64,000 nt of DNA from Chloroherpeton thalassium ATCC 35110 (GTDB taxonomy: Bacteria; Bacteroidota; Chlorobiia; Chlorobiales; Chloroherpetonaceae): assembly GCF_000020525.1 (NCBI RefSeq), contig NC_011026.1:2338001-2402000 (forward strand). The letters are read 5' to 3'. Numbering within the stretch: the stretch's first letter is position 1; each line of letters begins with the position of its first letter. Both the position numbers and the translations under genes were made by a program. Under the pieces are notes generated by a model. The model made no database searches, was not told where the DNA came from, and worked only from the letters and a program-made list of their open reading frames with translations. Below, piece after piece: positions 1 to 64,000 of the stretch.

Positions 1-1851
1 ATCGGTATTGTCATAGTAACCGCTGAATTCGTCGGAATCTACGCCAATAGCAAGCACGGGAACAGGAACAGCTGTGTGATAGTAGCTGGTCCAAGAAAGG
101 CCTGACTTTTCGTTGAGAATGTGAGTGATGGTAACGGTTAGTGGATCGTAGTAACCGTAGAGAATATTATTCTCTTCGTCAGTCTTAAGCGTTTCGCCGT
201 TCATGCTCATGTTGAAAGCATCTTCAAGTCTGGTAGAATCGTAAGCTGAGAGCGCCATTTGCTCGTCGAGCTTGATATCACCAAGACCGAAGTAAGTTTT
301 GATAGAATCAAGAGCCATTTCAAAGGTAACATCTTCCTCAACAGAGTAGCCAGAAACATCGTTGCCTGCCCATGCAGCCACTTTTTCAGAGAAAAGCTGG
401 AACGAGATGGTTTGGTACTGCAAAAGTTCAAAAGCTGATTCGTATTCAGTGCCAGTGTAGCCAAGCGTTAAACCGCCGCACTCGTGGTCACCAGTAACAA
501 CGATGAGCGTTTCATCTTTGTGATTGTTGTAGAAAGAAAGCGCTTTTCCAATTGCGTTATCAAACGCCATCATGTCGAGAATAGAAGTAACCGCGTCGTT
601 GGCGTGGCAAGCCCAGTCAACTTTACCGCCTTCAACCATCATGAAGAAGCCATCTTCATTGTCTTCTAAAAGATCGATACCTTTTTGAGTAAAGTCAGCC
701 AAGCTGATCTGGTCGTTTTCGCTGCTCTGAGCGCTTAAGTCAATCGCATAAGGAAGTGCGCAGCCATCGGCTGTGTAGGTTTCTAACTTTTCAATGGTGG
801 CGATAACTTTGCCGCTGCTGATAGCATCGAGGGAGGCTTTCGTATTTACGTAAGTGTAGCCTTTTTCTTCAGCGTGAGAGATAAAGTCGCTTAAGCTTGC
901 ATAATCGCGAAGGGAAGAGTTGGCAGGTGAGCCAGTTGCATAAGTATTATGAAGAACCGTTCCACCAGCAAAATAGTCAAAGTTGCTATTAACCAAATAG
1001 TTGGCGATATCTTCATAATTTTTTCTGGTGGCGGTGTGTGCGTAGAATGCAGCTGGTGTGGCGTGGTCGATGCTAACGCTTGAAACAATGCCGATTTTCA
1101 TGCCTTTATCATGCGCCATTTCAGCCATTGTTGGAAGGTCGAGTTTGCGCTCGCCGTTCATAGAAATGGTGTTGATGGTTGTCTTATGGCCGGTGGCTAA
1201 AGCAGTGGCTGCAGCGGCAGAACCAGTGATGTAGCGATCTTCTGCATAAGTGGTTGCCATACCTGCAACTGGGAATTCGTTCATGTTCATTTTGCCGAGG
1301 AATTCCGTGCTGGTGGTTGGGAAACCATCAACGCCAAGTGCTGCTTCTGTCACGTTGATTTGAGGGGTAGCCATACCGTCGCCGATGAAGAAGAAAATGT
1401 ACTTTGCACCTTGAGTGGTTGGTAAGGTAATAATGATTTCAAGGTTGCCGCTTGTGTACTGAAGCTCGATAGAGGCGGTTGCGGTTGCACCGGCTTTAAC
1501 CGTTGCTTCACCAGAACCTTCAGCGATCAGCTCTGTGTCGTTATAAGCTTTTATGCTGATGGTGTAAGTGCCGGCTTCGAGCGAGGAGAAAGAACCGGAA
1601 GCTGTGGTTTCACCATCTGCAACCGTGATGTTTAATGTATCCTTGAAATCGTCTTTTGCAATGGCAACAACGATTTTAGTAATCGTGAAGCCTTCATCTA
1701 AGGCAGAAGAGAAGTCCAACGTGTAGGACAACGTGGCGGTTTTAACTGTTTCCTCTGTTGAGGTCACTTTATCTTCTTCGTTGTCGCAGCCAGTCAGGAC
1801 ACCGAAGCACGCAATTGCTAAAATTAGCATCGCGAGTGAAAAGTTTTTCAT
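1..1851 (-). CDS. Alkaline phosphatase, lipoprotein (3' end outside window)
   Basis: Hydrolyses phosphomonoesters outside the cytoplasm. The reading frame is open from the ATG at 1851 to the window edge (617 codons), so the C-terminus is missing. A lipoprotein signal (lipobox VLTGC, Cys22) is followed by an Ig-like beta-sandwich segment (about residues 35-135) and then the alkaline phosphatase fold. Visible catalytic features are the metal-binding FFIGDGM (Asp158), the nucleophile serine in YITGSAAAATALATG (Ser211), the motif DHATPAAFYAH, and TGDHECGG near residue 455. A good Shine-Dalgarno (AGGAGG, 1859-1864) sits 7 nt before the start, which supports it. Signal and lipobox suggest a membrane-anchored phosphate-scavenging enzyme. 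No PHO box could be identified with confidence. Confidence 0.93.
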   Translation of the reverse strand, partial: MKNFSLAMLILAIACFGVLTGCDNEEDKVTSTEETVKTATLSYTLDFSSALDEGFTITKIVVAIAKDDFKDTLNITVADGETTASGSFSSLEAGTYTISIKAYNDTELIAEGSGEATVKAGATATASIELQYTSGNLEIIITLPTTQGAKYIFFFIGDGMATPQINVTEAALGVDGFPTTSTEFLGKMNMNEFPVAGMATTYAEDRYITGSAAAATALATGHKTTINTISMNGERKLDLPTMAEMAHDKGMKIGIVSSVSIDHATPAAFYAHTATRKNYEDIANYLVNSNFDYFAGGTVLHNTYATGSPANSSLRDYASLSDFISHAEEKGYTYVNTKASLDAISSGKVIATIEKLETYTADGCALPYAIDLSAQSSENDQISLADFTQKGIDLLEDNEDGFFMMVEGGKVDWACHANDAVTSILDMMAFDNAIGKALSFYNNHKDETLIVVTGDHECGGLTLGYTGTEYESAFELLQYQTISFQLFSEKVAAWAGNDVSGYSVEEDVTFEMALDSIKTYFGLGDIKLDEQMALSAYDSTRLEDAFNMSMNGETLKTDEENNILYGYYDPLTVTITHILNEKSGLSWTSYYHTAVPVPVLAIGVDSDEFSGYYDNTD

Positions 1852-2237
1852 GAGTAATCCTCCTTAAAAGATGTTATGTGTTTGTAGAACCATGGAAAAC
1901 AGCTTCACATGGAGCGCACAAGTTTAGTTCTCCGCTTTTATTAGAGCGTTACTATTCTGTTAAATGATTGTAAAAAGCTCTAAATCGAGGTGCGCGGAAC
2001 GCTCAAGCAAGATGAACGGCGGAACTTTTTTTAGGGGAAGCAAAAGCCTGCTATGCCAATTGCTATTCGCCTTCAATTTAACGGATTTGCTCATTTCTTC
2101 AAAAACGCGTTTTCGCCAAGCGGCCTCATATCGCGTGTTTCTTGTATTGCTCATCAAAAAAAGTAGGTTATCTTTCCAGTTGAGATGGGAGAAGCGGCAC
2201 GGTGTTATTTTTACATTTCAACTTTAAATAATTTGTC
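1852..2237. other. Intergenic region between divergent genes
   Basis: A 386-bp gap between the divergently transcribed alkaline phosphatase and the epimerase gene, so it should hold both promoters. Apart from the doubtful small frames at 1960-2227 and the AGGAGG site of the phosphatase, I see no RNA gene, repeat or recognised operator. Confidence 0.5.
1960..2154 (-). CDS. Possible small hypothetical protein
   Basis: A 64-residue frame starting at ATG 2154, rich in Arg/Lys and Leu, with no recognised domain. An 87-residue frame overlaps it on the other strand (1964-2227). Neither has a convincing ribosome binding site. The minus-strand frame looks slightly more protein-like (charged helical N-terminal half), but this may be non-coding DNA upstream of the alkaline phosphatase. 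Not recognised. Confidence 0.15.
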   Translation of the reverse strand: MSNTRNTRYEAAWRKRVFEEMSKSVKLKANSNWHSRLLLPLKKVPPFILLERSAHLDLELFTII

Positions 2238-3086
2238 ATGCAAATTGAGAAAACAACCAGCATTTTAAGCTGTGGCTGGCTTGGATTGCCACTCGGTGCA
2301 AGGCTAATTGAGTGTTGCTGCTGTGTAAAAGGGGCGACACGGTCACCGGAAAAATTACCTATTCTGAAAGGTTATGGCATTGATCCGTACCTCATTAATC
2401 TGAATCCTGAAATGGGCGGTGAAAATGTTGAAGATTTTTTAAGCAGCGAGGTTTTGATCATCAATATTCCTCCAGAAATGCGCGATGATGTTGTTGCGTA
2501 TCATTACAGACAAGTGGCCTCGATCTTGCAGTATGTTCAAGATTCGCCTGTTGAAAAAATCCTGTTTGTCAGTTCTACTTCTGTTTATCCGTCATTGAAC
2601 AGGGCGGTGTGCGAAGAGGACGCGAGCTATTCGGTTTCGCCCATTGGCGATGCGTTGCTCAAAGTGGAATCGCTCTTAATGAGTGAGGCCAGCGTGAAAA
2701 CGACTTGTGTTCGATTTAGCGGGCTGATGGGATACGATCGAAAGCCCGGGAAATTTTTTGCCGGAAAGAAAGAGCTTCCGCGCGGCGGAGAACCGGTAAA
2801 TTTTATTCATCGCGATGACTGCGTGGAAATTATTTGTCGCATCTTGAAAGAAGAGAAATGGGGAGAAATTTATAACGCCTCTGCCGATGTGCATCCAACA
2901 AAAAAAGAATTTTATTCTGAAGCCGCTAAGGTCATTGGATTGGAGCCGCCGGCGTTTGCGAATGAGAACCAAGAGCCGTTTAAAATTATTGATGCGGAAA
3001 AGTTAAAAGCGGATTTGAATTACACATTTAAGTATTCAAATCCGATGGACGCTTTGCATAATACAAACGAAGTTGAGTTACTGTGA
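2238..3086 (+). CDS. NAD-dependent epimerase/dehydratase family protein (extended SDR)
   Basis: 282 residues with a Rossmann N-terminus. The glycine-rich CGWLGLPLG (residues 12-20) is the dinucleotide-binding turn, followed by SSTSVYPS (catalytic Ser/Thr region) and a substrate half resembling YeeZ-type sugar-nucleotide epimerases. The usual YxxxK catalytic pair is not obvious, so the exact reaction is unknown. The stop codon overlaps the GTG start of the next gene by 4 nt (GTGA), so the two are probably translated together. The link with cobU may be only operonic. Confidence 0.75.
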   Translation: MQIEKTTSILSCGWLGLPLGARLIECCCCVKGATRSPEKLPILKGYGIDPYLINLNPEMGGENVEDFLSSEVLIINIPPEMRDDVVAYHYRQVASILQYVQDSPVEKILFVSSTSVYPSLNRAVCEEDASYSVSPIGDALLKVESLLMSEASVKTTCVRFSGLMGYDRKPGKFFAGKKELPRGGEPVNFIHRDDCVEIICRILKEEKWGEIYNASADVHPTKKEFYSEAAKVIGLEPPAFANENQEPFKIIDAEKLKADLNYTFKYSNPMDALHNTNEVELL

Positions 3087-3586
3087 TTTATTTTATAACA
3101 GGTGGGCAGCGCTCCGGCAAAAGCGCTTTTGCGCAAAAGTTGGCCAAAAAACTCTCGCCGAAGCCCGTTTATTTGGCAACTTCACGCGTTTGGGACGAGA
3201 ATCACCGCGAAAGAATCAAACGCCATCAAGCTGATCGAGATAGTTCCTGGCGGACGATCGAAGAGGAAAAATATATTTCCAAGCATCTGTTGGCAGGAGA
3301 AGTGGTGGTGCTGGATTGCGTGACGCTTTGGCTGACCAATTTTTTCACCGACACGAACTTCAATTTGGCGGAAGCTCTGGCTCTGGCCAAAAAGGAATTC
3401 ACAAATTTTCTCAACCAAAATTTCACGCTGATTGCTATTTCAAACGAGCTTGGCATGGGCTTGCACGCGGAAAGCGAAGGCGGTCGGAATTTTGTTGATT
3501 TGCAAGGTTGGATGAACCAATTTATCGCCGAAAAAGCTGATGAAGTTTTTTTCATGGTTTCCGGTCAGCCCTTGAAAGTAAAATGA
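3083..3586 (+). CDS. cobU: Adenosylcobinamide kinase / adenosylcobinamide-phosphate guanylyltransferase
   Basis: Bifunctional cobalamin assembly enzyme: phosphorylates adenosylcobinamide and transfers GMP from GTP to make AdoCbi-GDP. The family P-loop GGQRSGKS is at residues 7-14, and RHQADRD supplies the GMP-accepting histidine (His48), followed by the conserved WRTIEE. At 167 residues it is close to the usual 175-185. The start is GTG, overlapping the previous stop by 4 nt. No other cob genes and no cobalamin riboswitch were seen nearby, so it may serve salvage or a pathway encoded elsewhere. Confidence 0.93.
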   Translation: MIYFITGGQRSGKSAFAQKLAKKLSPKPVYLATSRVWDENHRERIKRHQADRDSSWRTIEEEKYISKHLLAGEVVVLDCVTLWLTNFFTDTNFNLAEALALAKKEFTNFLNQNFTLIAISNELGMGLHAESEGGRNFVDLQGWMNQFIAEKADEVFFMVSGQPLKVK

Positions 3587-3831
3587 TCTTTTCTGTCCTT
3601 TTTCATCCGAAATCCCCCATTTCACATAGTGAAGGTCGAACGCGAATTCGAGGTTTCTAACATCATAAAATCTCCATGTCAAAAAAGTGACAATAAAGAT
3701 TTTTGACGAAAAGATGAATGAAATAGAAAAAAAATAATTCCCCTTTTCATAGATTATAGGTTATGCTGCGTTGCTTTGCAGCTGTTTTCATTCAAAAATT
3801 TTCGGACATTTTCTCCAATAAGGGGGCAATT

Positions 3832-5262
3832 ATGAAGAAGCAATTTCTCGAAAAACTGTTTGTTTTGCTCTTGATCTTAACGGTCGGGCTAACGGTTTCA
3901 TCTTGCAGTGATGACGATGATAGTTCTTCCGGTAGTAGTTATGACCCAACAAAAGCTGAGTCGCTGGTCGATGAGGCGCGAGCTGAATTGGAAACGCAGC
4001 TCTACGGGTTGATTACCTCTGAGCTAAGCGGTGTTGATCGCCCAAGCGATATTGATTTTTCAAAATCCTATGCGCTTTATTCCGAAGCGCTAACCTACGA
4101 TCCAGAAAACAAAGATGCGAAGTTTGGCGTGTCTTTCACCTCTATCTTAAATATCACGCAGGACGCGGATGTCAATGAGGCCTTCGATGCATGGAACAAC
4201 TACATGGCCAGTCGCAATGTGTTGAATTCAGGATCGGACGGGGAAGTTCTGGCTTTTCTCCCGCTTGGTTTTCCGGTTCATTTTAGCGATGCCAATGTGG
4301 GCATTGCAACTCCGCTGGCAATTTCTGCTCATTTGATGACGGCAAGCACAACAGACTCGATTCCTCAGCTTGAAGACGCACAAGAAATTCTTGAAGACGT
4401 GGTGCTTCCTGTGCTAACAAGCGCCATATCTCGCCTGGATGAAGTCGATGATGATGCCTCGTTCAAATTTATGATTACGCCAAAAATGCAAGGCGATGAA
4501 AATGAGGATTCTGTGGAGATCGATTTAACCGAAATCTACGCGATGGAAGCCGTTTTGAATATGCTCAAATCTTCCGTGCTGATGACAGTCGCTTATGATA
4601 TCAGCATGGACGGTTATGATAGCACCGGCGTCAGCAATGCGCTTACGCAATCGACAACCAGTTTTATGGCGCTGCGAACCAACGGCAAAACCTATATGAG
4701 TGCCGCGAAAACAGCTTTGTTAAGTGCAGCCGACAAAATGGATGCTGCAATTGCTTTTCTCGAAGCTGAGCAAGACGACCAAAGCAACGATATTATTAAA
4801 ATTGGCGGCGATGATGGCGTTTCTGAAAGTGAAATGGAAAAAGTCACAGATGCAACTCAGGAAATTCGAGATGCTTTCAGTAGCCCAATTGAGGTGAAAA
4901 ATGACTTCAATGGAGATGGCAGTACGCAAACTTTGAAGATTAATCTGGCCGCAATCTTTGACAATCCGATTGAGAATTTCAAAGAACTGCTGCCTGAGTA
5001 TAGCCTCAAGATTGAAACGGAAAACGGCTATTTATCAACTACTATTACCTGGACAGCAACGGATTTTTCAAGCTGGACTATTCCGAATCCCACATTCAAT
5101 GGCCTGTTTCCTGAGCTTACAACCGACGAGAAGTTTAAGGAATTTTTTGGCATCGATGGCGATGGATGGAAACAGGAAGTTCAGGCCGATCAAGCGGCAT
5201 TATTAAGCATCATCCCGGATATTTTAGGGTTTTCTTTTTTCAGTATTTTTGGCCTGCTATAA
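3832..5262 (+). CDS. Lipoprotein of unknown function
   Basis: 476 residues. I chose ATG 3832 because it follows a purine-rich AAGGGGGC site and begins a clean lipoprotein signal (MKKQFLEKLF... VSSC, Cys25) followed by an acidic/serine tether; the frame is open 23 codons further upstream without a signal. Residues 35-100 (ALYSEALTYDPENKDAKFG) look like a TPR-type helical repeat, as in periplasmic tetratricopeptide lipoproteins, and the rest is unassigned. A strong terminator follows at 5307-5339. It and the outer-membrane protein after it could form a functional pair in the envelope, but this is only inferred from adjacency. Confidence 0.8.
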   Translation: MKKQFLEKLFVLLLILTVGLTVSSCSDDDDSSSGSSYDPTKAESLVDEARAELETQLYGLITSELSGVDRPSDIDFSKSYALYSEALTYDPENKDAKFGVSFTSILNITQDADVNEAFDAWNNYMASRNVLNSGSDGEVLAFLPLGFPVHFSDANVGIATPLAISAHLMTASTTDSIPQLEDAQEILEDVVLPVLTSAISRLDEVDDDASFKFMITPKMQGDENEDSVEIDLTEIYAMEAVLNMLKSSVLMTVAYDISMDGYDSTGVSNALTQSTTSFMALRTNGKTYMSAAKTALLSAADKMDAAIAFLEAEQDDQSNDIIKIGGDDGVSESEMEKVTDATQEIRDAFSSPIEVKNDFNGDGSTQTLKINLAAIFDNPIENFKELLPEYSLKIETENGYLSTTITWTATDFSSWTIPNPTFNGLFPELTTDEKFKEFFGIDGDGWKQEVQADQAALLSIIPDILGFSFFSIFGLL

Positions 5263-5306
5263 AAGTAATAGTTGAAATGTTTTCAAATCGTTGAATGGGG
5301 TAAAGG

Positions 5307-5339
5307 AAAAGCCGGCTCTCTCTTGGGCCGGCTTTTTTT
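5307..5339 (+). terminator. Rho-independent terminator after the lipoprotein gene
   Basis: Stem GCCGGC (5311-5316) pairs with GCCGGC (5327-5332), flanked by AAAA and a run of T. It lies immediately before the start chosen for the next gene. Confidence 0.85.
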
Positions 5340-5343
5340 GATT

Positions 5344-6846
5344 ATGAAAAATCACTCGGTGCAACTCATCCTCTCTGTTTTTCTTTGGGTGTTATTACCC
5401 GAAAGCGGTTTGGGGCAAGGCTTCAACCGAATTTTACCAGCGGATTTTAGCCACAAAGATTCTCTGGGTTTTTCGCAACTGAGTTTTGAGCAGGTCAGCC
5501 TGTTTCCGCTCGTGTTGCAAAATTATCGTGTGCCAACTGTCGCATCAGAGTTTGGTTTTACGAATTTTTACCATTCAAGAAAAGAAGATTCATTTCACCA
5601 CAAAGTGACCGATGAAAGTCGATGGCTGGCGTTTGCGCTTCCTTTTGAGTATAAAAATAGCGCTCGCTTTGTGCTTGGCGGCGGCTACAAGAAAGAGGAT
5701 TTTCAGCTGAAAATTGAAGAGCCGAATGAGGAATTGCGCTTGAGTGATTTCCGTGCGGCAAGCGAAGACTTTGCTATGGCGGGCACCGCGAGATTTGAGC
5801 GTGTTGAACTTGGTGTATCGCTGCGTCATCGCCAGACGGATGTCGCGTCAGGAGCGTGGTTTTCGTTTGCTGTCGGGTTAAAGCTTCCTTGGCGTACCTC
5901 GCTCAGTTATACAGAATCGCAAACTGGTTTTTCCGAACGCCTCATTTTGCAAACTTCCGACCAGCAGGTTGCGCTTCCATTGGACATAGAACTGCATCGC
6001 CAGCAAATGCAACTTCGCTCAAATCCGATTGCGCAAATTGATTTTTGCGCAACGGTTGAAATGAATGACCTTTCCAAAGGTGAAATTCCCTCGCAGCGAT
6101 CAAATTATGCGTTTGTTGCGTCGGGATATTTTTCTAAGCAAATGATTGATTTTGGCTTTCATCTCGCGAAAAATCTTCAATTGTATTTGCGTTATTCTGC
6201 CTTGCGCCTTCGTGCGTCAGCCGATGTATTTTACGACGAAACAAAATTTGGCAAAATCACCGCGCTTGAATTTGATGCGGAAGCGTATCATATCAGCGCT
6301 GACTATGAAGCCTGGCAGCGGCATGTGTTTGGAGTTGGTGGAGAGCATCATTTTTGGAAGGCGTATGTTCGCGCTCGTGTGGAAACTTGGCCATTTACCG
6401 AAACGCTAATTGATTTGTTAGGAATTCGCTTGTTGGGGCAAGTAAAAGCTGAAGTGCCATTTGAAAAGTATTTCATCGCGTATGAATATCGAACGAACCC
6501 AAAGTTCCTGGCTAAAATTGAGCTTTTCGATATTCGCCCCGATGGATTTGCTCAAACTTGGCGGCCTGAGTTTTTGGTTTTTGGCATCACAGATTTGAAA
6601 AATCATGTGCTTTCGGTCGATCGCATTTTAGCGATGCAGATTTCACTTGGTGCAGCGTATGCTTTTTCTCAGTTAGAGCTGAGTTATCGCATTTCTCAAC
6701 TCATTCCCATTCACACGCAGAAACAAACGGAATCCAGCGAGTTGCCAGAGCCAGAGCCTTCGCCGACGCCAACCGTAAAATCGGCCAGCACAAAAACTTC
6801 CGGTGGCACGTTTCATTTGCTTCGGTTGGACTACAAATTTGATTGA
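5344..6846 (+). CDS. Putative outer-membrane beta-barrel protein
   Basis: 500 residues from ATG 5344. The frame is open back to 5272, but that extension would run through the terminator at 5307-5339, whereas 5344 begins a good Sec signal (MKNHSVQLILSVFLWVLL... GLGQ). The body has many alternating aromatic/polar stretches and frequent Tyr/Phe, as in outer-membrane barrels, then a Pro/Ser/Glu linker near residue 465 and a final strand ending LLRLDYKFD. No specific family recognised. There is no Shine-Dalgarno just before 5344, where the terminator T-run lies. Convergent with nuoE, with only 1 nt between the two stop codons. Confidence 0.7.
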   Translation: MKNHSVQLILSVFLWVLLPESGLGQGFNRILPADFSHKDSLGFSQLSFEQVSLFPLVLQNYRVPTVASEFGFTNFYHSRKEDSFHHKVTDESRWLAFALPFEYKNSARFVLGGGYKKEDFQLKIEEPNEELRLSDFRAASEDFAMAGTARFERVELGVSLRHRQTDVASGAWFSFAVGLKLPWRTSLSYTESQTGFSERLILQTSDQQVALPLDIELHRQQMQLRSNPIAQIDFCATVEMNDLSKGEIPSQRSNYAFVASGYFSKQMIDFGFHLAKNLQLYLRYSALRLRASADVFYDETKFGKITALEFDAEAYHISADYEAWQRHVFGVGGEHHFWKAYVRARVETWPFTETLIDLLGIRLLGQVKAEVPFEKYFIAYEYRTNPKFLAKIELFDIRPDGFAQTWRPEFLVFGITDLKNHVLSVDRILAMQISLGAAYAFSQLELSYRISQLIPIHTQKQTESSELPEPEPSPTPTVKSASTKTSGGTFHLLRLDYKFD

Positions 6847-6847
6847 C

Positions 6848-7435
6848 CTACAAAATTCCTTTTTCTTTCAAAAAAGCTTCTAATTTTTCAACCGTTAGGT
6901 TTTCCACATATTCGCCGTTATTAACTTGCATCGCGGGCGCGGTTCCGCAGCTTCCCAAGCACTCGGCTTCCTCGAGCGAAAGTTTTCCATCAGCGGTGAC
7001 GTCGCCATTTTCCAGGCCGAACTTTTCTTTCAGGTAGTTGTAAATCTCATAGCCGCCGCAAAGCGAGCAACTGATGTTGGTGCAAACCGCGAGGTGCGTT
7101 TTGCCTTTGGGTTTTTTGAAATACATTGTGTAGAACGACGCGACGCCGAAAACATCCGCTGGTGGCATCTCGAGCGTTTTTGCTACAAGCTTTAGCGCAT
7201 CCTCCGAAAGCCAGCCGAATTTCGTTTGCGCCAGCCAAAGCGTTCGCATCACAGCGGCTTCTTTTTTGGGATAGCGACTTTTGTATGCTTCTATTTGCTG
7301 AAGGTCGGCGTCATCAAAAACGATTTCTGCCGGATTTTCTGCGGGAAAGGTTTCAAAGCGCTGAGTGCCTTCAGGCATTTGAAGGCTATCACCATGCGCA
7401 GCATGCGCGTGTTCTCCGTTTGATTGACTTGCCAT
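6848..7435 (-). CDS. nuoE: NADH-quinone oxidoreductase subunit E (24-kDa [2Fe-2S] protein)
   Basis: Part of the NADH-dehydrogenase module of complex I, carrying cluster N1a. The thioredoxin-like half holds CTNISC and CLGSCGTAP, giving the four cysteine ligands; the N-terminal helical bundle includes YPKKEAAVMRTLWLAQ. I start it at ATG 7435 (MASQSNGEHAHA). The longer frame to 7486 begins with TTG and runs into the tail of a decayed zinc-finger gene. The His/Ala-rich N-terminus is unusual. Last gene of the nuoBCDE set, 299 nt after nuoD because of the decayed gene. Confidence 0.93.
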   Translation of the reverse strand: MASQSNGEHAHAAHGDSLQMPEGTQRFETFPAENPAEIVFDDADLQQIEAYKSRYPKKEAAVMRTLWLAQTKFGWLSEDALKLVAKTLEMPPADVFGVASFYTMYFKKPKGKTHLAVCTNISCSLCGGYEIYNYLKEKFGLENGDVTADGKLSLEEAECLGSCGTAPAMQVNNGEYVENLTVEKLEAFLKEKGIL

Positions 7436-7485
7436 ATTCTTGATTCTATTATAAGGTGAATTTTCTATTTCAGCCGCCGATTTCA

Positions 7486-7696
7486 AATTGATGATTTCAA
7501 TTTCAACCCCTTTTCAAGCGTTTGAGAGGCTTTTTGCATCAAGACTTTTGGCTTTTCTGAGGACAGAAAAAATCGCCACAGTTTTCGCAAACCGGCGCAG
7601 GAACATTTTTAAAAACCACAATTGCGTTTCCACGTTCAAGCGTAAAAGCGGCAAAGCACGGTTTCGCTGTTCCATTTTCACAAATCACACTTTCAT
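7486..7696 (-). pseudogene. Decayed YgiT-type zinc-finger (antitoxin-like) gene
   Basis: Conceptual translation in three frames rebuilds a typical YgiT-type protein. ATG AAA at 7696 followed by one inserted base would give MKCVICENG; the next frame reads TLERGNAIVVFKNVPAPVC then ENCGD; another reads FFLSSEKPKVLMQKASQTLEK; the last reads KGVEIEIINL. So at least three frame disruptions separate the N-terminal CxxC, the central CxxC and the C-terminal tail. No partner toxin gene is next to it. It sits between nuoD and nuoE, and its last frame runs into the nuoE frame. Identification is by recall of the family pattern, not by search. Confidence 0.6.
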
Positions 7697-7734
7697 GAGG
7701 TGATTTTACTCATTTTTAACTATTCGTAAGAAAA

Positions 7735-9057
7735 TCACTTATCTGCCTCGCCCATCACCGGATCGAGTGAGCCGATGATGATGACGACATCCGCAATCAT
7801 GCCGCCTTCTACCAACTTCGGCAAGGCTTGCAGATTGCAAAACGACGGACTGCGGATCTTCAGTCGCCAAGGCACGCCTTCACCGCGCGATTGAATGTAA
7901 AATCCAAGTTCGCCCTTCGGCGCTTCAATGGCGTGATAAATTTCCCCTTTCGGCATTTGAATTCCCGAATCGGTCATCATAAAATCGTGAATGAGCGACT
8001 CCATCGAATGGTAAATTTCATCTTTCCACGGGAAAGTTTTCTTCGCATCTTCGTTTCGCACTTCGCCTTTCGGGAGTTTTCGCAAGGCTTGCTCAATGAT
8101 TTTTACGCTCTCTTCCATTTCCAGCATTCGCATTTGGTAGCGGGCGTAAGAGTCGCCGTTTTCGAAAGTAGGAATTTCAAAATCCAAATCGTTGTAGGCC
8201 AAATAAGGCTCATCGCGGCGAATGTCGTAATGGACGCCACTTGCACGAAGGTTTGGACCGGAAAGACCAATTGCGATGGCATCTTCCTTCGAAATTACAC
8301 CGACGCCTTCCAAACGCTCGATGAAAATCCGATTCCGATCGAGCAACTTGCGCCATTCCTGAATTTTCGGCTTGAATTGCTTGAGCCAACGGATGATAAG
8401 CTCCGCACACTCTTTTGATAGGTCGGACGCGATACCGCCGACCCGGCAATGAGAAATCGTAAATCTCGCACCGGTCAAAAGGTCAAAAATATCATAAATT
8501 TTTTCCCGCTCTTGAAATGTCCAAAGGAACACGCTGAGTGCGCCGGTGTCCATCACAAGCGCGCCGATAGAGAGCAAATGCGAGGAAATTCGCGCCAGTT
8601 CGCAAGCGATTGTGCGGATGTAGGTCGCGCGTTCAGGCACTTCAATTTCGGCGAGTTTTTCAACCGCAAGACAAAGCGCCGTGTTGTTCGAGTACGGCGA
8701 CATGTAATCCAAGCGGTCGGTGTAGGGCATGAACTCGTGATACGATTTGTTTTCGGCCAATTTTTCCATCGCGCGGTGCAAATAGCCAAGCTCCGGCACA
8801 GCATGAACCACGCGCTCGCCGTCCAGTTTCAAGACCACGCGAAGCACGCCGTGCGTAGCCGGATGCTGCGGCCCCATGTTGAGCACCATGGTTTGTTCAA
8901 GCGGGTCGTCTTCTTCGAACGTTAGGGTTGCGTCTCTATCTTCCAGCAGGGCATAAATTTTCTGTCGAGCCATTTTTCGTTCATCGCTTTTGAGGGCGGG
9001 CTCGGGAAGCCGTTCAAGTCCGTCGGAGACCGTGATTTTTTCGTCGCGAGTTTTCAT
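7735..9057 (-). CDS. nuoD: NADH-quinone oxidoreductase subunit D (49-kDa)
   Basis: Quinone-site subunit of the complex I peripheral arm. Hallmarks are MVLNMGPQHPATHGVLR, ELGYLHRAMEKLAE, PYTDRLDYMSP, and the end LPKLVEGGMIADVVIIIGSLDPVMGEADK. 440 residues, slightly longer than usual because of about 40 extra N-terminal residues. It follows nuoC after 21 nt. Quinone-binding His and Tyr regions are present in the visible motifs. Confidence 0.97.
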   Translation of the reverse strand: MKTRDEKITVSDGLERLPEPALKSDERKMARQKIYALLEDRDATLTFEEDDPLEQTMVLNMGPQHPATHGVLRVVLKLDGERVVHAVPELGYLHRAMEKLAENKSYHEFMPYTDRLDYMSPYSNNTALCLAVEKLAEIEVPERATYIRTIACELARISSHLLSIGALVMDTGALSVFLWTFQEREKIYDIFDLLTGARFTISHCRVGGIASDLSKECAELIIRWLKQFKPKIQEWRKLLDRNRIFIERLEGVGVISKEDAIAIGLSGPNLRASGVHYDIRRDEPYLAYNDLDFEIPTFENGDSYARYQMRMLEMEESVKIIEQALRKLPKGEVRNEDAKKTFPWKDEIYHSMESLIHDFMMTDSGIQMPKGEIYHAIEAPKGELGFYIQSRGEGVPWRLKIRSPSFCNLQALPKLVEGGMIADVVIIIGSLDPVMGEADK

Positions 9058-9078
9058 TTGCCTATCAAAAATTATGGG

Positions 9079-9612
9079 TTAAATTCGCTGGCCTTGATTG
9101 TAACGTTTTCCGGCGTCAAGATTTTGCGCCCTTTCGTCAAATTCGGGCAGGGGAATGCTGCCGGGAACGCCGACCAACGGAAACTCTTTTCGCATGGGGA
9201 AATATTCAAAATCTTCTGGCATGTAGATTCGGCGCATGTCGGGATGATTGACGAACACGATTCCGAACATGTCATAAGTTTCGCGCTCGTACCAGTCCGC
9301 TGCCGGCCAAACGGAAATCACGCTCGGCAAGTGCGGCTTGGCCTCTTCAAGCCAAACTTTCAAACGAATCCGTGTGTTGTGCTCCAAATTCATCAGGTTG
9401 TAGATAACCTCAAATCGCGGCTCTTCGTTAAAGCGGTCTGCGCCACAAATATCCACGCAAAGGTTAAAGCCCAGCTCTTCTTTCAAAAACTGCGAAATCT
9501 CCCGAATGTTTTCTTTTTTGACGCGAAAAGTCAGCTCGTTTCTAAACTTAGTGGTTTCAAGCAGTGCTTTGGGAAAAGCCGATTGGAGAGCAATGGAAAC
9601 TTTGTTCAACAT
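9079..9612 (-). CDS. nuoC: NADH-quinone oxidoreductase subunit C (30-kDa)
   Basis: 177 residues with the signature WPAADWYERETYDMFGI followed by HPDMRRIYMPEDFEYFPMRKEFP. Structural subunit of the complex I connecting module, contacting NuoB and NuoD. Separate from nuoD rather than fused. 164 nt lie between it and nuoB, mostly filled by a palindromic repeat (9671-9741). Confidence 0.96.
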   Translation of the reverse strand: MLNKVSIALQSAFPKALLETTKFRNELTFRVKKENIREISQFLKEELGFNLCVDICGADRFNEEPRFEVIYNLMNLEHNTRIRLKVWLEEAKPHLPSVISVWPAADWYERETYDMFGIVFVNHPDMRRIYMPEDFEYFPMRKEFPLVGVPGSIPLPEFDERAQNLDAGKRYNQGQRI

Positions 9613-9670
9613 AAAAATCGTACAGGTTTGGTTTTTCGCTTAACGGCCTACTTAGCTAAAAAGTGAGGTA

Positions 9671-9741
9671 GTCATTCTGAGCGTCTTAGCGAAGAATCCA
9701 CAAGCCCCGCAGGATGGATACGTCACTTTGTTCAGCATGAC
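9671..9741. repeat. Dispersed palindromic (REP-like) element between nuoB and nuoC
   Basis: Begins GTCATTCTGAG and ends TTCAGCATGAC, an imperfect inverted repeat. A related pair of ends occurs at 58116-58156. Both are in intergenic DNA. Confidence 0.55.
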
Positions 9742-9776
9742 AGAAAAAAAGCGTGTCATTCGCCATTAAAAACAAG

Positions 9777-10400
9777 TTATTCGGAAACCGTTAGTTTTTC
9801 TTTTTCCTTAGGCGATTCTGGCTGCCTAACTTGTGGCGCGTCGTCTTCTGCAAGGAAAGAATCTTGGAACGAATCTTTTTGCCGTTTAATTTTTTCCTGA
9901 ATTTCCATCACGGCATGAATAACGGCATCGGGGCGCGGCGGGCAACCCGGCACATACACATCCACCGGTAGAAACTGATCAATGCCTTGCACCACCGGAT
10001 ACGAACGAAACATTCCGCCCGACGAACTGCACGCGCCCATCGCGATGCACCATTTTGGCTCGGGCATTTGATCCCAAATTTTCTTTACCACGGTGGCCAT
10101 TTTGTAAGTGACCGTTCCGGCGACAATCATCAAGTCGGATTGGCGCGGCGAAAATCGAAAAACCTCGGCGCCGAAGCGGGCAATGTCGTAGCGTGGCCCG
10201 GCCATCGCCATCATTTCAATCGCGCAGCAGCTTAAGCCCATGGGCATTGGCCAAATGGAGTTGGCGCGTCCCCAGTTTGTAATCGCGTCGAGTGTGGTTG
10301 TTAGGAAACCGTCTCCCATTCCTTGTTGGCCTGACATACGTTTTTCATCTTTTGGGTTCAAAATTTCTACTATTTTTTGGATGAACAGTCTCTTTGGCAA
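9777..10400 (-). CDS. nuoB: NADH-quinone oxidoreductase subunit B ([4Fe-4S] N2 protein)
   Basis: 207 residues. Carries the terminal cluster N2 that passes electrons to quinone. Ligand motifs are GLSCC (residues 56-60), MGACSSSGG and [12 protein letters not shown]. The start is either 10400 ([10 protein letters not shown]) or the internal MSGQQG at 10337; the longer form has an amphipathic N-terminus and I keep it. First gene of the local nuo set; nuoA and nuoH-N are not in this window. Confidence 0.96.
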
Positions 10401-10628
10401 AATAGGTCAATCAAAAAATTAAAAAAATTTTATGCGGCTCAATTTTAATAATTTGGCGTTTCATTTTGCCAATTCAGGCTAACATGCTGCGGCGCTTTGT
10501 TTGGTGATTCGATGTCGTTTTGGCTTGAGCAAAAGCAATCGCTGATGATAGGCTAAATGTTTTTTTCTCTTCGCTCAGTTTTTTTTGCGCGCTCGTTCTA
10601 TTCTTGGTGTCGATTCCGGCGCTGAAAA
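10401..10628. other. Intergenic region between nuoB and the methyltransferase
   Basis: 228 bp, AT-rich; must contain the nuoB promoter. Nothing else recognised. Confidence 0.4.
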
Positions 10629-11582
10629 TCAGTGGTTGCTATGTCGGATATAATATACCACGCTGGACGCCAGTCCTGGATGAACGCTATCAATTGCTGC
10701 TTTTATGCCAATGAAGCCGGCTCGCAAAAAATATAAGAATTTCATAGCGCCTTTTCCTTTTGTGGCAGCTATGAGCGACTCGCTCAGAAACGCGTTGTAG
10801 AGGCTATCCAGCATAAGTCCGTGCATGTCGAAAACTTCGAGGTGATGTTTTTTGAGCAATTCGCCGAATGTGCGCGGACTGAAATGATATAAATGGCGAG
10901 GCGCATCGAACGCAACCCAATTTTCGCGATAAAATTTCGCGTCGGTGCTTTCCACGTTTGGCATCGCAACCATCAAAACGCCATCGGGTTGCAAAAGCGA
11001 CTTGATTTTTCCCAGCGTCTCATTAATCTGGTGAATATGTTCGAGCGAATGCCACATGGCAATTAAATCGAACGACTCTTCATAAGGCGCGCTCAGCAAG
11101 TCGCCGTGAAAGACATTGAGGCCGTTGTAGTCGCGGGCAAAACGAGCTGCCTTTTCGGAAACTTCGACGCCGAAAAGCTTCAAGTCCATTCGTTCTGCTT
11201 GTTTGTTGAGTTCGAGCAAAAACTCGCCGGTTGCGCAGCCGATTTCCAAAACGCGATACGTTCCGCCAGATTGAAATCCCGAATGCGCCAATACGGCGTT
11301 TGCCTTTGAGCGCAAAGAAATCAAATTGCGAAGCAGCGTATAAACTTTTTGGCGAAAGCTGTTTTGCGACTCAACCGAAACGAATGGATCGTAATCCGCA
11401 GATTCGTAATACGCCGCGATTTCGTCTAAGCTTGGGCGCGGCGAAAGCAACACCAAGCCCGAGCGTTTGGATTTTTTTACCTGCCAAACTGCGCCGTTTT
11501 GCAGATCAAATCTATCCGAAACCTGAAAAAGGCGTTCATATTCTTGTGAATGACTAATTGGGCAAGAGACTTCTTCCATCAT
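10629..11582 (-). CDS. Class I SAM-dependent methyltransferase
   Basis: 317 residues. The SAM-binding motif VLEIGCATGEFLLEL lies near residue 112, followed by the acidic FGVEVSE and the post-motif region FDLIAMWHSLEHIHQ. The N-terminal 90 residues (CPISHSQEYERLFQVSDRF... LVLLSPRPS) resemble the N-terminal part of methyltransferases acting on sugars or polyketides, with Cys at residue 7. Substrate unknown. It stands alone: 194 nt upstream of nuoB with no shared overlap, and downstream of the esterase gene. Confidence 0.85.
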   Translation of the reverse strand: MMEEVSCPISHSQEYERLFQVSDRFDLQNGAVWQVKKSKRSGLVLLSPRPSLDEIAAYYESADYDPFVSVESQNSFRQKVYTLLRNLISLRSKANAVLAHSGFQSGGTYRVLEIGCATGEFLLELNKQAERMDLKLFGVEVSEKAARFARDYNGLNVFHGDLLSAPYEESFDLIAMWHSLEHIHQINETLGKIKSLLQPDGVLMVAMPNVESTDAKFYRENWVAFDAPRHLYHFSPRTFGELLKKHHLEVFDMHGLMLDSLYNAFLSESLIAATKGKGAMKFLYFLRAGFIGIKAAIDSVHPGLASSVVYYIRHSNH

Positions 11583-11639
11583 TGTTTCGCAAATGTTTTT
11601 GAAAACCGGACGCTATTTTTGATGCTCGCACGAGCAAAA

Positions 11640-12830
11640 TTAAAACTGAAAAGTTTTGAACCACTTCATGGCTTTTAACATAATCGGAATGGCCGCTTCT
11701 GTGTGTTTGCCAGCATGAAGCGTGTCTAAACGAACGCTTGTTGCGCCATTTTTGACGAACTGCTCATAGGCTTTCACGCTATTTTCATAAGGCACATTAT
11801 CATCTTCCAACGAATGATAAAGCGTGGTTGGCGAAATAGGCTTCCAATTATAGATGTCATTTTTCATGAGCGCCTGGTTGATCGGATGCGATTGATTGTT
11901 TTTGATTTCCGCAATAAAGGAATCTTGAAAAAGGGCTTTCGGCGCAGAGGGAATCTCAATATTAACCTCAATTGTATTTTTTGAGCCGTCAAAGAGCGTG
12001 GGCAAAAGCGAATCGTACGGCGCAATGAAAACTTCACGGAGCGAGTGGAACAAGCCGTAAATCTCATTGTAGGCCAGCACGACATAAGGAACATAGGCCG
12101 GTGAAGGATGCGATTTTCCATTCAGCATGAACGATTTCATAATGCCCGAAAGATCATACGGGCCGGCCATTGGCGCAGAAGCGACAATTTGATATTCCGA
12201 CGAATAATGTTCCTCGATTTCCTTCTGAAGCGCAATGGTGGCATAACCGCCTTCGGAGTAGCCCATTAAAAAAAGCGAATCCGTTACGGCTCGGTTTTTT
12301 TTAGCCAAAAATGTCTTGGCCGCTTTCAGAAAATCAAGCGATGCGCTGGCCAGCGATTTTGCGTGAACATACGGATGCAAACCAGCTGATTCTCCTAAGC
12401 CAAGGTAATCGGATGCGATGACGATGTTGCCAATGGAGGCTAACCCTAACGAGAGGAAATTTTCAGAGCCGTTTCGTGAAATAGCCTCGCTGTCTTTCAT
12501 AATCGTTCCGTGCTGGTAGCTCAAAAGCGGAAAGTGCAGCAAGGTGTCGGGCAGGGAAATAACACCACTGGCGCGGGTGGTGTTTCCATTTACGTCAATG
12601 GTCAGATAAACCAGCTTATAAGCCGTCACCGAGTAGATGGCTGTAAAATCTACTTTTCGCAAATTGAAAATCGCTTGAATTTCCGCTGTTGTCGCGGTTC
12701 TCATGAGCGAGTCGGTCAGCAATAGGCCTCTCGACATAGCCGCTGTTCCCGGATCAATTTCGCGTGCGGGAATTTGCTCAGCAGAGAAAAGAAATGCGAT
12801 GAAAAACAGATGGCAAAGAACATGTTTCAT
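11640..12830 (-). CDS. Secreted alpha/beta-hydrolase (lipase/esterase)
   Basis: 396 residues with an N-terminal Sec signal (MKHVLCHLFFIAFLFSAEQIPA). The nucleophile elbow GYSEGGYA, the upstream FPLLSYQHGTIM and the late DTLHAGKHTEAA (candidate catalytic His) resemble secretory lipase-type hydrolases. Asp is probably in SLEDDNVPYENSV. Likely periplasmic or exported esterase; substrate unknown. No operon partner is obvious. Confidence 0.8.
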   Translation of the reverse strand: MKHVLCHLFFIAFLFSAEQIPAREIDPGTAAMSRGLLLTDSLMRTATTAEIQAIFNLRKVDFTAIYSVTAYKLVYLTIDVNGNTTRASGVISLPDTLLHFPLLSYQHGTIMKDSEAISRNGSENFLSLGLASIGNIVIASDYLGLGESAGLHPYVHAKSLASASLDFLKAAKTFLAKKNRAVTDSLFLMGYSEGGYATIALQKEIEEHYSSEYQIVASAPMAGPYDLSGIMKSFMLNGKSHPSPAYVPYVVLAYNEIYGLFHSLREVFIAPYDSLLPTLFDGSKNTIEVNIEIPSAPKALFQDSFIAEIKNNQSHPINQALMKNDIYNWKPISPTTLYHSLEDDNVPYENSVKAYEQFVKNGATSVRLDTLHAGKHTEAAIPIMLKAMKWFKTFQF

Positions 12831-12902
12831 ACTTTTTCTTCCGTTTTTTCTTTAATGATTCGAGTGATTCAGCAGCTGAAATAGTTCATGTTGCAGCAAG
12901 GT

Positions 12903-13415
12903 TTACTGAACGATTTCTAAAATGGCCTCACGCAGATCGTAATAAGCTTTTTTCATGTCGTTGCTAATGACTTTGGTATCGGCCAAAAGCGGCATGAAAT
13001 TCGTGTCGCCTTCCCAACGAGGCACAATGTGAAAATGAATATGAGTATCCACGCTTCCGCCGGCAACTTGGCCAAAGTTCGCGCCCATGTTAAATCCATG
13101 TGGCCGCATAACCTTTGTGAGCGCCTTCATGCCGATATCCATCAGGTTCATCACTTCCAAGCGTGTTTCTTCGTCCAAATCGGCAAGTCTCGGGGTTTGC
13201 TGATATGGCACAATCAAAAGATGCCCACAGTTGTAAGGATAAAGATTCATAATGATAAAATTCTTTTTTCCTCTGTATAAAACAAGGCGCTCTTCGTCCT
13301 CTTCTTCCGGAATGTCAGCAAAAACGGATTTATTGCCAGCTTGCTTGTTTTTGGGTTTTTCATCTTTGAAAGAATCCATATAAATCTGCCGCCAGGGCGA
13401 AAACATTTTTTCCAT
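12903..13415 (-). CDS. HIT-family nucleotide hydrolase/transferase
   Basis: 170 residues with the HIT triad HIHFHIVPR near residue 126 and the preceding NCGHLLIVPYQQ. Resembles bacterial diadenosine-tetraphosphate phosphorylase or hydrolase-like HIT proteins. The N-terminal MFSPWRQIYMDSF is typical of the AP4A-type subgroup. Cytoplasmic, with no operon partner. Confidence 0.9.
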   Translation of the reverse strand: MEKMFSPWRQIYMDSFKDEKPKNKQAGNKSVFADIPEEEDEERLVLYRGKKNFIIMNLYPYNCGHLLIVPYQQTPRLADLDEETRLEVMNLMDIGMKALTKVMRPHGFNMGANFGQVAGGSVDTHIHFHIVPRWEGDTNFMPLLADTKVISNDMKKAYYDLREAILEIVQ

Positions 13416-13588
13416 GTGAAGTCATTTTAATGGTTCAGATAGGCCGTTAGAAGATAATGAAAAAAATACTGTTGGTGAATGGAGAACCGCAAAAGAAATC
13501 GCGTCAAGCCGCTTGTAACGCCCTTTTCTAACCAAATTTTTGGAGAAGCACGCCACAAAATTTTTTTGAACGGACATAAAAAAATTGT

Positions 13589-14161
13589 TTATGTGTGAGC
13601 CATGCACGCATGTAATTTTTCTATGAAATCAGCTTTCTGAAAAAAACGGGAATCGAAACCTAACACATGCGTGTGTTTTGGCGAATCATTCGCGCCGAGA
13701 CCTTTTTCTAAAATCCAAGTGCGAGAATCTGCTTGAAACCGCTCAGCTAAAATGCTTTCGTAGCGAACTTCGGAACGAATGGCATACACGCTGTTGATTT
13801 CCACTGCCATTTCATCGAGCAAGAAATCGATATTCCAAAAGAGCTTTTTCTCTTTTGCCGGCAACTGTTTTTCCGTGCCCAAGCCGATTTGCTTGAAATC
13901 GGTCAGCAGTGGGGCGAGAATTGCGTGAGGCTTTTTCCCGTTTGAACGGCAGGCATGGCGAAAAAGTCGGCGCGCAAGTGCAAATCGCTTCGCTTCGCCC
14001 AGCGCCGAACCGATGTAGAGATAATCTCCTTTGGGAACAGAAATCGCTTTGCCTTTTTTAAATCGGCCAAAAGCAAGCGTTAAGGCTTCAGTGACTTGCA
14101 AGCTAAGCACATACGTGCCAGAAAAAGCTTCTTTTCCCAGAACAACTATTTCGTGTTTCAT
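13589..14161 (-). CDS. DUF123 (GIY-YIG-like) family protein
   Basis: 190 residues from ATG 14161 (MKHEIVVLGKEAFSGTYVL). The frame extends 12 codons further, but that part overlaps the T-rich tail of the hairpin at 14171-14212, so the inner start is preferred. The motifs GDYLYIGSALG and ARRLFRHACRSNGKKPHA... FWNIDFLLDE match the DUF123 family, sometimes described as endonuclease III-associated GIY-YIG-like. Precise activity is unknown. Confidence 0.8.
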   Translation of the reverse strand: MKHEIVVLGKEAFSGTYVLSLQVTEALTLAFGRFKKGKAISVPKGDYLYIGSALGEAKRFALARRLFRHACRSNGKKPHAILAPLLTDFKQIGLGTEKQLPAKEKKLFWNIDFLLDEMAVEINSVYAIRSEVRYESILAERFQADSRTWILEKGLGANDSPKHTHVLGFDSRFFQKADFIEKLHACMAHT

Positions 14162-14170
14162 AAAATAAAA

Positions 14171-14212
14171 TAGGCTTATAGGTTCTTTTGATTTCACGAA
14201 CCTATAAGCCTA
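14171..14212 (-). terminator. Perfect 15-bp hairpin terminator
   Basis: TAGGCTTATAGGTTC (14171-14185) and GAACCTATAAGCCTA (14198-14212) are perfect complements. Read on the minus strand the stem is followed by TTTTATTTT, fitting termination of the 14243-14764 gene. Confidence 0.85.
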
Positions 14213-14242
14213 ACAGAGGAGTTACAGTCAGAGATGAGCCTT

Positions 14243-14764
14243 TTAACTAATATCTCGAATGAGCCAAATTCTAAAAGTATCAAACACTTTGTCAAAAAAG
14301 CCGCCTTCTTCTCTCAACTTATGCTCTTCTATGTGCGTCGATTCAAAGCCAACCGTTATGAAATAAATTGCTTTATCAAAAAAGTAGCTGAGCCGTTGCG
14401 AAAATTCAAATGCTCGGTTCAAATCAATGCCTTCGCTCACAATGCCTTCATCCGTGATGTATTGCCAAAGCACAACGCGTGCCAAAATATTTGCATAAAC
14501 CACTTCGCTAAGCTTGTAGCCTTCCTGAGCGCGTTTTCTTCCGGTTAAAAGAAAGTGCTCAGCGATCTCTTTGAGCGAAGATTCTTCCTTCTTAACCCAA
14601 TACCCTAACTTGCTGTAAATATCGTAGACCATATCATGCAAGTCTTCTTTGGAAAGTTTTGCGTAGCTGGGCGTGGAAGGATTTGTCCTAACTTCTTTAA
14701 TCCATTGTTCGGTTAAAGATTCGGCATGGTCTTCAATAACGCGGATGAATCGATTGTAGAGCAT
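14243..14764 (-). CDS. RsbRD N-terminal-like sensory domain protein
   Basis: 173 residues from ATG 14764 (MLYNRFIRVIEDHAESLTEQW). The frame is open to 14902, but the extra 46 residues look non-coding. The all-helical pattern with WIKEVRTNP, YAKLSKEDLHDMVYDIYSKLGYWV and RAQEGYKLSEVVYANILARVVLW resembles the RsbR/RsbRD N-terminal sensory domain. Normally that domain is fused to STAS or kinase modules; here it stands alone and there is no partner gene next to it. Assignment is by recall of the pattern. Confidence 0.6.
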   Translation of the reverse strand: MLYNRFIRVIEDHAESLTEQWIKEVRTNPSTPSYAKLSKEDLHDMVYDIYSKLGYWVKKEESSLKEIAEHFLLTGRKRAQEGYKLSEVVYANILARVVLWQYITDEGIVSEGIDLNRAFEFSQRLSYFFDKAIYFITVGFESTHIEEHKLREEGGFFDKVFDTFRIWLIRDIS

Positions 14765-14978
14765 GATTTTGGCAGTTTTAAATGTTGGAAACGGCTTCGC
14801 ATATACCGTAAAAACTAATCTACTTTTTTCATAAATGATTTCAAATACAATCTGGTTTGTAAAATGAAAAAAAGAGACGGTTGATTTGTTAGGTGTTCGC
14901 AATCAGAATTGAACACCCTTTCATATTTTTGTAAGTATCCTTTGAGAGAATGTTTCGGAAATCTTCAGCGAAACCCAA

Positions 14979-16154
14979 ATGTCATATACGAAATTGAGCT
15001 TGCAAACGGCGCACCCGATTCTCTCGTGGGCAAATCATGAGATGAGCAGCGAGGAGCTAACCATGTTGAAAAATATGGCTAATTTGCCGTGCGTGTTTCA
15101 TCACGTTGCGTTGATGGCCGACGCGCACTTGGGCAAAGGATCGATGATCGGTTCGGTGATTGCGTCCAAAAACGCCGTGATTCCGGCGTCGGTCGGTGTC
15201 GACATCGGCTGCGGGATGTGCGCCCGAAAAACGCCTTTTTATGCAAGTGATTTGCAAGGGAAAGAAGAAGCCATTCGCGCCAAAATTGAATCGTCGATTC
15301 CGCTCGGCTTTCATAGTCACAAAACTGCGTTGCCGGAAGCCGCCGAGTGGGACGGTTGGCGGGCGTTCAAGGATTTGCATCCGAGCGTTCAAAAACTTCG
15401 GGGCAAAGCCATGGAGCAGCTCGGCACGCTCGGCAGCGGAAATCATTTCATTGAAATTTGCCTCGATACCGAAAATGCCGTTTGGGTGATGCTTCATTCC
15501 GGTTCGCGCAACATCGGCAAGGAACTTGCCGACGCGCACATCACGGCGGCAAAATCGCTTTTCAACGCCGGCGATTTGCCCGATAAAAACCTGGCCTATT
15601 TCACCTTTGGCTCGCCCGAATTTGACCGTTACTGGAACGATTTGCTTTGGGCGCAACGCTATGCGGAGAAAAATCGCGACTTGATGATGGCGCAAATAAT
15701 GAAAATCTTAGCAGACGAACTCGGTCAAGCAAAACCGGTTCAAGTTTTGTTTTCGGTGAATTGCCACCATAATTATGCCGCGAAGGAATGGCATTTCGGC
15801 GAGCATGTTTTCGTGACGCGCAAAGGCGCGGTGCGCGCGGGCGCTTCGGATTACGGGATTATTCCTGGCTCGATGGGCAGCAAATCGTTTATCGTGAAAG
15901 GAAAAGGGAATGAGGCGAGTTTTGCCTCGTGCAGTCACGGGGCGGGACGAAAAATGTCGCGGGCGCAAGCCAAAAAACGCTTCACGACGCGCGACCTCGA
16001 GCGCCAGACTTCCGGCATTTTGTGCCGAAAAGACAGCGGCATTTTGGACGAAATTCCCGAAGCCTATAAAGACATCGAGACGGTCATGCAAAACCAGAGC
16101 GATTTGGTGGAAATTCTGGCCGAACTTCACCAAATCGTTTGTATTAAGGGCTAA
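14979..16154 (+). CDS. rtcB: RNA-splicing ligase RtcB family
   Basis: 391 residues. Joins 2',3'-cyclic phosphate (or 3'-phosphate) and 5'-OH RNA ends using GTP and Mn2+. Motifs are LMADAHLGKGSMIGSV, SVGVDIGCGMCA (Mn-binding Cys), LGSGNHFIEI, NCHHNYA and CSHGAGRKMSRAQA (guanylylated His). This is the shorter bacterial form; the chaperone-like archease gene is not adjacent. 2 nt separate its stop from the convergent LOG gene. Confidence 0.93.
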   Translation: MSYTKLSLQTAHPILSWANHEMSSEELTMLKNMANLPCVFHHVALMADAHLGKGSMIGSVIASKNAVIPASVGVDIGCGMCARKTPFYASDLQGKEEAIRAKIESSIPLGFHSHKTALPEAAEWDGWRAFKDLHPSVQKLRGKAMEQLGTLGSGNHFIEICLDTENAVWVMLHSGSRNIGKELADAHITAAKSLFNAGDLPDKNLAYFTFGSPEFDRYWNDLLWAQRYAEKNRDLMMAQIMKILADELGQAKPVQVLFSVNCHHNYAAKEWHFGEHVFVTRKGAVRAGASDYGIIPGSMGSKSFIVKGKGNEASFASCSHGAGRKMSRAQAKKRFTTRDLERQTSGILCRKDSGILDEIPEAYKDIETVMQNQSDLVEILAELHQIVCIKG

Positions 16155-16156
16155 CT

Positions 16157-16747
16157 TCAGGTTTGACTCTGGCGCTCTATCCATTTTTCGATTTTCGGCG
16201 AGCGATAGCTTTTCATGCGTTCGAGCATTTTTTCGGCGTCCGATTCCAAAATGAGCATGTCCAAATTCGGCGCTTTCATAAAACGCATCTCGACGGTGTT
16301 TTGCAAAAACGTGTAGAGATGATCGTAAAAACCTGCCACGTTCAGCACGGCACAAGGTTTTTCGTGGAGGCCAAGTTGCGCCCAAGTAAACACCTCGAAA
16401 ATTTCTTCCAGCGTACCAATGCCGCCTGGTAAAGCAACGAAGCCATCGGAAAGGTCGGCCATCAAGGCTTTGCGCTCGTGCATCGACCCGACGACGTGCA
16501 ATTTGCTCACATCGGTGTGAGCCAGCTCCTTATCGGCCAAAAACTTCGGAATCACGCCGACCACTTCGCCGCCGGCTTCCATGACAGATGACGCAATGAT
16601 GCCCATCAAGCCGACATTGCCGCCGCCATAAATAAGCCGAATGTTTTTGCGCGCAAGCAATTTTCCAAACGCTTGCGTTGCCTCTTTATATTCCGGCTTT
16701 CCTCCTAAATTTGAACCGCAAAAAACACAGATGCTTTTCATATCCAT
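16157..16747 (-). CDS. LOG-family protein (cytokinin riboside 5'-monophosphate phosphoribohydrolase-like)
   Basis: 196 residues from ATG 16747 (MDMKSICVFCGSNLG); the frame is open to 16795. Rossmann-like with the family motifs MHERKALM and FVALPGGIGTLEEIFEV. Family members cleave nucleoside monophosphates to base and ribose-5-phosphate. The physiological substrate here is unknown. Convergent with rtcB. Confidence 0.9.
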   Translation of the reverse strand: MDMKSICVFCGSNLGGKPEYKEATQAFGKLLARKNIRLIYGGGNVGLMGIIASSVMEAGGEVVGVIPKFLADKELAHTDVSKLHVVGSMHERKALMADLSDGFVALPGGIGTLEEIFEVFTWAQLGLHEKPCAVLNVAGFYDHLYTFLQNTVEMRFMKAPNLDMLILESDAEKMLERMKSYRSPKIEKWIERQSQT

Positions 16748-16964
16748 TATTTTAAAATCAGTAAAAAGTGAAGTTTTAAACGTACGTAAAATCAATTTGG
16801 CTCACAACTGCCAATCTTTCTCAAAACACTTGCTTTCGAATTCGCGACTTGTTTGTTCAGCTTTTGCTTGTATTTGAATCTTCGCCGGAATGCTCTATCT
16901 TTCTTTTCTGTTGGTTTCGTGCCAAGAAAGTTAGATCTGTTTTGCTAAACTCTTTTCGTTTTTT

Positions 16965-18749
16965 ATGTCTGCATCAATCCAAACGCCATCTTCGATTTCT
17001 ACTAAGCACGCTTTTGAAAAATCCCCGACTCGCTACCGCGTGCGCATTGTAAGGGAAAATCTTCATTTGATTGAGGTGACCGTTAGTTTGCCCACTCAGC
17101 AGCGGGCGCAAATAGATTTCAAATTGCCGGCTTGGCGGCCAGGCAGATATTCTATCCAAAATTACGCCGCGCATGTTCAGGAGTTTTCGGCTTTTTGCAA
17201 CAACAAAAATCTTCGTTTTAACAAACTGGACAAGCAAACTTGGCGCGTTTATACGGAAGGCGAGGCAAGTATTTCGGTCAAGTATCGCTTTTATGCGGCA
17301 GGGCCGGTCGATGCGGGCAATTGCTACATTGGCCACGATAAGCTGTTTTTCACAGGATCAAATCTGCTGGTTTATACCGATGACTTTCGGTTTTTGCCAG
17401 CAACGCTCACGCTTCAGCTTCCGCCAACTTGGAAAACCGCCACGCAGCTTGTGAAAACGGACGATCCATACGTGTTTTATGCGGAAACTTACGACGAGCT
17501 CATCGACGCGCCGATTTTAAGCAGTCCAACACTGGCGAATTACCCGATTACGGCTCAAGGCAAAACCGTGAATATTTTCTTTGATAAACCGATTGCACCA
17601 AGCGATAAGAAATTCACGCTGAGCCAAATTCAAGCGGATCTTGAAAAGATTGTTGTCTCGCAATTTGAGCTCATGCAAGATGCGCCTTTTGGCGAATATG
17701 GATTTATCTATCAAATTTTGCCGGAACGCTTTTATCATGGCGTCGAGCATAAAAATTCCTGCTCGATTGTCTTGGGGCCGGAGCGCGAAATGAACGAGCT
17801 TTACGACGAATTTCTGAGCATCACGTCGCACGAATTTTTCCATGTGTGGAATGTTAAGCGGATTTTGCCAGATGAGTTTGTCCCGTATGACTACACGAAG
17901 GAAGTCTACACGCCGTCGCTTTATATTTGCGAAGGCTTCACGAGCTATTACGGCGATTTGATGCTTTGCCGGTCCGGGCTTTGGTCGCCGGACACGTATT
18001 TTGCCGAACTTTCAAAGGCGATAAACTCCGTGCAAAGCACCTACGGGCGCAAGGTGCAATCCTTGGCAAATTCCTCTTTCGACGCGTGGCTCACGGGCTA
18101 TAAAGCGGGACGCAGCACCAATTCCATCAATTTCTATACCAAAGGTCAACTCGTGGCGCTCTTGCTCGATTTGGAAATTCGTGTTCGAACCCAAAATACC
18201 GCCTCGCTCGACGATGTGATGCGCGCACTCAATGAAAATTTTGCCAAACAAAATAAAGGCTTTTCGCACGATGAATTTGTGGCATTGGTTGAGAAAATCG
18301 GAAATGCTTCATTTCAAACATTTTTTGAAAAATATGTGTTTGGCGCTGAAGAGCTTCCTTATGAGCAATCGTTAAATCAGGTTGGATTAGCGCTCCATGC
18401 TACCGCGCAACCCTACATGGGTGTTCGTACGCAAGTGCGAGGCAATTTGGAGGAAATTCAAGCGGTGATTCCAGAAAGTCCGGCAGCATTGGCAGGCTTA
18501 GACCAAGGAGATATTTTACTTGCAATTAATAATTTATCGTTGGTTGGCGCATCGCTGAAAGATATATTAATGAAAGTCAATGCGGGTGAAATGGTCACGG
18601 TGTTATACGTTCGCGGCGGAAAAATAGAACAGGCCACTGTGACTTTACAATCCCAAAATACTTTTAAAGTTGTGCGATTGGCTCAGCCGAAGGATACACA
18701 AACGCGGCTCTATGAATCTTGGCTTAAACAAACGTGGGAGAATTCGTAA
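16965..18749 (+). CDS. M61-family glycyl aminopeptidase with PDZ domain
   Basis: 594 residues. The order is an N-terminal beta domain (about 30-190), a catalytic domain with the zinc motif SHEFFHVWNVKRILPDEF (HExxH), YICEGFTSYYGDL (downstream Glu ligand), and a C-terminal PDZ domain around residues 480-570 (VRTQVRGNLEEIQAVIPESPAALAGLDQGDILLAINN). No signal peptide is evident, so cytoplasmic or exported by another route. recN follows 25 nt after its stop, so the two may be co-transcribed. Confidence 0.92.
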   Translation: MSASIQTPSSISTKHAFEKSPTRYRVRIVRENLHLIEVTVSLPTQQRAQIDFKLPAWRPGRYSIQNYAAHVQEFSAFCNNKNLRFNKLDKQTWRVYTEGEASISVKYRFYAAGPVDAGNCYIGHDKLFFTGSNLLVYTDDFRFLPATLTLQLPPTWKTATQLVKTDDPYVFYAETYDELIDAPILSSPTLANYPITAQGKTVNIFFDKPIAPSDKKFTLSQIQADLEKIVVSQFELMQDAPFGEYGFIYQILPERFYHGVEHKNSCSIVLGPEREMNELYDEFLSITSHEFFHVWNVKRILPDEFVPYDYTKEVYTPSLYICEGFTSYYGDLMLCRSGLWSPDTYFAELSKAINSVQSTYGRKVQSLANSSFDAWLTGYKAGRSTNSINFYTKGQLVALLLDLEIRVRTQNTASLDDVMRALNENFAKQNKGFSHDEFVALVEKIGNASFQTFFEKYVFGAEELPYEQSLNQVGLALHATAQPYMGVRTQVRGNLEEIQAVIPESPAALAGLDQGDILLAINNLSLVGASLKDILMKVNAGEMVTVLYVRGGKIEQATVTLQSQNTFKVVRLAQPKDTQTRLYESWLKQTWENS

Positions 18750-18774
18750 CCAGGCTTCTATAACCTTCAATGCT

Positions 18775-20496
18775 ATGCTGAAAACCCTATATATCAAGAA
18801 TTTTGCTCTCATTGAAGAGCTCTCAATTGAATTTAACAGCGGGCTGAATATCATTACAGGCGAAACCGGTGCTGGAAAATCCATCTTAATCGGTGCGCTC
18901 AGCCTGGTACTTGGCGAGCGCGGTAGCGTAGATGTGATTCGAAAAGGAGAAGATAAAGCGATTATTGAATGCATAATTGATGTTTCAAATAATAAGCAAG
19001 TCTCCGACCTGCTGAAAAACAACGAAATTGATTACTCGGACGAAATGATTTTGCGGCGCGAAATTTCCAGAAAAGGGCAGTCACGCTGTTTCATTAACGA
19101 TATGCCTGCGCCGGTTGGCGTTTTAAAAGAAGTCGGGAATCTTTCTATTGATTTGCACGGGCAGCATGAGCATCAATCGCTGCTGAGAGTGGAAACGCAC
19201 TTGCATTTGTTAGACGATTTCGGCGGATTAGGCGGACTCGTGGATGAATTCAACAAACGCTATTACGAGCTTCACACCGCAAAAATCCGCTTGGAAGAGC
19301 TGCAGAAAAAAGAGCAGCATCTTCGCGAAAAAAAACAACTCTACGACTACCAGCTTCGCGAAATTGATAGTGTGAATCCTCAGCCAAACGAATTCAAAGA
19401 TCTTCAAAACGAACAAAATATTTTAGAAAACACCGAGCAGCTTTTTTCGGCAACCAATGAGCTTCATGAAATTCTTTACGCCAATGATGATTCGGTTCAT
19501 AATCGATTGGTGCAAGCTCGCAATTTGCTCGTTGATTTAACCCACATAGACAACGCGTTTTCGGATGCGGCTTCCGATGCGTATTCCGCACTGGCGCTCG
19601 TCGATGAAATTAATAAGTATGTTCAGCGGTATAATTCCACGATGGAATTCAATGCCGATCGGCTTGAAGACGTTCGCGATCGGCTCAACGCTTTGAACGC
19701 GCTTCGAAAAAAATATGGCGGCACGCTGGAAGAAGTTTTGAATTATCGAAATATCATCAGTGCAGAAGTGCAGCTTGCGGAAAATTTTGAGGATGAAATT
19801 CAGAAATGGCAGCTCAAAGTAGCCGATTTGCAGTCCTCGGTTTCGCAAATTGCCTTACGGCTTTCGCAAAAGCGCCAGGCCGTAGCCAATCGCCTTTGCT
19901 TATCCATCATCGAAGAAATCCGGCGAATGGGAATGGAGACGGTCTTGTTCAAGGTTCATTTCACGCATCACTCATCGTCAAGCGGCGATATTTTTGTGGA
20001 AAACGAACAATATTCCGCCACGCCATCCGGCTACGATCATGTGGAGTTTATGATTTCTACAAACAAAGGAGAAGATCCAAAACCCTTAGCCAAAGTGGCG
20101 TCCGGCGGCGAAATCTCCAGAATTATGCTCGCGCTGAAAACCGTTTTAGCCAAGTCGGAGCGGCTGCCCATTCTTGTTTTCGATGAAATCGATACGGGAA
20201 TCAGCGGCAAGATTGCGCAAGTCGTTGGGTTTAGCATGAGGGAACTTTCGCGCTACCATCAGATTATCGCCATCACGCATTTACCTCAAATTGCGGCGCT
20301 GGCCGACACGCACTACCGTGTTGAGAAAAAGGTTGTCAAAGACCGGACAATTTCTACGGTTGAGCGCCTCGATAAAACAGAGCATCAAAAAGAAGTTGCG
20401 CGAATGCTCAGCGGCAGTGAAATTACGGAAGCCGCGCTTCGTTCTGCAGAGGAACTCATTGATGCCATTAATATTCAGCATCGGCTGTTTAATTGA
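18775..20496 (+). CDS. recN: DNA repair protein RecN
   Basis: 573 residues from ATG 18775 (MLKTLYIKNFALIEELSIEF); the longer frame to 18670 overlaps the M61 gene and is rejected. SMC-like double-strand-break repair ATPase. Walker A GETGAGKS is at residues 31-38, a coiled coil occupies the middle, then VASGGEISRIMLALK (signature) and LPILVFDEIDTGISG (Walker B). The conserved ITHLPQIAA follows. Confidence 0.96.
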   Translation: MLKTLYIKNFALIEELSIEFNSGLNIITGETGAGKSILIGALSLVLGERGSVDVIRKGEDKAIIECIIDVSNNKQVSDLLKNNEIDYSDEMILRREISRKGQSRCFINDMPAPVGVLKEVGNLSIDLHGQHEHQSLLRVETHLHLLDDFGGLGGLVDEFNKRYYELHTAKIRLEELQKKEQHLREKKQLYDYQLREIDSVNPQPNEFKDLQNEQNILENTEQLFSATNELHEILYANDDSVHNRLVQARNLLVDLTHIDNAFSDAASDAYSALALVDEINKYVQRYNSTMEFNADRLEDVRDRLNALNALRKKYGGTLEEVLNYRNIISAEVQLAENFEDEIQKWQLKVADLQSSVSQIALRLSQKRQAVANRLCLSIIEEIRRMGMETVLFKVHFTHHSSSSGDIFVENEQYSATPSGYDHVEFMISTNKGEDPKPLAKVASGGEISRIMLALKTVLAKSERLPILVFDEIDTGISGKIAQVVGFSMRELSRYHQIIAITHLPQIAALADTHYRVEKKVVKDRTISTVERLDKTEHQKEVARMLSGSEITEAALRSAEELIDAINIQHRLFN

Positions 20497-20558
20497 CAGC
20501 CGCAACCTTTTAGCGCAATTCGGTAAGCGGTACTTTTGCTGATTGCTCTCTCTTCTCG

Positions 20559-20590
20559 CTCCGGCTTTTGCCGGAGTTTTATTTTTTCTT
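20559..20590 (+). terminator. Terminator after recN
   Basis: CTCCGGC (20559-20565), a 4-nt loop, GCCGGAG (20570-20576), then TTTTATTTTTTC. It ends the M61-recN unit. Confidence 0.85.
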
Positions 20591-20736
20591 GAAAGCAGAA
20601 TGTGTTTCTTAGAAAGGGCAGCGGAAACGCGCATGGCGGCCAAAGTCGGATTTTCCATTGACTAAGTTTCATTGATTTTTAAAACAAAGTATTAACTTTA
20701 CTGATTGTTTGTTCAAACCAATTAATTCGTATCGGA

Positions 20737-21645
20737 ATGCAAAGAAGAGAGCTTTCAGGGTCTGCCGTTGCTTTGGTAACCCCTTTCAAGAAAGACCTGA
20801 CCGTTGATGAAGAGGCACTTAGGCGCTTGGTCAATTTTCAGATTGAAAATGGCACGGATATTATAATTCCTTGCGGCACAACCGGCGAGTCACCAACTTT
20901 AACCAACGAAGAGCAAGTTCAGGTCATCAAAATTGTTTGTGATGAAGCTCGCGGAAAAGCTCAAGTTGCGGCAGGTGCTGGCACAAATTCCACGATTCAC
21001 GCCATTGAACTCGCTAAGGCTGCTGAAGCCGCTGGCGCGAGCGCGATTTTATCTGTGGCGCCATACTACAACAAACCTTCTCAAGAAGGATTTTATCAAC
21101 ATTATAAAGGCATTGCCAACGCGGTTTCTGTTCCCATTATTATTTATAATGTGCCTGGCAGAACCGGTAGCAATATTGCGGTTGACACGATTATCCGCCT
21201 GGCAGAGGATTTAGGAAACGTGCTGGCTGTCAAAGAAGCTTCGGGCAACATGTCGCAGATTACGGAAATGCTGAACCGCCGACCGGAAAAGCTTGCGGTG
21301 CTGAGTGGTGATGATCCGTTGATTTTGCCTGTCATGGCGCTTGGTGGCGATGGCATTATTTCCGTTGCGGCAAACCAAGTTCCCAAAACTGTTAAAGATT
21401 TGGTTGAAGCCATGTTTGCCAGCGATTTAACGACCGCGCAGAAGATTCATAATCAATATTACAATCTGTTCACTTTGAATTTCATTGAATCGAATCCGGT
21501 TCCGGTGAAATATACGTTGGCCAAAATGGGCCTGATCGAGGAAGTTTATCGCTTGCCGCTCGTGCCACTCTCAAGCTCATCCAAAGCTAAGCTGGATGCT
21601 GAATTGGTGCAGCTCGGCCTCGTCGAAGCGTCCGCAACGGCCTAG
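20737..21645 (+). CDS. dapA: 4-hydroxy-tetrahydrodipicolinate synthase
   Basis: 302 residues. Condenses pyruvate with aspartate semialdehyde in lysine and diaminopimelate synthesis. (beta/alpha)8 barrel with GTTGESPTL, the catalytic tyrosine in [11 protein letters not shown], and the Schiff-base lysine in LAVKEASGN. Length is normal. It stands as a single gene between two clear terminators. Confidence 0.97.
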
Positions 21646-21674
21646 GACGTAAAAAAATTTCAGTTTTTTTTGAT

Positions 21675-21703
21675 AAAAAGCAGGATTTGTATCCTGCTTT
21701 TTT
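21675..21703 (+). terminator. Terminator after dapA
   Basis: AAAAGCAGGAT (21676-21686), a 4-nt loop and ATCCTGCTTTT (21691-21701), followed by more T. Confidence 0.9.
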
Positions 21704-21928
21704 ATTTCGCGAAATAACTAAATATATTACACCCCATCGGTTTCTTTTTTGAAATCCGCTAAACATGTTACTTGGCTATTCAATCTGCTTTTTAACTGAA
21801 CATTATATTCCAAATTAACTATCTCACCTCCAGGCAATTTCTATCCAGAAGCACACGTAAAACATCGCGACAGGTTTTTGTTCTTTGATGAAGTCATATT
21901 TTTTTTGAATTAAAATAAAGTTAGAGAA

Positions 21929-23576
21929 ATGAAACAGTTACACTTGTTGCTTTGGGTCGTCTTGTTCTTATTTGGTTTTAAGAACTTGAAGCGCAAGACA
22001 CAACGCTCATTCAAGCCACAAACACGCAAGGGCCAGCCAATTGTTATCCATTTGGCAGTGGCGCTGTTGGTGGAACATATCGGGGATTCATTTACAAAAA
22101 CATCCCTGCTTTTTCGCTTCAGCCAGGCGATAAAATTGCTTTTGACTTGGGAGCAGAAAATGATTATCCAATTTATATGGACATCGCGTTGGCGAAAACC
22201 AAAACCAATGGCGGCGATGAACCCGATGAAAATGGCTTTACCACCATTGTGACCAATGGTTCTCCAGCCGATCCGAATGGCGATGCGATCAAAAAGAACT
22301 ACGAATTGGAATTCACGGATGATAATGCGTTTACTTTTGATGGCGGCGGGCTCATCATTTGTTTTAAGTCTGCAGGCACGTATGCCAGCGACAATACCTG
22401 CACGCAGGTTTTGATGTATGGTTCGAGCTCCGATGTCAGCGGGTATTTTGTCGAACGATTCTATAGTGAAAGCGACGGGAATTATCCTTGGGGAACGACA
22501 AGCACAAGCCACATCGGCAATTTTAGATTGGTTACAGGCACAAGCAACAGCGGGAATGAAGATCAAGTGACGATTCCCGCCAGCGATACAAATTCGCATG
22601 ATTTTGCCAATGCCGGCGCACAAGTCCAATTTACTACGGGCAACACCAATGATTTGGTTATAAAGATCCAAAAAACCGATACAATACCGAGCATTGTGGT
22701 GCCGCTGCCCAGTTCTGTGGAAAATGTTTCTTCTCGCTATTGGACTGTGACTGTCCTTTTTGGCACAGTGGATGGCACTTACGACATCACATTAGCCTTG
22801 CCGACACAGCGAACTGCGGATCGATTTATGTCTTGAAGCGTGAGAACGATACGCAGCCGTGGCAAGATGTTGTTGCCGACCTTGGCGCAACACTCGATTA
22901 CAGCAAATGTCCTGATTCCATTGTTGTGAAAGGCCTGACTTCGTTCTCCGAATTCACGATTGGCCGCGAAGAGGACAATCCACTACCGGTTGAACTTTCA
23001 AGCTTCACCGGCGCGACGACCACAGCGGGCGTGGCGCTGAATTGGAAGACCGCGTCTGAAACCGACAACGCAGGTTTTGTGCTGTATCGCAACGGGGTAA
23101 AAATCGCGTCATACCAGGATGCGACCGCGCTAAAAGGCCAAGGCACGACGAGCAATGCCACGAGCTACAGCTTTGTGGATTCGGATGTGTATCTTGGCGA
23201 GAGCTACACGTATAAACTCACAAGTGTAGATAACTCAGGTGAGATTTACGAATATTCAGAAACGGTAAGCGTGGAAATAACGGAAACGGTGGAAAGCGAG
23301 ACGGAGACGAAGGCGACGGAATACGCGTTGGATCAGAACTATCCAAATCCGTTCAACCCGAGAACGACGATTCGCTTCAGCTTGAAGCAAGCGGGACGTG
23401 CAACGCTGAGAATCTTTGACATGCTTGGGCGAGAGATGTTCAGCAAGCAGATCACGGGCAGTGCCGGTTGGAATTCCTATCAGTTCAATGCCAGTGGCCT
23501 GAACAGCGGGGTATATTTCTACCAAATCAAGGCCAGTGGATATTCGGAGACGAAGAAAATGATGCTCTTGAAGTAA
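21929..23576 (+). pseudogene. T9SS-exported protein, broken by two frameshifts
   Basis: Three overlapping frames form one protein. Frame A (from ATG 21929) gives the signal peptide MKQLHLLLWVVLFLFG. Frame B (about 21990-22800) gives EAQDTTLIQATNTQG... LQPGDKIAFDLGAENDYPIYMDIA and a beta-rich body. Frame C (about 22800-23576) gives DTANCGSIYVLKREN..., NPLPVELSSF and the T9SS sorting domain NYPNPFNPRTTIRFSL... KMMLLK. Adding one base near 21990 and one near 22800 restores a single 549-residue frame (1648+2 nt). The intact paralogues at 34504 and 36988 carry the equivalent C-terminal half without these breaks. Either a decaying gene or sequence error; substrate binding unknown. Confidence 0.75.
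23034..23176. repeat. 143-bp block identical to 36043-36185
   Basis: Part of the shared T9SS-associated domain coding DNA (encodes ALNWKTASETDNAGFVLYRN and onward). Every base matches the copy in the gene at 34504-36582, including silent positions, while flanking bases differ. Confidence 0.9.
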
Positions 23577-23670
23577 GGCAGTGGTGTAACCAAAAAGCGC
23601 AAGGCAGGGAAAATCCCTGCCTTGATCATTTAGAGCCGAACCGATTATTTATAAAATGTTGCGATTTCGC
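23413..23670. repeat. 258-bp block identical to 39435-39692
   Basis: Covers the last 54 codons of the T9SS gene, its stop, the downstream 11-bp-stem hairpin (23600-23624) and the last codons of the convergent nitroreductase gene. The copy at 39.6 kb is identical base for base. This locus still has the complete nitroreductase, so it is the probable source. Confidence 0.92.
23600..23624. terminator. Intergenic hairpin, possibly bidirectional terminator
   Basis: CAAGGCAGGGA (23600-23610), AAA, TCCCTGCCTTG (23614-23624): a perfect 11-bp stem between convergent genes, without a T-run. The same hairpin is carried along at 39622-39646. Confidence 0.55.
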
Positions 23671-24316
23671 TCAGGGATTTGCGCTCGATATTTGGTACAA
23701 CCGCATTTTTATCAGGGTAGCCAACCACTAAAATCATAACGGGGCGTTCGTTGTCGGGACGGCCAAGCAGCTTGTTTAGGAAGTCCATCGGGCTTGGCGT
23801 GTGCGTTAATGAAACCAGGCCTGCATGGTGCAGCGCTGTAATTAAAAGGCCAGTCGCAATTCCAACCGACTCTTCTACATAGTAATGCTTCATTTTTTCA
23901 CCATCTTCCGTCACGCCGTACATTTCGGCAAACACGACGATCAAATACGGCGCTTTGGTCAAAAACGGTTTGCTGCCGCTTGTTCCAAATGGCGTTAGTG
24001 CATCGAGCCATTTGTTAGGCGCCCAACGATAGTAAAAAATTTCTTCTTCCTTTTCAGCCCCTTCGCGAATTTTTTGCTTGATTTCGGGATTGCTGACCAC
24101 CACAAACTTCCAAGGCTGAAGGTTTGCCCCGCTTGGTGCTGTGCCAGCTGCACGAACGCAGTTTTCAATGACTTCATGCGGAACAGGCTTGCTTGAGAAA
24201 TTTCTAATGGAACGGCGCTTACGAGCCATCGCGAAAAACTCCCCTGAACGCCGAATCATCTCTTCAACCGAATATTCTTGATAATCCGAAAGCGGCAAGA
24301 AATCATTTTCTTCCAT
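23645..24316 (-). CDS. Nitroreductase-family flavoprotein (iodotyrosine dehalogenase-like)
   Basis: 223 residues. FMN-binding features are [41 protein letters not shown] near the N-terminus, and [20 protein letters not shown] with [29 protein letters not shown]. The pattern fits the IYD/NfnB-like subgroup with a lid insertion. Substrate unknown. Its last seven codons (EIATFYK and stop) are also present, out of context, at 39.6 kb. Confidence 0.88.
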
Positions 24317-24370
24317 AATGAACGATAATTTAAAGTTGAAAAAAGAAAATTCTCAAGGGCGAGCGTAAGG

Positions 24371-24397
24371 AAAGAGCCGCAGCAGATGCGGCTTTTC
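24371..24397 (-). terminator. Possible terminator after gcvPA
   Basis: AGCCGC (24375-24380) pairs with GCGGCT (24388-24393) between gcvPA and the nitroreductase gene. The T-run on the minus strand is short, so this is tentative. Confidence 0.45.
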
Positions 24398-24413
24398 CGT
24401 AAACATGTCGTTC

Positions 24414-25745
24414 TTAGCAGAGTTCCTTCAATGCTTCTACAAAGCTATTCATCTCGGCTTTGGAACGCTTCTCCGTAACGGCGATCAAAAGCCCGTTTTC
24501 CTCAGCCATTTTTAAGTCAACACCTGCGTGAATTTTTTTCTCAAGCAGTTTTGCAATCGCCTGCGAAGCAGGAATTGGCAACTCGATAGCAAATTCCTTG
24601 AAAAATGGCCGTGAGAACTTAAGCTTAAATCCGTCTAATTTCTGAATTTCATTTGCAAGGTAATGCGCTTTTTGTATGGAAAGTGAGGCAACTTGTGTAA
24701 GGCCTTCTTTGCCCATCATCGACATATAAATGCAAGCGCAAAGTGCATTGAGCGCTTGATTGGTACAAATATTTGATGTGGCTTTTTCGCGGCGAATATG
24801 TTGCTCACGAGTTTGCAAGGTCAAAATGAAACCTTGATTACCATCTTTATCGACAGTCATGCCGGAAAGGCGACCCGGAATTTTTCGCAAAAGCTGACTT
24901 TTCGCAGCAAAAAGTCCTAAATAGGGGCCACCAAAACTTTGGGTATTGCCAAGTCCTTGGCCTTCGCCCACAACAATGTCGGCGCCGTAGTTGCCAGGCG
25001 CTTCCAAAATGCCCAAGGAAATCGGGTCAGCCGAAACAATGAAGAGCGCGTTGTTTTCAGCCGCTATTTTTTGCAATTCATGTACGTCTTCGAGGCAGCC
25101 GAAAAAGTTCGGATGTTGCACAATCATCGCAGCGGTTTTGTCTGATACCAACTCGCGCACAGATGCAAGGTCTGCGCCGCCATTTTCAAGTGCCGATTGA
25201 CGAATGTGAATCTCTTGGCCGTGGCCATACGTTTGCATAATCGCCACCGCATTCGGATTGATTTTTCCAGCCAAAACGACTTCTTTACGATTTTTATGCG
25301 CTACGCTCAGCAACATGGCTTCTGCCAGCGCTGTCGCGCCGTCATACATCGAGGCGTTTGCTACGTCCATGCCGGTCAGGCGAGCCACCATCGTTTGGAA
25401 TTCATACATAGCCTGCAAAGTGCCCTGGCTAACCTCCGCCTGATAAGGCGTATAAGCTGTATAAAATTCACTTCTGGAAATAATCGCGCCAATTGCGCTT
25501 GGAACAAAATGATCATAAGCCCCACCGCCCAAAAAGCTTGTAACTTTTTGGGTATCCTGATTGGCATTTGCCAGCGCATTCAATTCCTCAAGAACTTCCA
25601 TTTCCGAAAGGGCTTCAGGCAAGTTTAGCGCGCCTTTGAAGCGCACTTTTTCGGGAATGTTGGAAATGAGATCGTCAAAAGTGCTTGCCCCAACCGCCTG
25701 CAACATGGTTGCGCGGTCGGCATCTGTGTTTGGTATAAATGGCAT
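24414..25745 (-). CDS. gcvPA: Glycine dehydrogenase (decarboxylating) subunit 1
   Basis: 443 residues. N-terminal half of the P-protein of the glycine cleavage system, two-gene form. Motifs are [63 protein letters not shown], and [11 protein letters not shown]... [11 protein letters not shown]... [23 protein letters not shown]. The PLP lysine is in subunit 2 (gcvPB), which is not in this window. gcvH lies 214 nt upstream on the same strand. Confidence 0.97.
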
Positions 25746-25828
25746 ATAATTTTTCTAACTCGTAACAGGTTGTTCTCTGAAATCTAATTGATGAAGCTCC
25801 CACGTGCCAGGCCAATTCAGTGTTATCA

Positions 25829-25905
25829 TTCCTGCGAAAATAGGAATCTTTCTTTTCAGCAACAGAAAGACTCCAGCTTTCGCTGGAGTGACAAAATCAG
25901 ATCAT
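25829..25905. repeat. Intergenic hairpin-containing repeat-like DNA
   Basis: Contains ATTCCTGCGAAAATAGGAAT and CTCCAGCTTTCGCTGGAG (25872-25889), a perfect 7-bp stem, in the gap between gcvH and gcvPA. It looks like the class of short dispersed palindromes found elsewhere in the window, but I found no second copy here. Confidence 0.4.
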
Positions 25906-25959
25906 TGCTTAAACTTGCACGGTAATGACAAAAGAAGTCAAACAGCGGCATGTTGGAAA

Positions 25960-26346
25960 TTATTTGCCGATGTGTGCTTTATATTCGGCAGCACTCAGAA
26001 GGCCATCTAATTGCGACTTATCATCCATTTTCAACTTTACCATCCAGCCAGCTTCATACGGGCTTTGATTGACCAGCTCAGCTTGTGATTCGAGTTCGGC
26101 ATTGGCTTCCACAATTTCTCCGCTCACCGGCGCAAACAAGTCCGACACTGTTTTTACGGCTTCCACTGTGCCGAAAACCGCTTCCTGCTGAAACTGGGTG
26201 CCAACTTCTTTTAGCTCAACAAACACAATATCGCCAAGCTCAGATTGTGCGAAATCGGTAATGCCAACCAAAACCGTTTCGCCATCTTCGAGCAGCTTCA
26301 CCCATTCGTGTTCTTTGGTATATTTAAGATCTTCAGGAAAGTTCAT
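25960..26346 (-). CDS. gcvH: Glycine cleavage system H protein
   Basis: 128 residues. Lipoyl carrier of the glycine cleavage system. [42 protein letters not shown] is the family N-terminal half, and the lipoylated lysine is in [18 protein letters not shown]. Likely one unit with gcvPA; gcvT is not in the window. Confidence 0.97.
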
Positions 26347-26517
26347 ATCAAGTGCGATTTATGGTTATAAAAAGTGGAATAGCCCCTAATCTAACATTTT
26401 TTGGCAGATCGAAAAAATACCGCTGATTCAAAAGCACTTCTTTTTCTGGTTGGTAAAAAGTTTGTCTCCTGTGCCCGGCGGCGCAACGATTGCCCAAGTA
26501 ATGAAAATCGCCGCTAC

Positions 26518-27954
26518 TTAGTTTGCTCTTATACCTAACGTTTCTTTTAGCAACGTTTGGCATTTGCTGCGGCTGACTTTCAAGCCTTTTTGCACAAGCT
26601 CTTCCGGTAGCGCTAAAAAAATATCGGGGATTTTATAGCGTGCGATTTTGACTTCCAAAAAAGCTTTTAAAACGTGCGAGTTTGGATTTTCGCCATTTCT
26701 CATTTGCAAAAATGCTGCTGGGCGCTCTCCGTATTCCGCGTGAGCATAAGGCACAACAATCGCCTGCACCACATCGGGATGCGTGCAAAGTGCGGCTTCG
26801 ATTTCCTCCGGCTGAATGTTTTCCCCGCCCGAAATAAATAGGTTGTCCTTTCGCCCAATGACAATTAAACAGCCATTCGCATCTATTTTGCCTAAATCCT
26901 TCGTGTGATACCAGCCTTGCGCATCAAACGGTTCATGGCAATGTTTCCCTTCCAAATATCCTTTGAAAAGTGTTTTTCCTTTGAGCAAAATTTCGCCTTC
27001 GTCGGATATTTTTAATTCTCGATAGGGAAGCAGTTTTCCCGAAGTCAAGAGTTGTGAGGTGTTTGTGGTGGTGGTAACCTGCGAGCCCATTTCTGTGCAT
27101 CCATAACTCGCCAACGCAGGGATATTTTCCCTTTCGCAGTCCTGAACAAGTGCTTGTGGCATGGCGCTGCCGCCGAGCAAAAGCGCCTTTAGTTCCTTCA
27201 ACTTTACCTTGCTTTGCTCGTGTTGCATCAAGCGATAAAGCTGCGTGGCGACAAGCGAAAGATGTGTGATTGGAAATTGCTGAAGAGAGTTTTCTAAAGC
27301 CTCTTTAGGTGACGGAATAGCAATGGCAGCACCTGCAAGAATCGCACGACAAAGAATCGCATAGCCCCCAACATGAAACAGCGGCAAGGAAAGTAGCCAC
27401 GCATCGCCAGGCCGTAATGGAATATGCTCATTTGAACCTAACGCGTTGAAGTAGTGCGTGCTAAACGCATGTAGCGCGGCTTTTGGATTTCCTGAACTGC
27501 CGGAAGTGAAAATAATGGTGGCATCTTGTTCTAAAGTGAGCGCTTCAGCAAAATGCTTGTCATTTTTGTCGATCGCTGAATGAACCAATTCTTTCAACGG
27601 AAAAGCGTTTTTCCTATCGAATGTGATCCCTGAAAATTCTTCAGAAAAGAAAACAACATCAGCCGCGATTTCCGTTAGGCGAGAGTTAATTTCGCTTTCC
27701 GAAAATCGGATATTCATCGGCACGGCAATAGCTTTCACGCGCAAAAGAGCCATCAAAAGCGTCACCATTTCTGGCGAGTTACGACTTAAAATTCCAACGC
27801 GCATTTGCTTTGTAACGCCATTTGCAAAAAGTGTGGCAGCTAAGCGCGAAACGGCCTGTTCAAATTCAGCATAGGAAACGTTTTTTTGTGAGGTCAAAAT
27901 TGCGGGTGCGTTTGGGTGTCGGCGCGCCGTTTCGGAAAGGAAATCCTGTATCAT
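26518..27954 (-). CDS. menE: O-succinylbenzoate-CoA ligase
   Basis: 478 residues from ATG 27954 ([13 protein letters not shown]), which overlaps the menC stop by 4 nt (ATGA); the frame extends 9 codons further to 27981. Acyl-CoA synthetase fold: IIFTSGSSGNPKAALH (phosphate-binding), ALASYGCTEMGS, WYHTKDLGKID, GRKDNLFISGGENI and a late lysine in GLKVSRSK (catalytic loop). Activates o-succinylbenzoate in the menaquinone route. Last gene of the men operon. Confidence 0.95.
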   Translation of the reverse strand: MIQDFLSETARRHPNAPAILTSQKNVSYAEFEQAVSRLAATLFANGVTKQMRVGILSRNSPEMVTLLMALLRVKAIAVPMNIRFSESEINSRLTEIAADVVFFSEEFSGITFDRKNAFPLKELVHSAIDKNDKHFAEALTLEQDATIIFTSGSSGNPKAALHAFSTHYFNALGSNEHIPLRPGDAWLLSLPLFHVGGYAILCRAILAGAAIAIPSPKEALENSLQQFPITHLSLVATQLYRLMQHEQSKVKLKELKALLLGGSAMPQALVQDCERENIPALASYGCTEMGSQVTTTTNTSQLLTSGKLLPYRELKISDEGEILLKGKTLFKGYLEGKHCHEPFDAQGWYHTKDLGKIDANGCLIVIGRKDNLFISGGENIQPEEIEAALCTHPDVVQAIVVPYAHAEYGERPAAFLQMRNGENPNSHVLKAFLEVKIARYKIPDIFLALPEELVQKGLKVSRSKCQTLLKETLGIRAN

Positions 27955-29057
27955 AAGGGTACTTCTTCCAAATAAGTCCAATCTAAATGGCGGCTATTTT
28001 GATAGGCTTCAGGAACATTCACAATGCCTTTTTTCGCCTTGAACCGCGAGAGAAGAATATCGTGTTTAAAAAATTTGTACGTGTCGAGGCCGCAGGCGGT
28101 TTCTGTTGCGTTTAAGCTTGCCGCCAGGGAGGAATAAAATGCCAAGCTTAATCCCGACTCAAAAGCGCTGCTTAAAACCACAGGAATATTATATTCGCTT
28201 GCATATCGAGCCAGTTCTACCGTTTTTTCGACACTGCCTAACGCGCCTGGTTTTAGCACAAACGCCCCAATACATTCGATAGGAATCTCACGATAAATGG
28301 CGTTGGGTTCGGCAAGCGTTTCATCGAGCGCAATTTTTACACCGGTTTTCCGAACAAAGATTGTCGCGCGAGAAACGTCCATCAAGGGCTCTTCGATGTA
28401 GGCGACATTGCAATCCGAAATGGTTTCTCCAAAGCGAATAGCGCGATCAAAGGACCACGAGCGATTGGCATCCAAACGAATTGCAACGTCTCTGCCAAAC
28501 AATCGCCTTAGCATCCTAACGGTATCCGCTTCTTCCTCAATCGTTTGTCGGCCTACTTTCATTTTAAGCGTTCGGTAGCCTTCAAAAAGCAATTCAGTCG
28601 ATGCCACTTTGATTTCTTGCTGCGTGCCGCTTATCAAGCCGTTAAGCGGTAGATATGAACTCAGCGAATTTGATTGTGTGATCATGTGGCAAAGCGAGAT
28701 GCCCGTTGCATTTGAAAGCAAGTTCAACGTGGCCATTTCGATTCCAATTCGAACAGAAGGGAACAGCCGATAGGGCTCAAGCCAATGGCTCAAATGTCCA
28801 TCGAGCAAGGCAAATTCGGCTTTCAATGGCGCATTTTTGAGTTTCGGTGCAAGATAGCGAATCTGAATAATCGCTTGCGCAAGTGATTCCTTGTGAAGTC
28901 CGGGCAGCGGGGCGATTTCGCCAAAGCCATCATGATTGTCGTCATCTTGAAGGCATAAAATAAGGCCAAGCCGTGAGATGTGCTCACGGCCTACCATTCT
29001 GAGCGCCTTAACAAATGGCAACTCGTAGCGGAACAGTCTAAGATTCGAAATTTTCAA
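27951..29057 (-). CDS. menC: O-succinylbenzoate synthase
   Basis: Enolase-superfamily dehydratase. Residues in order are LKMKVGR (KxK), RLDANRSW (Asp), YIEEPL (Glu), IALDET (Asp) and [10 protein letters not shown] (Lys). I choose the TTG at 29057 (reads [16 protein letters not shown]), which overlaps the menB stop as TTGA, giving 368 residues. The longer open frame to 29195 lies inside menB and its extra residues look like antisense-frame noise. No Shine-Dalgarno, so probably translated by coupling to menB. Confidence 0.93.
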
Positions 29058-29878
29058 GGTCGACGTGGGAATTTGTTGAAGTCGGGTTTGCGCTTTTCCA
29101 CAAACGCGTTGCGGCCTTCTTGTGCCTCTTCGCTCATGTAATAAAGCAAGGTCGCCGAACCGGCAAGCTCCTGCAAGCCACTTTGCCCGTCGCAATCGGC
29201 GTTGAGCGCGGCTTTGAGGCAGCGAATCGCAAGCGGCGATTTTTCAAGGATTTCGCGGCACCATTGCACGGTTTCTTCCTCAAGCTTTTCAAGCGGCACA
29301 ACGGTATTGATAAGTCCCATGTCAAGCGCCTGCTGCGCGTTGTATTGGCGGCAGAGATACCAAATTTCACGAGCTTTCTTTTGCCCAACGAGTCTTGCCA
29401 TGTAGCTCGCGCCGTAGCCGCCGTCGAACGAACCAACTTTTGGACCAGTTTGTCCAAAAATGGCATTTTCAGCAGCAATCGTTAGGTCGCACATCATGTG
29501 CAAGACATGCCCGCCGCCGATGGCGTAACCGGCCACCATTGCGATAACAGGTTTCGGGCAGGTGCGGATGTCGCGCTGAAAATCAAGCACGTTCAAGCGG
29601 TCGTGGCCTGAGCCGCCGTCTTTGTAGCCAGCGTCGCCGCGAATTTTCTGGTCGCCGCCCGAGCAAAACGCTTTTTCGCCCTGTCCGGTCAGAATAATTA
29701 CGCCGATTTCGGAATCCATGCGAGCGTCGGCCAGCGCGTCAATCATTTCGTCGACCGTGTGCGGACGAAACGCATTTCGAACCTGCGGGCGATTTATCGT
29801 GATTTTCGCGATTCCTTCGGCTTTTTCGTAAATGATGTCTTCAAACTCTTTGACTTTTTTCCAATCTACGGAACTCAT
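29054..29878 (-). CDS. menB: 1,4-dihydroxy-2-naphthoyl-CoA synthase
   Basis: 274 residues. Crotonase-family ring-closing enzyme. Motifs are [17 protein letters not shown] (oxyanion hole region), [36 protein letters not shown] and the C-terminal [18 protein letters not shown]. The start ATG 29878 lies 6 nt after the menH stop. Length is typical. Confidence 0.97.
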
Positions 29879-29884
29879 GATTTT

Positions 29885-30694
29885 TCAATTTTCGGTGAAA
29901 AAAGATGTCATCTCATTTAAAAAGGCTTCGGTATTTTCTATATGCGTCGTATGTCCGGCGTTCGGAACGATGTGAAACGACGCTTTCGGGCAAATTTTCG
30001 CCATCCGGCGTCCGATGTGGATAAACTTTTCGTCGTGCTCACCGGCCAAAAAACAAAACGTGGTTTCAGCCTGCGCAAGCGATTCCCAAAGTGACTGTTG
30101 CACGCCCGTGCCCATTTGGCGGAGCGATTTGGCCAGCGCCGCCGACTGATTTTTTTTGCGACGATTGAAAACTTCTGAAAATTTCGGATGCTGCTTCAGC
30201 GTTTCAAAAAGCGGCAGTTCGTACCATTTGGTTAAAAATAACGAAAAATCCGTTTGAACCATATCCAGCGCAAGTTTTTCGTCCCGAAGCCGCCGCGCCG
30301 CGCGTTCCTCAGCCGTTTTGAGGCCGGGCGAGGACGACTCAATCAAGGATTTTTTGAAAAGATTTGGATAGGTTAAGGATAAATAAAGTCCGAGCCGTCC
30401 GCCCATCGAGTAGCCTACCAAATTGCTTTTGGTAATTCCTAACTGATTTAGAAAATCCGAAATGCCTTTGGCAGTTTTTTCCATTTGGAAAAATTCGTCG
30501 TCGCCCGAAACCTGCGTTTTTCCATGACCGGGCAAATCAATAGCAAGGCAGTGAAAATCCTGACAAATATTTTCCATCACCTCCAACCAATCTTCCGACG
30601 AGCCGAGAAAGCCGTGCAGAAACAAAATCGCAGGCTGTCCTACCGTTCCCAAACTTTGATAATGAAACCGATATGCACCAACATCCAAAATCAT
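29885..30694 (-). CDS. menH: 2-succinyl-6-hydroxy-2,4-cyclohexadiene-1-carboxylate synthase
   Basis: 269-residue alpha/beta hydrolase: FLHGFLGSSEDW, nucleophile GYSMGGRLGLYL, and catalytic His in VPNAGHTTHIENTEAF. Its place between menD and menB, with an ATGA overlap with menD, supports MenH rather than a generic esterase. Eliminates pyruvate from the MenD product. Confidence 0.92.
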   Translation of the reverse strand: MILDVGAYRFHYQSLGTVGQPAILFLHGFLGSSEDWLEVMENICQDFHCLAIDLPGHGKTQVSGDDEFFQMEKTAKGISDFLNQLGITKSNLVGYSMGGRLGLYLSLTYPNLFKKSLIESSSPGLKTAEERAARRLRDEKLALDMVQTDFSLFLTKWYELPLFETLKQHPKFSEVFNRRKKNQSAALAKSLRQMGTGVQQSLWESLAQAETTFCFLAGEHDEKFIHIGRRMAKICPKASFHIVPNAGHTTHIENTEAFLNEMTSFFTEN

Positions 30695-32451
30695 TTCAAA
30701 GCGTCTAATTCGTTTAAAATGATTTTTTGTAATGACTTATGAAGCTCAACATTTGCTTTGCGCTCCGTTTTGACTTCGAGAATCACCGTGCGCGGCTTTT
30801 GCATGATGTCGGTATAACAATCCGAAAATTCGGCATTGGTTTTCGGATGAAAATATTCTATGCCAGCCATTTCAGCCGTCAGGCGAACATTCAAATTTTG
30901 CGGTGTTTCGAAATACCTTTCAAAAACGTCTTCATGCTTGGCAATCGGCAAGAAGGAAAAAATGCCGCCGCCGCCGTTGTTGATGACGATTAAAATTACC
31001 GGCTTCCTAACCGTTCGAATTAAGAAAAGCGAGTTTAAATCGTGCAAAAGCGATAGGTCACCTATCAAAAGCGTGACCGGTTTTTCAAGTCCCGCTGCAA
31101 AACCTGACGCTGAGGCCAAAATCCCGTCGATGCCGCTCGCCCCGCGATTTGCGCCGACGCGCACGCTGGCGCCGCTTGGCGTTGCATACATATCCATATC
31201 GCGAATCGGCATACTGTTAGAAAGAAACAGGCCGGCAGTTTCGGGAATGTGTGTCGAAATCAATCGCGCCACCGAAATTTCCGAAAGCAAATCGTTCGGG
31301 CGAAGGTGTTTGCCTAACGTTTTTTCAACCATCCGATTTTGCTTTTTCAATGCCAAAATCGAATCACATTTTACGTTAGGCAAATGCGATTCAAGTTCGC
31401 GGCAAACCCAATCGATTTCGGCATGAACGGAGGCCGTCGCCAGATGATTTTGGTCGAAGCGGAACGGATGATTTTTGACGACGATATATTCTTTCGGCTT
31501 CCACTTTGCAATGGCTTGCTGCAACCGCTTGGAAATCGTCTCGCCGCCGAAGTGGATAATCGCGTCGGGACGAAGTTTTTCGGCAAAATCTGCGTTCAGC
31601 AAAAGCTGATCGAAGTAAGAAATAAAATTTTCGAAATCGCAGCCGAGCCGCAAGCCAGAGCAAACATCCGCCAAAATCGGAATGTTTAGCGTTTGCGTTA
31701 GGCTTTTAACCGCGTCAATTTCTTTTTGTGAGGAAAGCCGTCCGACGGAAATCAGCGGAGCGGTTGCATTTTCTAAAATTTGCGCGATGTCTGCAATTTT
31801 CTTGTTATCGGAAAAAAGCACAGCAGGCGCATATTCGCTGTAAGGCTTCGCGTTATTTTTCCAATGTGCGATGCCGTTTTCGTAATCGGGTTTTACTGGC
31901 GCGTCAATCGGGGCGAGCGGTTCGCGGAACATGCAGTTCAGATGCACGGGTCCAGCGGGCGAATGCTTGGCGCGATACACCGCTTGACTAACGGTCGTTA
32001 GCACAGCAGACGGCGGGATATTTTCGTCAGGGCAAGGCATATCGAAATGCCAGCGCACGTAATCGCCGAAAATGCCCGGTTGAAAAATCGTTTGGTTTGC
32101 GCCGGTATCGCGAAGTTCTGGCGGCCTATCGGCGGAGAGCACGAGCATCGGGATGCAGCTCATAGCGGCTTCCGTGACGGCGGGAAAATAATTGGCGACG
32201 GCAGTGCCAGACGTGCAAACCAAAACTGCCGGCGTACCAGTTGCGCGGGCATAACCCAACGCGTGATAAGCAGCCGCCCGCTCATCGATACAAATTAGGC
32301 TTTCAGCTTTGCTATTTCGGGCTACGGCAACGGTTAGGGGAGTTGAGCGCGAGCCCGGTGAAACACAAAAATAGGAAATGTGATTGCGTACTAATTCTTC
32401 AACGATGAGAGCTGCCCACAAACTATTGATGTTAGGCATTCTCTGTTCCAT
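30691..32451 (-). CDS. menD: 2-succinyl-5-enolpyruvyl-6-hydroxy-3-cyclohexene-1-carboxylate synthase
   Basis: 586 residues. Thiamine-diphosphate enzyme that joins isochorismate and 2-oxoglutarate. CVSPGSRSTPLTVA, the ThDP-activating Glu in CIDERAAAYHALGYARATGTPA, and LLIGDLSLLHDLNSLFLI (metal-ThDP motif) are visible. Start is 32451 or the inner MPNINSLWAAL at 32439; either overlaps the menF stop. Confidence 0.96.
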   Translation of the reverse strand: MEQRMPNINSLWAALIVEELVRNHISYFCVSPGSRSTPLTVAVARNSKAESLICIDERAAAYHALGYARATGTPAVLVCTSGTAVANYFPAVTEAAMSCIPMLVLSADRPPELRDTGANQTIFQPGIFGDYVRWHFDMPCPDENIPPSAVLTTVSQAVYRAKHSPAGPVHLNCMFREPLAPIDAPVKPDYENGIAHWKNNAKPYSEYAPAVLFSDNKKIADIAQILENATAPLISVGRLSSQKEIDAVKSLTQTLNIPILADVCSGLRLGCDFENFISYFDQLLLNADFAEKLRPDAIIHFGGETISKRLQQAIAKWKPKEYIVVKNHPFRFDQNHLATASVHAEIDWVCRELESHLPNVKCDSILALKKQNRMVEKTLGKHLRPNDLLSEISVARLISTHIPETAGLFLSNSMPIRDMDMYATPSGASVRVGANRGASGIDGILASASGFAAGLEKPVTLLIGDLSLLHDLNSLFLIRTVRKPVILIVINNGGGGIFSFLPIAKHEDVFERYFETPQNLNVRLTAEMAGIEYFHPKTNAEFSDCYTDIMQKPRTVILEVKTERKANVELHKSLQKIILNELDALK

Positions 32452-33868
32452 TTACCTGTTGAATTGCAAGGAAACTTCCAAGTTTATTTTCAATTTCTTC
32501 CCATTCGCTTTCGGCCTCCGAGCCTTTCACGATGCCCGCGCCCGTGTAGATATGAAGCTGATTTTTCATCATCAATGCCGAGCGAATTCCCACAGCAAAC
32601 TCCGATTCGTTGCGGCTCAGCCAGCCGATCGGCCCGGCATACCAACCCCGATCAAACGGCTCAAGTGCTGCAATTTGGCGAATGGCTTCTTTTTTCGGGA
32701 CACCGCCAACTGCGGGTGTAGGATGAATGCGCTCGAGCAAATCGGCGTCGCCGTAGCCCTTTTTCAGCGTTGCGGAATATTTATTATAGAGATGTTGAAC
32801 GCGGGCGAGCTTCAGCAGGGAAACCTGCGCTGGCGATTGAATATCAGTGCAAAGTTCGTCCATGACGTCTAAGATGCTTTTGCAAACAAACTGATGCTCG
32901 CGCACATCTTTATCCGAGTTCAAAAGATCTTCTGCAAATGCGAGATCGGCTTCTGGTGAGTTGCCGCGCGGTCTTGTGCCAGCAACGGCTTCGGAAAAAA
33001 TGGTTTCGCCGATGCGCTTATAAAGCCGCTCCGGCGTTGCGCCAATGAAGCCTGGCGTGCCATCAAATTGGAAATAGAAATGAAACGCGCGATTCACCAC
33101 GTCTTTGAGTTGTTTCAGCAAGCGAATGGGATCAAGCTCCTCAGAAAACACCATGGTGGTTTTGCGAGCCAGCACAATTTTTTCCATGCAGCCACTATCA
33201 AATGCCTGAATGGATTTATCTATAATTTCTTGCCACTCCTTTTGGTTAGGGCTATCGGTTCTGATAGATGCAATCGGTAATGGCTGGCTCGAGACGGGCG
33301 CTGCGCTGCAAAGCGTTTGAAGGGTTTGAATTTCTGCCAGGAGCTGTTGCTCTACTTCGTTGCCATGTTGAATCACTAAGTTGATGGTGAACGTATTGCC
33401 ATGCTGCGACTTTGTCATTTCGTAGCGAGGCAACACAAAAAGCAACGCGCCGAATGGTTTCCAATCGTGATCGGCTGGAGACGAGCTATCGAACTTCAGG
33501 CCGCCGTAGTAGCGAATGTCTTCCGAACTGCTTGCCAAACGGCGCTGCAATTCTAAAATCAACTCGGTTAGGTGGGGTTCCCCTTCAGCAAAAAGTCGGT
33601 CGGTTTCTCCCGCGGCGGCCACTTCATAAGAGGCTTCTCGGTCAGACCAATAAAGGCGTGTGGTGCTGGCTTGCTGGCTGAGCCAAGAAAGGGGATCGCA
33701 ATTTTCAAGTGAGATTTGAAAGCTTACCAAGGTAGGCTGTGCTATGGTTTCGGTAAGCTCAGGGATATTTTCATCAATTAACTGTTGTATCGTGCGGGCG
33801 GCGTTTTGAACCGTAGCTATTTCTTTTCCGCAAATTTTTATGTGCTGCTCTGTTTTACACTCAATCAT
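32432..33868 (-). CDS. menF: Isochorismate synthase
   Basis: 478 residues from ATG 33868 (MIECKTEQHIKICGKE). The frame is open to 34069, but the additional 67 residues do not look like the family and I leave them out. Chorismate-utilising fold: KIVLARKT, EAVAGTRPRGNSPEADLAFAEDLLNSDKDVREHQFVCKSI, HPTPAVGGVPK and DRGWYAGPIGWL. First gene of the six-gene men operon and commits chorismate to menaquinone. Confidence 0.94.
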   Translation of the reverse strand: MIECKTEQHIKICGKEIATVQNAARTIQQLIDENIPELTETIAQPTLVSFQISLENCDPLSWLSQQASTTRLYWSDREASYEVAAAGETDRLFAEGEPHLTELILELQRRLASSSEDIRYYGGLKFDSSSPADHDWKPFGALLFVLPRYEMTKSQHGNTFTINLVIQHGNEVEQQLLAEIQTLQTLCSAAPVSSQPLPIASIRTDSPNQKEWQEIIDKSIQAFDSGCMEKIVLARKTTMVFSEELDPIRLLKQLKDVVNRAFHFYFQFDGTPGFIGATPERLYKRIGETIFSEAVAGTRPRGNSPEADLAFAEDLLNSDKDVREHQFVCKSILDVMDELCTDIQSPAQVSLLKLARVQHLYNKYSATLKKGYGDADLLERIHPTPAVGGVPKKEAIRQIAALEPFDRGWYAGPIGWLSRNESEFAVGIRSALMMKNQLHIYTGAGIVKGSEAESEWEEIENKLGSFLAIQQVNGTENA

Positions 33869-34503
33869 GTGTTCGGTTTGAAAATCGAATATTTTCAACG
33901 GCTGGTCACACTTGCCTGTCGTCGGCTGTTTATTTGGCTTTGGGTCGATGTTTCCAAGAAAACACACAGGCTGTGTGCTGTCGTAATCGTCAGCCGTAAA
34001 GCTGGATGTGTTCGGTTTGAATAGGTTATCCTGAAAGCCCTTGAGCCTGCCTGCTCTCGTTCCAGACACGCAAAGCGTGATAATTTACAGCAAACAAATG
34101 AGAAAAGCTAAGCCTAAAATGCCTATCAAGGCTTAAGTTGTGAGGATGGCATTTTTTTGTTCAAATAACAAAATGAAAAATAAGGAAGTATCATTGTAAA
34201 TGAACGGTAAAAGTCGAATAGGGAACTAACAAATTGAAAATCAAGCAGCTTCAGGTTTCCGTTTGATTAATATCAGTGGCGGCGTGAGAAATCGTCTTTC
34301 TTGTCCACAATTTAAAATGGGAAGGAATGAAACGCCTTAATATCTGCTTTGAAAAAATAGAGAAACCGGCTACATTAACTTTTAACTTCGCAATTATCAC
34401 CCACGAAATAAACCAAATATAAACTTCAAAAATACACGCTATTTTATTAGTACTTTGTGTTCTTTGCTTTTTACTCAACTCTTTAAAACTTAAATGAAAA
34501 GTT
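33869..34503. other. Intergenic region between menF and a T9SS gene
   Basis: A 635-bp gap (434 bp if menF used its upstream start) between divergent genes, expected to hold the men operon promoter and that of the T9SS gene. AT-rich from about 34100. Minus-strand frames here are judged antisense or chance. I see no RNA gene or repeat. Confidence 0.5.
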
Positions 34504-36582
34504 ATGAAAAAGCTACTACTCTCAGTTTTTGCGCTGTTTGTCTCATTAAACATGAGTGCGCAAACCAAAAGCGCTGGCGGAAATTCTGATGGCACCGGTG
34601 TTTCAGCAGGAAACGCACCTGTGCCACAGGTTAATATTGCCGTTACCACACCAGCCAAAGCCACATTGCCCTTCTCAGAAAGCTTTGAAAGCGGCAACTA
34701 CGACGACTGGGTCAACAATGGTGGCACCTACTCCGTGACGAACGCGGTTTCCCAAGATGGCTCATACAGCCTCACCTCCAGCACTCAGGGATCCTTTGTC
34801 GGTTTAACGCGGTACTTTGAGTCCGGCTCTCAGCCAACCTACGCAAGTGCCTACATTCGCTCTGGATCAACAACCGCAAGCAATGCTTATTTTACCATGA
34901 CAGGTGAAGCGCGTACAGGAGGCGAATCTGATGTGTTTTTCTTTTATGCTAAAGGCAATGGACCGCTAACCATGATCGGCGATGCGGCAAATCAGAATGT
35001 ATCCTACAACGCAGACCAATGGTACCACATTGAGGTCAAAAACATTGACTGGACAAACAAACAGTTTGATTATTATGTGGACGGCAATCTCATTCAAGCC
35101 GACATGGGCTTTAGAGGCAACACCATGAACGAGTGCTACGGGATTCATGTCTTTAACTACACTTCAGGCGTAACCGCTTACTGGGATAACATTTATGTCG
35201 GCGTAGGCGAATCAAGTGGTTCAACACCGGCCACGCCAGATACGCTCATCGCGACCGCTTCTAGCCAAAGCCAAATCGACCTTTCTTGGTCTGGCTCAAG
35301 CGATAAATTCCGGGTTCTCAAAAAAACAGGGTCTTCTTCGTCGGATGAAACTGACGGCGACGTGGTTTATGAAGGCACAAACACTTCTGCCAGCGCCACC
35401 GGTTTGGCCGCCAACTCTACGTACTTTTTCACCGTTTTTGGTATGAACACGGCAGGTGATGCGTTCTCCGATAGCAGCAAAAAAGCCGTTGCCTCTACCG
35501 ATCCTGAACCGGACAGCACCGGCACAAACGGCCAAGCAGGCTTCCTGGCCGGCGAGGCGGATTCCACCAACACCTTTGCTGGACTGGGCATCGAAATTAA
35601 ATTTACCGATCCATCCGACACCGATGGTTACTTAGATATTCGCAAAATCTTCAGTGCGCCGGCTGCTGGTAGCTTACCCGGCAGCGCGGAAGTTGCGGCA
35701 GGTGGCAGCATAGTGCCGGCCATCATGTATGAACTTCATTTCTGGAAAGTAACGAACAATGACTTATCGAGCTTTGTCTATGAAATTATCATCTCGCTGG
35801 ATGGGATTTCAGGCATTGGCGATCCAGAGCAGCTGTGCGTGTTTAAGCGCACCAATTCTGGTGACGCCTGGACAGATGCAGTCGCAAGCGGCGTCTCCAT
35901 CGTTTATGATTCCGACCGGAACGCGCTGATCATCAGCGGGCTGACCTCGTTCTCGGAATTTGCGATTGGTTCAGCCGGCGGCGACAATCCGCTACCGGTA
36001 GAGCTAACGAGCTTCAGCGGTACATCAACCACAGCGGGTGTCGCGCTGAATTGGAAGACCGCGTCTGAAACCGACAACGCAGGTTTTGTGCTGTATCGCA
36101 ACGGGGTAAAAATCGCGTCATACCAGGATGCGACCGCGCTAAAAGGCCAAGGCACGACGAGCAATGCCACGAGCTACAGCTTTGTAGATTCAGATGTGGA
36201 ACTGGGCGAAAGCTACACATATAAACTCACAAGTGTAGATAACTCAGGTGAGATTTACGAATATTCAGAAACGGTAAGCGTGGAAATAAGGGAAACGGTG
36301 GAAAGCGAGACGAAGGCGACGGAATACGCGCTGGATCAGAACTATCCAAATCCGTTCAACCCGAGCACGACGATTCGCTTCAGCTTGAAGGAAGCAGGAA
36401 AAGTGACGTTCCGAGTATTTGATATGTTAGGACGGGAAGTATATAGAGAAGTGAAGCAAGGGCAAGCCGGAGAGAACCCGCCGATAGTGTTTGAAGGGAC
36501 GAAGCTAAATAGCGGGGTATATTTCTATCAGATCAACGCCAACGGGTATTCAGAGACGAAGAAAATGATGCTCTTGAAGTAA
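34504..36582 (+). CDS. T9SS-exported surface protein with lectin-like and FnIII-like domains
   Basis: 692 residues. A Sec signal (MKKLLLSVFALFVSLNMSAQ) precedes a jelly-roll/LamG-like domain (about 55-240; FSESFESGNYDDWVNN, WYHIEVKNIDWTNKQFDYYVDGN). A fibronectin-III-like segment (about 245-335; LIATASSQSQIDLSWSGSS), a beta-rich region and the shared NPLPVELTSFSG module follow, ending in the type A sorting domain NYPNPFNPSTTIRFSLKEAG... KMMLLK. Probably attached to or released from the cell surface; carbohydrate binding is possible but not shown. Intact paralogue of the broken gene at 21.9 kb. Followed by a strong terminator. Confidence 0.88.
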   Translation: MKKLLLSVFALFVSLNMSAQTKSAGGNSDGTGVSAGNAPVPQVNIAVTTPAKATLPFSESFESGNYDDWVNNGGTYSVTNAVSQDGSYSLTSSTQGSFVGLTRYFESGSQPTYASAYIRSGSTTASNAYFTMTGEARTGGESDVFFFYAKGNGPLTMIGDAANQNVSYNADQWYHIEVKNIDWTNKQFDYYVDGNLIQADMGFRGNTMNECYGIHVFNYTSGVTAYWDNIYVGVGESSGSTPATPDTLIATASSQSQIDLSWSGSSDKFRVLKKTGSSSSDETDGDVVYEGTNTSASATGLAANSTYFFTVFGMNTAGDAFSDSSKKAVASTDPEPDSTGTNGQAGFLAGEADSTNTFAGLGIEIKFTDPSDTDGYLDIRKIFSAPAAGSLPGSAEVAAGGSIVPAIMYELHFWKVTNNDLSSFVYEIIISLDGISGIGDPEQLCVFKRTNSGDAWTDAVASGVSIVYDSDRNALIISGLTSFSEFAIGSAGGDNPLPVELTSFSGTSTTAGVALNWKTASETDNAGFVLYRNGVKIASYQDATALKGQGTTSNATSYSFVDSDVELGESYTYKLTSVDNSGEIYEYSETVSVEIRETVESETKATEYALDQNYPNPFNPSTTIRFSLKEAGKVTFRVFDMLGREVYREVKQGQAGENPPIVFEGTKLNSGVYFYQINANGYSETKKMMLLK
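36043..36185. repeat. 143-bp block identical to 23034-23176
   Basis: Same coding block as at 23 kb, with no mismatches although both flanks have diverged. Confidence 0.9.
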
Positions 36583-36606
36583 GGGAATGCGTATTTCAAA
36601 TCGAGT

Positions 36607-36637
36607 AAAAAGGGACTTCTAAGAAGTCCCTTTTTTA
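36607..36637 (+). terminator. Terminator after the T9SS gene
   Basis: AGGGACTTCT (36611-36620) and AGAAGTCCCT (36622-36631) form a perfect stem, followed by T6 in all. Confidence 0.9.
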
Positions 36638-36987
36638 GTTCACCACGCCACGCAGTTATCAAAATTTGACAAGGTTCTTTTTTGTGATCGGTAGTGAAGA
36701 CGAAGACTGGCTTTTAGCGCCCTTCGTCTCCGCTCGGAACGACAGATTAAAAATGTTCAATTAATGACGGAATTTGATTCTATCATTATTCTCGAGTTTT
36801 ACTATAAAACACAAATCACTTGCACCTTTCTTATTTTTAGCTTAATTTTACTGATAGTGTTATTGCTATATGTTCTCGTTATCTCTAATAATGTACATTA
36901 TCCACCCGTATCTGTTTTTTATAAAAACGGAGTTCCATGTCTCATCACCCGGGATATCCTTTTTATTCAATCAAAAATCAATTCATC
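36638..36987. other. Intergenic region with a repeat fragment
   Basis: 350 bp before the RCC1 gene. CTTCGTCTCCGCTCGGAACG (36726-36745) is a variant of the intergenic motif at 43.66 and 58.08 kb. A 75-residue frame (36764-36991, hydrophobic LIFSLILLIVLLLYVLVI) lacks a good ribosome binding site and overlaps the next gene's start; it is not called. Confidence 0.5.
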
Positions 36988-39598
36988 ATGAAACAGAAGT
37001 TATTTTTTGTACTGTTTGCGCTGCTTTTTTGGGGAGTGGGCGCGCAACGCCTCGTGGGGCAAACGCTTGGCACCAACTTTGCCGGTTCCAACGCAATAAC
37101 CGCCGATAAAAACGGAAAGGTCTATACTTGGGGGAATGGCAGCTCAGGCCAACTGGGCAACAACTCTACGACCAATAGCACGGTGCCGGTAGATATCTCG
37201 AGTTATGGCGATCTTTCAGGCAAAACCATTGTGGCCGTCGCAGGGGGAAGCAGCTATAGCATCGCTTTGGACGATGCAGGAAAGGTCTATACTTGGGGGT
37301 ATAACTACAGCGGCCAACTGGGCAACAACTCTACGACCACTAGCTTGGTGCCGGTAGATATCTCGAGTTATGGCGATCTTTCAGGTAAAACCATCGTGGC
37401 CGTCTCTGCGGGAGCTCAGCACTGCATCGCTCTGGACGACGCTGGGGAAGGTCTATACTTGGGGGTATAACGACAACGGCCAACTGGGCAACAACTCTAC
37501 GACCAATAGCACGGTGCCGGTAGATGTGTCCAGTTATGGGGCCATTTCAGGCAAAAACATCGTGGCCATCGCAGGGGGAGGCAGCTATAGCATCGCTTTG
37601 GACGATGCGGGAAAGGTCTATACTTGGGGGAGTAGCGAGTATGGCGAACTGGGCAACGGAACATCGGGAACAGAAATGAACTACGAGACTGGGGACGATG
37701 AAACGGCGCATAGCACGGTGCCGGTAGATATCTCAAGTAAAGGGGCCATTTCAGGCAAAACCATTGTGACCATTGCTGCGGGGTACTATAACGGCATGGC
37801 AATAGACAATGCGGGAAAGGTCTATACTTGGGGGTCTAACGGCAGTGGCCAACTGGGCAACGGAGAATCGGGATACGATGAGTATGGGGACGCACTAATT
37901 AGCAATATTCCTGTAGATGTGTCCAGTTATGGGGCCATTTCAGGCAAAACCATCGTGGCCGGCGCTATGTCAAACGGCCACACCCTTGCTTTGGACGACG
38001 CGGGAAAGATCTATACTTGGGGGTCTAACAACTCTGGCCAACTGGGCAACAACTCTACGACCGCTAGCTCGGTGCCGGTAGATATCTCGAGTTATGGGGC
38101 CATTTCAGGCAAAACCATCGTGGCCGTTGCTCCCCTCGGACAGAGCAGCAGTATGGCGATGGACAGTGAAGGAACAGTCTATACTTGGGGGGCTGGCCAC
38201 ATTGGCCAACTGGGCAACAACTCTACGACCAATAGCACGGTGCCAATATTGGCATCCGGTTTATCGCTTGATGCGGGAGCAGCAGCGCCAGCCGATCCGA
38301 GCTCATTAACGGCGACGGCTAACGGGGAAACCCAAATCGACCTTGCCTGGACAGGCGATAGCCCGAAGTTCCGCGTTCTGATGAAATCCGACACCAGCTC
38401 AACCAGCGCCACCGACGGGACAATCATTTATGAAGGCACGGACAAATCGTATTCCAAAACCGGCTTAACCGCCGACCAAGCGTATTTCTTTGCCGTCTAT
38501 GGCATGAATGAAGCTGGCGACGCCTTTTCCGATAATGCGCAGAAAGCCGTTGCTTCAACAAAAATCGATGCTGACGGCGATGCCGAAGGCGGGTGGCTGG
38601 CCGGTGAAACGGGCGAATTTGACGCACAGAGCGACGCCGGGATCAAAATAGAATTCACCACCGGCAACAGCGGCGATGTCGTGCTAAACATCGTCAAAAA
38701 CGAATCCGACCCGGGCGAAGGCGCAGGCATTGACCCAGCCGGCGTCGAGCAACTCAAACCGCGCTACTGGACGGTGACCGCTACCGGCACCGCCGACGGC
38801 ACTTACACGATCACACTGGACTTTACAGGCGTTATCACAAGTTGCGACGGCCTGACCTTCTTGAAGCGTAGCGATGCAAGCGATACATGGAAAGACGTCA
38901 CGACGCTCGGCGGTTCGGTCAATACGGCTGCTTGTCCGGTCGTCGTCATCAGCGGGCTAACCGGATTTTCCGAATTCACGGTCGGCGGCCCTGCCGACGA
39001 GGCGCTGCCGGTTGAACTCTCAAGCTTCAGCGGCGCATCCACCAACGCGGGCATTGTATTGAACTGGAAAACCGCTTCTGAAAAAGACAACGCTGGTTTT
39101 GTCATTTCACGCAACGGCTCAGAAGTCGCTTCTTATCAAAACGCCGCCGCACTGAAAGGCGCCGGAACAACAAGCAGCGAAACGAGCTACAACTTCGTTG
39201 ATTCAGACGTGACTCTCGGCGAAACATACACTTACAAACTCGTCAGTGTTGATTTCAGCGGCGAGCGTCATGAATATTCACAAACCGTAAGCGTAGCCAT
39301 CACCGAAGTAGTGGAAAGCGAAACGGAGACGAAGGCGACGGAATACGCGCTGGAGCAGAACTATCCGAATCCGTTCAACCCAAGCACAATGATTCGCTTC
39401 AGCTTGAAGCAGGCGGGAACCGCAACGCTGAAAGTCTTTGACATGCTTGGGCGAGAGATGTTCAGCAAGCAGATCACGGGCAGTGCCGGTTGGAATTCCT
39501 ATCAGTTCAATGCCAGTGGCCTGAACAGCGGGGTATATTTCTACCAAATCAAGGCCAGTGGATATTCGGAGACGAAGAAAATGATGCTCTTGAAGTAA
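36988..39598 (+). pseudogene. T9SS-exported RCC1 seven-bladed propeller protein with one frameshift
   Basis: Start ATG 36988 (MKQKLFFVLFALLFWGVG... signal). Two RCC1 units are read in the first frame, then a G run in GCTGGGGAAGG (near 37441-37450) has one base too many and the frame ends at 37470. The body continues in the frame opened at 37370. Removing one G gives 869 residues with exactly seven units of the type AGKVYTWG... GQLGNNSTTNSTVPVDISSYG, then an FnIII-like domain (LTATANGETQIDLAWTGD), the NALPVELSSF-type module and the T9SS sorting domain. Seven units match a closed propeller, so the ancestral gene was intact. Sequencing error, phase variation or recent decay are all possible. Confidence 0.8.
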
Positions 39599-39692
39599 GG
39601 CAGTGGTGTAACCAAAAAGCGCAAGGCAGGGAAAATCCCTGCCTTGATCATTTAGAGCCGAACCGATTATTTATAAAATGTTGCGATTTCGC
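39435..39692. repeat. 258-bp block identical to 23413-23670
   Basis: Covers the end of the RCC1 gene, the hairpin (39622-39646) and the terminal codons of a nitroreductase gene that is otherwise absent here. The block stops abruptly at the nitroreductase codons, so this is the recipient site of a copying event. Confidence 0.92.
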
Positions 39693-40059
39693 AGTAAGCC
39701 GAGATAACTTGCCGCACTTGTTTTCATCTGTTGCGCTTCAATCTGTGACCCTATAATGCGAAAAGAAGGCTCGCTAACCCTAATGAAAAGCATAGAATTT
39801 TTCTTCAATTCTTTTCGATTTTAATCAGTTTTATTGTATCTTTTCGGTTCAATTTAGTCGTTCATCGGGTAAGATGTCATTCTTTTGGCCTGCCGGCTCC
39901 CCAAAACGACACAACTAATCAAAAAGTAGCCGGCCTAAAAACAAGCGGCGTCAGTTTCCGCAAAGATTTTGCAAGGTTTTCTTTTCTCAATTTAAGAACT
40001 AAAAAACGGCTTGTACACTGTCTGCATGTAAGCGGGTATTGTACAGTTCATTTATTTTT
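39693..40059. other. Intergenic region upstream of thrS
   Basis: 367 bp following the copied block. GGCCTGCCGGCT and AGCCGGCC around 39888-39927 could pair over a long loop, but there is no terminator or T-box-type leader that I recognise. The region should carry the promoter of the thrS-infC-rpmI-rplT group. Confidence 0.4.
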
Positions 40060-42039
40060 ATGTCTGAAACTTTAGCTGATTCAGAATTGATAAAATTGAC
40101 ATTGCCAAACGGCGATGTTAGAGCGTATCCAAAAGGCGTTACAGGTTCAGAAGTCGCTGCTTCAATCGGCAAGCGACTTGCAGAAGATGCGCTTGCCATC
40201 AAGTTTGGTGGGAAATTAAAAGACCTGGCGTTTCCAATCCAGCAAGACGGCGCGATTGAAATCGTCACATTTGATAGTGATGAGGGCAAAGCGCTTTATT
40301 GGCACAGCTCCAGCCACTTAATGGCGCAGGCTATCGAAGAGCTGTTTCCGGGAACAAAATTTGGCGCAGGCCCATCTATCGAAACCGGTTTTTATTACGA
40401 TGTGGCTTCCGAACATCGCTTTAGCGAAGCGGATTTGCGAGAAATTGAGGCGCGAATGCTCGAAATCAGCAACCGCGATTTGCAAATTCAGCGCGAAGAG
40501 CTTTCCCGCGAGGCAGCCATCGAATATTTCAAAACCCGCCGTGAAGATCCGTTCAAGGTTGAAATTTTGGAAGACACGCTCAAAGACACGCCAGTGGTTT
40601 CGATTTATCATCAAGGTGAATTTTCCGATCTTTGCAGCGGGCCACATTTTAGCAGCACCTCCAAATTGAAGGCCGTTAGGCTCACAAGCATTTCCGGTTC
40701 ATTTTGGCGAGGCGATGCTTCGCGTCAGCAAATGCAGCGCATTTACGGCGTATCGTTTCCTTCGGAAAAACTGTTGAAAAAGCATTTTTCGCAAATAGAA
40801 GAAGCCAAAAAGCGCGATCATCGCAAGCTTGGATCGGAGCTTGAATTATTTATGATTTCGCCGGAAGTGGGCAGCGGTCTCCCGATGTGGCTTCCGAAAG
40901 GCGCAATTTTGCGAAACGAGCTGGAATCATTCTTGAAAGACGAGCAGCGTCGGCGCGGTTATCTTCCTGTGGTGACGCCGCACATCGGCAATATTGAGCT
41001 TTATAAAACATCTGGTCACTATCCATATTATAGCGATTCGCAGTTTCCGCCGCTGACCTTTACCGACGAATTGGGCAAGGAAGAGCAATATTTGCTCAAA
41101 CCGATGAATTGCCCACATCATCATCAGATTTATTCCTCCAAGCCGCGGAGCTATCGCGATTTGCCGATTCGCCTAACGGAGTTCGGAACCGTTTATCGTT
41201 ACGAGCAGTCCGGCGAGTTAAATGGCCTGATTCGCGTTCGTGGCTTTACACAAGACGATTCACATATTTATTGCCGCCAGGATCAGTTGGTGGATGAAAT
41301 TTGCAAGGCGATCGACCTCACGCAATTTGTTTTCAAAACACTAGGTTTTGCCGAAGTGCAAACACGGCTTTCGTTGCGCGACCCGGAGAACACATCAAAA
41401 TACAGTGGCAACAATGAGGTGTGGGTGCAGGCTGAGCAGGATTTAAAAGACGCTGCCGATAAAATGCAATTGAATTATTTCATCGGTTTGGGCGAAGCCA
41501 GCTTCTACGGGCCAAAAATCGATTTTATCGTGCGCGACGCGATTGGCCGCAAATGGCAGCTCGGCACGGTTCAGGTCGACTATGTCATGCCGGAGCGTTT
41601 TGATTTGACCTATGTCGGTTCGGATGGTCAAAAGCATCGTCCGGTGGTTATTCATCGTGCGCCATTCGGTTCGTTGGAGCGCTTTATCGGCATTTTGATT
41701 GAAAACTTCGCTGGAAATTTCCCTGTCTGGCTCAGCCCGGTTCAAGTGATGGTGCTGCCCATTACGGACGATTTCCGCGATTACGCTCATAGTGTACTTC
41801 AGAAATTGCTTGATGCTGGCATTCGCGCCGAAATTGACGAGCGCGGTGAAAAAGTTGGCAAAAAGATTCGGGATGCCGAAATCAAGAAAATTCCATACAT
41901 GTTTGTGGTAGGTGAGAAGGAAATGGCAGCAGCGTCCGTGGCTGTGCGCCGCCATAAAGAAGGTGACAAAGGTACGATGCCTTTGCAAGAGGCCATTAGG
42001 CTGCTTCAAACGGATATTTCTACGAAAAAAATAAGTTAG
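40060..42039 (+). CDS. thrS: Threonine--tRNA ligase
   Basis: 659 residues from ATG 40060 (MSETLADSELIKL), preferred over the TTG at 40039. An N-terminal TGS domain (LPNGDVRAYPKGVTGSEVAASIG), the editing domain with HSSSHLMAQA, and the class II catalytic core with PMNCPHHHQIY (zinc Cys/His) and RFIGILIENFAGNFPVWLSP are all present. Heads the group with infC, rpmI and rplT, an arrangement widespread in bacteria. Confidence 0.98.
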   Translation: MSETLADSELIKLTLPNGDVRAYPKGVTGSEVAASIGKRLAEDALAIKFGGKLKDLAFPIQQDGAIEIVTFDSDEGKALYWHSSSHLMAQAIEELFPGTKFGAGPSIETGFYYDVASEHRFSEADLREIEARMLEISNRDLQIQREELSREAAIEYFKTRREDPFKVEILEDTLKDTPVVSIYHQGEFSDLCSGPHFSSTSKLKAVRLTSISGSFWRGDASRQQMQRIYGVSFPSEKLLKKHFSQIEEAKKRDHRKLGSELELFMISPEVGSGLPMWLPKGAILRNELESFLKDEQRRRGYLPVVTPHIGNIELYKTSGHYPYYSDSQFPPLTFTDELGKEEQYLLKPMNCPHHHQIYSSKPRSYRDLPIRLTEFGTVYRYEQSGELNGLIRVRGFTQDDSHIYCRQDQLVDEICKAIDLTQFVFKTLGFAEVQTRLSLRDPENTSKYSGNNEVWVQAEQDLKDAADKMQLNYFIGLGEASFYGPKIDFIVRDAIGRKWQLGTVQVDYVMPERFDLTYVGSDGQKHRPVVIHRAPFGSLERFIGILIENFAGNFPVWLSPVQVMVLPITDDFRDYAHSVLQKLLDAGIRAEIDERGEKVGKKIRDAEIKKIPYMFVVGEKEMAAASVAVRRHKEGDKGTMPLQEAIRLLQTDISTKKIS

Positions 42040-42107
42040 CTAAAGGATAAAACAAATCAGACCAAATCGCTAATAGCTATTTCTTAATAACCTTAAAGAT
42101 AGGGTGA

Positions 42108-42776
42108 ATGAAAAATTTGGCAGGAAAAAAGAGCAAATTTCGGGTAAATAATATGATTCATGTCCCGGAAGTTCGAGTTATTTTGGGAGACGGCCATCAG
42201 CAGATCATGAAAACACAGGAAGCTTTGCGTCAGGCACAGAAAGAAGGTCTCGACCTGATTGAAATACAGCCTAATGCAAAGCCTCCGGTGTGCCGAATTG
42301 TGGATTATGGGAAGTTCTTATATGAACAAGATAAGCGCGACAAAGAGCAGAAGAAAAAGCAGAAAGCCTCGTCGGTCAAAGAAGTGCGCTTTCATCCAAA
42401 CACGGACACGCACGATTTTGATTTCAAAGCGGCTCATGCCGAAGAGTTTTTGAAAAAAGGCGATAAAGTGCGCGCAACGGTGGTTTTTCTTGGTCGTTCT
42501 ATCATCTACACCGATCAAGGTTATGCGCTTTTGGAACGCCTTTCCGAGCGGCTGAGCTCGGTGGCCAAGCCGGAAGGACCAGCCAAGCTTGAAGGTAAAA
42601 ACCTCTACGTTTTCTACGCGCCGGATAAGGCTAAAATTGTAGCGCTTGAACGCAAAGAAAAACAGGAAAAAGACGCTGAACAAAAGCTTTTGGCGGCTGA
42701 GCGCGAAGAACGCCTCAAAAAAATGAAAGACGCCGAAGAGAAAAGAAATGCCGAGCAGGAGTCCAGCAATTCATAG
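42108..42776 (+). CDS. infC: Translation initiation factor IF-3
   Basis: 222 residues, longer than the usual 170-180 because of a charged C-terminal extension (about residues 180-222, [22 protein letters not shown]). Core motifs are [60 protein letters not shown] and [13 protein letters not shown]. The start is ATG rather than the AUU used in enterobacteria. Lies 68 nt after thrS. Confidence 0.97.
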
Positions 42777-42822
42777 AGAGTTATTAAAAACGAATTAGTA
42801 AACATCAAAAAGATTCATAGTT

Positions 42823-43017
42823 ATGCCGAAGATGAAATCGCATCGAGGCGCATGTAAGCGCTTTAAAGTTACCGGATCTGGAAAAGTGAAACGTGAAAAA
42901 ATGAACGCATCACACATTCTTGAGAAAAAAAGCCGCAAAAGAAAACGCAACCTTCACCAATCCACATTGGTCGATGCGTCTCAAGAAAAAACGGTCAAGC
43001 GCATGATTTTGGCTTGA
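42823..43017 (+). CDS. rpmI: 50S ribosomal protein L35
   Basis: 64 residues, [24 protein letters not shown]... [14 protein letters not shown], the typical short basic protein. 46 nt after infC and 46 nt before rplT. Confidence 0.97.
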
Positions 43018-43063
43018 TGAGGGTAAGTTGACAGTTTTTTTAACAAATTAATTTTTTGGAGTT

Positions 43064-43411
43064 ATGCCAAGATCGAAAAACGCAGTAGCCTCACGCGCCC
43101 GGCGCAAACGGCTGCTGAAAAAGACCAAAGGATATTGGGGAACGCGGAGTAATGTTTTAACCGTAGCGAAACACGTTTCCGATAAAGCTGGACAATATGC
43201 CTATCGTGACCGTCGTGTGAAAAAGCGTGCCTTCCGTGCGTTGTGGATTATGCGCATTAATGCAGCGGCTCGTGAAAACGGCACGACTTATTCAAAGCTT
43301 ATGGCTGCGATGGCAAAGAAAGAAATTGCTATCAACCGTAAGGCGCTTGCCGAAATCGCCGTTAGCGATCCTGTCGCATTTGCCGAAGTGGTTAAGGTCG
43401 CAATGAATTAA
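43064..43411 (+). CDS. rplT: 50S ribosomal protein L20
   Basis: 115 residues, [31 protein letters not shown]... [17 protein letters not shown], the expected family pattern. In other bacteria L20 represses this operon by binding the mRNA; I did not identify such a site here. Confidence 0.97.
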
Positions 43412-43446
43412 TATTCGGCTTTGCTGATTTTTATGTATCTTTCATA

Positions 43447-43476
43447 GGCTTGTAAGACATCTTGCAGGCCTTTTTC
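43447..43476 (+). terminator. Terminator after rplT
   Basis: GGCTTGTAAG, a short loop and CTTGCAGGCC pair with two G-T wobbles, then TTTTT. Confidence 0.65.
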
Positions 43477-43816
43477 ATTTCGGTAAATGACTTACTTGTG
43501 GTGTTGAGCGAGTCGTTTTTCCGATGCGGAAAAAGATAAACGGCCAAGATGGCAACTTCTTTCCCATGTCGTGTTGAGCGGAGATGAAACATGGCAATTC
43601 TGAGGCCTTCGCTTTAGTTCCAGTTAAAAGTTGTCATCAACGACCTGTCTTTCAAAGACGCCGCACTTCGTCTCCGCTCAGTGCGACACAAGAAGTTTTG
43701 TCATCGGTAGCGGAGATGAAACCCTGGAAATCCCGAAGCCTTTGTCTCTGCTCAGGCCGACATGTTTTTTTGCTGTCATTTAACAATTTATTGCAGCGTT
43801 TATTTTAAAGCAGCTT
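43477..43816. repeat. Intergenic array of short repeats before pheS
   Basis: About 340 bp with several related pieces: TTTCCGATGCGGAAAAAGAT (43517-43536; cf. about 58020), two copies of GCGGAGATGAAAC, and a 32-base block at 43660-43691 that is identical to 58077-58108. A 74-residue frame at 43584-43808 is built from these pieces and is not called as a gene. Confidence 0.6.
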
Positions 43817-44839
43817 ATGCAGGAACTTATCGAGAAAATCCGTCAGGAAACCGCAAATTTTGAGATCACAGACAAAGATAGCGCCGAAGCGTTTCGGCTA
43901 AAATTTTTGGTTCGCAAAGGCTCTATTCCGCAGCTTTTCGAACAAATGAAAACCGTTTCAAAAGAGGACAAGCCCGCCGTGGGCAAGCTGCTCAATGAGC
44001 TGAAACTGTTTGCCGATGGAAAGTTTAAAGAAGCAATGGAGCACATTGCGGCAAACGAATTGGCCGCGGATGATCTTGCCGACCTAACGCTTCCCGGGCG
44101 CACCCACTTTTTGGGTGCAGAACATCCGGTTCAAAAAGTCTTGGGCGACATGAAGCGGATTTTCCAAAAAATGGGCTTCAGCACGGCCACCGGCCCTGAA
44201 ATCGAGCGCGACGCCTATAATTTTACCCTGCTCAACTTTGCGCCCGATCATCCAGCTCGCGACATGCAGGACACGTTTTTCATCAAAAAAGAAGCGGACG
44301 CGGAGGATGTGGTTTTGCGCACACACACCTCGCCGGTTCAGATCCGCGTGATGTTGGAGCAAGCGCCGCCGATTCGTGTGATTTGTCCGGGCAAGGTCTT
44401 TCGCAACGAGGCCGTGAGCGCGAGAAGCTACTGCGTGTTTCATCAGCTTGAAGGGCTTTACGTCGATAAAGGCGTTACCTTCGCCGACCTGAAATCCACG
44501 ATTTATTCGTTTGCGCGACAAATGTTTGGCAGCGATGTAAAAATGAAATTTCGCCCAAGTTATTTTCCATTCACCGAGCCCTCCGCCGAAGTCGATATTA
44601 CGTGCTACCTTTGCGGTGGAAAAGGTTGCCGCGTTTGCAAACATACGGGCTGGCTGGAAATTTTGGGTTGTGGCATGGTGCATCCAAATGTGCTCAGAAA
44701 TTGCGGCATTGACCCTGAAATCTATTCCGGCTATGCGTTTGGCATGGGCATCGAACGCACCGCGCTTTTGCGCTACAATATAGACGACATCCGTTTGTTT
44801 TTTGAAAACGACCTGCGAATGCTTTCCCAATTTGAATAA
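43817..44839 (+). CDS. pheS: Phenylalanine--tRNA ligase alpha subunit
   Basis: 340 residues. Class II core with [51 protein letters not shown] and [45 protein letters not shown]-terminal coiled coil at about 1-85. pheT is not adjacent. Separated from rplT by the repeat-rich gap. Confidence 0.98.
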
Positions 44840-44851
44840 CCCAGCAGCGCT

Positions 44852-45118
44852 TTGGACGAGAAACTGATTAGAAAAACCGTTGTGTTGCTTTGCAGCGAAG
44901 TCATTGAATTGTGCGAAGTTTATGGCAAGGCGTACGATTTTTTTTACGATGAAACGGAACTGGCCTTGCACGTTTCCTTTGATTTGGAGCAGGACGCAGA
45001 TGGAAGCTTTTTTGCTTCGCCATCTAAAAGTGTCGATGGTGAGGTGCTGGTGCATACTTTCGCCGGACAAATCGTGGGATTTTCAGTTTTGTACCGCGAG
45101 GGGAACGCGCTTTCATAA
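44852..45118 (+). CDS. Small hypothetical protein downstream of pheS
   Basis: 88 residues if it starts with TTG 44852, 12 nt after pheS; GTG 44882 is an alternative, and no ATG is available. An alternating beta pattern (ELALHVSFDLEQDADGSFF... VDGEVLVHTFAGQIVGFSVLY) suggests a compact cytoplasmic beta domain. No family recognised. Placed directly before a terminator, so it is probably the last gene of the pheS transcript. Confidence 0.55.
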   Translation: MDEKLIRKTVVLLCSEVIELCEVYGKAYDFFYDETELALHVSFDLEQDADGSFFASPSKSVDGEVLVHTFAGQIVGFSVLYREGNALS

Positions 45119-45126
45119 GCTGAAAT

Positions 45127-45160
45127 AAAAAAGGGACTCACTACCTCGTGAGTCCCTTTG
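45127..45160 (+). terminator. Terminator after the pheS unit
   Basis: AAAGGGACTCAC (45130-45141) and GTGAGTCCCTTT (45148-45159): a perfect 12-bp stem with a 6-nt loop. Confidence 0.85.
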
Positions 45161-45478
45161 ACCAACCAAACACAGATGACGCAAACATCTAAAGAACAAA
45201 ACTTATACTCATCAAAGATAGTCCCCGCGTTTTAAGACAAGGTTATCCATTCATTACCATATAATTAACACTTACAAAGCGCTTTGTTTTTTCGGCTTGT
45301 TTGTTGGCGGATTGGTATTTTTTAATGCGTTTTATTTAAAACTTCAAGTGTTTATCCTTGCAGGGCGAGTAAAATTTTTCCAAATTGATTTTCTGCCTCC
45401 TCTGTTTTTTCGGTAATTTTTTGCAATTGCTGTTCATGAGTTTTGAAATTTGCCAATGTGCCAAACCGTGTTCCCACT
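45161..45478. other. Intergenic region before the subtilase gene
   Basis: 318 bp, AT-rich. A frame open from 45443 adds 12 residues before the signal peptide and is not used. Nothing else recognised. Confidence 0.45.
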
Positions 45479-48268
45479 ATGGATAAACTGCTTCGTATTT
45501 CAATCACGGCCATTGTCGTGTGGACTTTTTTATTTTCCGCATCCGATATTTTTTCTCAAGTAAAAAAGAATGAGCGAGCCAGCTCCGCTACGGCAAGATT
45601 GCAGTTTCAGCTTCAAGCGCGAAAAGCCGGTGGGGCGGCGCAAACGCTCGAGGCGGAAACACGGTTGAACCTGACGCTTCGCAGCAAACACGGACATTTT
45701 TCCCCGAATGAAATTCAAAAAATAGAGATGGAAATTGCGGCAGCTGGTGGAACTATCAACACGCGGCTCAGCGATTTGATGACGATTTCCATCTCGCAGA
45801 ATGCCATCGCTGCACTTGATAACCTCGCGGAATTTGCGCTGGCAGAACTCAATCCAGCCGACGAACCCTTGATGAATCGCAGCCGCAGCAACGACAAAGT
45901 GAGCGGCTATTGGCAAGGCACCAATGCCGATTCGGCTCACGCGCTTGGCTACACAGGCAGAAATACCATTGTCGCCGTCGTTGATTTCGGTTTTAGCGCC
46001 CTTACGCGCAACGGCGATTTTTTGGACGCCGATAGCAACACGCGCATGCTTTATGTTTGGGACCAAAATGGCAGTAGCCCGAATCCCACCGAGCCAGCTT
46101 TTACTTACGGCAGGGAATACGACAGCACCGATATTGCAAATAGTGCCGGAAATCTTTCATTTGGTAGCGGCTACACGCACGGGACAAATTGCGTTGGCAT
46201 TGCCGCTGGCGACGGCTCGGCGAGCGGACAAAAAGGCATGGCGCCCGATGCGAAAATTATTTTGGTCGCGCTCAAAAGCGGTGGTGGAAGCAGCGAACTC
46301 GTCGATGCGTTTAACTACATTACCGCCAAAGCGGCGCTGCACAACCTGCCGGTTTCGGTCAATTACAGCGCGGGAAGCAACTTCGGCGCGCACGACGGCT
46401 CGCGCGATAGCGAACGGGCGATATCTGGTTATGCCGGACCGGGAAAACTTTTTGCCGTTGCTGCCGGCAATAATCGAGGGCAAAATGTCCACGTCGAGGG
46501 CGATGTGCCTAACGGCGGACAAGACGAGGTGTCGTTTAACACTGGCTCGGGGCAATTTTATGCGCATATCTGGTACGATGGCTCGGACAGCTTGCTTGCA
46601 TACTTGATTGCGCCCGGCGGCTCGCCGATTTATGGCCCGTTTAGTTTAAGCGAAAATGTGTATTCGGAGGACGGCGGAAATATTTTAGTTTATCATAATA
46701 ATTACGAGCCAAACGGCGATAGGGAAATTCAATTTCTATTGCAAAATCACAACGGCGAGAGCGGATGGAAACTTCGCTTGGCGGATGTCGGCGGCGACGA
46801 GGTGCATTTTGACGGTTGGAAATTGAGCTATGGCAGTTGGGCGTCGCACACGACTTCTTACAAAAATATAACCACGCCGTCCACCGCCGATTCTGCGATT
46901 TCGGTCGCGGCATATAGCGTCGGCTCGGGGACGATTTACAGCGGCTCAAGCGTCGGGCCGACGCGAACCAATTTACCCAAGCCGGAAATTACCGCGCCGA
47001 CGGATGTTAGCACAACTGCAGGCAGTTTTACAGGCACTTCAGCCGCCGCGCCGCACATCGCCGGATTGGGCGCGATTTTGCTTCAAGCGCGGCCTGCGCT
47101 TTCCGTCTCCGAATTTATGGCGGCCATCACCGATAGCGCCCGCACCGACGGTGCAACCGGCAACATTCCGCCGCATAACAATAGCTGGGGATTCGGCAAA
47201 CTTTATACGCTTGGCGCACTTCAACAAGTTTTGCCCAAAAGCGGCGATTCGGTCAGCATTGCAGGCGCAGGAAATTATATTTGGCAAGACGCGGCATCGG
47301 GCTACGGCGTGATGCTGAACTTCGCCTCCGAAAATTTGAGTCAGGTAAAAGTCGAAATTTTCCCTAACACCGAGCCGCCAAACACATCCAGTCGCAAGGC
47401 TGTGAAGCGATATATTACTATTGAACCGATAGGTGGAATGGTGTTCGATGCAGCGCTTCGCATGTATTACACCGATGCGGAAGTTTCCGCAGCTTCGCTC
47501 GCCGAAGCCGGACTTCAGCTTTATCGTTACAATGAAGGCAGCGGTGCGTGGCAGCAAATGGGCGGCACGGTAAACACCGAACAAAACTATGTCGAACTTT
47601 CCGGCGTGACAGAATTTAGCACGTGGGCGCTCAGCGATCCCGCGAGTGATATTCCACTTCCTGTTGAATTTCAAGGACTTACAGCAACGAAAACCGAAAC
47701 AGGCGTATTGCTCAATTGGAAAACGCTGTCCGAAAATCAGAATCGCGGGTTTATTATCGAGAGAAAAAAAGAGGGCGAAACTTACGCCCAAATTTCAGAT
47801 TTTAGCCTCGAATCGGGACTTGCCACAAAAGGAACTTCCGGTGGAACGTATGCTTTCAATGATGATGAAGTGGAATTCGGCACGTATTTTTACCGACTTT
47901 GGAGCGAGGATTTGAGCGGCGAACGCCATGAATTGCAAACCGTTAGGATTGAAATTTCGCAAGAGCAAACAGAAAACACAAAGAGTTATACCTATCAACT
48001 TTTGCAAAATTATCCGAATCCGTTTAACCCTTCGACCGTTATCGAATTTGAATTGCAGGCACGCGCAGCCGTAACGCTCCGTGTGATCGATGTGCTTGGC
48101 AGAGAAGTGAAATCAATTTTGCAACAAGAAAAATATTCTGCTGGACGGCATCAGACCAATTTTGATGCGCAACAATTGCCGAGCGGAATGTATTTTTATC
48201 GATTAGAAATTCAGTCGGAAAATGGCGTTCTCAAATCATTTACCAAAAAGATGTTACTCTTAAAATGA
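45479..48268 (+). CDS. T9SS-exported subtilisin-like serine protease (S8)
   Basis: 929 residues from ATG 45479 (MDKLLRISITAIVVWTFLFSASDIFSQ, signal). Propeptide-like region to about residue 135, then the catalytic triad: Asp in TIVAVVDFGFS, His in GYTHGTNCVGIAAGDG, Ser in GTSAAAPHIAGLG. A beta-sandwich insert (about 330-465) lies inside the catalytic domain, as in subtilases with a jelly-roll P-like insert. The C-terminus has the LPVEFQGLTATKTETGVLLNWKT module and a sorting domain NYPNPFNPSTVIEFELQ... KMLLLK that has diverged from the three other T9SS genes here. Its TGA overlaps the prmA ATG. Confidence 0.9.
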   Translation: MDKLLRISITAIVVWTFLFSASDIFSQVKKNERASSATARLQFQLQARKAGGAAQTLEAETRLNLTLRSKHGHFSPNEIQKIEMEIAAAGGTINTRLSDLMTISISQNAIAALDNLAEFALAELNPADEPLMNRSRSNDKVSGYWQGTNADSAHALGYTGRNTIVAVVDFGFSALTRNGDFLDADSNTRMLYVWDQNGSSPNPTEPAFTYGREYDSTDIANSAGNLSFGSGYTHGTNCVGIAAGDGSASGQKGMAPDAKIILVALKSGGGSSELVDAFNYITAKAALHNLPVSVNYSAGSNFGAHDGSRDSERAISGYAGPGKLFAVAAGNNRGQNVHVEGDVPNGGQDEVSFNTGSGQFYAHIWYDGSDSLLAYLIAPGGSPIYGPFSLSENVYSEDGGNILVYHNNYEPNGDREIQFLLQNHNGESGWKLRLADVGGDEVHFDGWKLSYGSWASHTTSYKNITTPSTADSAISVAAYSVGSGTIYSGSSVGPTRTNLPKPEITAPTDVSTTAGSFTGTSAAAPHIAGLGAILLQARPALSVSEFMAAITDSARTDGATGNIPPHNNSWGFGKLYTLGALQQVLPKSGDSVSIAGAGNYIWQDAASGYGVMLNFASENLSQVKVEIFPNTEPPNTSSRKAVKRYITIEPIGGMVFDAALRMYYTDAEVSAASLAEAGLQLYRYNEGSGAWQQMGGTVNTEQNYVELSGVTEFSTWALSDPASDIPLPVEFQGLTATKTETGVLLNWKTLSENQNRGFIIERKKEGETYAQISDFSLESGLATKGTSGGTYAFNDDEVEFGTYFYRLWSEDLSGERHELQTVRIEISQEQTENTKSYTYQLLQNYPNPFNPSTVIEFELQARAAVTLRVIDVLGREVKSILQQEKYSAGRHQTNFDAQQLPSGMYFYRLEIQSENGVLKSFTKKMLLLK

Positions 48269-49140
48269 CGGAATCAGCAAAACATAAAAAAACAACGATT
48301 CAAATTTCCGCAGAAGTGTTGGTGGAAAATTTTGATGTGGCCATCGGGCTGCTCTCGCTTGAAGGTATAGACACTTTTCACGAGGACAATGATATTTTGC
48401 GTTTTTACATGGACGCGCAAGATTGGACGGATGAAAAGCGCGAGAGCGTTAGGGGAATTTTGAAATCGGTCTGTGGCAAGGACGTGGCTTTGACCGAAGA
48501 GAAAGTCGCGGAAAAAAACTGGAATGAAGCGTGGGAAGCCACGTTAAAACCGATTGAGATTTCCGAGAGGCTCGTCATCGTGCAACGCGAAAAGCCCTAC
48601 ACGCCGAAACCTGGCCAAATCGTCATCGAGATTAATCCGAAAATGTCGTTCGGCACAGGTTTTCATGAAACCACGCGCCTCATGCTCAGGATGATTGAAG
48701 CGGTGCTTCAGCCGGACGATGTGGTGCTGGACATTGGCACGGGAACGGGCGTGCTCGCAATAGCCTGCCGGAAATACGGCAATCAACATCCAATTCTCGC
48801 TTTTGATAATTATTCCTGGGCGGTGGAGAATGCGATTGAAAATAGTCAGGTAAACGCTAGCGAAGATATTTCGTTTGAGTTGCTCGACGCCGAAGAAACT
48901 TTGGAGGAGGCGCTCGCTCGAGAAAAATTCACCTTAATTTTGGCCAATGTCAATCGCGGCGTTATCGGCAAAATTTTCCCAAAGCTTGCGCCGTATGCAA
49001 AATCCGCACAGATTATGGTGTCAGGCATTTTGGTTTATGATGAAGCTTGGTTGGTGAAACTGCTGGAATCGTTCGGTTGCAAAATCGTGCGCAAAGCAAC
49101 CGAAGGCGAATGGCTCTGTGCCTTAATTAGCAAGGCTTAA
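48265..49140 (+). CDS. prmA: Ribosomal protein L11 methyltransferase
   Basis: 291 residues. EKNWNEAWEATLKPIEI, KMSFGTGFHETTRLMLRMIE and VLDIGTGTGVLAIACRKYG are the family motifs; the usual catalytic-loop motif is NVNRGVI. Starts at an ATG overlapping the subtilase stop (ATGA), so translation is probably coupled although functions look unrelated. Followed by a terminator hairpin. Confidence 0.93.
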   Translation: MTESAKHKKTTIQISAEVLVENFDVAIGLLSLEGIDTFHEDNDILRFYMDAQDWTDEKRESVRGILKSVCGKDVALTEEKVAEKNWNEAWEATLKPIEISERLVIVQREKPYTPKPGQIVIEINPKMSFGTGFHETTRLMLRMIEAVLQPDDVVLDIGTGTGVLAIACRKYGNQHPILAFDNYSWAVENAIENSQVNASEDISFELLDAEETLEEALAREKFTLILANVNRGVIGKIFPKLAPYAKSAQIMVSGILVYDEAWLVKLLESFGCKIVRKATEGEWLCALISKA

Positions 49141-49153
49141 ATTGTTAAACTCA

Positions 49154-49195
49154 AAAACGTAGAGCTGTCAATATTGTGCAGCTCTACGTTTAGAA
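49154..49195 (+). terminator. Terminator after prmA
   Basis: AAACGTAGAGCTG (49155-49167) and CAGCTCTACGTTT (49179-49191): a perfect 13-bp stem. The T-run is short. Confidence 0.75.
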
Positions 49196-49218
49196 AATTA
49201 CTCTATCATATTTCTCAC

Positions 49219-49240
49219 GATGTCCGAAATCATGTGTAAA
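49219..49240. repeat. IS256-family terminal inverted repeat, left
   Basis: GATGTCCGAAATCATGTGTAAA in sense; perfect reverse complement of 53039-53060. Confidence 0.85.
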
Positions 49241-49251
49241 ACGAAGCAAGG

Positions 49252-49838
49252 CTAAGCTGCTAAATTGTATGAAATGGTTGAATCATCATTATTATTATCT
49301 TTGACAATAATTTTACGAATATTTCTCAATAATGCTAATTCCAATTCATTCATTTTGACTTTTCTCCAACTATGAGACGCTCTTATCAATACCCCGAAGA
49401 CTAACTTCATGGCGCTTTTTTCATTGACATGACTTGGAATAACCTTGGTTCGTCTTTTTTCTTCGGCAAATGAGCGTTCTATCAAATTCGTTGTTCTTAT
49501 AAACCGCCGATGTCCGCCTGGAAACTTTAAATGTGCCAGACAGGCATCCAAATCGTCCTGAAAGCAACGAACCATGTCAGGATATAGCTTTGCATAACGA
49601 TCAATAAACATCGCGGCCAATGTGTCGGCGGCAGTGCGATCGCTGGCGTAATACACACTGTGGATACAGGCTTTTACCTCTTTTTGAGCGTCTAAAGGTG
49701 TTTTATTCAGTAGGTTTCTTGTCTTATGTACCGTGCAACGCTGACGTCGGGCCAAAGGAAAACATTTGATAATCGCATTGATCACTGACGGTCAATGAAA
49801 TTGCTTTTCTGTTCAGATGGTTTTAATTTCGTTTTCAT
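49252..49838 (-). pseudogene. IS256-family transposase, internally deleted
   Basis: The first 15 codons (MKTKLKPSEQKSNFI, from 49838) are joined out of frame to the last 177 codons (VINAIIKCFPLARRQRCTVHKTRN... TTNLIERSFAEEKRRTKVI). The catalytic Glu region is kept, but both catalytic Asp regions (VDGV and TSDG) are lost with the deletion. Not functional alone. Confidence 0.85.
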
Positions 49839-49939
49839 GGCGTTGCTCTCCTTTAAAAGTTTGTTTTTTTATTGGCTAAAAAACATGCAACTTTTTGAGC
49901 AGCGCCTTACTTTTTTACACAAGTTTTATGACTTCATCT

Positions 49940-50441
49940 TCAACGTGAAAGGTTTGTTTGTAAAGACACGATAAATTTCTTAGTATCTTGAGGTGACAGC
50001 AGAATTTGCTCATTCTTTTTTAAAGAGATAAGTATTAATTTGTTATTCAAACTGCCACTATACATTTTTAAATTTCCTTTTTTCTCAGAAGAAAACGTTC
50101 CAAAATATCCAAATAATCCCCCTGAAGCAAACGTTCGCTCTAATGAACCCAAATCAGTAGGATTAACCTCAATGCAGTTTATTATTTCTTCTTTACACAC
50201 TTCAATCTTTCCAACTATCCGATTTATCGTAATACAGTTATTATCTACCACATAATTTCTTGGGGCATATATTAATGCCAGAAAAATCGGAATGTACATA
50301 GATAGGGTTATTGCTACCAGTAAAAAATTTATTTTTTTCTGATAAAATGTAAAACAAAATAGATAATGAAATAATTAATATTATAATGGTGACACTGATG
50401 ATAGTCACCGATTTGTCATAATAAATATCAAAATAAAACAT
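49940..50441 (-). pseudogene. Bacterial PH-domain membrane protein, frameshifted
   Basis: ATG 50441 starts MFYFDIYYDKSVTIISVTIIILIISLSILFYILSEK (one membrane helix). A run of seven A near 50333 shifts the frame. Dropping one A restores 166 residues with a second helix (INFLLVAITLSMYIPIFLALIY) and a bPH-type domain (GSLERTFASGGLFGYFG... GNLKMYSGSLNNKLILISL). 11 nt after the preceding gene's stop, so third member of the same AT-rich operon. Role unknown; such domains are common in membrane proteins of Bacteroidota. Confidence 0.65.
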
Positions 50442-50452
50442 GGCAAATATTT

Positions 50453-51424
50453 TTAAATTATACCTAAGTCTATCATTTTTTGAGTCACCGGCTTCCTAAG
50501 AAGTGTTTTCAATTGTTCAGTAGTTAATTTGTTATTAGATGATTTATAAATTTCTATATTCTCAACCATTTGAATAATTTCTTCTACATTTTTTTCAACC
50601 AGAGGATGCAAAACATATGAATCATCTTGATTTGTCTTGTGTCCCCAAATTCGGAGTATAGGGTTATTTGTAAATAATGAATTAGTCGACACATGGCAGC
50701 TACTGCCACAGGTACTTGATGAAGATGCAGTGGCTACATTCACCCACAATCCAACGTTAATAGCAGCACCTACATTAATGGCAGCTGCTAAATTATAAGC
50801 TACCGCGGCTTGAGAAACAACAGCAGCAATAACATAGACAAGGGTTACTGCTGCTGCAACAGCTTCCGGTTGATTTGATAATTTTAATTTGTTTGTTATA
50901 ATACCTTGAAGATTTTTATCACTACTTAATTGTTCAGTCAAGTAGTTAAGCATTTTTTTATCAATGCTAATTGAGTTGAAGTTTATATAGTGTTTAGTTT
51001 CCAATAATTCAATATACTTATTAATATTGTTGCTTTTTATTGCTTCCTGAACATCAATATCACCGAGAGCTAATGCCGATTTAACTTCTATTGAATTCAT
51101 ATCTAAATCAACATCTCCAAGCCCAATAGACCTCAAATATTGTTTAGGATTTTCATTAAATGCTTTGGCAATATCTGGGTTATTAAAAACATCATCTGAT
51201 AGTTTTGTTATGCAAATAATTTTTTTGGTTATTTCATTATTTAATTTGATTTTTTCTAATGCCGTAAAAGGAACAAAATCGTTTGTATCTAAATGCTTTT
51301 TTAAGTAATACTGACTGTCATTTTCTTGATTCTTATATGGATTATTAACATCCATATCGCAAGACGTGTCAATTATAATAATACCTGCAGTTGCCAATAA
51401 TTTAATCAAGGAGGATTTTGTCAT
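50453..51424 (-). CDS. Lipoprotein-like protein with leader-like segment and Ala/Val/Asn-rich tract (unknown)
   Basis: 323 residues, not recognised. Signal-like N-terminus (LIKLLATAGIIIIDTSC, Cys22) with an atypical lipobox. Residues 78-103 (DVFNNPDIAKAFNENPKQYLRSIGL) resemble the 'NP...F..P...L...GL' pattern of nitrile-hydratase-like or Nif11-like leader segments, followed by helical residues to 185. Residues 187-233 are almost only Ala, Val, Ile, Leu, Asn, Gly (YNLAAAINVGAAINVGLWVNV), then a Ser/Cys stretch with C239 and C243. The last 80 residues are helical and charged. ATG follows the stop of the radical SAM-like gene by 1 nt. AT-rich and Lys/Asn/Ile-rich unlike neighbours, suggesting transfer. 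A RiPP precursor or a surface toxin/adhesin are both possible. Confidence 0.75.
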   Translation of the reverse strand: MTKSSLIKLLATAGIIIIDTSCDMDVNNPYKNQENDSQYYLKKHLDTNDFVPFTALEKIKLNNEITKKIICITKLSDDVFNNPDIAKAFNENPKQYLRSIGLGDVDLDMNSIEVKSALALGDIDVQEAIKSNNINKYIELLETKHYINFNSISIDKKMLNYLTEQLSSDKNLQGIITNKLKLSNQPEAVAAAVTLVYVIAAVVSQAAVAYNLAAAINVGAAINVGLWVNVATASSSSTCGSSCHVSTNSLFTNNPILRIWGHKTNQDDSYVLHPLVEKNVEEIIQMVENIEIYKSSNNKLTTEQLKTLLRKPVTQKMIDLGII

Positions 51425-51425
51425 T

Positions 51426-51902
51426 TTATATGATTTTTAATTGTTTTTGAATTCTATACTTAAATAAAACTGATGGAATCATTTCAACATAATTGTTCTG
51501 TAAAGTTTTTCTTGCCAGTGGATTATTAAAAATAGTTGAGCAGATTTGACAATTGTGGTTTAAACTAATTGCATTCAGTCTGGGTTGTTTGGATCTCAAA
51601 AACTTAAATATTGCATATGGTCCTTCGATTTTCAACCATAAGTTTATAAAGTTCATATACTGTAATTCATATAAGAAACGAGCAGAATAACAATTCAAAT
51701 TACCAAGCTTTAATTCTTTAATTTTCTTTATCGTTAACCCACAGCACGCTGCCATTTGCCCATCAGGAAAAACTGAAAATATCTTGAATATTGAGTCGCA
51801 ACCTTTTTTTGATTCCTGAATGAGTTTTAAAGAATTTTTATCAAATTCTAATGACTTCGCACCTTTTTTAAAATCAGACCATAATCCGTTGATAATTTTT
51901 AA
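51426..51902 (-). pseudogene. Radical SAM/SPASM-like protein, C-terminal remnant
   Basis: The frame is open from the IS256 junction (51903) to the stop at 51426, 158 residues, with no N-terminal radical SAM CxxxCxxC part. The sequence IFSVFPDGQMAACCGLTIKKIKELKLGNL resembles the 'PDG...PCCG...LGN' turn of SPASM-type auxiliary cluster domains, and NHNCQICSTIFNNPLARKTL gives the later CxxC. Translation could start at the internal ATG 51755, but that form would lack half the motif. Truncated by the IS insertion. Assigned by motif recall only. Confidence 0.6.
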
Positions 51903-51903
51903 T

Positions 51904-52961
51904 TGAGCGTTCTATCAAATTCGTTGTTCTTATAAACCGCCGATGCCCGCTTGGAAACTCTAAATGTGCCAGACAGGCGTCCAAATCGTCCTGAAAGCAA
52001 CGAACCATTTCAGGATATAGATTCGCATAACGATCAATAAACATCGCGGCCAATGTGTCGGCGGCAGTGCGATCGCTGGCGTAATACACACTGTGGAGAC
52101 AGGCTTTTACCTCTTTTTGAGCATCTAAAGGCGTTTTATTCAACAGGTTTCTTGTCTTATGTACCGTGCAACGCTGACGTCGGGCCAAAGGAAAACATTT
52201 GATAATCGCATTAATCACCCCTTTTTGACCGTCCGATGTTACCATTAAGGGTTGCCTTAACCCACGCCCGAGCATTTCTTCAAAAAAATCACCCCATGAC
52301 GATTCGCTCTCCTGACTGGCTGCCGCTAAATGAAGCAATATCTTTTGCCCGTCGCTGCATATCGCCCAGGCCGCCAATATGGTTTGATTATTACTGTGTT
52401 TTCTTACCGATTCATATACGCCGTCCACTGTCAAATACACCACATCGTAACCCGACAGATCACGATTTCTAAAGCTTTCATACTCGGCATATAATGATTC
52501 GGTGATCTGACTGACGCTGCTCCGGCTTAATAACACCTTTCCATCACTATCGGTAAATGTGCTTTCTATATCGCGCGTAGTTATAATCCTCTGACATACA
52601 TCTCGGTAGATAGCCTGTATAAACCCGCTTCCAATTCCGATAGACGATTTAACAACTCACTGTTATATGGTTGTTGGGTGCCTCGTACTCTGGGGATTTT
52701 TAAATTCAAACGACCTTCCGCCGTTTTTGCCGTTCTGGGATAATAACCATTGCGGTAGCCTTCTCTTTGACCTTCTTTCTCCGATTTAGGTTCATAATGA
52801 GCTCTACCTAAAAAATCCGTAACCTCGCCTTCAAGTCCTTTTTGCATAAGATGCTCAACTCCGGCTATAAGCAATTCTTTCAGACTTACACCTGCATGGC
52901 CGCTGATAATTTCATTAATGAAATTGCTTTTCTGTTCAGATGGTTTTAATTTCGTTTTCAT
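51904..52961 (-). pseudogene. IS256-family transposase, frameshifted and 3'-truncated
   Basis: MKTKLKPSEQKSNFINEI... up to MYVRGL in one frame, then a single missing base near 52570, then RDIESTFTDSDGKVLLSRSSVSQITE... YLTVDGVYESVRK (first Asp), VTSDGQKGVINAI (second Asp), to TTNLIERS. Truncated right before the residues that hold the catalytic Glu in copy 1. Not functional. Confidence 0.88.
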
Positions 52962-53038
52962 GGCGTTGCTCTCCTTTAAAAGGTTGTTTTTTTTATTGGC
53001 TAAAAAACATACAACTTTTTGAGCAGCGCCTTACTTTT

Positions 53039-53060
53039 TTTACACATGATTTCGGACATC
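53039..53060. repeat. IS256-family terminal inverted repeat, right
   Basis: TTTACACATGATTTCGGACATC, the exact reverse complement of 49219-49240. Confidence 0.85.
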
Positions 53061-53245
53061 ATCTATAAGGCAAGCTTGGTTGAATATTCATGGTCTGATA
53101 TTAAAATGCAGATATTTGAATAAACGTTGGTTTTCAAATTTTATCCAAAAATGTTTACGAAGCGTTTTTAACAATGAATGAAGGTGAGTTTAAATGAGAG
53201 AAACAGTTTGGTGTTTATGCAAATAATTGAGCGGCTTCAAAAAGC

Positions 53246-53277
53246 AAAAGAGCATACCATTTGCGATATGCTCTTTT
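53246..53277 (-). terminator. Terminator after the DUF2147 gene
   Basis: AAAAGAGCATA (53246-53256) and TATGCTCTTTT (53267-53277) form a perfect 11-bp stem. On the minus strand it is followed by TTTTGCTTTTTG. Confidence 0.75.
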
Positions 53278-53321
53278 CTCAACAGTTAGAATGCTGAAGA
53301 TTTTTGCTGTGAATTTATAAT

Positions 53322-53702
53322 TTAATTCACGCGCTTCCATGTTTGGGTGCGGTAAAAGAGCCAGAGATAGCCGCGAACATAAAGGTCACCGTTTTCAATC
53401 CAAAGTTTGCAGTCGTAGATGTCGCCTTTTTCGGGGTCTAATATTGTGCCGCTTGTCAGTTCGCCGCCGTCCATGACCATATTTCGGATGATTTCCATGC
53501 CGATCATTTTTTGATTTTTTCGGTCATCAGTGCATTTATCGCAAATTGGGTCGGGGTCTTCATCCGGTTTGGGAAATATCTGGACAATTTTGCCAAAGTA
53601 TTTATTCTCTTTCTGAAATATTTCCACAATGGAAGTTTCCTCTCCCGAGCCTTCATCAAAAGATTTCCATAAACCGATGAACGGATTCGTTTGTTCACTC
53701 AT
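53322..53702 (-). CDS. DUF2147-family protein
   Basis: 126 residues. PFIGLWKSFDEGSGEETSIVEIFQKENKYFGKIVQIF, then PICDKCTDDRKNQKMIGMEIIRNM and GTILDPEKGDIYDCKLWIENGDLYVRGYLWLFYRTQTWKRV match the DUF2147 pattern (compact beta-barrel). Most relatives have an export signal; none is visible here, so cytoplasmic location is likely or the start is wrong. Function unknown. Confidence 0.85.
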   Translation of the reverse strand: MSEQTNPFIGLWKSFDEGSGEETSIVEIFQKENKYFGKIVQIFPKPDEDPDPICDKCTDDRKNQKMIGMEIIRNMVMDGGELTSGTILDPEKGDIYDCKLWIENGDLYVRGYLWLFYRTQTWKRVN

Positions 53703-53916
53703 TAGAAAAATGTTTTTTTGATTAGCAATGATGTATTAAGTAAGTATTTGTTGCGTTTCGCCCTCACAAATAGATTCTTTTTTTCATAGGCACAAATTCT
53801 CCGATTCTTCGAAGTTAACCCGCGCAAAATCGTTAATTTTAAAGTAGGCGATGCCTCTTTTGTAAAGCAGGTGAATATATTAATTTCATCGGTCTATCAA
53901 CGAAGCTCAATTTCAA

Positions 53917-54417
53917 ATGCAGATAAGAAAAGAAACTGCCGCAGACAGTGACGCGATCACAACCGTCACCGTAGAAGCCTTCAAGACGCTTGAAGTGAGT
54001 GACCAAACGGAACAATTCGTCATCATCGCATTGCGCAAGGCGGGTGCGCTGACGATTTCGCTGGTCGCTGAAATGAGTGGGGAAGTTGTCGGGCATATCG
54101 CATTTTCGCCCGTCACCCTTTCGGACGGCACGCAAAATTGGTACGGACTCGGTCCCGTTTCCGTTTTGCCAAAATTTCAAAAGCAGGGAATCGGTGCGGC
54201 GCTGATTAACGAAGGCTTGTCAATGCTGAAAGAAATAGGCGCGGCGGGCTGCGCGTTGGTCGGGCACCCGGGATACTACAAGCGTTTCGGCTTCAAAAAT
54301 AGCACCGACTTGACGCTTGACGGCGTTCCGCAAGAAGCCTTTTTTGTTATGCCATTTAACGAACGCATTCCGCAAGGGAAAATCTTTTTTCACGAGGCTT
54401 TTTTGGCAAAAAGTTAA
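53917..54417 (+). CDS. GNAT-family N-acetyltransferase
   Basis: 166 residues. Acetyl-CoA binding motif LGPVSVLPKFQKQGIGAALINEGL (Q/RxxGxG/A), and the substrate half with GCALVGHPGYYKRFGFKN. Resembles YhbS-like acetyltransferases. Substrate unknown. Upstream of nuoF by 99 nt on the same strand. Confidence 0.92.
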   Translation: MQIRKETAADSDAITTVTVEAFKTLEVSDQTEQFVIIALRKAGALTISLVAEMSGEVVGHIAFSPVTLSDGTQNWYGLGPVSVLPKFQKQGIGAALINEGLSMLKEIGAAGCALVGHPGYYKRFGFKNSTDLTLDGVPQEAFFVMPFNERIPQGKIFFHEAFLAKS

Positions 54418-54516
54418 GAACGAATTTTAATGAATATCGACTTGCGTAAATGAAAGACGCTAATTTACCCCAAAGCATAGAATTTGTTAGGTTAAACCAA
54501 AGCAAAACCAATCCAC

Positions 54517-55815
54517 ATGGTTGATTATAAATCTTATAAGCCGTTGATTCTGAAGGAAATTCAGGATTTGCACCGAATTGAGGTGTATGAAGCAGGCGGC
54601 GGTTACCAAAATCTCCGCAAGGCGCTGGTGATGAAGCCCGAAGAAATTGTCGGCGAAGTCAAAAAATCGGGGCTGCGCGGCAGAGGCGGCGCGGGTTTTC
54701 CAACCGGCATGAAATGGGGATTTGTGGGCAAAGCCAAGCCGCGCTACCTTGCCGTCAACGGCGACGAGTCCGAGCCGGGCTCGTTTAAAGACCGGCAGAT
54801 TTTTGAGTTCAATCCGCATCAGCTTATCGAGGGCTGCCTCATCTCCTGCTATGCGCTTGATGTTGAAACTTGCTACATCTATATTCGCGGCGAATACGCC
54901 AAATGGATCGACATCGTGGAAACGGCGCTCGCGGAGGCACGGCAAAAAGGCTATGTCGGTAAAAATATTTTAGGAAAAGATTTTTCCGCCGAAATTTATG
55001 TGCATCGCGGCGCGGGCGCGTACATTTGCGGCGAGGAAAGTGCTCTGATGAACTCGATTGAAGGCAAACGCGCCTATCCGAGACTGAAGCCGCCGTTTCC
55101 CGCCGTCGTCGGCCTCTGGGGACAACCGACGGTGATTAACAATGTGGAAACCATTACCAACATTCCGCTCATTATCGAAATCGGCGCGGAGGCGTATTCA
55201 AAAATCGGCGCACCCGATCATCCCGGCCCAATGCTCTACGGCCTCAGCGGCCATGTCAATAAACCCGGCATTTACGAATATCCGTCCGGCATGGCCATCA
55301 CCGATTTGATTTACGACATCGGCGGCGGCATTCGCGGCGGCAAAAAGCTCAAGGCCGTGATTCCCGGCGGCTCGTCCATGCCGATTCTTCGCGCCGATAT
55401 GATTGAGGGCGTGACCATGAACGCCGATAGCCTCAAAAAAGCCGGCACGTCCATCGGCACGGCAGGCATGATTATCATGGACGAGGACACGGACATTGTG
55501 GCCGCAATTGCTCGCCTAACGCATTTTTATCATCACGAATCTTGCGGACAATGCACGCCTTGCCGTGAGGGAACGGGATGGATTGAACATATTTACAAAA
55601 AGTTTTTGCGTGACGAAGCCGAACCGCGCGACATCGACCTGCTGCTCAGCCTTTGCAAACAAATCGAGCAGCGCACCATTTGCGCCCTTGCCGACGGCGC
55701 GGCTTGGCCGGTTCGCTTCAGCATCGAGCGGTTTCGCGAGGAGTACGAAAAGCATTGCAAAACGCCGGAAAGTCGCGGCTGGAATTATAAAATGAAGGCG
55801 GTGAGCGGGGTTTAA
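54517..55815 (+). CDS. nuoF: NADH-quinone oxidoreductase subunit F (51-kDa, FMN and NADH site)
   Basis: 432 residues. SGLRGRGGAGFPTGMKWG (NADH/FMN loop, residues 51-68), VNGDESEPGSFKDR, YICGEESALMNSIEGK, and the N3 [4Fe-4S] ligands Cys343, Cys346, Cys349 (ESCGQCTPCREGTGW) and Cys389 (RTICALADGAAWP). Accepts electrons from NADH. Stop overlaps the next start by 1 nt (TAATG). About 44 kb from nuoBCDE. Confidence 0.98.
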   Translation: MVDYKSYKPLILKEIQDLHRIEVYEAGGGYQNLRKALVMKPEEIVGEVKKSGLRGRGGAGFPTGMKWGFVGKAKPRYLAVNGDESEPGSFKDRQIFEFNPHQLIEGCLISCYALDVETCYIYIRGEYAKWIDIVETALAEARQKGYVGKNILGKDFSAEIYVHRGAGAYICGEESALMNSIEGKRAYPRLKPPFPAVVGLWGQPTVINNVETITNIPLIIEIGAEAYSKIGAPDHPGPMLYGLSGHVNKPGIYEYPSGMAITDLIYDIGGGIRGGKKLKAVIPGGSSMPILRADMIEGVTMNADSLKKAGTSIGTAGMIIMDEDTDIVAAIARLTHFYHHESCGQCTPCREGTGWIEHIYKKFLRDEAEPRDIDLLLSLCKQIEQRTICALADGAAWPVRFSIERFREEYEKHCKTPESRGWNYKMKAVSGV

Positions 55816-56159
55816 TGGCAAGAGAAATTCATGTTTTTACGGATTCCGATTTTCGGTGGGAAAAGTTGACCTTCACGGCGGAGGCGACCTACAAGCCGAG
55901 TGTCTACACGGCAAAGCTTTCCGTCCGTTTGGCGCAGGAATTGCCCGACGAAGATCGCGAGGCGCTGGAGCAAGCCTTAATCCGAATTTTGGAAGAACGC
56001 TTGAAATCAGATTTCAAGCGCATGATTGAGGACACGGAAGAGTCCGACGGATTTTTGGAAACCGGCGCCTTAGATCGACTCTCCGACCGTCTCCGCCGCT
56101 ATGTGCAGCGCGCCGTGAAGCGTTACAATCTGCAAGCGTGGGATTCGGGGATTGATTAA
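55815..56159 (+). CDS. Conserved-looking small protein between nuoF and nuoG (unknown)
   Basis: 114 residues, MAREIHVFTDSDFRWEKLTFTAEATYKPSVYTAKLSVRLAQ then a helical, strongly charged half (LPDEDREALEQALIRILEERLKSDFKRMIEDTEES). No cysteines, signal or membrane segment, and no family recognised. The 1-nt overlap with nuoF and 59-nt gap to nuoG place it in the same operon, so it may assist assembly of the NADH module, but that is only inferred from position. Confidence 0.7.
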   Translation: MAREIHVFTDSDFRWEKLTFTAEATYKPSVYTAKLSVRLAQELPDEDREALEQALIRILEERLKSDFKRMIEDTEESDGFLETGALDRLSDRLRRYVQRAVKRYNLQAWDSGID

Positions 56160-56218
56160 CATCGGAAAAGTCGCTGATTGATAAAATTAAAGCCAAATCG
56201 TTTAAACCGAGCATACCA

Positions 56219-57967
56219 ATGGCGAAAATTTTTATAGACGGGATTGAGTGCGAAGCGCACCCCAAACAAACCATCATTCAAATTGCCGACGGCATCAACA
56301 ACGGCGGCAAGCAAATCGTGGATATTCCTCGTTTTTGTTATCATCCGGCGCTTGCCGTTGCCGGAAATTGTCGCATGTGTCTTGTGGAATTCGGTCTGCC
56401 CGGCAGGAATAAGGACGGTAGTCCGCAGTTGGATGAGAGCGGCAATCCCGTCATCCGCTGGATGCCGAAGCTGACGACGGCTTGCACTACGGAAATTTCG
56501 GACGGGATGCACGTCAAAACGCATCACACTTCGCAAGTTGTGGCCGACGCGCAAAAGGGCGTGCTGGAATTTATCCTCATCAATCATCCGCTCGATTGCC
56601 CGATTTGCGACCAAGCCGGTGAATGCCCGCTTCAACAAATCACCTATAAATACGGCCCCGAAGAATCGCGCTACGAGTTTGAGAAAGTTCATAAACCCAA
56701 ACGCGAAAAATGGGGTACGAAAATCGTCTTTGACGGCGAACGCTGCATCAATTGCACACGCTGCGTTCGCTTTTTTGACGAATATACCGAGACGCACGAG
56801 CTGGAAATTGTGCAGCGCGGTTGGAACAATTATCCCGCGCTTGCGCCCGACCAGACGCCCGACGAGAACCGCTATGCGATGAATGTTATCGATTTGTGTC
56901 CGGTTGGGGCGCTCACGAGCAGCGACCATCGGTTCAACGCGCGGGTTTGGGAGATGTCGGCCACCGATACGATTTCCGTCGCCGATGCGCGGTGTTCGTC
57001 CGTTCGCCTTTGGGTGCGCGACAACCGCGTCATGCGACTCACGGCAAGACCGAATCCGCTCGTCAACGGCTTTTTCATTTCCGACGACGATCGCTTGAAT
57101 TACAAATGGATTAACGACAATCGCGCCGACGCGCCGACAATAAAAGTCGGAAACGCTCAGCAAACCGCCGATTGGCCGAACGCAATTCAAAAAGCCGCCG
57201 AATTGCTTCGGCGCTACCGACCGGATGAAATTTTCGTGCTGGCTTCAGCGCGGGCTTCGCTCGAGACAAATTTTGTCGTGAAAAAATTTGCGACCGAAAT
57301 CCTCAAAACCCAGCATTTGGATTTTCTTCGCCACATCGAAGGCGCGGACGACGCACTTTTGATTCGCGCGGACAAAACGCCGAACGCGCTCGGTTGCGAC
57401 ATGCTCGGCATCGCACCAGCAGCCGGCGGCATTTCCGCCGATGATTTGCCGGAAGCCGTTTGGTCGGGAAAAATCAAATGTGTTTTAGCCATCGAGGACA
57501 CGGTGGAGGAATGGCTATCGCCCGAAGTTCGCGCCAAATTGGAGGCGTTGATTTTGCTCCCGCACAATCTTTCCGATGCGTTAAACGAGGCCGATGTTGT
57601 GCTACCAGCAGCGACTTTTGCCGAGCAAATTGGCACGTTTTTGAACTTTGAAGGCGTCTTGCAACTTGCAAGGCCGGCCAAAGCGCTCAAGCATCAAAAC
57701 CGCGAATTGATGAAGGAAATGGCGCTCAGCCGCTGGGACAAACACGCCACCCAGTTCGACCGTTGGAGCAGCGAAGAAAATAAAATCGATGCCAAACCCG
57801 CTTGGGAAATCCTCTGCGAACTTTCCGGCACAATGGGCAAGGCATTCGGCTATCAAACCGCCCGCGAGATTTTTGCGGAAATCGCAACGTCGCTTTCGGC
57901 ATTCAATGAGTTGGATTATCAAAAGCTTGGGAAAATCGGAGTGAAATTAGAGGGCGTGAATGTATAG
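56219..57967 (+). CDS. nuoG: NADH-quinone oxidoreductase subunit G (75-kDa)
   Basis: 582 residues, shorter than many NuoG proteins (650-900). N1b [2Fe-2S] ligands Cys40, Cys51, Cys54, Cys89; N5 ligands His123, Cys127, Cys130, Cys136 (HPLDCPICDQAGECPLQ); N4 ligands Cys176, Cys179, Cys182 (CINCTRCVRF) and Cys227 (IDLCPVGAL). A partial molybdopterin-oxidoreductase-like domain follows (about 240-560; NLSDALNEADVVLPAATFAEQIGTFLNFEG), shortened. No N7-type extra cysteines are obvious. Confidence 0.96.
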   Translation: MAKIFIDGIECEAHPKQTIIQIADGINNGGKQIVDIPRFCYHPALAVAGNCRMCLVEFGLPGRNKDGSPQLDESGNPVIRWMPKLTTACTTEISDGMHVKTHHTSQVVADAQKGVLEFILINHPLDCPICDQAGECPLQQITYKYGPEESRYEFEKVHKPKREKWGTKIVFDGERCINCTRCVRFFDEYTETHELEIVQRGWNNYPALAPDQTPDENRYAMNVIDLCPVGALTSSDHRFNARVWEMSATDTISVADARCSSVRLWVRDNRVMRLTARPNPLVNGFFISDDDRLNYKWINDNRADAPTIKVGNAQQTADWPNAIQKAAELLRRYRPDEIFVLASARASLETNFVVKKFATEILKTQHLDFLRHIEGADDALLIRADKTPNALGCDMLGIAPAAGGISADDLPEAVWSGKIKCVLAIEDTVEEWLSPEVRAKLEALILLPHNLSDALNEADVVLPAATFAEQIGTFLNFEGVLQLARPAKALKHQNRELMKEMALSRWDKHATQFDRWSSEENKIDAKPAWEILCELSGTMGKAFGYQTAREIFAEIATSLSAFNELDYQKLGKIGVKLEGVNV

Positions 57968-58244
57968 AATTTTCAGGATATCGGTATTCGATTTTCTTCG
58001 TCCTGACGAGCCAGCGATTTTTCCGAAGCGGGAACAGATAAACCGGTGGATGACAATAAAAACCGTGTCAGCCTGAGCCGCACTTCGTCTCCGCTCAGTG
58101 CGACACAAAAAAGTTGTCATGCTGAACCGGCTTTGGCTAAGCAGCCTCAGAATGACATGATGCTTTTTTTGTTTTCAGCCAAAGCGAGAGTCGCCCAAGA
58201 ACCAGAACCAACTCAGCATGACATCGTGCCTTTTTTCATTTCCA
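57968..58244. repeat. Intergenic cluster of short dispersed repeats
   Basis: 277 bp between convergent nuoG and the histidine kinase. Holds the 32-base block 58077-58108 identical to 43660-43691, a palindromic unit GTCATGCTGA... CTCAGAATGAC (58116-58156) related to 9671-9741, and a further CTCAGCATGACATCG near 58218. A frame at 58046-58306 reads through them and is not a gene. Confidence 0.6.
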
Positions 58245-60623
58245 TCATTTCAGCGCTTCGCGGATTTTTACGGACAGCTCCTCTTTTGAAAACGGTTTCT
58301 GGATAAAATTGACGCCTTCTTCCAAAACACCGTGATGCGCGATGACATTGGCCGTATAGCCGGACATATACAAATGCTTTAGGTTCGGATATATCGAGAG
58401 CAAGGTGCGTAGCAATTCGCGACCGTTCATTTCCGGCATGACCACATCTGTGAGAAGGATATCAATTTGGCCAGCGTGAGTTCGTGCCAAATTGATGGCT
58501 TGTTGTGGTGAGGTGGCCGTCAGCGCATGGTAGCCAAGGCTTTCCAGCATCATTTTGGTCACATTCAAAATTGCCAGTTCGTCCTCAACTAAAAGGACTG
58601 TTTCGTTTCCGTGTGGTCTGGTTTCGGCTGTGGATGTTTGGGTCTGAACTTCCTCAACTGATTGATAGCAAGGAAAGTAAATTTTGAAAGTGGTGCCGAT
58701 GTTGGGTTCGCTATAAACATTGATAAACCCTTTGTTCTGCTTGACGATGCCATACACGGTGGCCAGCCCAAGCCCCGTGCCTTTGTCCATTCCTTTCGTT
58801 GTGAAAAACGGTTCAAACAATTTTCGTAGCGTCTCTTTGTCCATCCCGCAGCCATCATCACTGACTGACAACACAACAAAATTGCCAGGGAAGAAGCCTA
58901 AATGATGCTTGCAATATTCTTCATTGATACTCGCCGTTTCGGTTTCAATGGTGAGCTTGCCCACGCCGTGAATGGCGTCCCTTGCATTAACGCAAAGGTT
59001 GACTAAAATTTGATCGATCTGGGAAGGATCTATTTTAAGCGGCCACAAGTTCACGCCTGGCAACCATGTCAGATGAATATCTTCGCCAATGAGGCGTTGA
59101 ATCATTTTCAGCATGTTTCCTACCGTCTGGTTCAAGTCCAGCACTTTTGGCGCGATGGTCTGTTTGCGTGCAAAGGCGAGCAGTTGGCGCGTTACGTCCG
59201 CAGAGCGTTGGGCTGCTTTCCTGATTTCCAACAAAGCATTATACAGCTTGGGTGTTGGGTGCATTTTTTCTAAGGCCATTTCAGCATAACCTTGAATGAC
59301 GCTGAGCATATTATTAAAATCATGCGCGACGCCGCCAGCCAAACGGCCAATAGATTCCATTTTTTGCGCCTGAAGCAATTGGGCTTGAAGTGCTTCCTTC
59401 TCCTTTTCAGCGCGCTTGTAAGGGCTAATGTCTCGTAGAAAAATGACGAGTTTACCGTTCTCATTTGCCAAATATTGACCGCTAACTTCCACATCATAAA
59501 CGCTTCCATCCTTGCGGCGATGCTGAGTTTCAAAACGGTCGTGTCCTTGTCGGAAGAGTGTTTCAATGCGAGTCGCAATTTCAAGAGGGCTGTTAATTGC
59601 GTCTAAATCACAAATGTTCATACCACGCAATTCTTCTTGATTATAGCCGCTCATTTTGGCGTATGCCTCATTAATTTCCAAAATTTTGCCTTGCAAATCA
59701 GTCAGCCAAAAGCCGTCAATCGCGGTTTGAATAATGGCTTTATATTTTCTTTCTTCTTTATGGAAAGCGGCTTCGGCCTCTTTACGTCCCGTAACGTCTG
59801 TAACGATTCCCTCTATGGCAATAAGCTGACCGTTTTCATTCCGTACCCCAACACTTCGTTGGTTCAGCCAGCGCACATGTTGATCTTTATGAATAATCCG
59901 ATATTCGTATGATGGCGGAAGATGGCATTGAAGAAGTTCCTGCAGCTGAGTTTCAAAAAAGTCTTGCGAATCAGGATGGATAACTTGTTGAATGAAAAAA
60001 GGGTTTTCATAAAATGTTTGTGGCGGGTATCCAAAAATCTCCTCTGCAGCGGGACTGACATATTCGTATGTCCCGTCAGGGAGCGACATGTGATATATCA
60101 TGTCGGGGGAGTTTTCTGCCAAACGGCGATACTTTTCTTCACTAAAGCGCAGTGCCTCAACAGCTTTCTTGCGCTTGTGAATATCCCGCACAATCGCAAT
60201 GATTCGCGCTTTCCCATCAAGAATCACTTTTTTCAGGCTGACATCTGTCCAAAAAACTTCCCCATTTTTTTTCTTTGACTCCCATTCAAATATTTGCGGC
60301 TCACCCATAGCCGCTTTTTGAATGTACTTCTGAGCCTCGGCGTGCGTGTAGGGCGGCAATCCCTTACTGAAGGATTCTACACTTAATTGAAGGGCTTCTT
60401 CTTTAGTGTAGCCGTACATTTCCAACATTTTCTGATTCACATCGAGAATTTGCCCGTCTTCAAGCGCGTGAATAAAAATGGCATCGTTCGCGACATCAAA
60501 AATAGTGTGATAGTTCGCCATCAATTTTTGAAGCGAGTTTTGAGTCTCTTTGTGAGTTGATAATGCCCGCTCAAGCTCTTGAAGCCGATTTTCAAGCTCC
60601 TCATAAGTGGGCTTTTTTGGCAT
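58245..60623 (-). CDS. PAS-rich hybrid sensor histidine kinase
   Basis: 792 residues from ATG 60623 (MPKKPTYEELENRLQELERAL, a coiled coil); the frame is open to 60674. Three PAS/PAC units cover about residues 30-400 (YHTIFDVANDAIFIHALEDGQILDVNQ, YRRLAENSPDMIYHMSLPDGTYEYVS, YKAIIQTAIDGFWLTDLQGKILEINE). The HisKA with LAGGVAHDFNNMLSVIQGYAEMAL (His) and HATPase_c (LVNLCVNARDAIHGVGKL, GTGLGLATVYGIVKQNKG) follow, then a C-terminal receiver domain (VLLVEDELAILNVTKMM, phospho-Asp in LLTDVVMPEMNGREL). No membrane segments, so cytosolic. It belongs to the AHDFNN-type kinases; signal and output partner are unknown. Confidence 0.95.
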   Translation of the reverse strand: MPKKPTYEELENRLQELERALSTHKETQNSLQKLMANYHTIFDVANDAIFIHALEDGQILDVNQKMLEMYGYTKEEALQLSVESFSKGLPPYTHAEAQKYIQKAAMGEPQIFEWESKKKNGEVFWTDVSLKKVILDGKARIIAIVRDIHKRKKAVEALRFSEEKYRRLAENSPDMIYHMSLPDGTYEYVSPAAEEIFGYPPQTFYENPFFIQQVIHPDSQDFFETQLQELLQCHLPPSYEYRIIHKDQHVRWLNQRSVGVRNENGQLIAIEGIVTDVTGRKEAEAAFHKEERKYKAIIQTAIDGFWLTDLQGKILEINEAYAKMSGYNQEELRGMNICDLDAINSPLEIATRIETLFRQGHDRFETQHRRKDGSVYDVEVSGQYLANENGKLVIFLRDISPYKRAEKEKEALQAQLLQAQKMESIGRLAGGVAHDFNNMLSVIQGYAEMALEKMHPTPKLYNALLEIRKAAQRSADVTRQLLAFARKQTIAPKVLDLNQTVGNMLKMIQRLIGEDIHLTWLPGVNLWPLKIDPSQIDQILVNLCVNARDAIHGVGKLTIETETASINEEYCKHHLGFFPGNFVVLSVSDDGCGMDKETLRKLFEPFFTTKGMDKGTGLGLATVYGIVKQNKGFINVYSEPNIGTTFKIYFPCYQSVEEVQTQTSTAETRPHGNETVLLVEDELAILNVTKMMLESLGYHALTATSPQQAINLARTHAGQIDILLTDVVMPEMNGRELLRTLLSIYPNLKHLYMSGYTANVIAHHGVLEEGVNFIQKPFSKEELSVKIREALK

Positions 60624-61062
60624 AAGTATATCTTTTGGCATTTTAAAAGTGAACCGATGTGTGTTTTGCAACAATGTTTTTTAACCCTCAATAATCAAGA
60701 AAGAGCGGGCTTTCAGAAAAATTTACTGACTAATATTTATAAGCCTTTTCATTTTGATGTTCTAATATTTCTTGTTGGGCAATTTTCTGAACTTAAATGT
60801 ATTAAAGGGTTTATCCTGCTGTGTGAAAGCGTATAGTCTATGACTGTTTTGTGGGGATAATGATGATGGGTGTTATAGCACGGTATTGGCTATATGAATT
60901 CAACAAGGATGCAGAAAAGTTCCTTTAACTCAACGTAAAAAAGTGTTCTAAGAAACAGAGCACATAAGCGGAAAAAACTCAAGTCAAAAATGATTTTTCT
61001 TGTACTCATAAAGAAAAGAAAGTGAGGGGTAAATGAGGCCTTAGCAAATTCTGATTTCCCGT
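60624..61062. other. Intergenic region between the kinase and modB
   Basis: About 440 bp, AT-rich. Contains only short frames without ribosome binding sites. It should hold the kinase promoter and the 3' end of the mod transcript; no clear hairpin terminator seen. Confidence 0.4.
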
Positions 61063-61749
61063 TTACCTCGTCTTCCCTCGATTCAAATAATTCACAGCCA
61101 ATAGCACTGCGAAGCTGAATCCGACCAAAATCGCCGAGTAAATGTGGGCAGAAAAGAAATCTAACTGCTCGACTTTGTCATAAATGGCGACGGAGGCCAC
61201 GCGGGTTTCGTTCGGGATGTTGCCGCCGATCATCAGCACGACGCCGAACTCACCCATCGTGTGTGCGAAGGTGACGATCGACGCGCCCAAAATCGTGGCT
61301 TTCATGTTGGGAATAACGATGCGAAACAGCGTTTCCAATTCCGATTTGCCGAGCGTGTAGGACGCATCGAGCAAGGCGCGATCGATTTGTTCCAAGCCGC
61401 TTTTGAGCGGCTGAAACATGAATGGGAATGAAAAAATACACGAGGCGATAATCATTCCGCCGAAGTTGAAAACGAGTCGCTCGCCAAACGCGGCTTCAAA
61501 AACTTGCCCAAAGATCGATTCGGGTGAGAGCAGGAGCAAAATGTAAAACCCCAGCACGGTGGGCGGAAGCACGAGCGGCAAGGCCGTCACCGCTTCCAAA
61601 ATCCGCTTGAAACGAAACGTTCTTCGTGCAAAAATATACGCGATGGGAAACGCGCTAAACAGCAAAAATAGTGTGGTGACGAGCGAAAGCTTTAGAGATA
61701 GCCAAAACGGCGATAAATCAATCGGTGCGTTGGCGATGGCGTCATTCAT
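61063..61749 (-). CDS. modB: Molybdate ABC transporter permease
   Basis: 228 residues with about five membrane helices. The EAA-type cytoplasmic loop is in LLDASYTLGKSELETLFRIVIPNMKATI. LPLVLPPTVLGFYILLLL and AHTMGEFGVVLMIGGNIPNETRVASVAIYDKVE are typical of ModB. The start codon shares one base with the modA stop (TAATG). Confidence 0.95.
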   Translation of the reverse strand: MNDAIANAPIDLSPFWLSLKLSLVTTLFLLFSAFPIAYIFARRTFRFKRILEAVTALPLVLPPTVLGFYILLLLSPESIFGQVFEAAFGERLVFNFGGMIIASCIFSFPFMFQPLKSGLEQIDRALLDASYTLGKSELETLFRIVIPNMKATILGASIVTFAHTMGEFGVVLMIGGNIPNETRVASVAIYDKVEQLDFFSAHIYSAILVGFSFAVLLAVNYLNRGKTR

Positions 61750-62534
61750 TATTTCCCGTACCCAAAGGATTCAAAAATGTTTTTTGCCGCGTCACTTTGC
61801 AAATAATCCATAAATAGTTTGGCCTCTGAATTTTCTTCGGCGCGTTTGAGCAAAACAGCGCCTTGCAAAATCGGCTCGTAAAGCGAGTCTGAAATTGCAA
61901 TCCAATGCACGCTTTCGTCATGGAACGACTTCAACGCCGGCGCGTAGATCGCTGATTTTGGAATAAACCCAGCATCGGTGGCATTCAGCGAAAATTGCAC
62001 CGCTTGCGAGACATTTTCCGCAATGACAAATTTCGACTTTAAGTCCGAAAGCCCACATTTTTCAAGCGCTTGAAGTGTGGCTTTGCCATACGGTGCAAGC
62101 TCAGGATTGGCCAGCGCAACGGTTTTGACACTGTCGGCTTTCAGGCTTTGAAGGCCATCTTTGAGCGAGATTTTTCCCGCCGAAAATAAAATCAATTTTC
62201 CTTTGGCATAAACGATAGGGTTTCCATCGGCAAAGCCTTCTTTGGTGAGGCGTTCGGGGTAGGACATGTCGGCGGAAAGAAATACATCATACGGCGCGCC
62301 GTTCATAATTTGACTCACGAGCTTGCCGCTGGATGCGCGGGAAAATTCCAAATCGATGCCCGGATGCGTTTTTTCAAAATCTTTTTTGAGTTCGTCAATC
62401 AAATAGCTCAGATTTGCTGCTGCCGCAATTCGGAGCGGCGCATCTTTTTTGGCGCTTCCGCAGCCCGAAATAGACAAGAAGCCGGCAAAAAGGAAAAAGC
62501 AAATAAAACCGAAGGAAAAAATCTTGCGCGTCAT
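61749..62534 (-). CDS. modA: Molybdate-binding periplasmic lipoprotein
   Basis: 261 residues. Lipoprotein signal with SISGC (Cys25). LRIAAAANLSYLIDELKKDFEKTHPGIDLEFSRASSGKLVSQIMNGAPYDVFLSADMSYPERLTKEG is the ModA pattern. Captures molybdate or tungstate for ModBC. 2 nt after the modC stop. Confidence 0.95.
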   Translation of the reverse strand: MTRKIFSFGFICFFLFAGFLSISGCGSAKKDAPLRIAAAANLSYLIDELKKDFEKTHPGIDLEFSRASSGKLVSQIMNGAPYDVFLSADMSYPERLTKEGFADGNPIVYAKGKLILFSAGKISLKDGLQSLKADSVKTVALANPELAPYGKATLQALEKCGLSDLKSKFVIAENVSQAVQFSLNATDAGFIPKSAIYAPALKSFHDESVHWIAISDSLYEPILQGAVLLKRAEENSEAKLFMDYLQSDAAKNIFESFGYGK

Positions 62535-62536
62535 GG

Positions 62537-63418
62537 TTAAGCGAGTTGTTGAATTTTTTTAATGATTGGGTTAAACGCTTTTGAAGCAACGAGCACTTCG
62601 TCGCCAACTTGAATATCTGGAATGTCGTGTCGTGTCAGCACCACTTGCACGATTTCCGAGCCAATGCTAATCGCCGCTGAGTACATCAGATCGATTTTGA
62701 CGATTTCAACGACCGTCCCGATAAAAGAATATTTTGCAGAAATATTTTTCGTGAGCAGAACTTCCTTTGGCGAGCCGGATTTGATCATTTTTCCATTTTC
62801 TAAGCGAATGACTCGGTTGGCGAGCTTAAACACTTCTTGCTTGTCGTGCGAGACAAGCAAGGTCGTTAGCTGAAATTGCTCGTGGATAGATTTCAGCTCT
62901 TCTTGAAGTTTGCTTCGGATGTGCATATCGAGCGCGGAAAGCGGCTCGTCGAGCAGGAGCATGTCGGGATCGCGAGCCAGCGCGCGAGCCACAGCCACGC
63001 GCTGCTGTTGGCCGCCGGAAAGTGTGTTTGGGTAACGATTGGCCAGTTCAGCCAACTCAACGGTTTCCAGCAAGCGCGTGATCGTTTGCTTGTCTTTTTT
63101 GTCCATTGCGTAGGCTAAATTTTCTGCAACGGTCATGTTTGGAAAGAGCGAGTAATTCTGAAACACGAACCCAATTTTTCGCTTTTGCGGCGGCAAGTTG
63201 ATTTTTTGTTGACTATCGAACCAAATTTTTTCACCGACTTTAATTAGGCCTGCGTCTGGCTTCTCTAAACCGGCAAGCATTCTAAGAAGCGTGGTTTTTC
63301 CGCATCCCGATTGACCAAATAAGCAAAGAAATTCTCCTTTTCTAACGCTAAAACTTAGCTCTAATTTGAATTTTCCGCCTGCGCCAATGAGTTCTTTGCT
63401 AACTTCAATAATGATCAT
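62537..63418 (-). CDS. modC: Molybdate ABC transporter ATP-binding protein
   Basis: 293 residues. Walker A GQSGCGKTT, Q-loop FVFQNYSLFPNMTVAENLAYAM, signature LSGGQQQRVAVARAL, Walker B MLLLDEPLSALD and H-loop LLVSHDKQE. A C-terminal segment (about 235-293; YSFIGTVVEIVKIDLMYSAAISIGS) is a short TOBE/Mop-like domain. First gene of modC-A-B here. Confidence 0.95.
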   Translation of the reverse strand: MIIIEVSKELIGAGGKFKLELSFSVRKGEFLCLFGQSGCGKTTLLRMLAGLEKPDAGLIKVGEKIWFDSQQKINLPPQKRKIGFVFQNYSLFPNMTVAENLAYAMDKKDKQTITRLLETVELAELANRYPNTLSGGQQQRVAVARALARDPDMLLLDEPLSALDMHIRSKLQEELKSIHEQFQLTTLLVSHDKQEVFKLANRVIRLENGKMIKSGSPKEVLLTKNISAKYSFIGTVVEIVKIDLMYSAAISIGSEIVQVVLTRHDIPDIQVGDEVLVASKAFNPIIKKIQQLA

Positions 63419-63504
63419 GCCGGTTTCTTCAGCCTAAAAAATTTCATAAGTGAGAATATCATGTGACTTTGAATGTCTTTTTGCTGTGCAGCCAAATTCA
63501 AAAG

Positions 63505-63993
63505 CTAATCCCGTACGGCGACTTCGAAAACAATTTCATCGGCTTTGGTAATCCATTTCACGGCTTTGCCTTTTGCCAAACCCAAATACCGATAGGCGCG
63601 CTTGGTAATGATCGATCTGATCGTTTCCTTTTCAGCAGCAATCGTGACCTCAGCGAGCAATTCACCTAATAAAATATCCTCAATGATGCCGTCCATGACA
63701 TTTGAATAGCTGACTTTATCAATTTCCGGCGCTGCAATAGCGACTTCCGTTTCTTTAAAAAGCAAATGAACCGGATGCGCTTCTTTTAAATAAGAAAGGC
63801 TTTTGGGCGTGTCTAAAATCAGCACGGTTAAGATGCCTGCGCCAGTGGCCACATCCACAAGCGAAATGCCGGCAGCACTATCAATTTTGGCAATGTATCC
63901 TTTAATTCTGTTCAATGTCGGGATGGTTCTTTTTTCAATTGGCGGCAACGGCCAAATTTCAATAGTCTGCAAGAATTCAGTATCTTCCGTCAC
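63505..63993 (-). CDS. Mop/TOBE (molybdate-binding) protein, N-terminus uncertain
   Basis: 162 residues from GTG 63993; the frame remains open to the window edge, so more N-terminal sequence may exist. Two Mop-like units: RIKGYIAKIDSAAGISLVDVATGAGILTVLIL (about 29-60) and SNVMDGIIEDILLGELLAEVTIAAEKETIRSIITKRAYRYLGLAKGKAVKWITKADEIVFEV (about 97-160). Either the C-terminal half of a ModE-type regulator (HTH outside the window) or a stand-alone molybdate-storage/molbindin-like protein. Just upstream of modC on the same strand. Confidence 0.8.
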   Translation of the reverse strand: MTEDTEFLQTIEIWPLPPIEKRTIPTLNRIKGYIAKIDSAAGISLVDVATGAGILTVLILDTPKSLSYLKEAHPVHLLFKETEVAIAAPEIDKVSYSNVMDGIIEDILLGELLAEVTIAAEKETIRSIITKRAYRYLGLAKGKAVKWITKADEIVFEVAVRD

Positions 63994-64000
63994 TCTTGCC

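Follow-up and report, generated by a model that had tools for sequence, protein, structure and literature searches.

Seven-bladed propellers of the RCC1 type are found in the eukaryotic proteins UVR8 and RCC1 and in the RLD of HERC2, and solved RCC1-type propellers are often protein binders. In bacteria, the Beta-lactamase inhibitor protein II is a secreted binding protein that is not known to carry a type IX secretion (T9SS) tail, and RCC1-repeat proteins of Legionella are reportedly type IV secretion effectors. In Flavobacterium psychrophilum, THC0290_2385 carries RCC1 repeats together with TIGR04183 and is described as extracellular in the wild type and absent in gldD and gldG mutants (PMC5682007). 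When a limited set of papers was searched for RCC1 with type IX secretion or T9SS, this report was the sole match.

Here, we describe an RCC1 gene of Chloroherpeton thalassium, which is described as an anaerobic anoxygenic phototroph and whose genome (CP001100) was reported from JGI in 2008 (PMC2613243). The gene lies in a window of 64,000 nucleotides, which spans 2338001-2402000 on the one contig of 3,293,456 bp, and coordinates are those of the window unless the contig is named. With the Legionella effectors it has bacterial RCC1 repeats in common, but it carries a T9SS tail and its host is a free-living anaerobic phototroph. It resembles THC0290_2385 in joining RCC1 repeats to a T9SS type A tail, a likeness in the described domains; THC0290_2385 is intact and was detected as a protein (PMC5682007), whereas the Chloroherpeton gene is broken.

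A T9SS cargo gene split by one base

The RCC1 gene (36988-39598) encodes, in order, a signal-like N-terminus, seven RCC1 repeats, an fn3 domain and a T9SS tail, and it is split in repeat 3 by a +1 frameshift that places its two parts, ORF A and ORF B, in different frames. ORF A (36988..37470, + strand, 160 aa) holds the signal-like N-terminus, the strand preceding the repeats, repeats 1 and 2 and the start of repeat 3, and then meets a stop past the shift. ORF B (37370..39598, +, 742 aa) holds the remainder of repeat 3, repeats 4 to 7, the fn3 domain, a linker and the T9SS tail, and is devoid of a signal-like N-terminus. When one base is skipped at the GGGG of 37444-37447, a read-through protein of exactly 869 residues is obtained, which confirms the initial annotation in its claim that a single base divides one protein. 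The probable signal peptide (36988..37059, +) was assigned by eye from the sequence and not by a program for cleavage sites, the fn3 domain (38294..38524, +) is a Pfam match, and the Por_Secre_tail/TIGR04183 T9SS type A sorting domain (39362..39586, +) comes from profile matches.

This sorting domain scores above both cut-offs (TIGR04183, 48.9 bits for a cut-off of 23; PF18962, 46.1 bits for a cut-off of 27), and the T9SS itself is represented in the genome by a SprA_N match of 235 bits; a PorP-type model was silent in the genome and in the controls alike and is uninformative. The earlier proposal of a surface protein is supported, in the form of a T9SS-type surface or secreted protein. As the gene stands, its signal-like N-terminus lies in ORF A and its tail in ORF B, so that in these different frames it is no working cargo gene; the read-through protein alone has both in one frame.

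On its 5' side the RCC1 gene is bordered by a T9SS cargo gene that is intact (34504-36582); the other flank carries genes with threonyl-tRNA synthetase, IF-3 and phenylalanyl-tRNA synthetase domains. A promoter scan gave 7 sites where shuffled sequences averaged 3.3 (sd 1.6), the one at 36863-36892 (+) being the sole one upstream of the RCC1 gene, and a terminator scan gave 5 against 4.0 expected from shuffles. Elsewhere in the window, 49252-53040 contains two fragmentary copies of a Mutator-family transposase, 96% identical over 300 bp, which flank a stretch of 30% GC with two ORFs without a Pfam match and a bPH_5 ORF. Outside the window, at contig 2046943-2048356, direct repeats overlap one another, reach 986 bp at 88% identity and apparently form a tandem array (L091).

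Seven repeats and a predicted propeller

Pfam detects seven PF00415 (RCC1) stretches in the read-through protein (253 bits), in addition to fn3 and Por_Secre_tail, and seven YTWG motifs are found in it, so the count of exactly seven repeats holds. On the + strand, repeats 1 (37114..37278) and 2 (37279..37443) have 165 bases each, repeat 3 (37444..37609) contains the frameshift and has 166 bases, repeat 4 (37610..37813) has a longer loop, repeats 5 (37814..38002) and 6 (38003..38170) follow, and the last part of repeat 7 (38171..38290) is missing. Since repeat 7 is incomplete and a strand (37090..37104, +, residues 35-39) precedes repeat 1, the N-terminus would close blade 7, as in other propellers. 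Values of dN/dS among the repeats range from 0.42 to 1.45 and are uninformative on the break.

AlphaFold was applied to residues 1-434 of the read-through protein, in which one proxy residue was used. From the single sequence the propeller reached a pLDDT of 39, and with an alignment a pLDDT of 86.3 and a pTM of 0.87. Besides the protein itself, the 11-row alignment contained nine loci of viral contigs and one genome locus (L008), hand-picked from about 79 loci; two of the picked loci were lengthened by 17 codons. UVR8 was the top match of the model in Foldseek and came first in VIA-align (6xzl, Z 57.5, rmsd 1.6, 362 aligned); HERC2, HERC1 and RCC1 came next, with Z 45.3 for human RCC1 (1a12). 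Beta-lactamase inhibitor protein II (1jtd_B) also has an RCC1-like propeller that aligns with the model (Z 28.4, rmsd 2.0, 257 aligned), and it is smaller, with 273 residues in the entry. The confident model and its Z score to UVR8 agree with the closed seven-bladed propeller that had been proposed, as a prediction for the read-through protein. The predicted fold would thus be that of UVR8, RCC1 and the HERC2 RLD, which are eukaryotic, unlike the Chloroherpeton protein.

UVR8 has a tryptophan cluster outside its WG motifs. In residues 1-434, all tryptophans are in YTWG motifs except W15, which is in the signal region, so this cluster is missing and a function as a UVR8-type UV-B receptor or in light sensing was rejected.

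Relatives of the RCC1 gene

All seven RCC1 matches of the genome fall in the 36988-39598 gene, with no second RCC1 gene in the genome, and none of the 60 relatives scanned (1 of the family and 59 of the order) gave an RCC1 match. In the phylum sample, RCC1 is present in 47 of 394 genomes, Chloroherpeton thalassium included. From the better matches, 18 RCC1 loci of the phylum were taken and 15 proteins scanned, leaving out two loci cut by the edge of their stretch and one that was not chosen. Por_Secre_tail was above the cut-off in 9 of these 15 proteins, and one shows the order RCC1, fn3, tail. Protein L196:3910-6660 (genome G378) has six RCC1 stretches, fn3 and a T9SS tail in the same order as the Chloroherpeton gene, from which it differs by an intact frame and an extra immunoglobulin-type domain. 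Given the nine tailed proteins and THC0290_2385, the RCC1 gene belongs to a kind already known and is a broken example of it.

RCC1-repeat proteins are also common in viral contigs, where at least 106 stretches, at least 78 of them distinct loci (L092, L115-L191), encode a relative, with a best identity of 39% among the matches listed. The best-scoring matches of the phylum sample are at 33-38% identity, with some shorter stretches reaching 48%, and one scan of genome contigs gave one relative at 29%. No donor of the propeller was singled out among the viral-contig, phylum-sample and genome-contig matches.

Broken genes among the T9SS cargo genes and the cause of the break

A PF18962 search of the genome returned 29 matches, 28 of them over the cut-off. 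The frames upstream of all 28 tails were inspected by eye, and this census counts genes that retain a tail. A signal-like N-terminus and the tail are in one frame in 24 of the 28 T9SS cargo genes, and four in this one genome are broken, the RCC1 gene included. The second broken gene (21929..23576, +) is in the window; its frame is broken twice and its 3' part is a mosaic. The other two are interrupted by stop codons: one (L081, contig 586650-588814) has a TAA as codon 30, just past the signal peptide, and one (L085, contig 2084108-2085784) has two TAG codons ahead of the tail.

In the RCC1 gene, the read-through frame is without a further stop in its 869 codons. With a chance of a stop per random substitution of 0.0285 in this frame, an unselected frame would stay open with a probability of 0.5 after about 24 substitutions (0.9% per site) and of 0.05 after about 104 substitutions (4% per site), so the absence of another stop limits the number of substitutions since the break. 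We consider that the RCC1 gene, which would encode a T9SS-secreted protein, probably lost its function by a recent mutation. Decay fits best in part because the genome has three further broken T9SS cargo genes, of which two are interrupted by stop codons.

The break rests on one assembly of one strain, and it may be asked whether an error of sequencing or assembly in 2008 disrupted a gene that is intact in the organism. The frame that is otherwise kept agrees with such an error, and would also fit a gene intact in other cells; moreover, the break site is within a short G run, in a gene that is repetitive and G-rich, with 22 G/C runs of at least 4. Against an error, two other broken cargo genes have stop codons and not indels. 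A second argument comes from a composition HMM run over 283,320 bases (the window and 20 stretches picked around cargo genes), which found seven frame switches, five of them at ordinary gene overlaps, as judged by eye, and the within-gene ones only in two T9SS cargo genes; this argument is weak since cargo genes fill about one quarter of the DNA scanned. The HMM missed the N-terminal break of 21929-23576 and every nonsense case, and it yields no clean rate, as the stretches scanned had been selected for their cargo genes. Altogether, an error seems to us rather unlikely, and we infer that the mutation is real.

Exchange of 3' parts between neighbouring cargo genes

The broken gene 21929-23576 lies 13.4 kb upstream of the RCC1 gene, and between them lies the intact cargo gene (34504..36582, +), which has fn3 and a T9SS tail and is a paralogue of the C-terminal part of the RCC1 gene. 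A stretch of 258 bp in the RCC1 gene (39435..39692, +), extending 94 bp beyond the stop codon, is identical to 23413-23670 of the broken gene. Positions 23027-23386 of the latter are 82-100% identical to the intact gene per 40-column block, and the longest exact stretch between these two genes is 143 bp. The broken gene is thus a mosaic, with a part like the intact neighbour followed by the 258 bp identical to the RCC1 gene. When the 3' regions of the cargo genes, taken from 900 bases ahead of the tail match to 250 beyond it, were compared in all 378 pairs, the longest exact match had a median of 12 bp, and the highest value apart from the two linked pairs was 45; a 253-bp query from the shared stretch matched in whole at these two places of the genome only. 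The identical stretches of 258 and 143 bp indicate that the clustered cargo genes recombine, and neighbouring T9SS cargo genes have exchanged 3' halves.

The same identities, which tie the broken gene to both the RCC1 gene and its intact neighbour and stand far above the 12-bp median, could be taken, with the sharp boundary of the mosaic, as signs that broken copies are silent donors from which gene conversion, acting as a system, reshuffles the T9SS surface proteins. Yet they are seen in three clustered genes only, no within-strain variants are known, the genome contains the propeller only once, and ordinary ectopic recombination accounts for them equally well. We give this explanation a slim chance. 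A broader form of it, in which T9SS genes would carry varied passenger domains, the propeller among them, on a common C-terminal chassis and broken members would be a silent store copied into expressed genes, is likewise a long shot; if true, it would mean that a free-living phototroph varies its surface by a system of gene conversion.

The G run at the break

The GGGG at the frame break (37444..37447, +) does not assign the inserted base uniquely. At this site, repeat 3 reads GCTGGGGAAGG and repeats 4 and 5 read GCGGGAAAGG. Computed over a core of 12-13 bases, repeat 3 is two steps from repeats 4 and 5 with any insertion (a T inserted and A changed to G) and three steps if the inserted base is forced to be one of the four Gs. 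For repeat 6, the distances are three with any insertion and four with an extra G, and for repeats 1, 2 and 7 the two distances are equal. Given the shorter distances to repeats 4, 5 and 6, the extra base may well be a T, the fourth G having arisen by substitution. The extra G of the initial annotation is therefore not supported, as an inserted T plus one substitution needs fewer steps from the closest sister repeats.

The same annotation had raised reversible phase switching by slippage in this G run, which would suit a gene for a surface-type protein with an offset of one base and a G run on site. However, the run is a G4, and phase-variable G tracts are described with a cut-off of 7 or more in Campylobacter (PMC6321876) and of 9 in Neisseria (PMC5953494). 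Runs of G or C in the window number 100 of length 4, 13 of 5 and one of 6, and 13, 8 and one of these lengths are in the RCC1 gene. This gene has nine G runs of at least 5 (eight G5 and one G6); the read-through keeps every one of them in frame, and seven fall in Trp-Gly codons of its repeats. With longer runs in the same gene kept in frame, and with an inserted T cheaper than an extra G relative to the closest repeats, phase switching does not hold up and is highly improbable.

A glycine tRNA could, in principle, re-pair at +1 on GGG-G, and the frame past the shift is kept, but programmed +1 frameshifting giving full protein from some ribosomes is the explanation to which we give least credence, as the shift site has no stop codon (the 0-frame stop at 37468-37470 is the eighth codon after GGG); the relatives scanned gave no orthologue for a comparison of the site.

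Discussion

If the gene was lost by recent mutation, as we favor, the intact protein would have been exported by its signal peptide and would have folded into a seven-bladed RCC1/UVR8-type propeller, its ring closed by the N-terminal strand of the propeller, and the C-terminal tail would have led it, by way of the T9SS, to the surface of the cell or to the outside. By analogy with solved propellers, the propeller at the surface would most likely have been a binding platform. With blade 3 shifted by +1, the product of the first frame would be a 160-residue stub that is exported but has no sorting tail, and that of the second would keep the tail and lack a signal peptide, so that the surface would receive no such protein. 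In this way we infer export, surface placement, the binding role and a null phenotype.

These results most likely reflect ordinary recent gene loss within a surface-protein gene family that swaps pieces. In its present state the RCC1 gene is an unremarkable case of inactivation within an established class of secreted propeller proteins, and the shuffled, broken cargo family nearby is more interesting than the RCC1 gene itself. The T9SS cargo list of Chloroherpeton needs careful reading, and the four broken genes of 28, together with the exchanged 3' halves, suggest a fast turnover of surface proteins.
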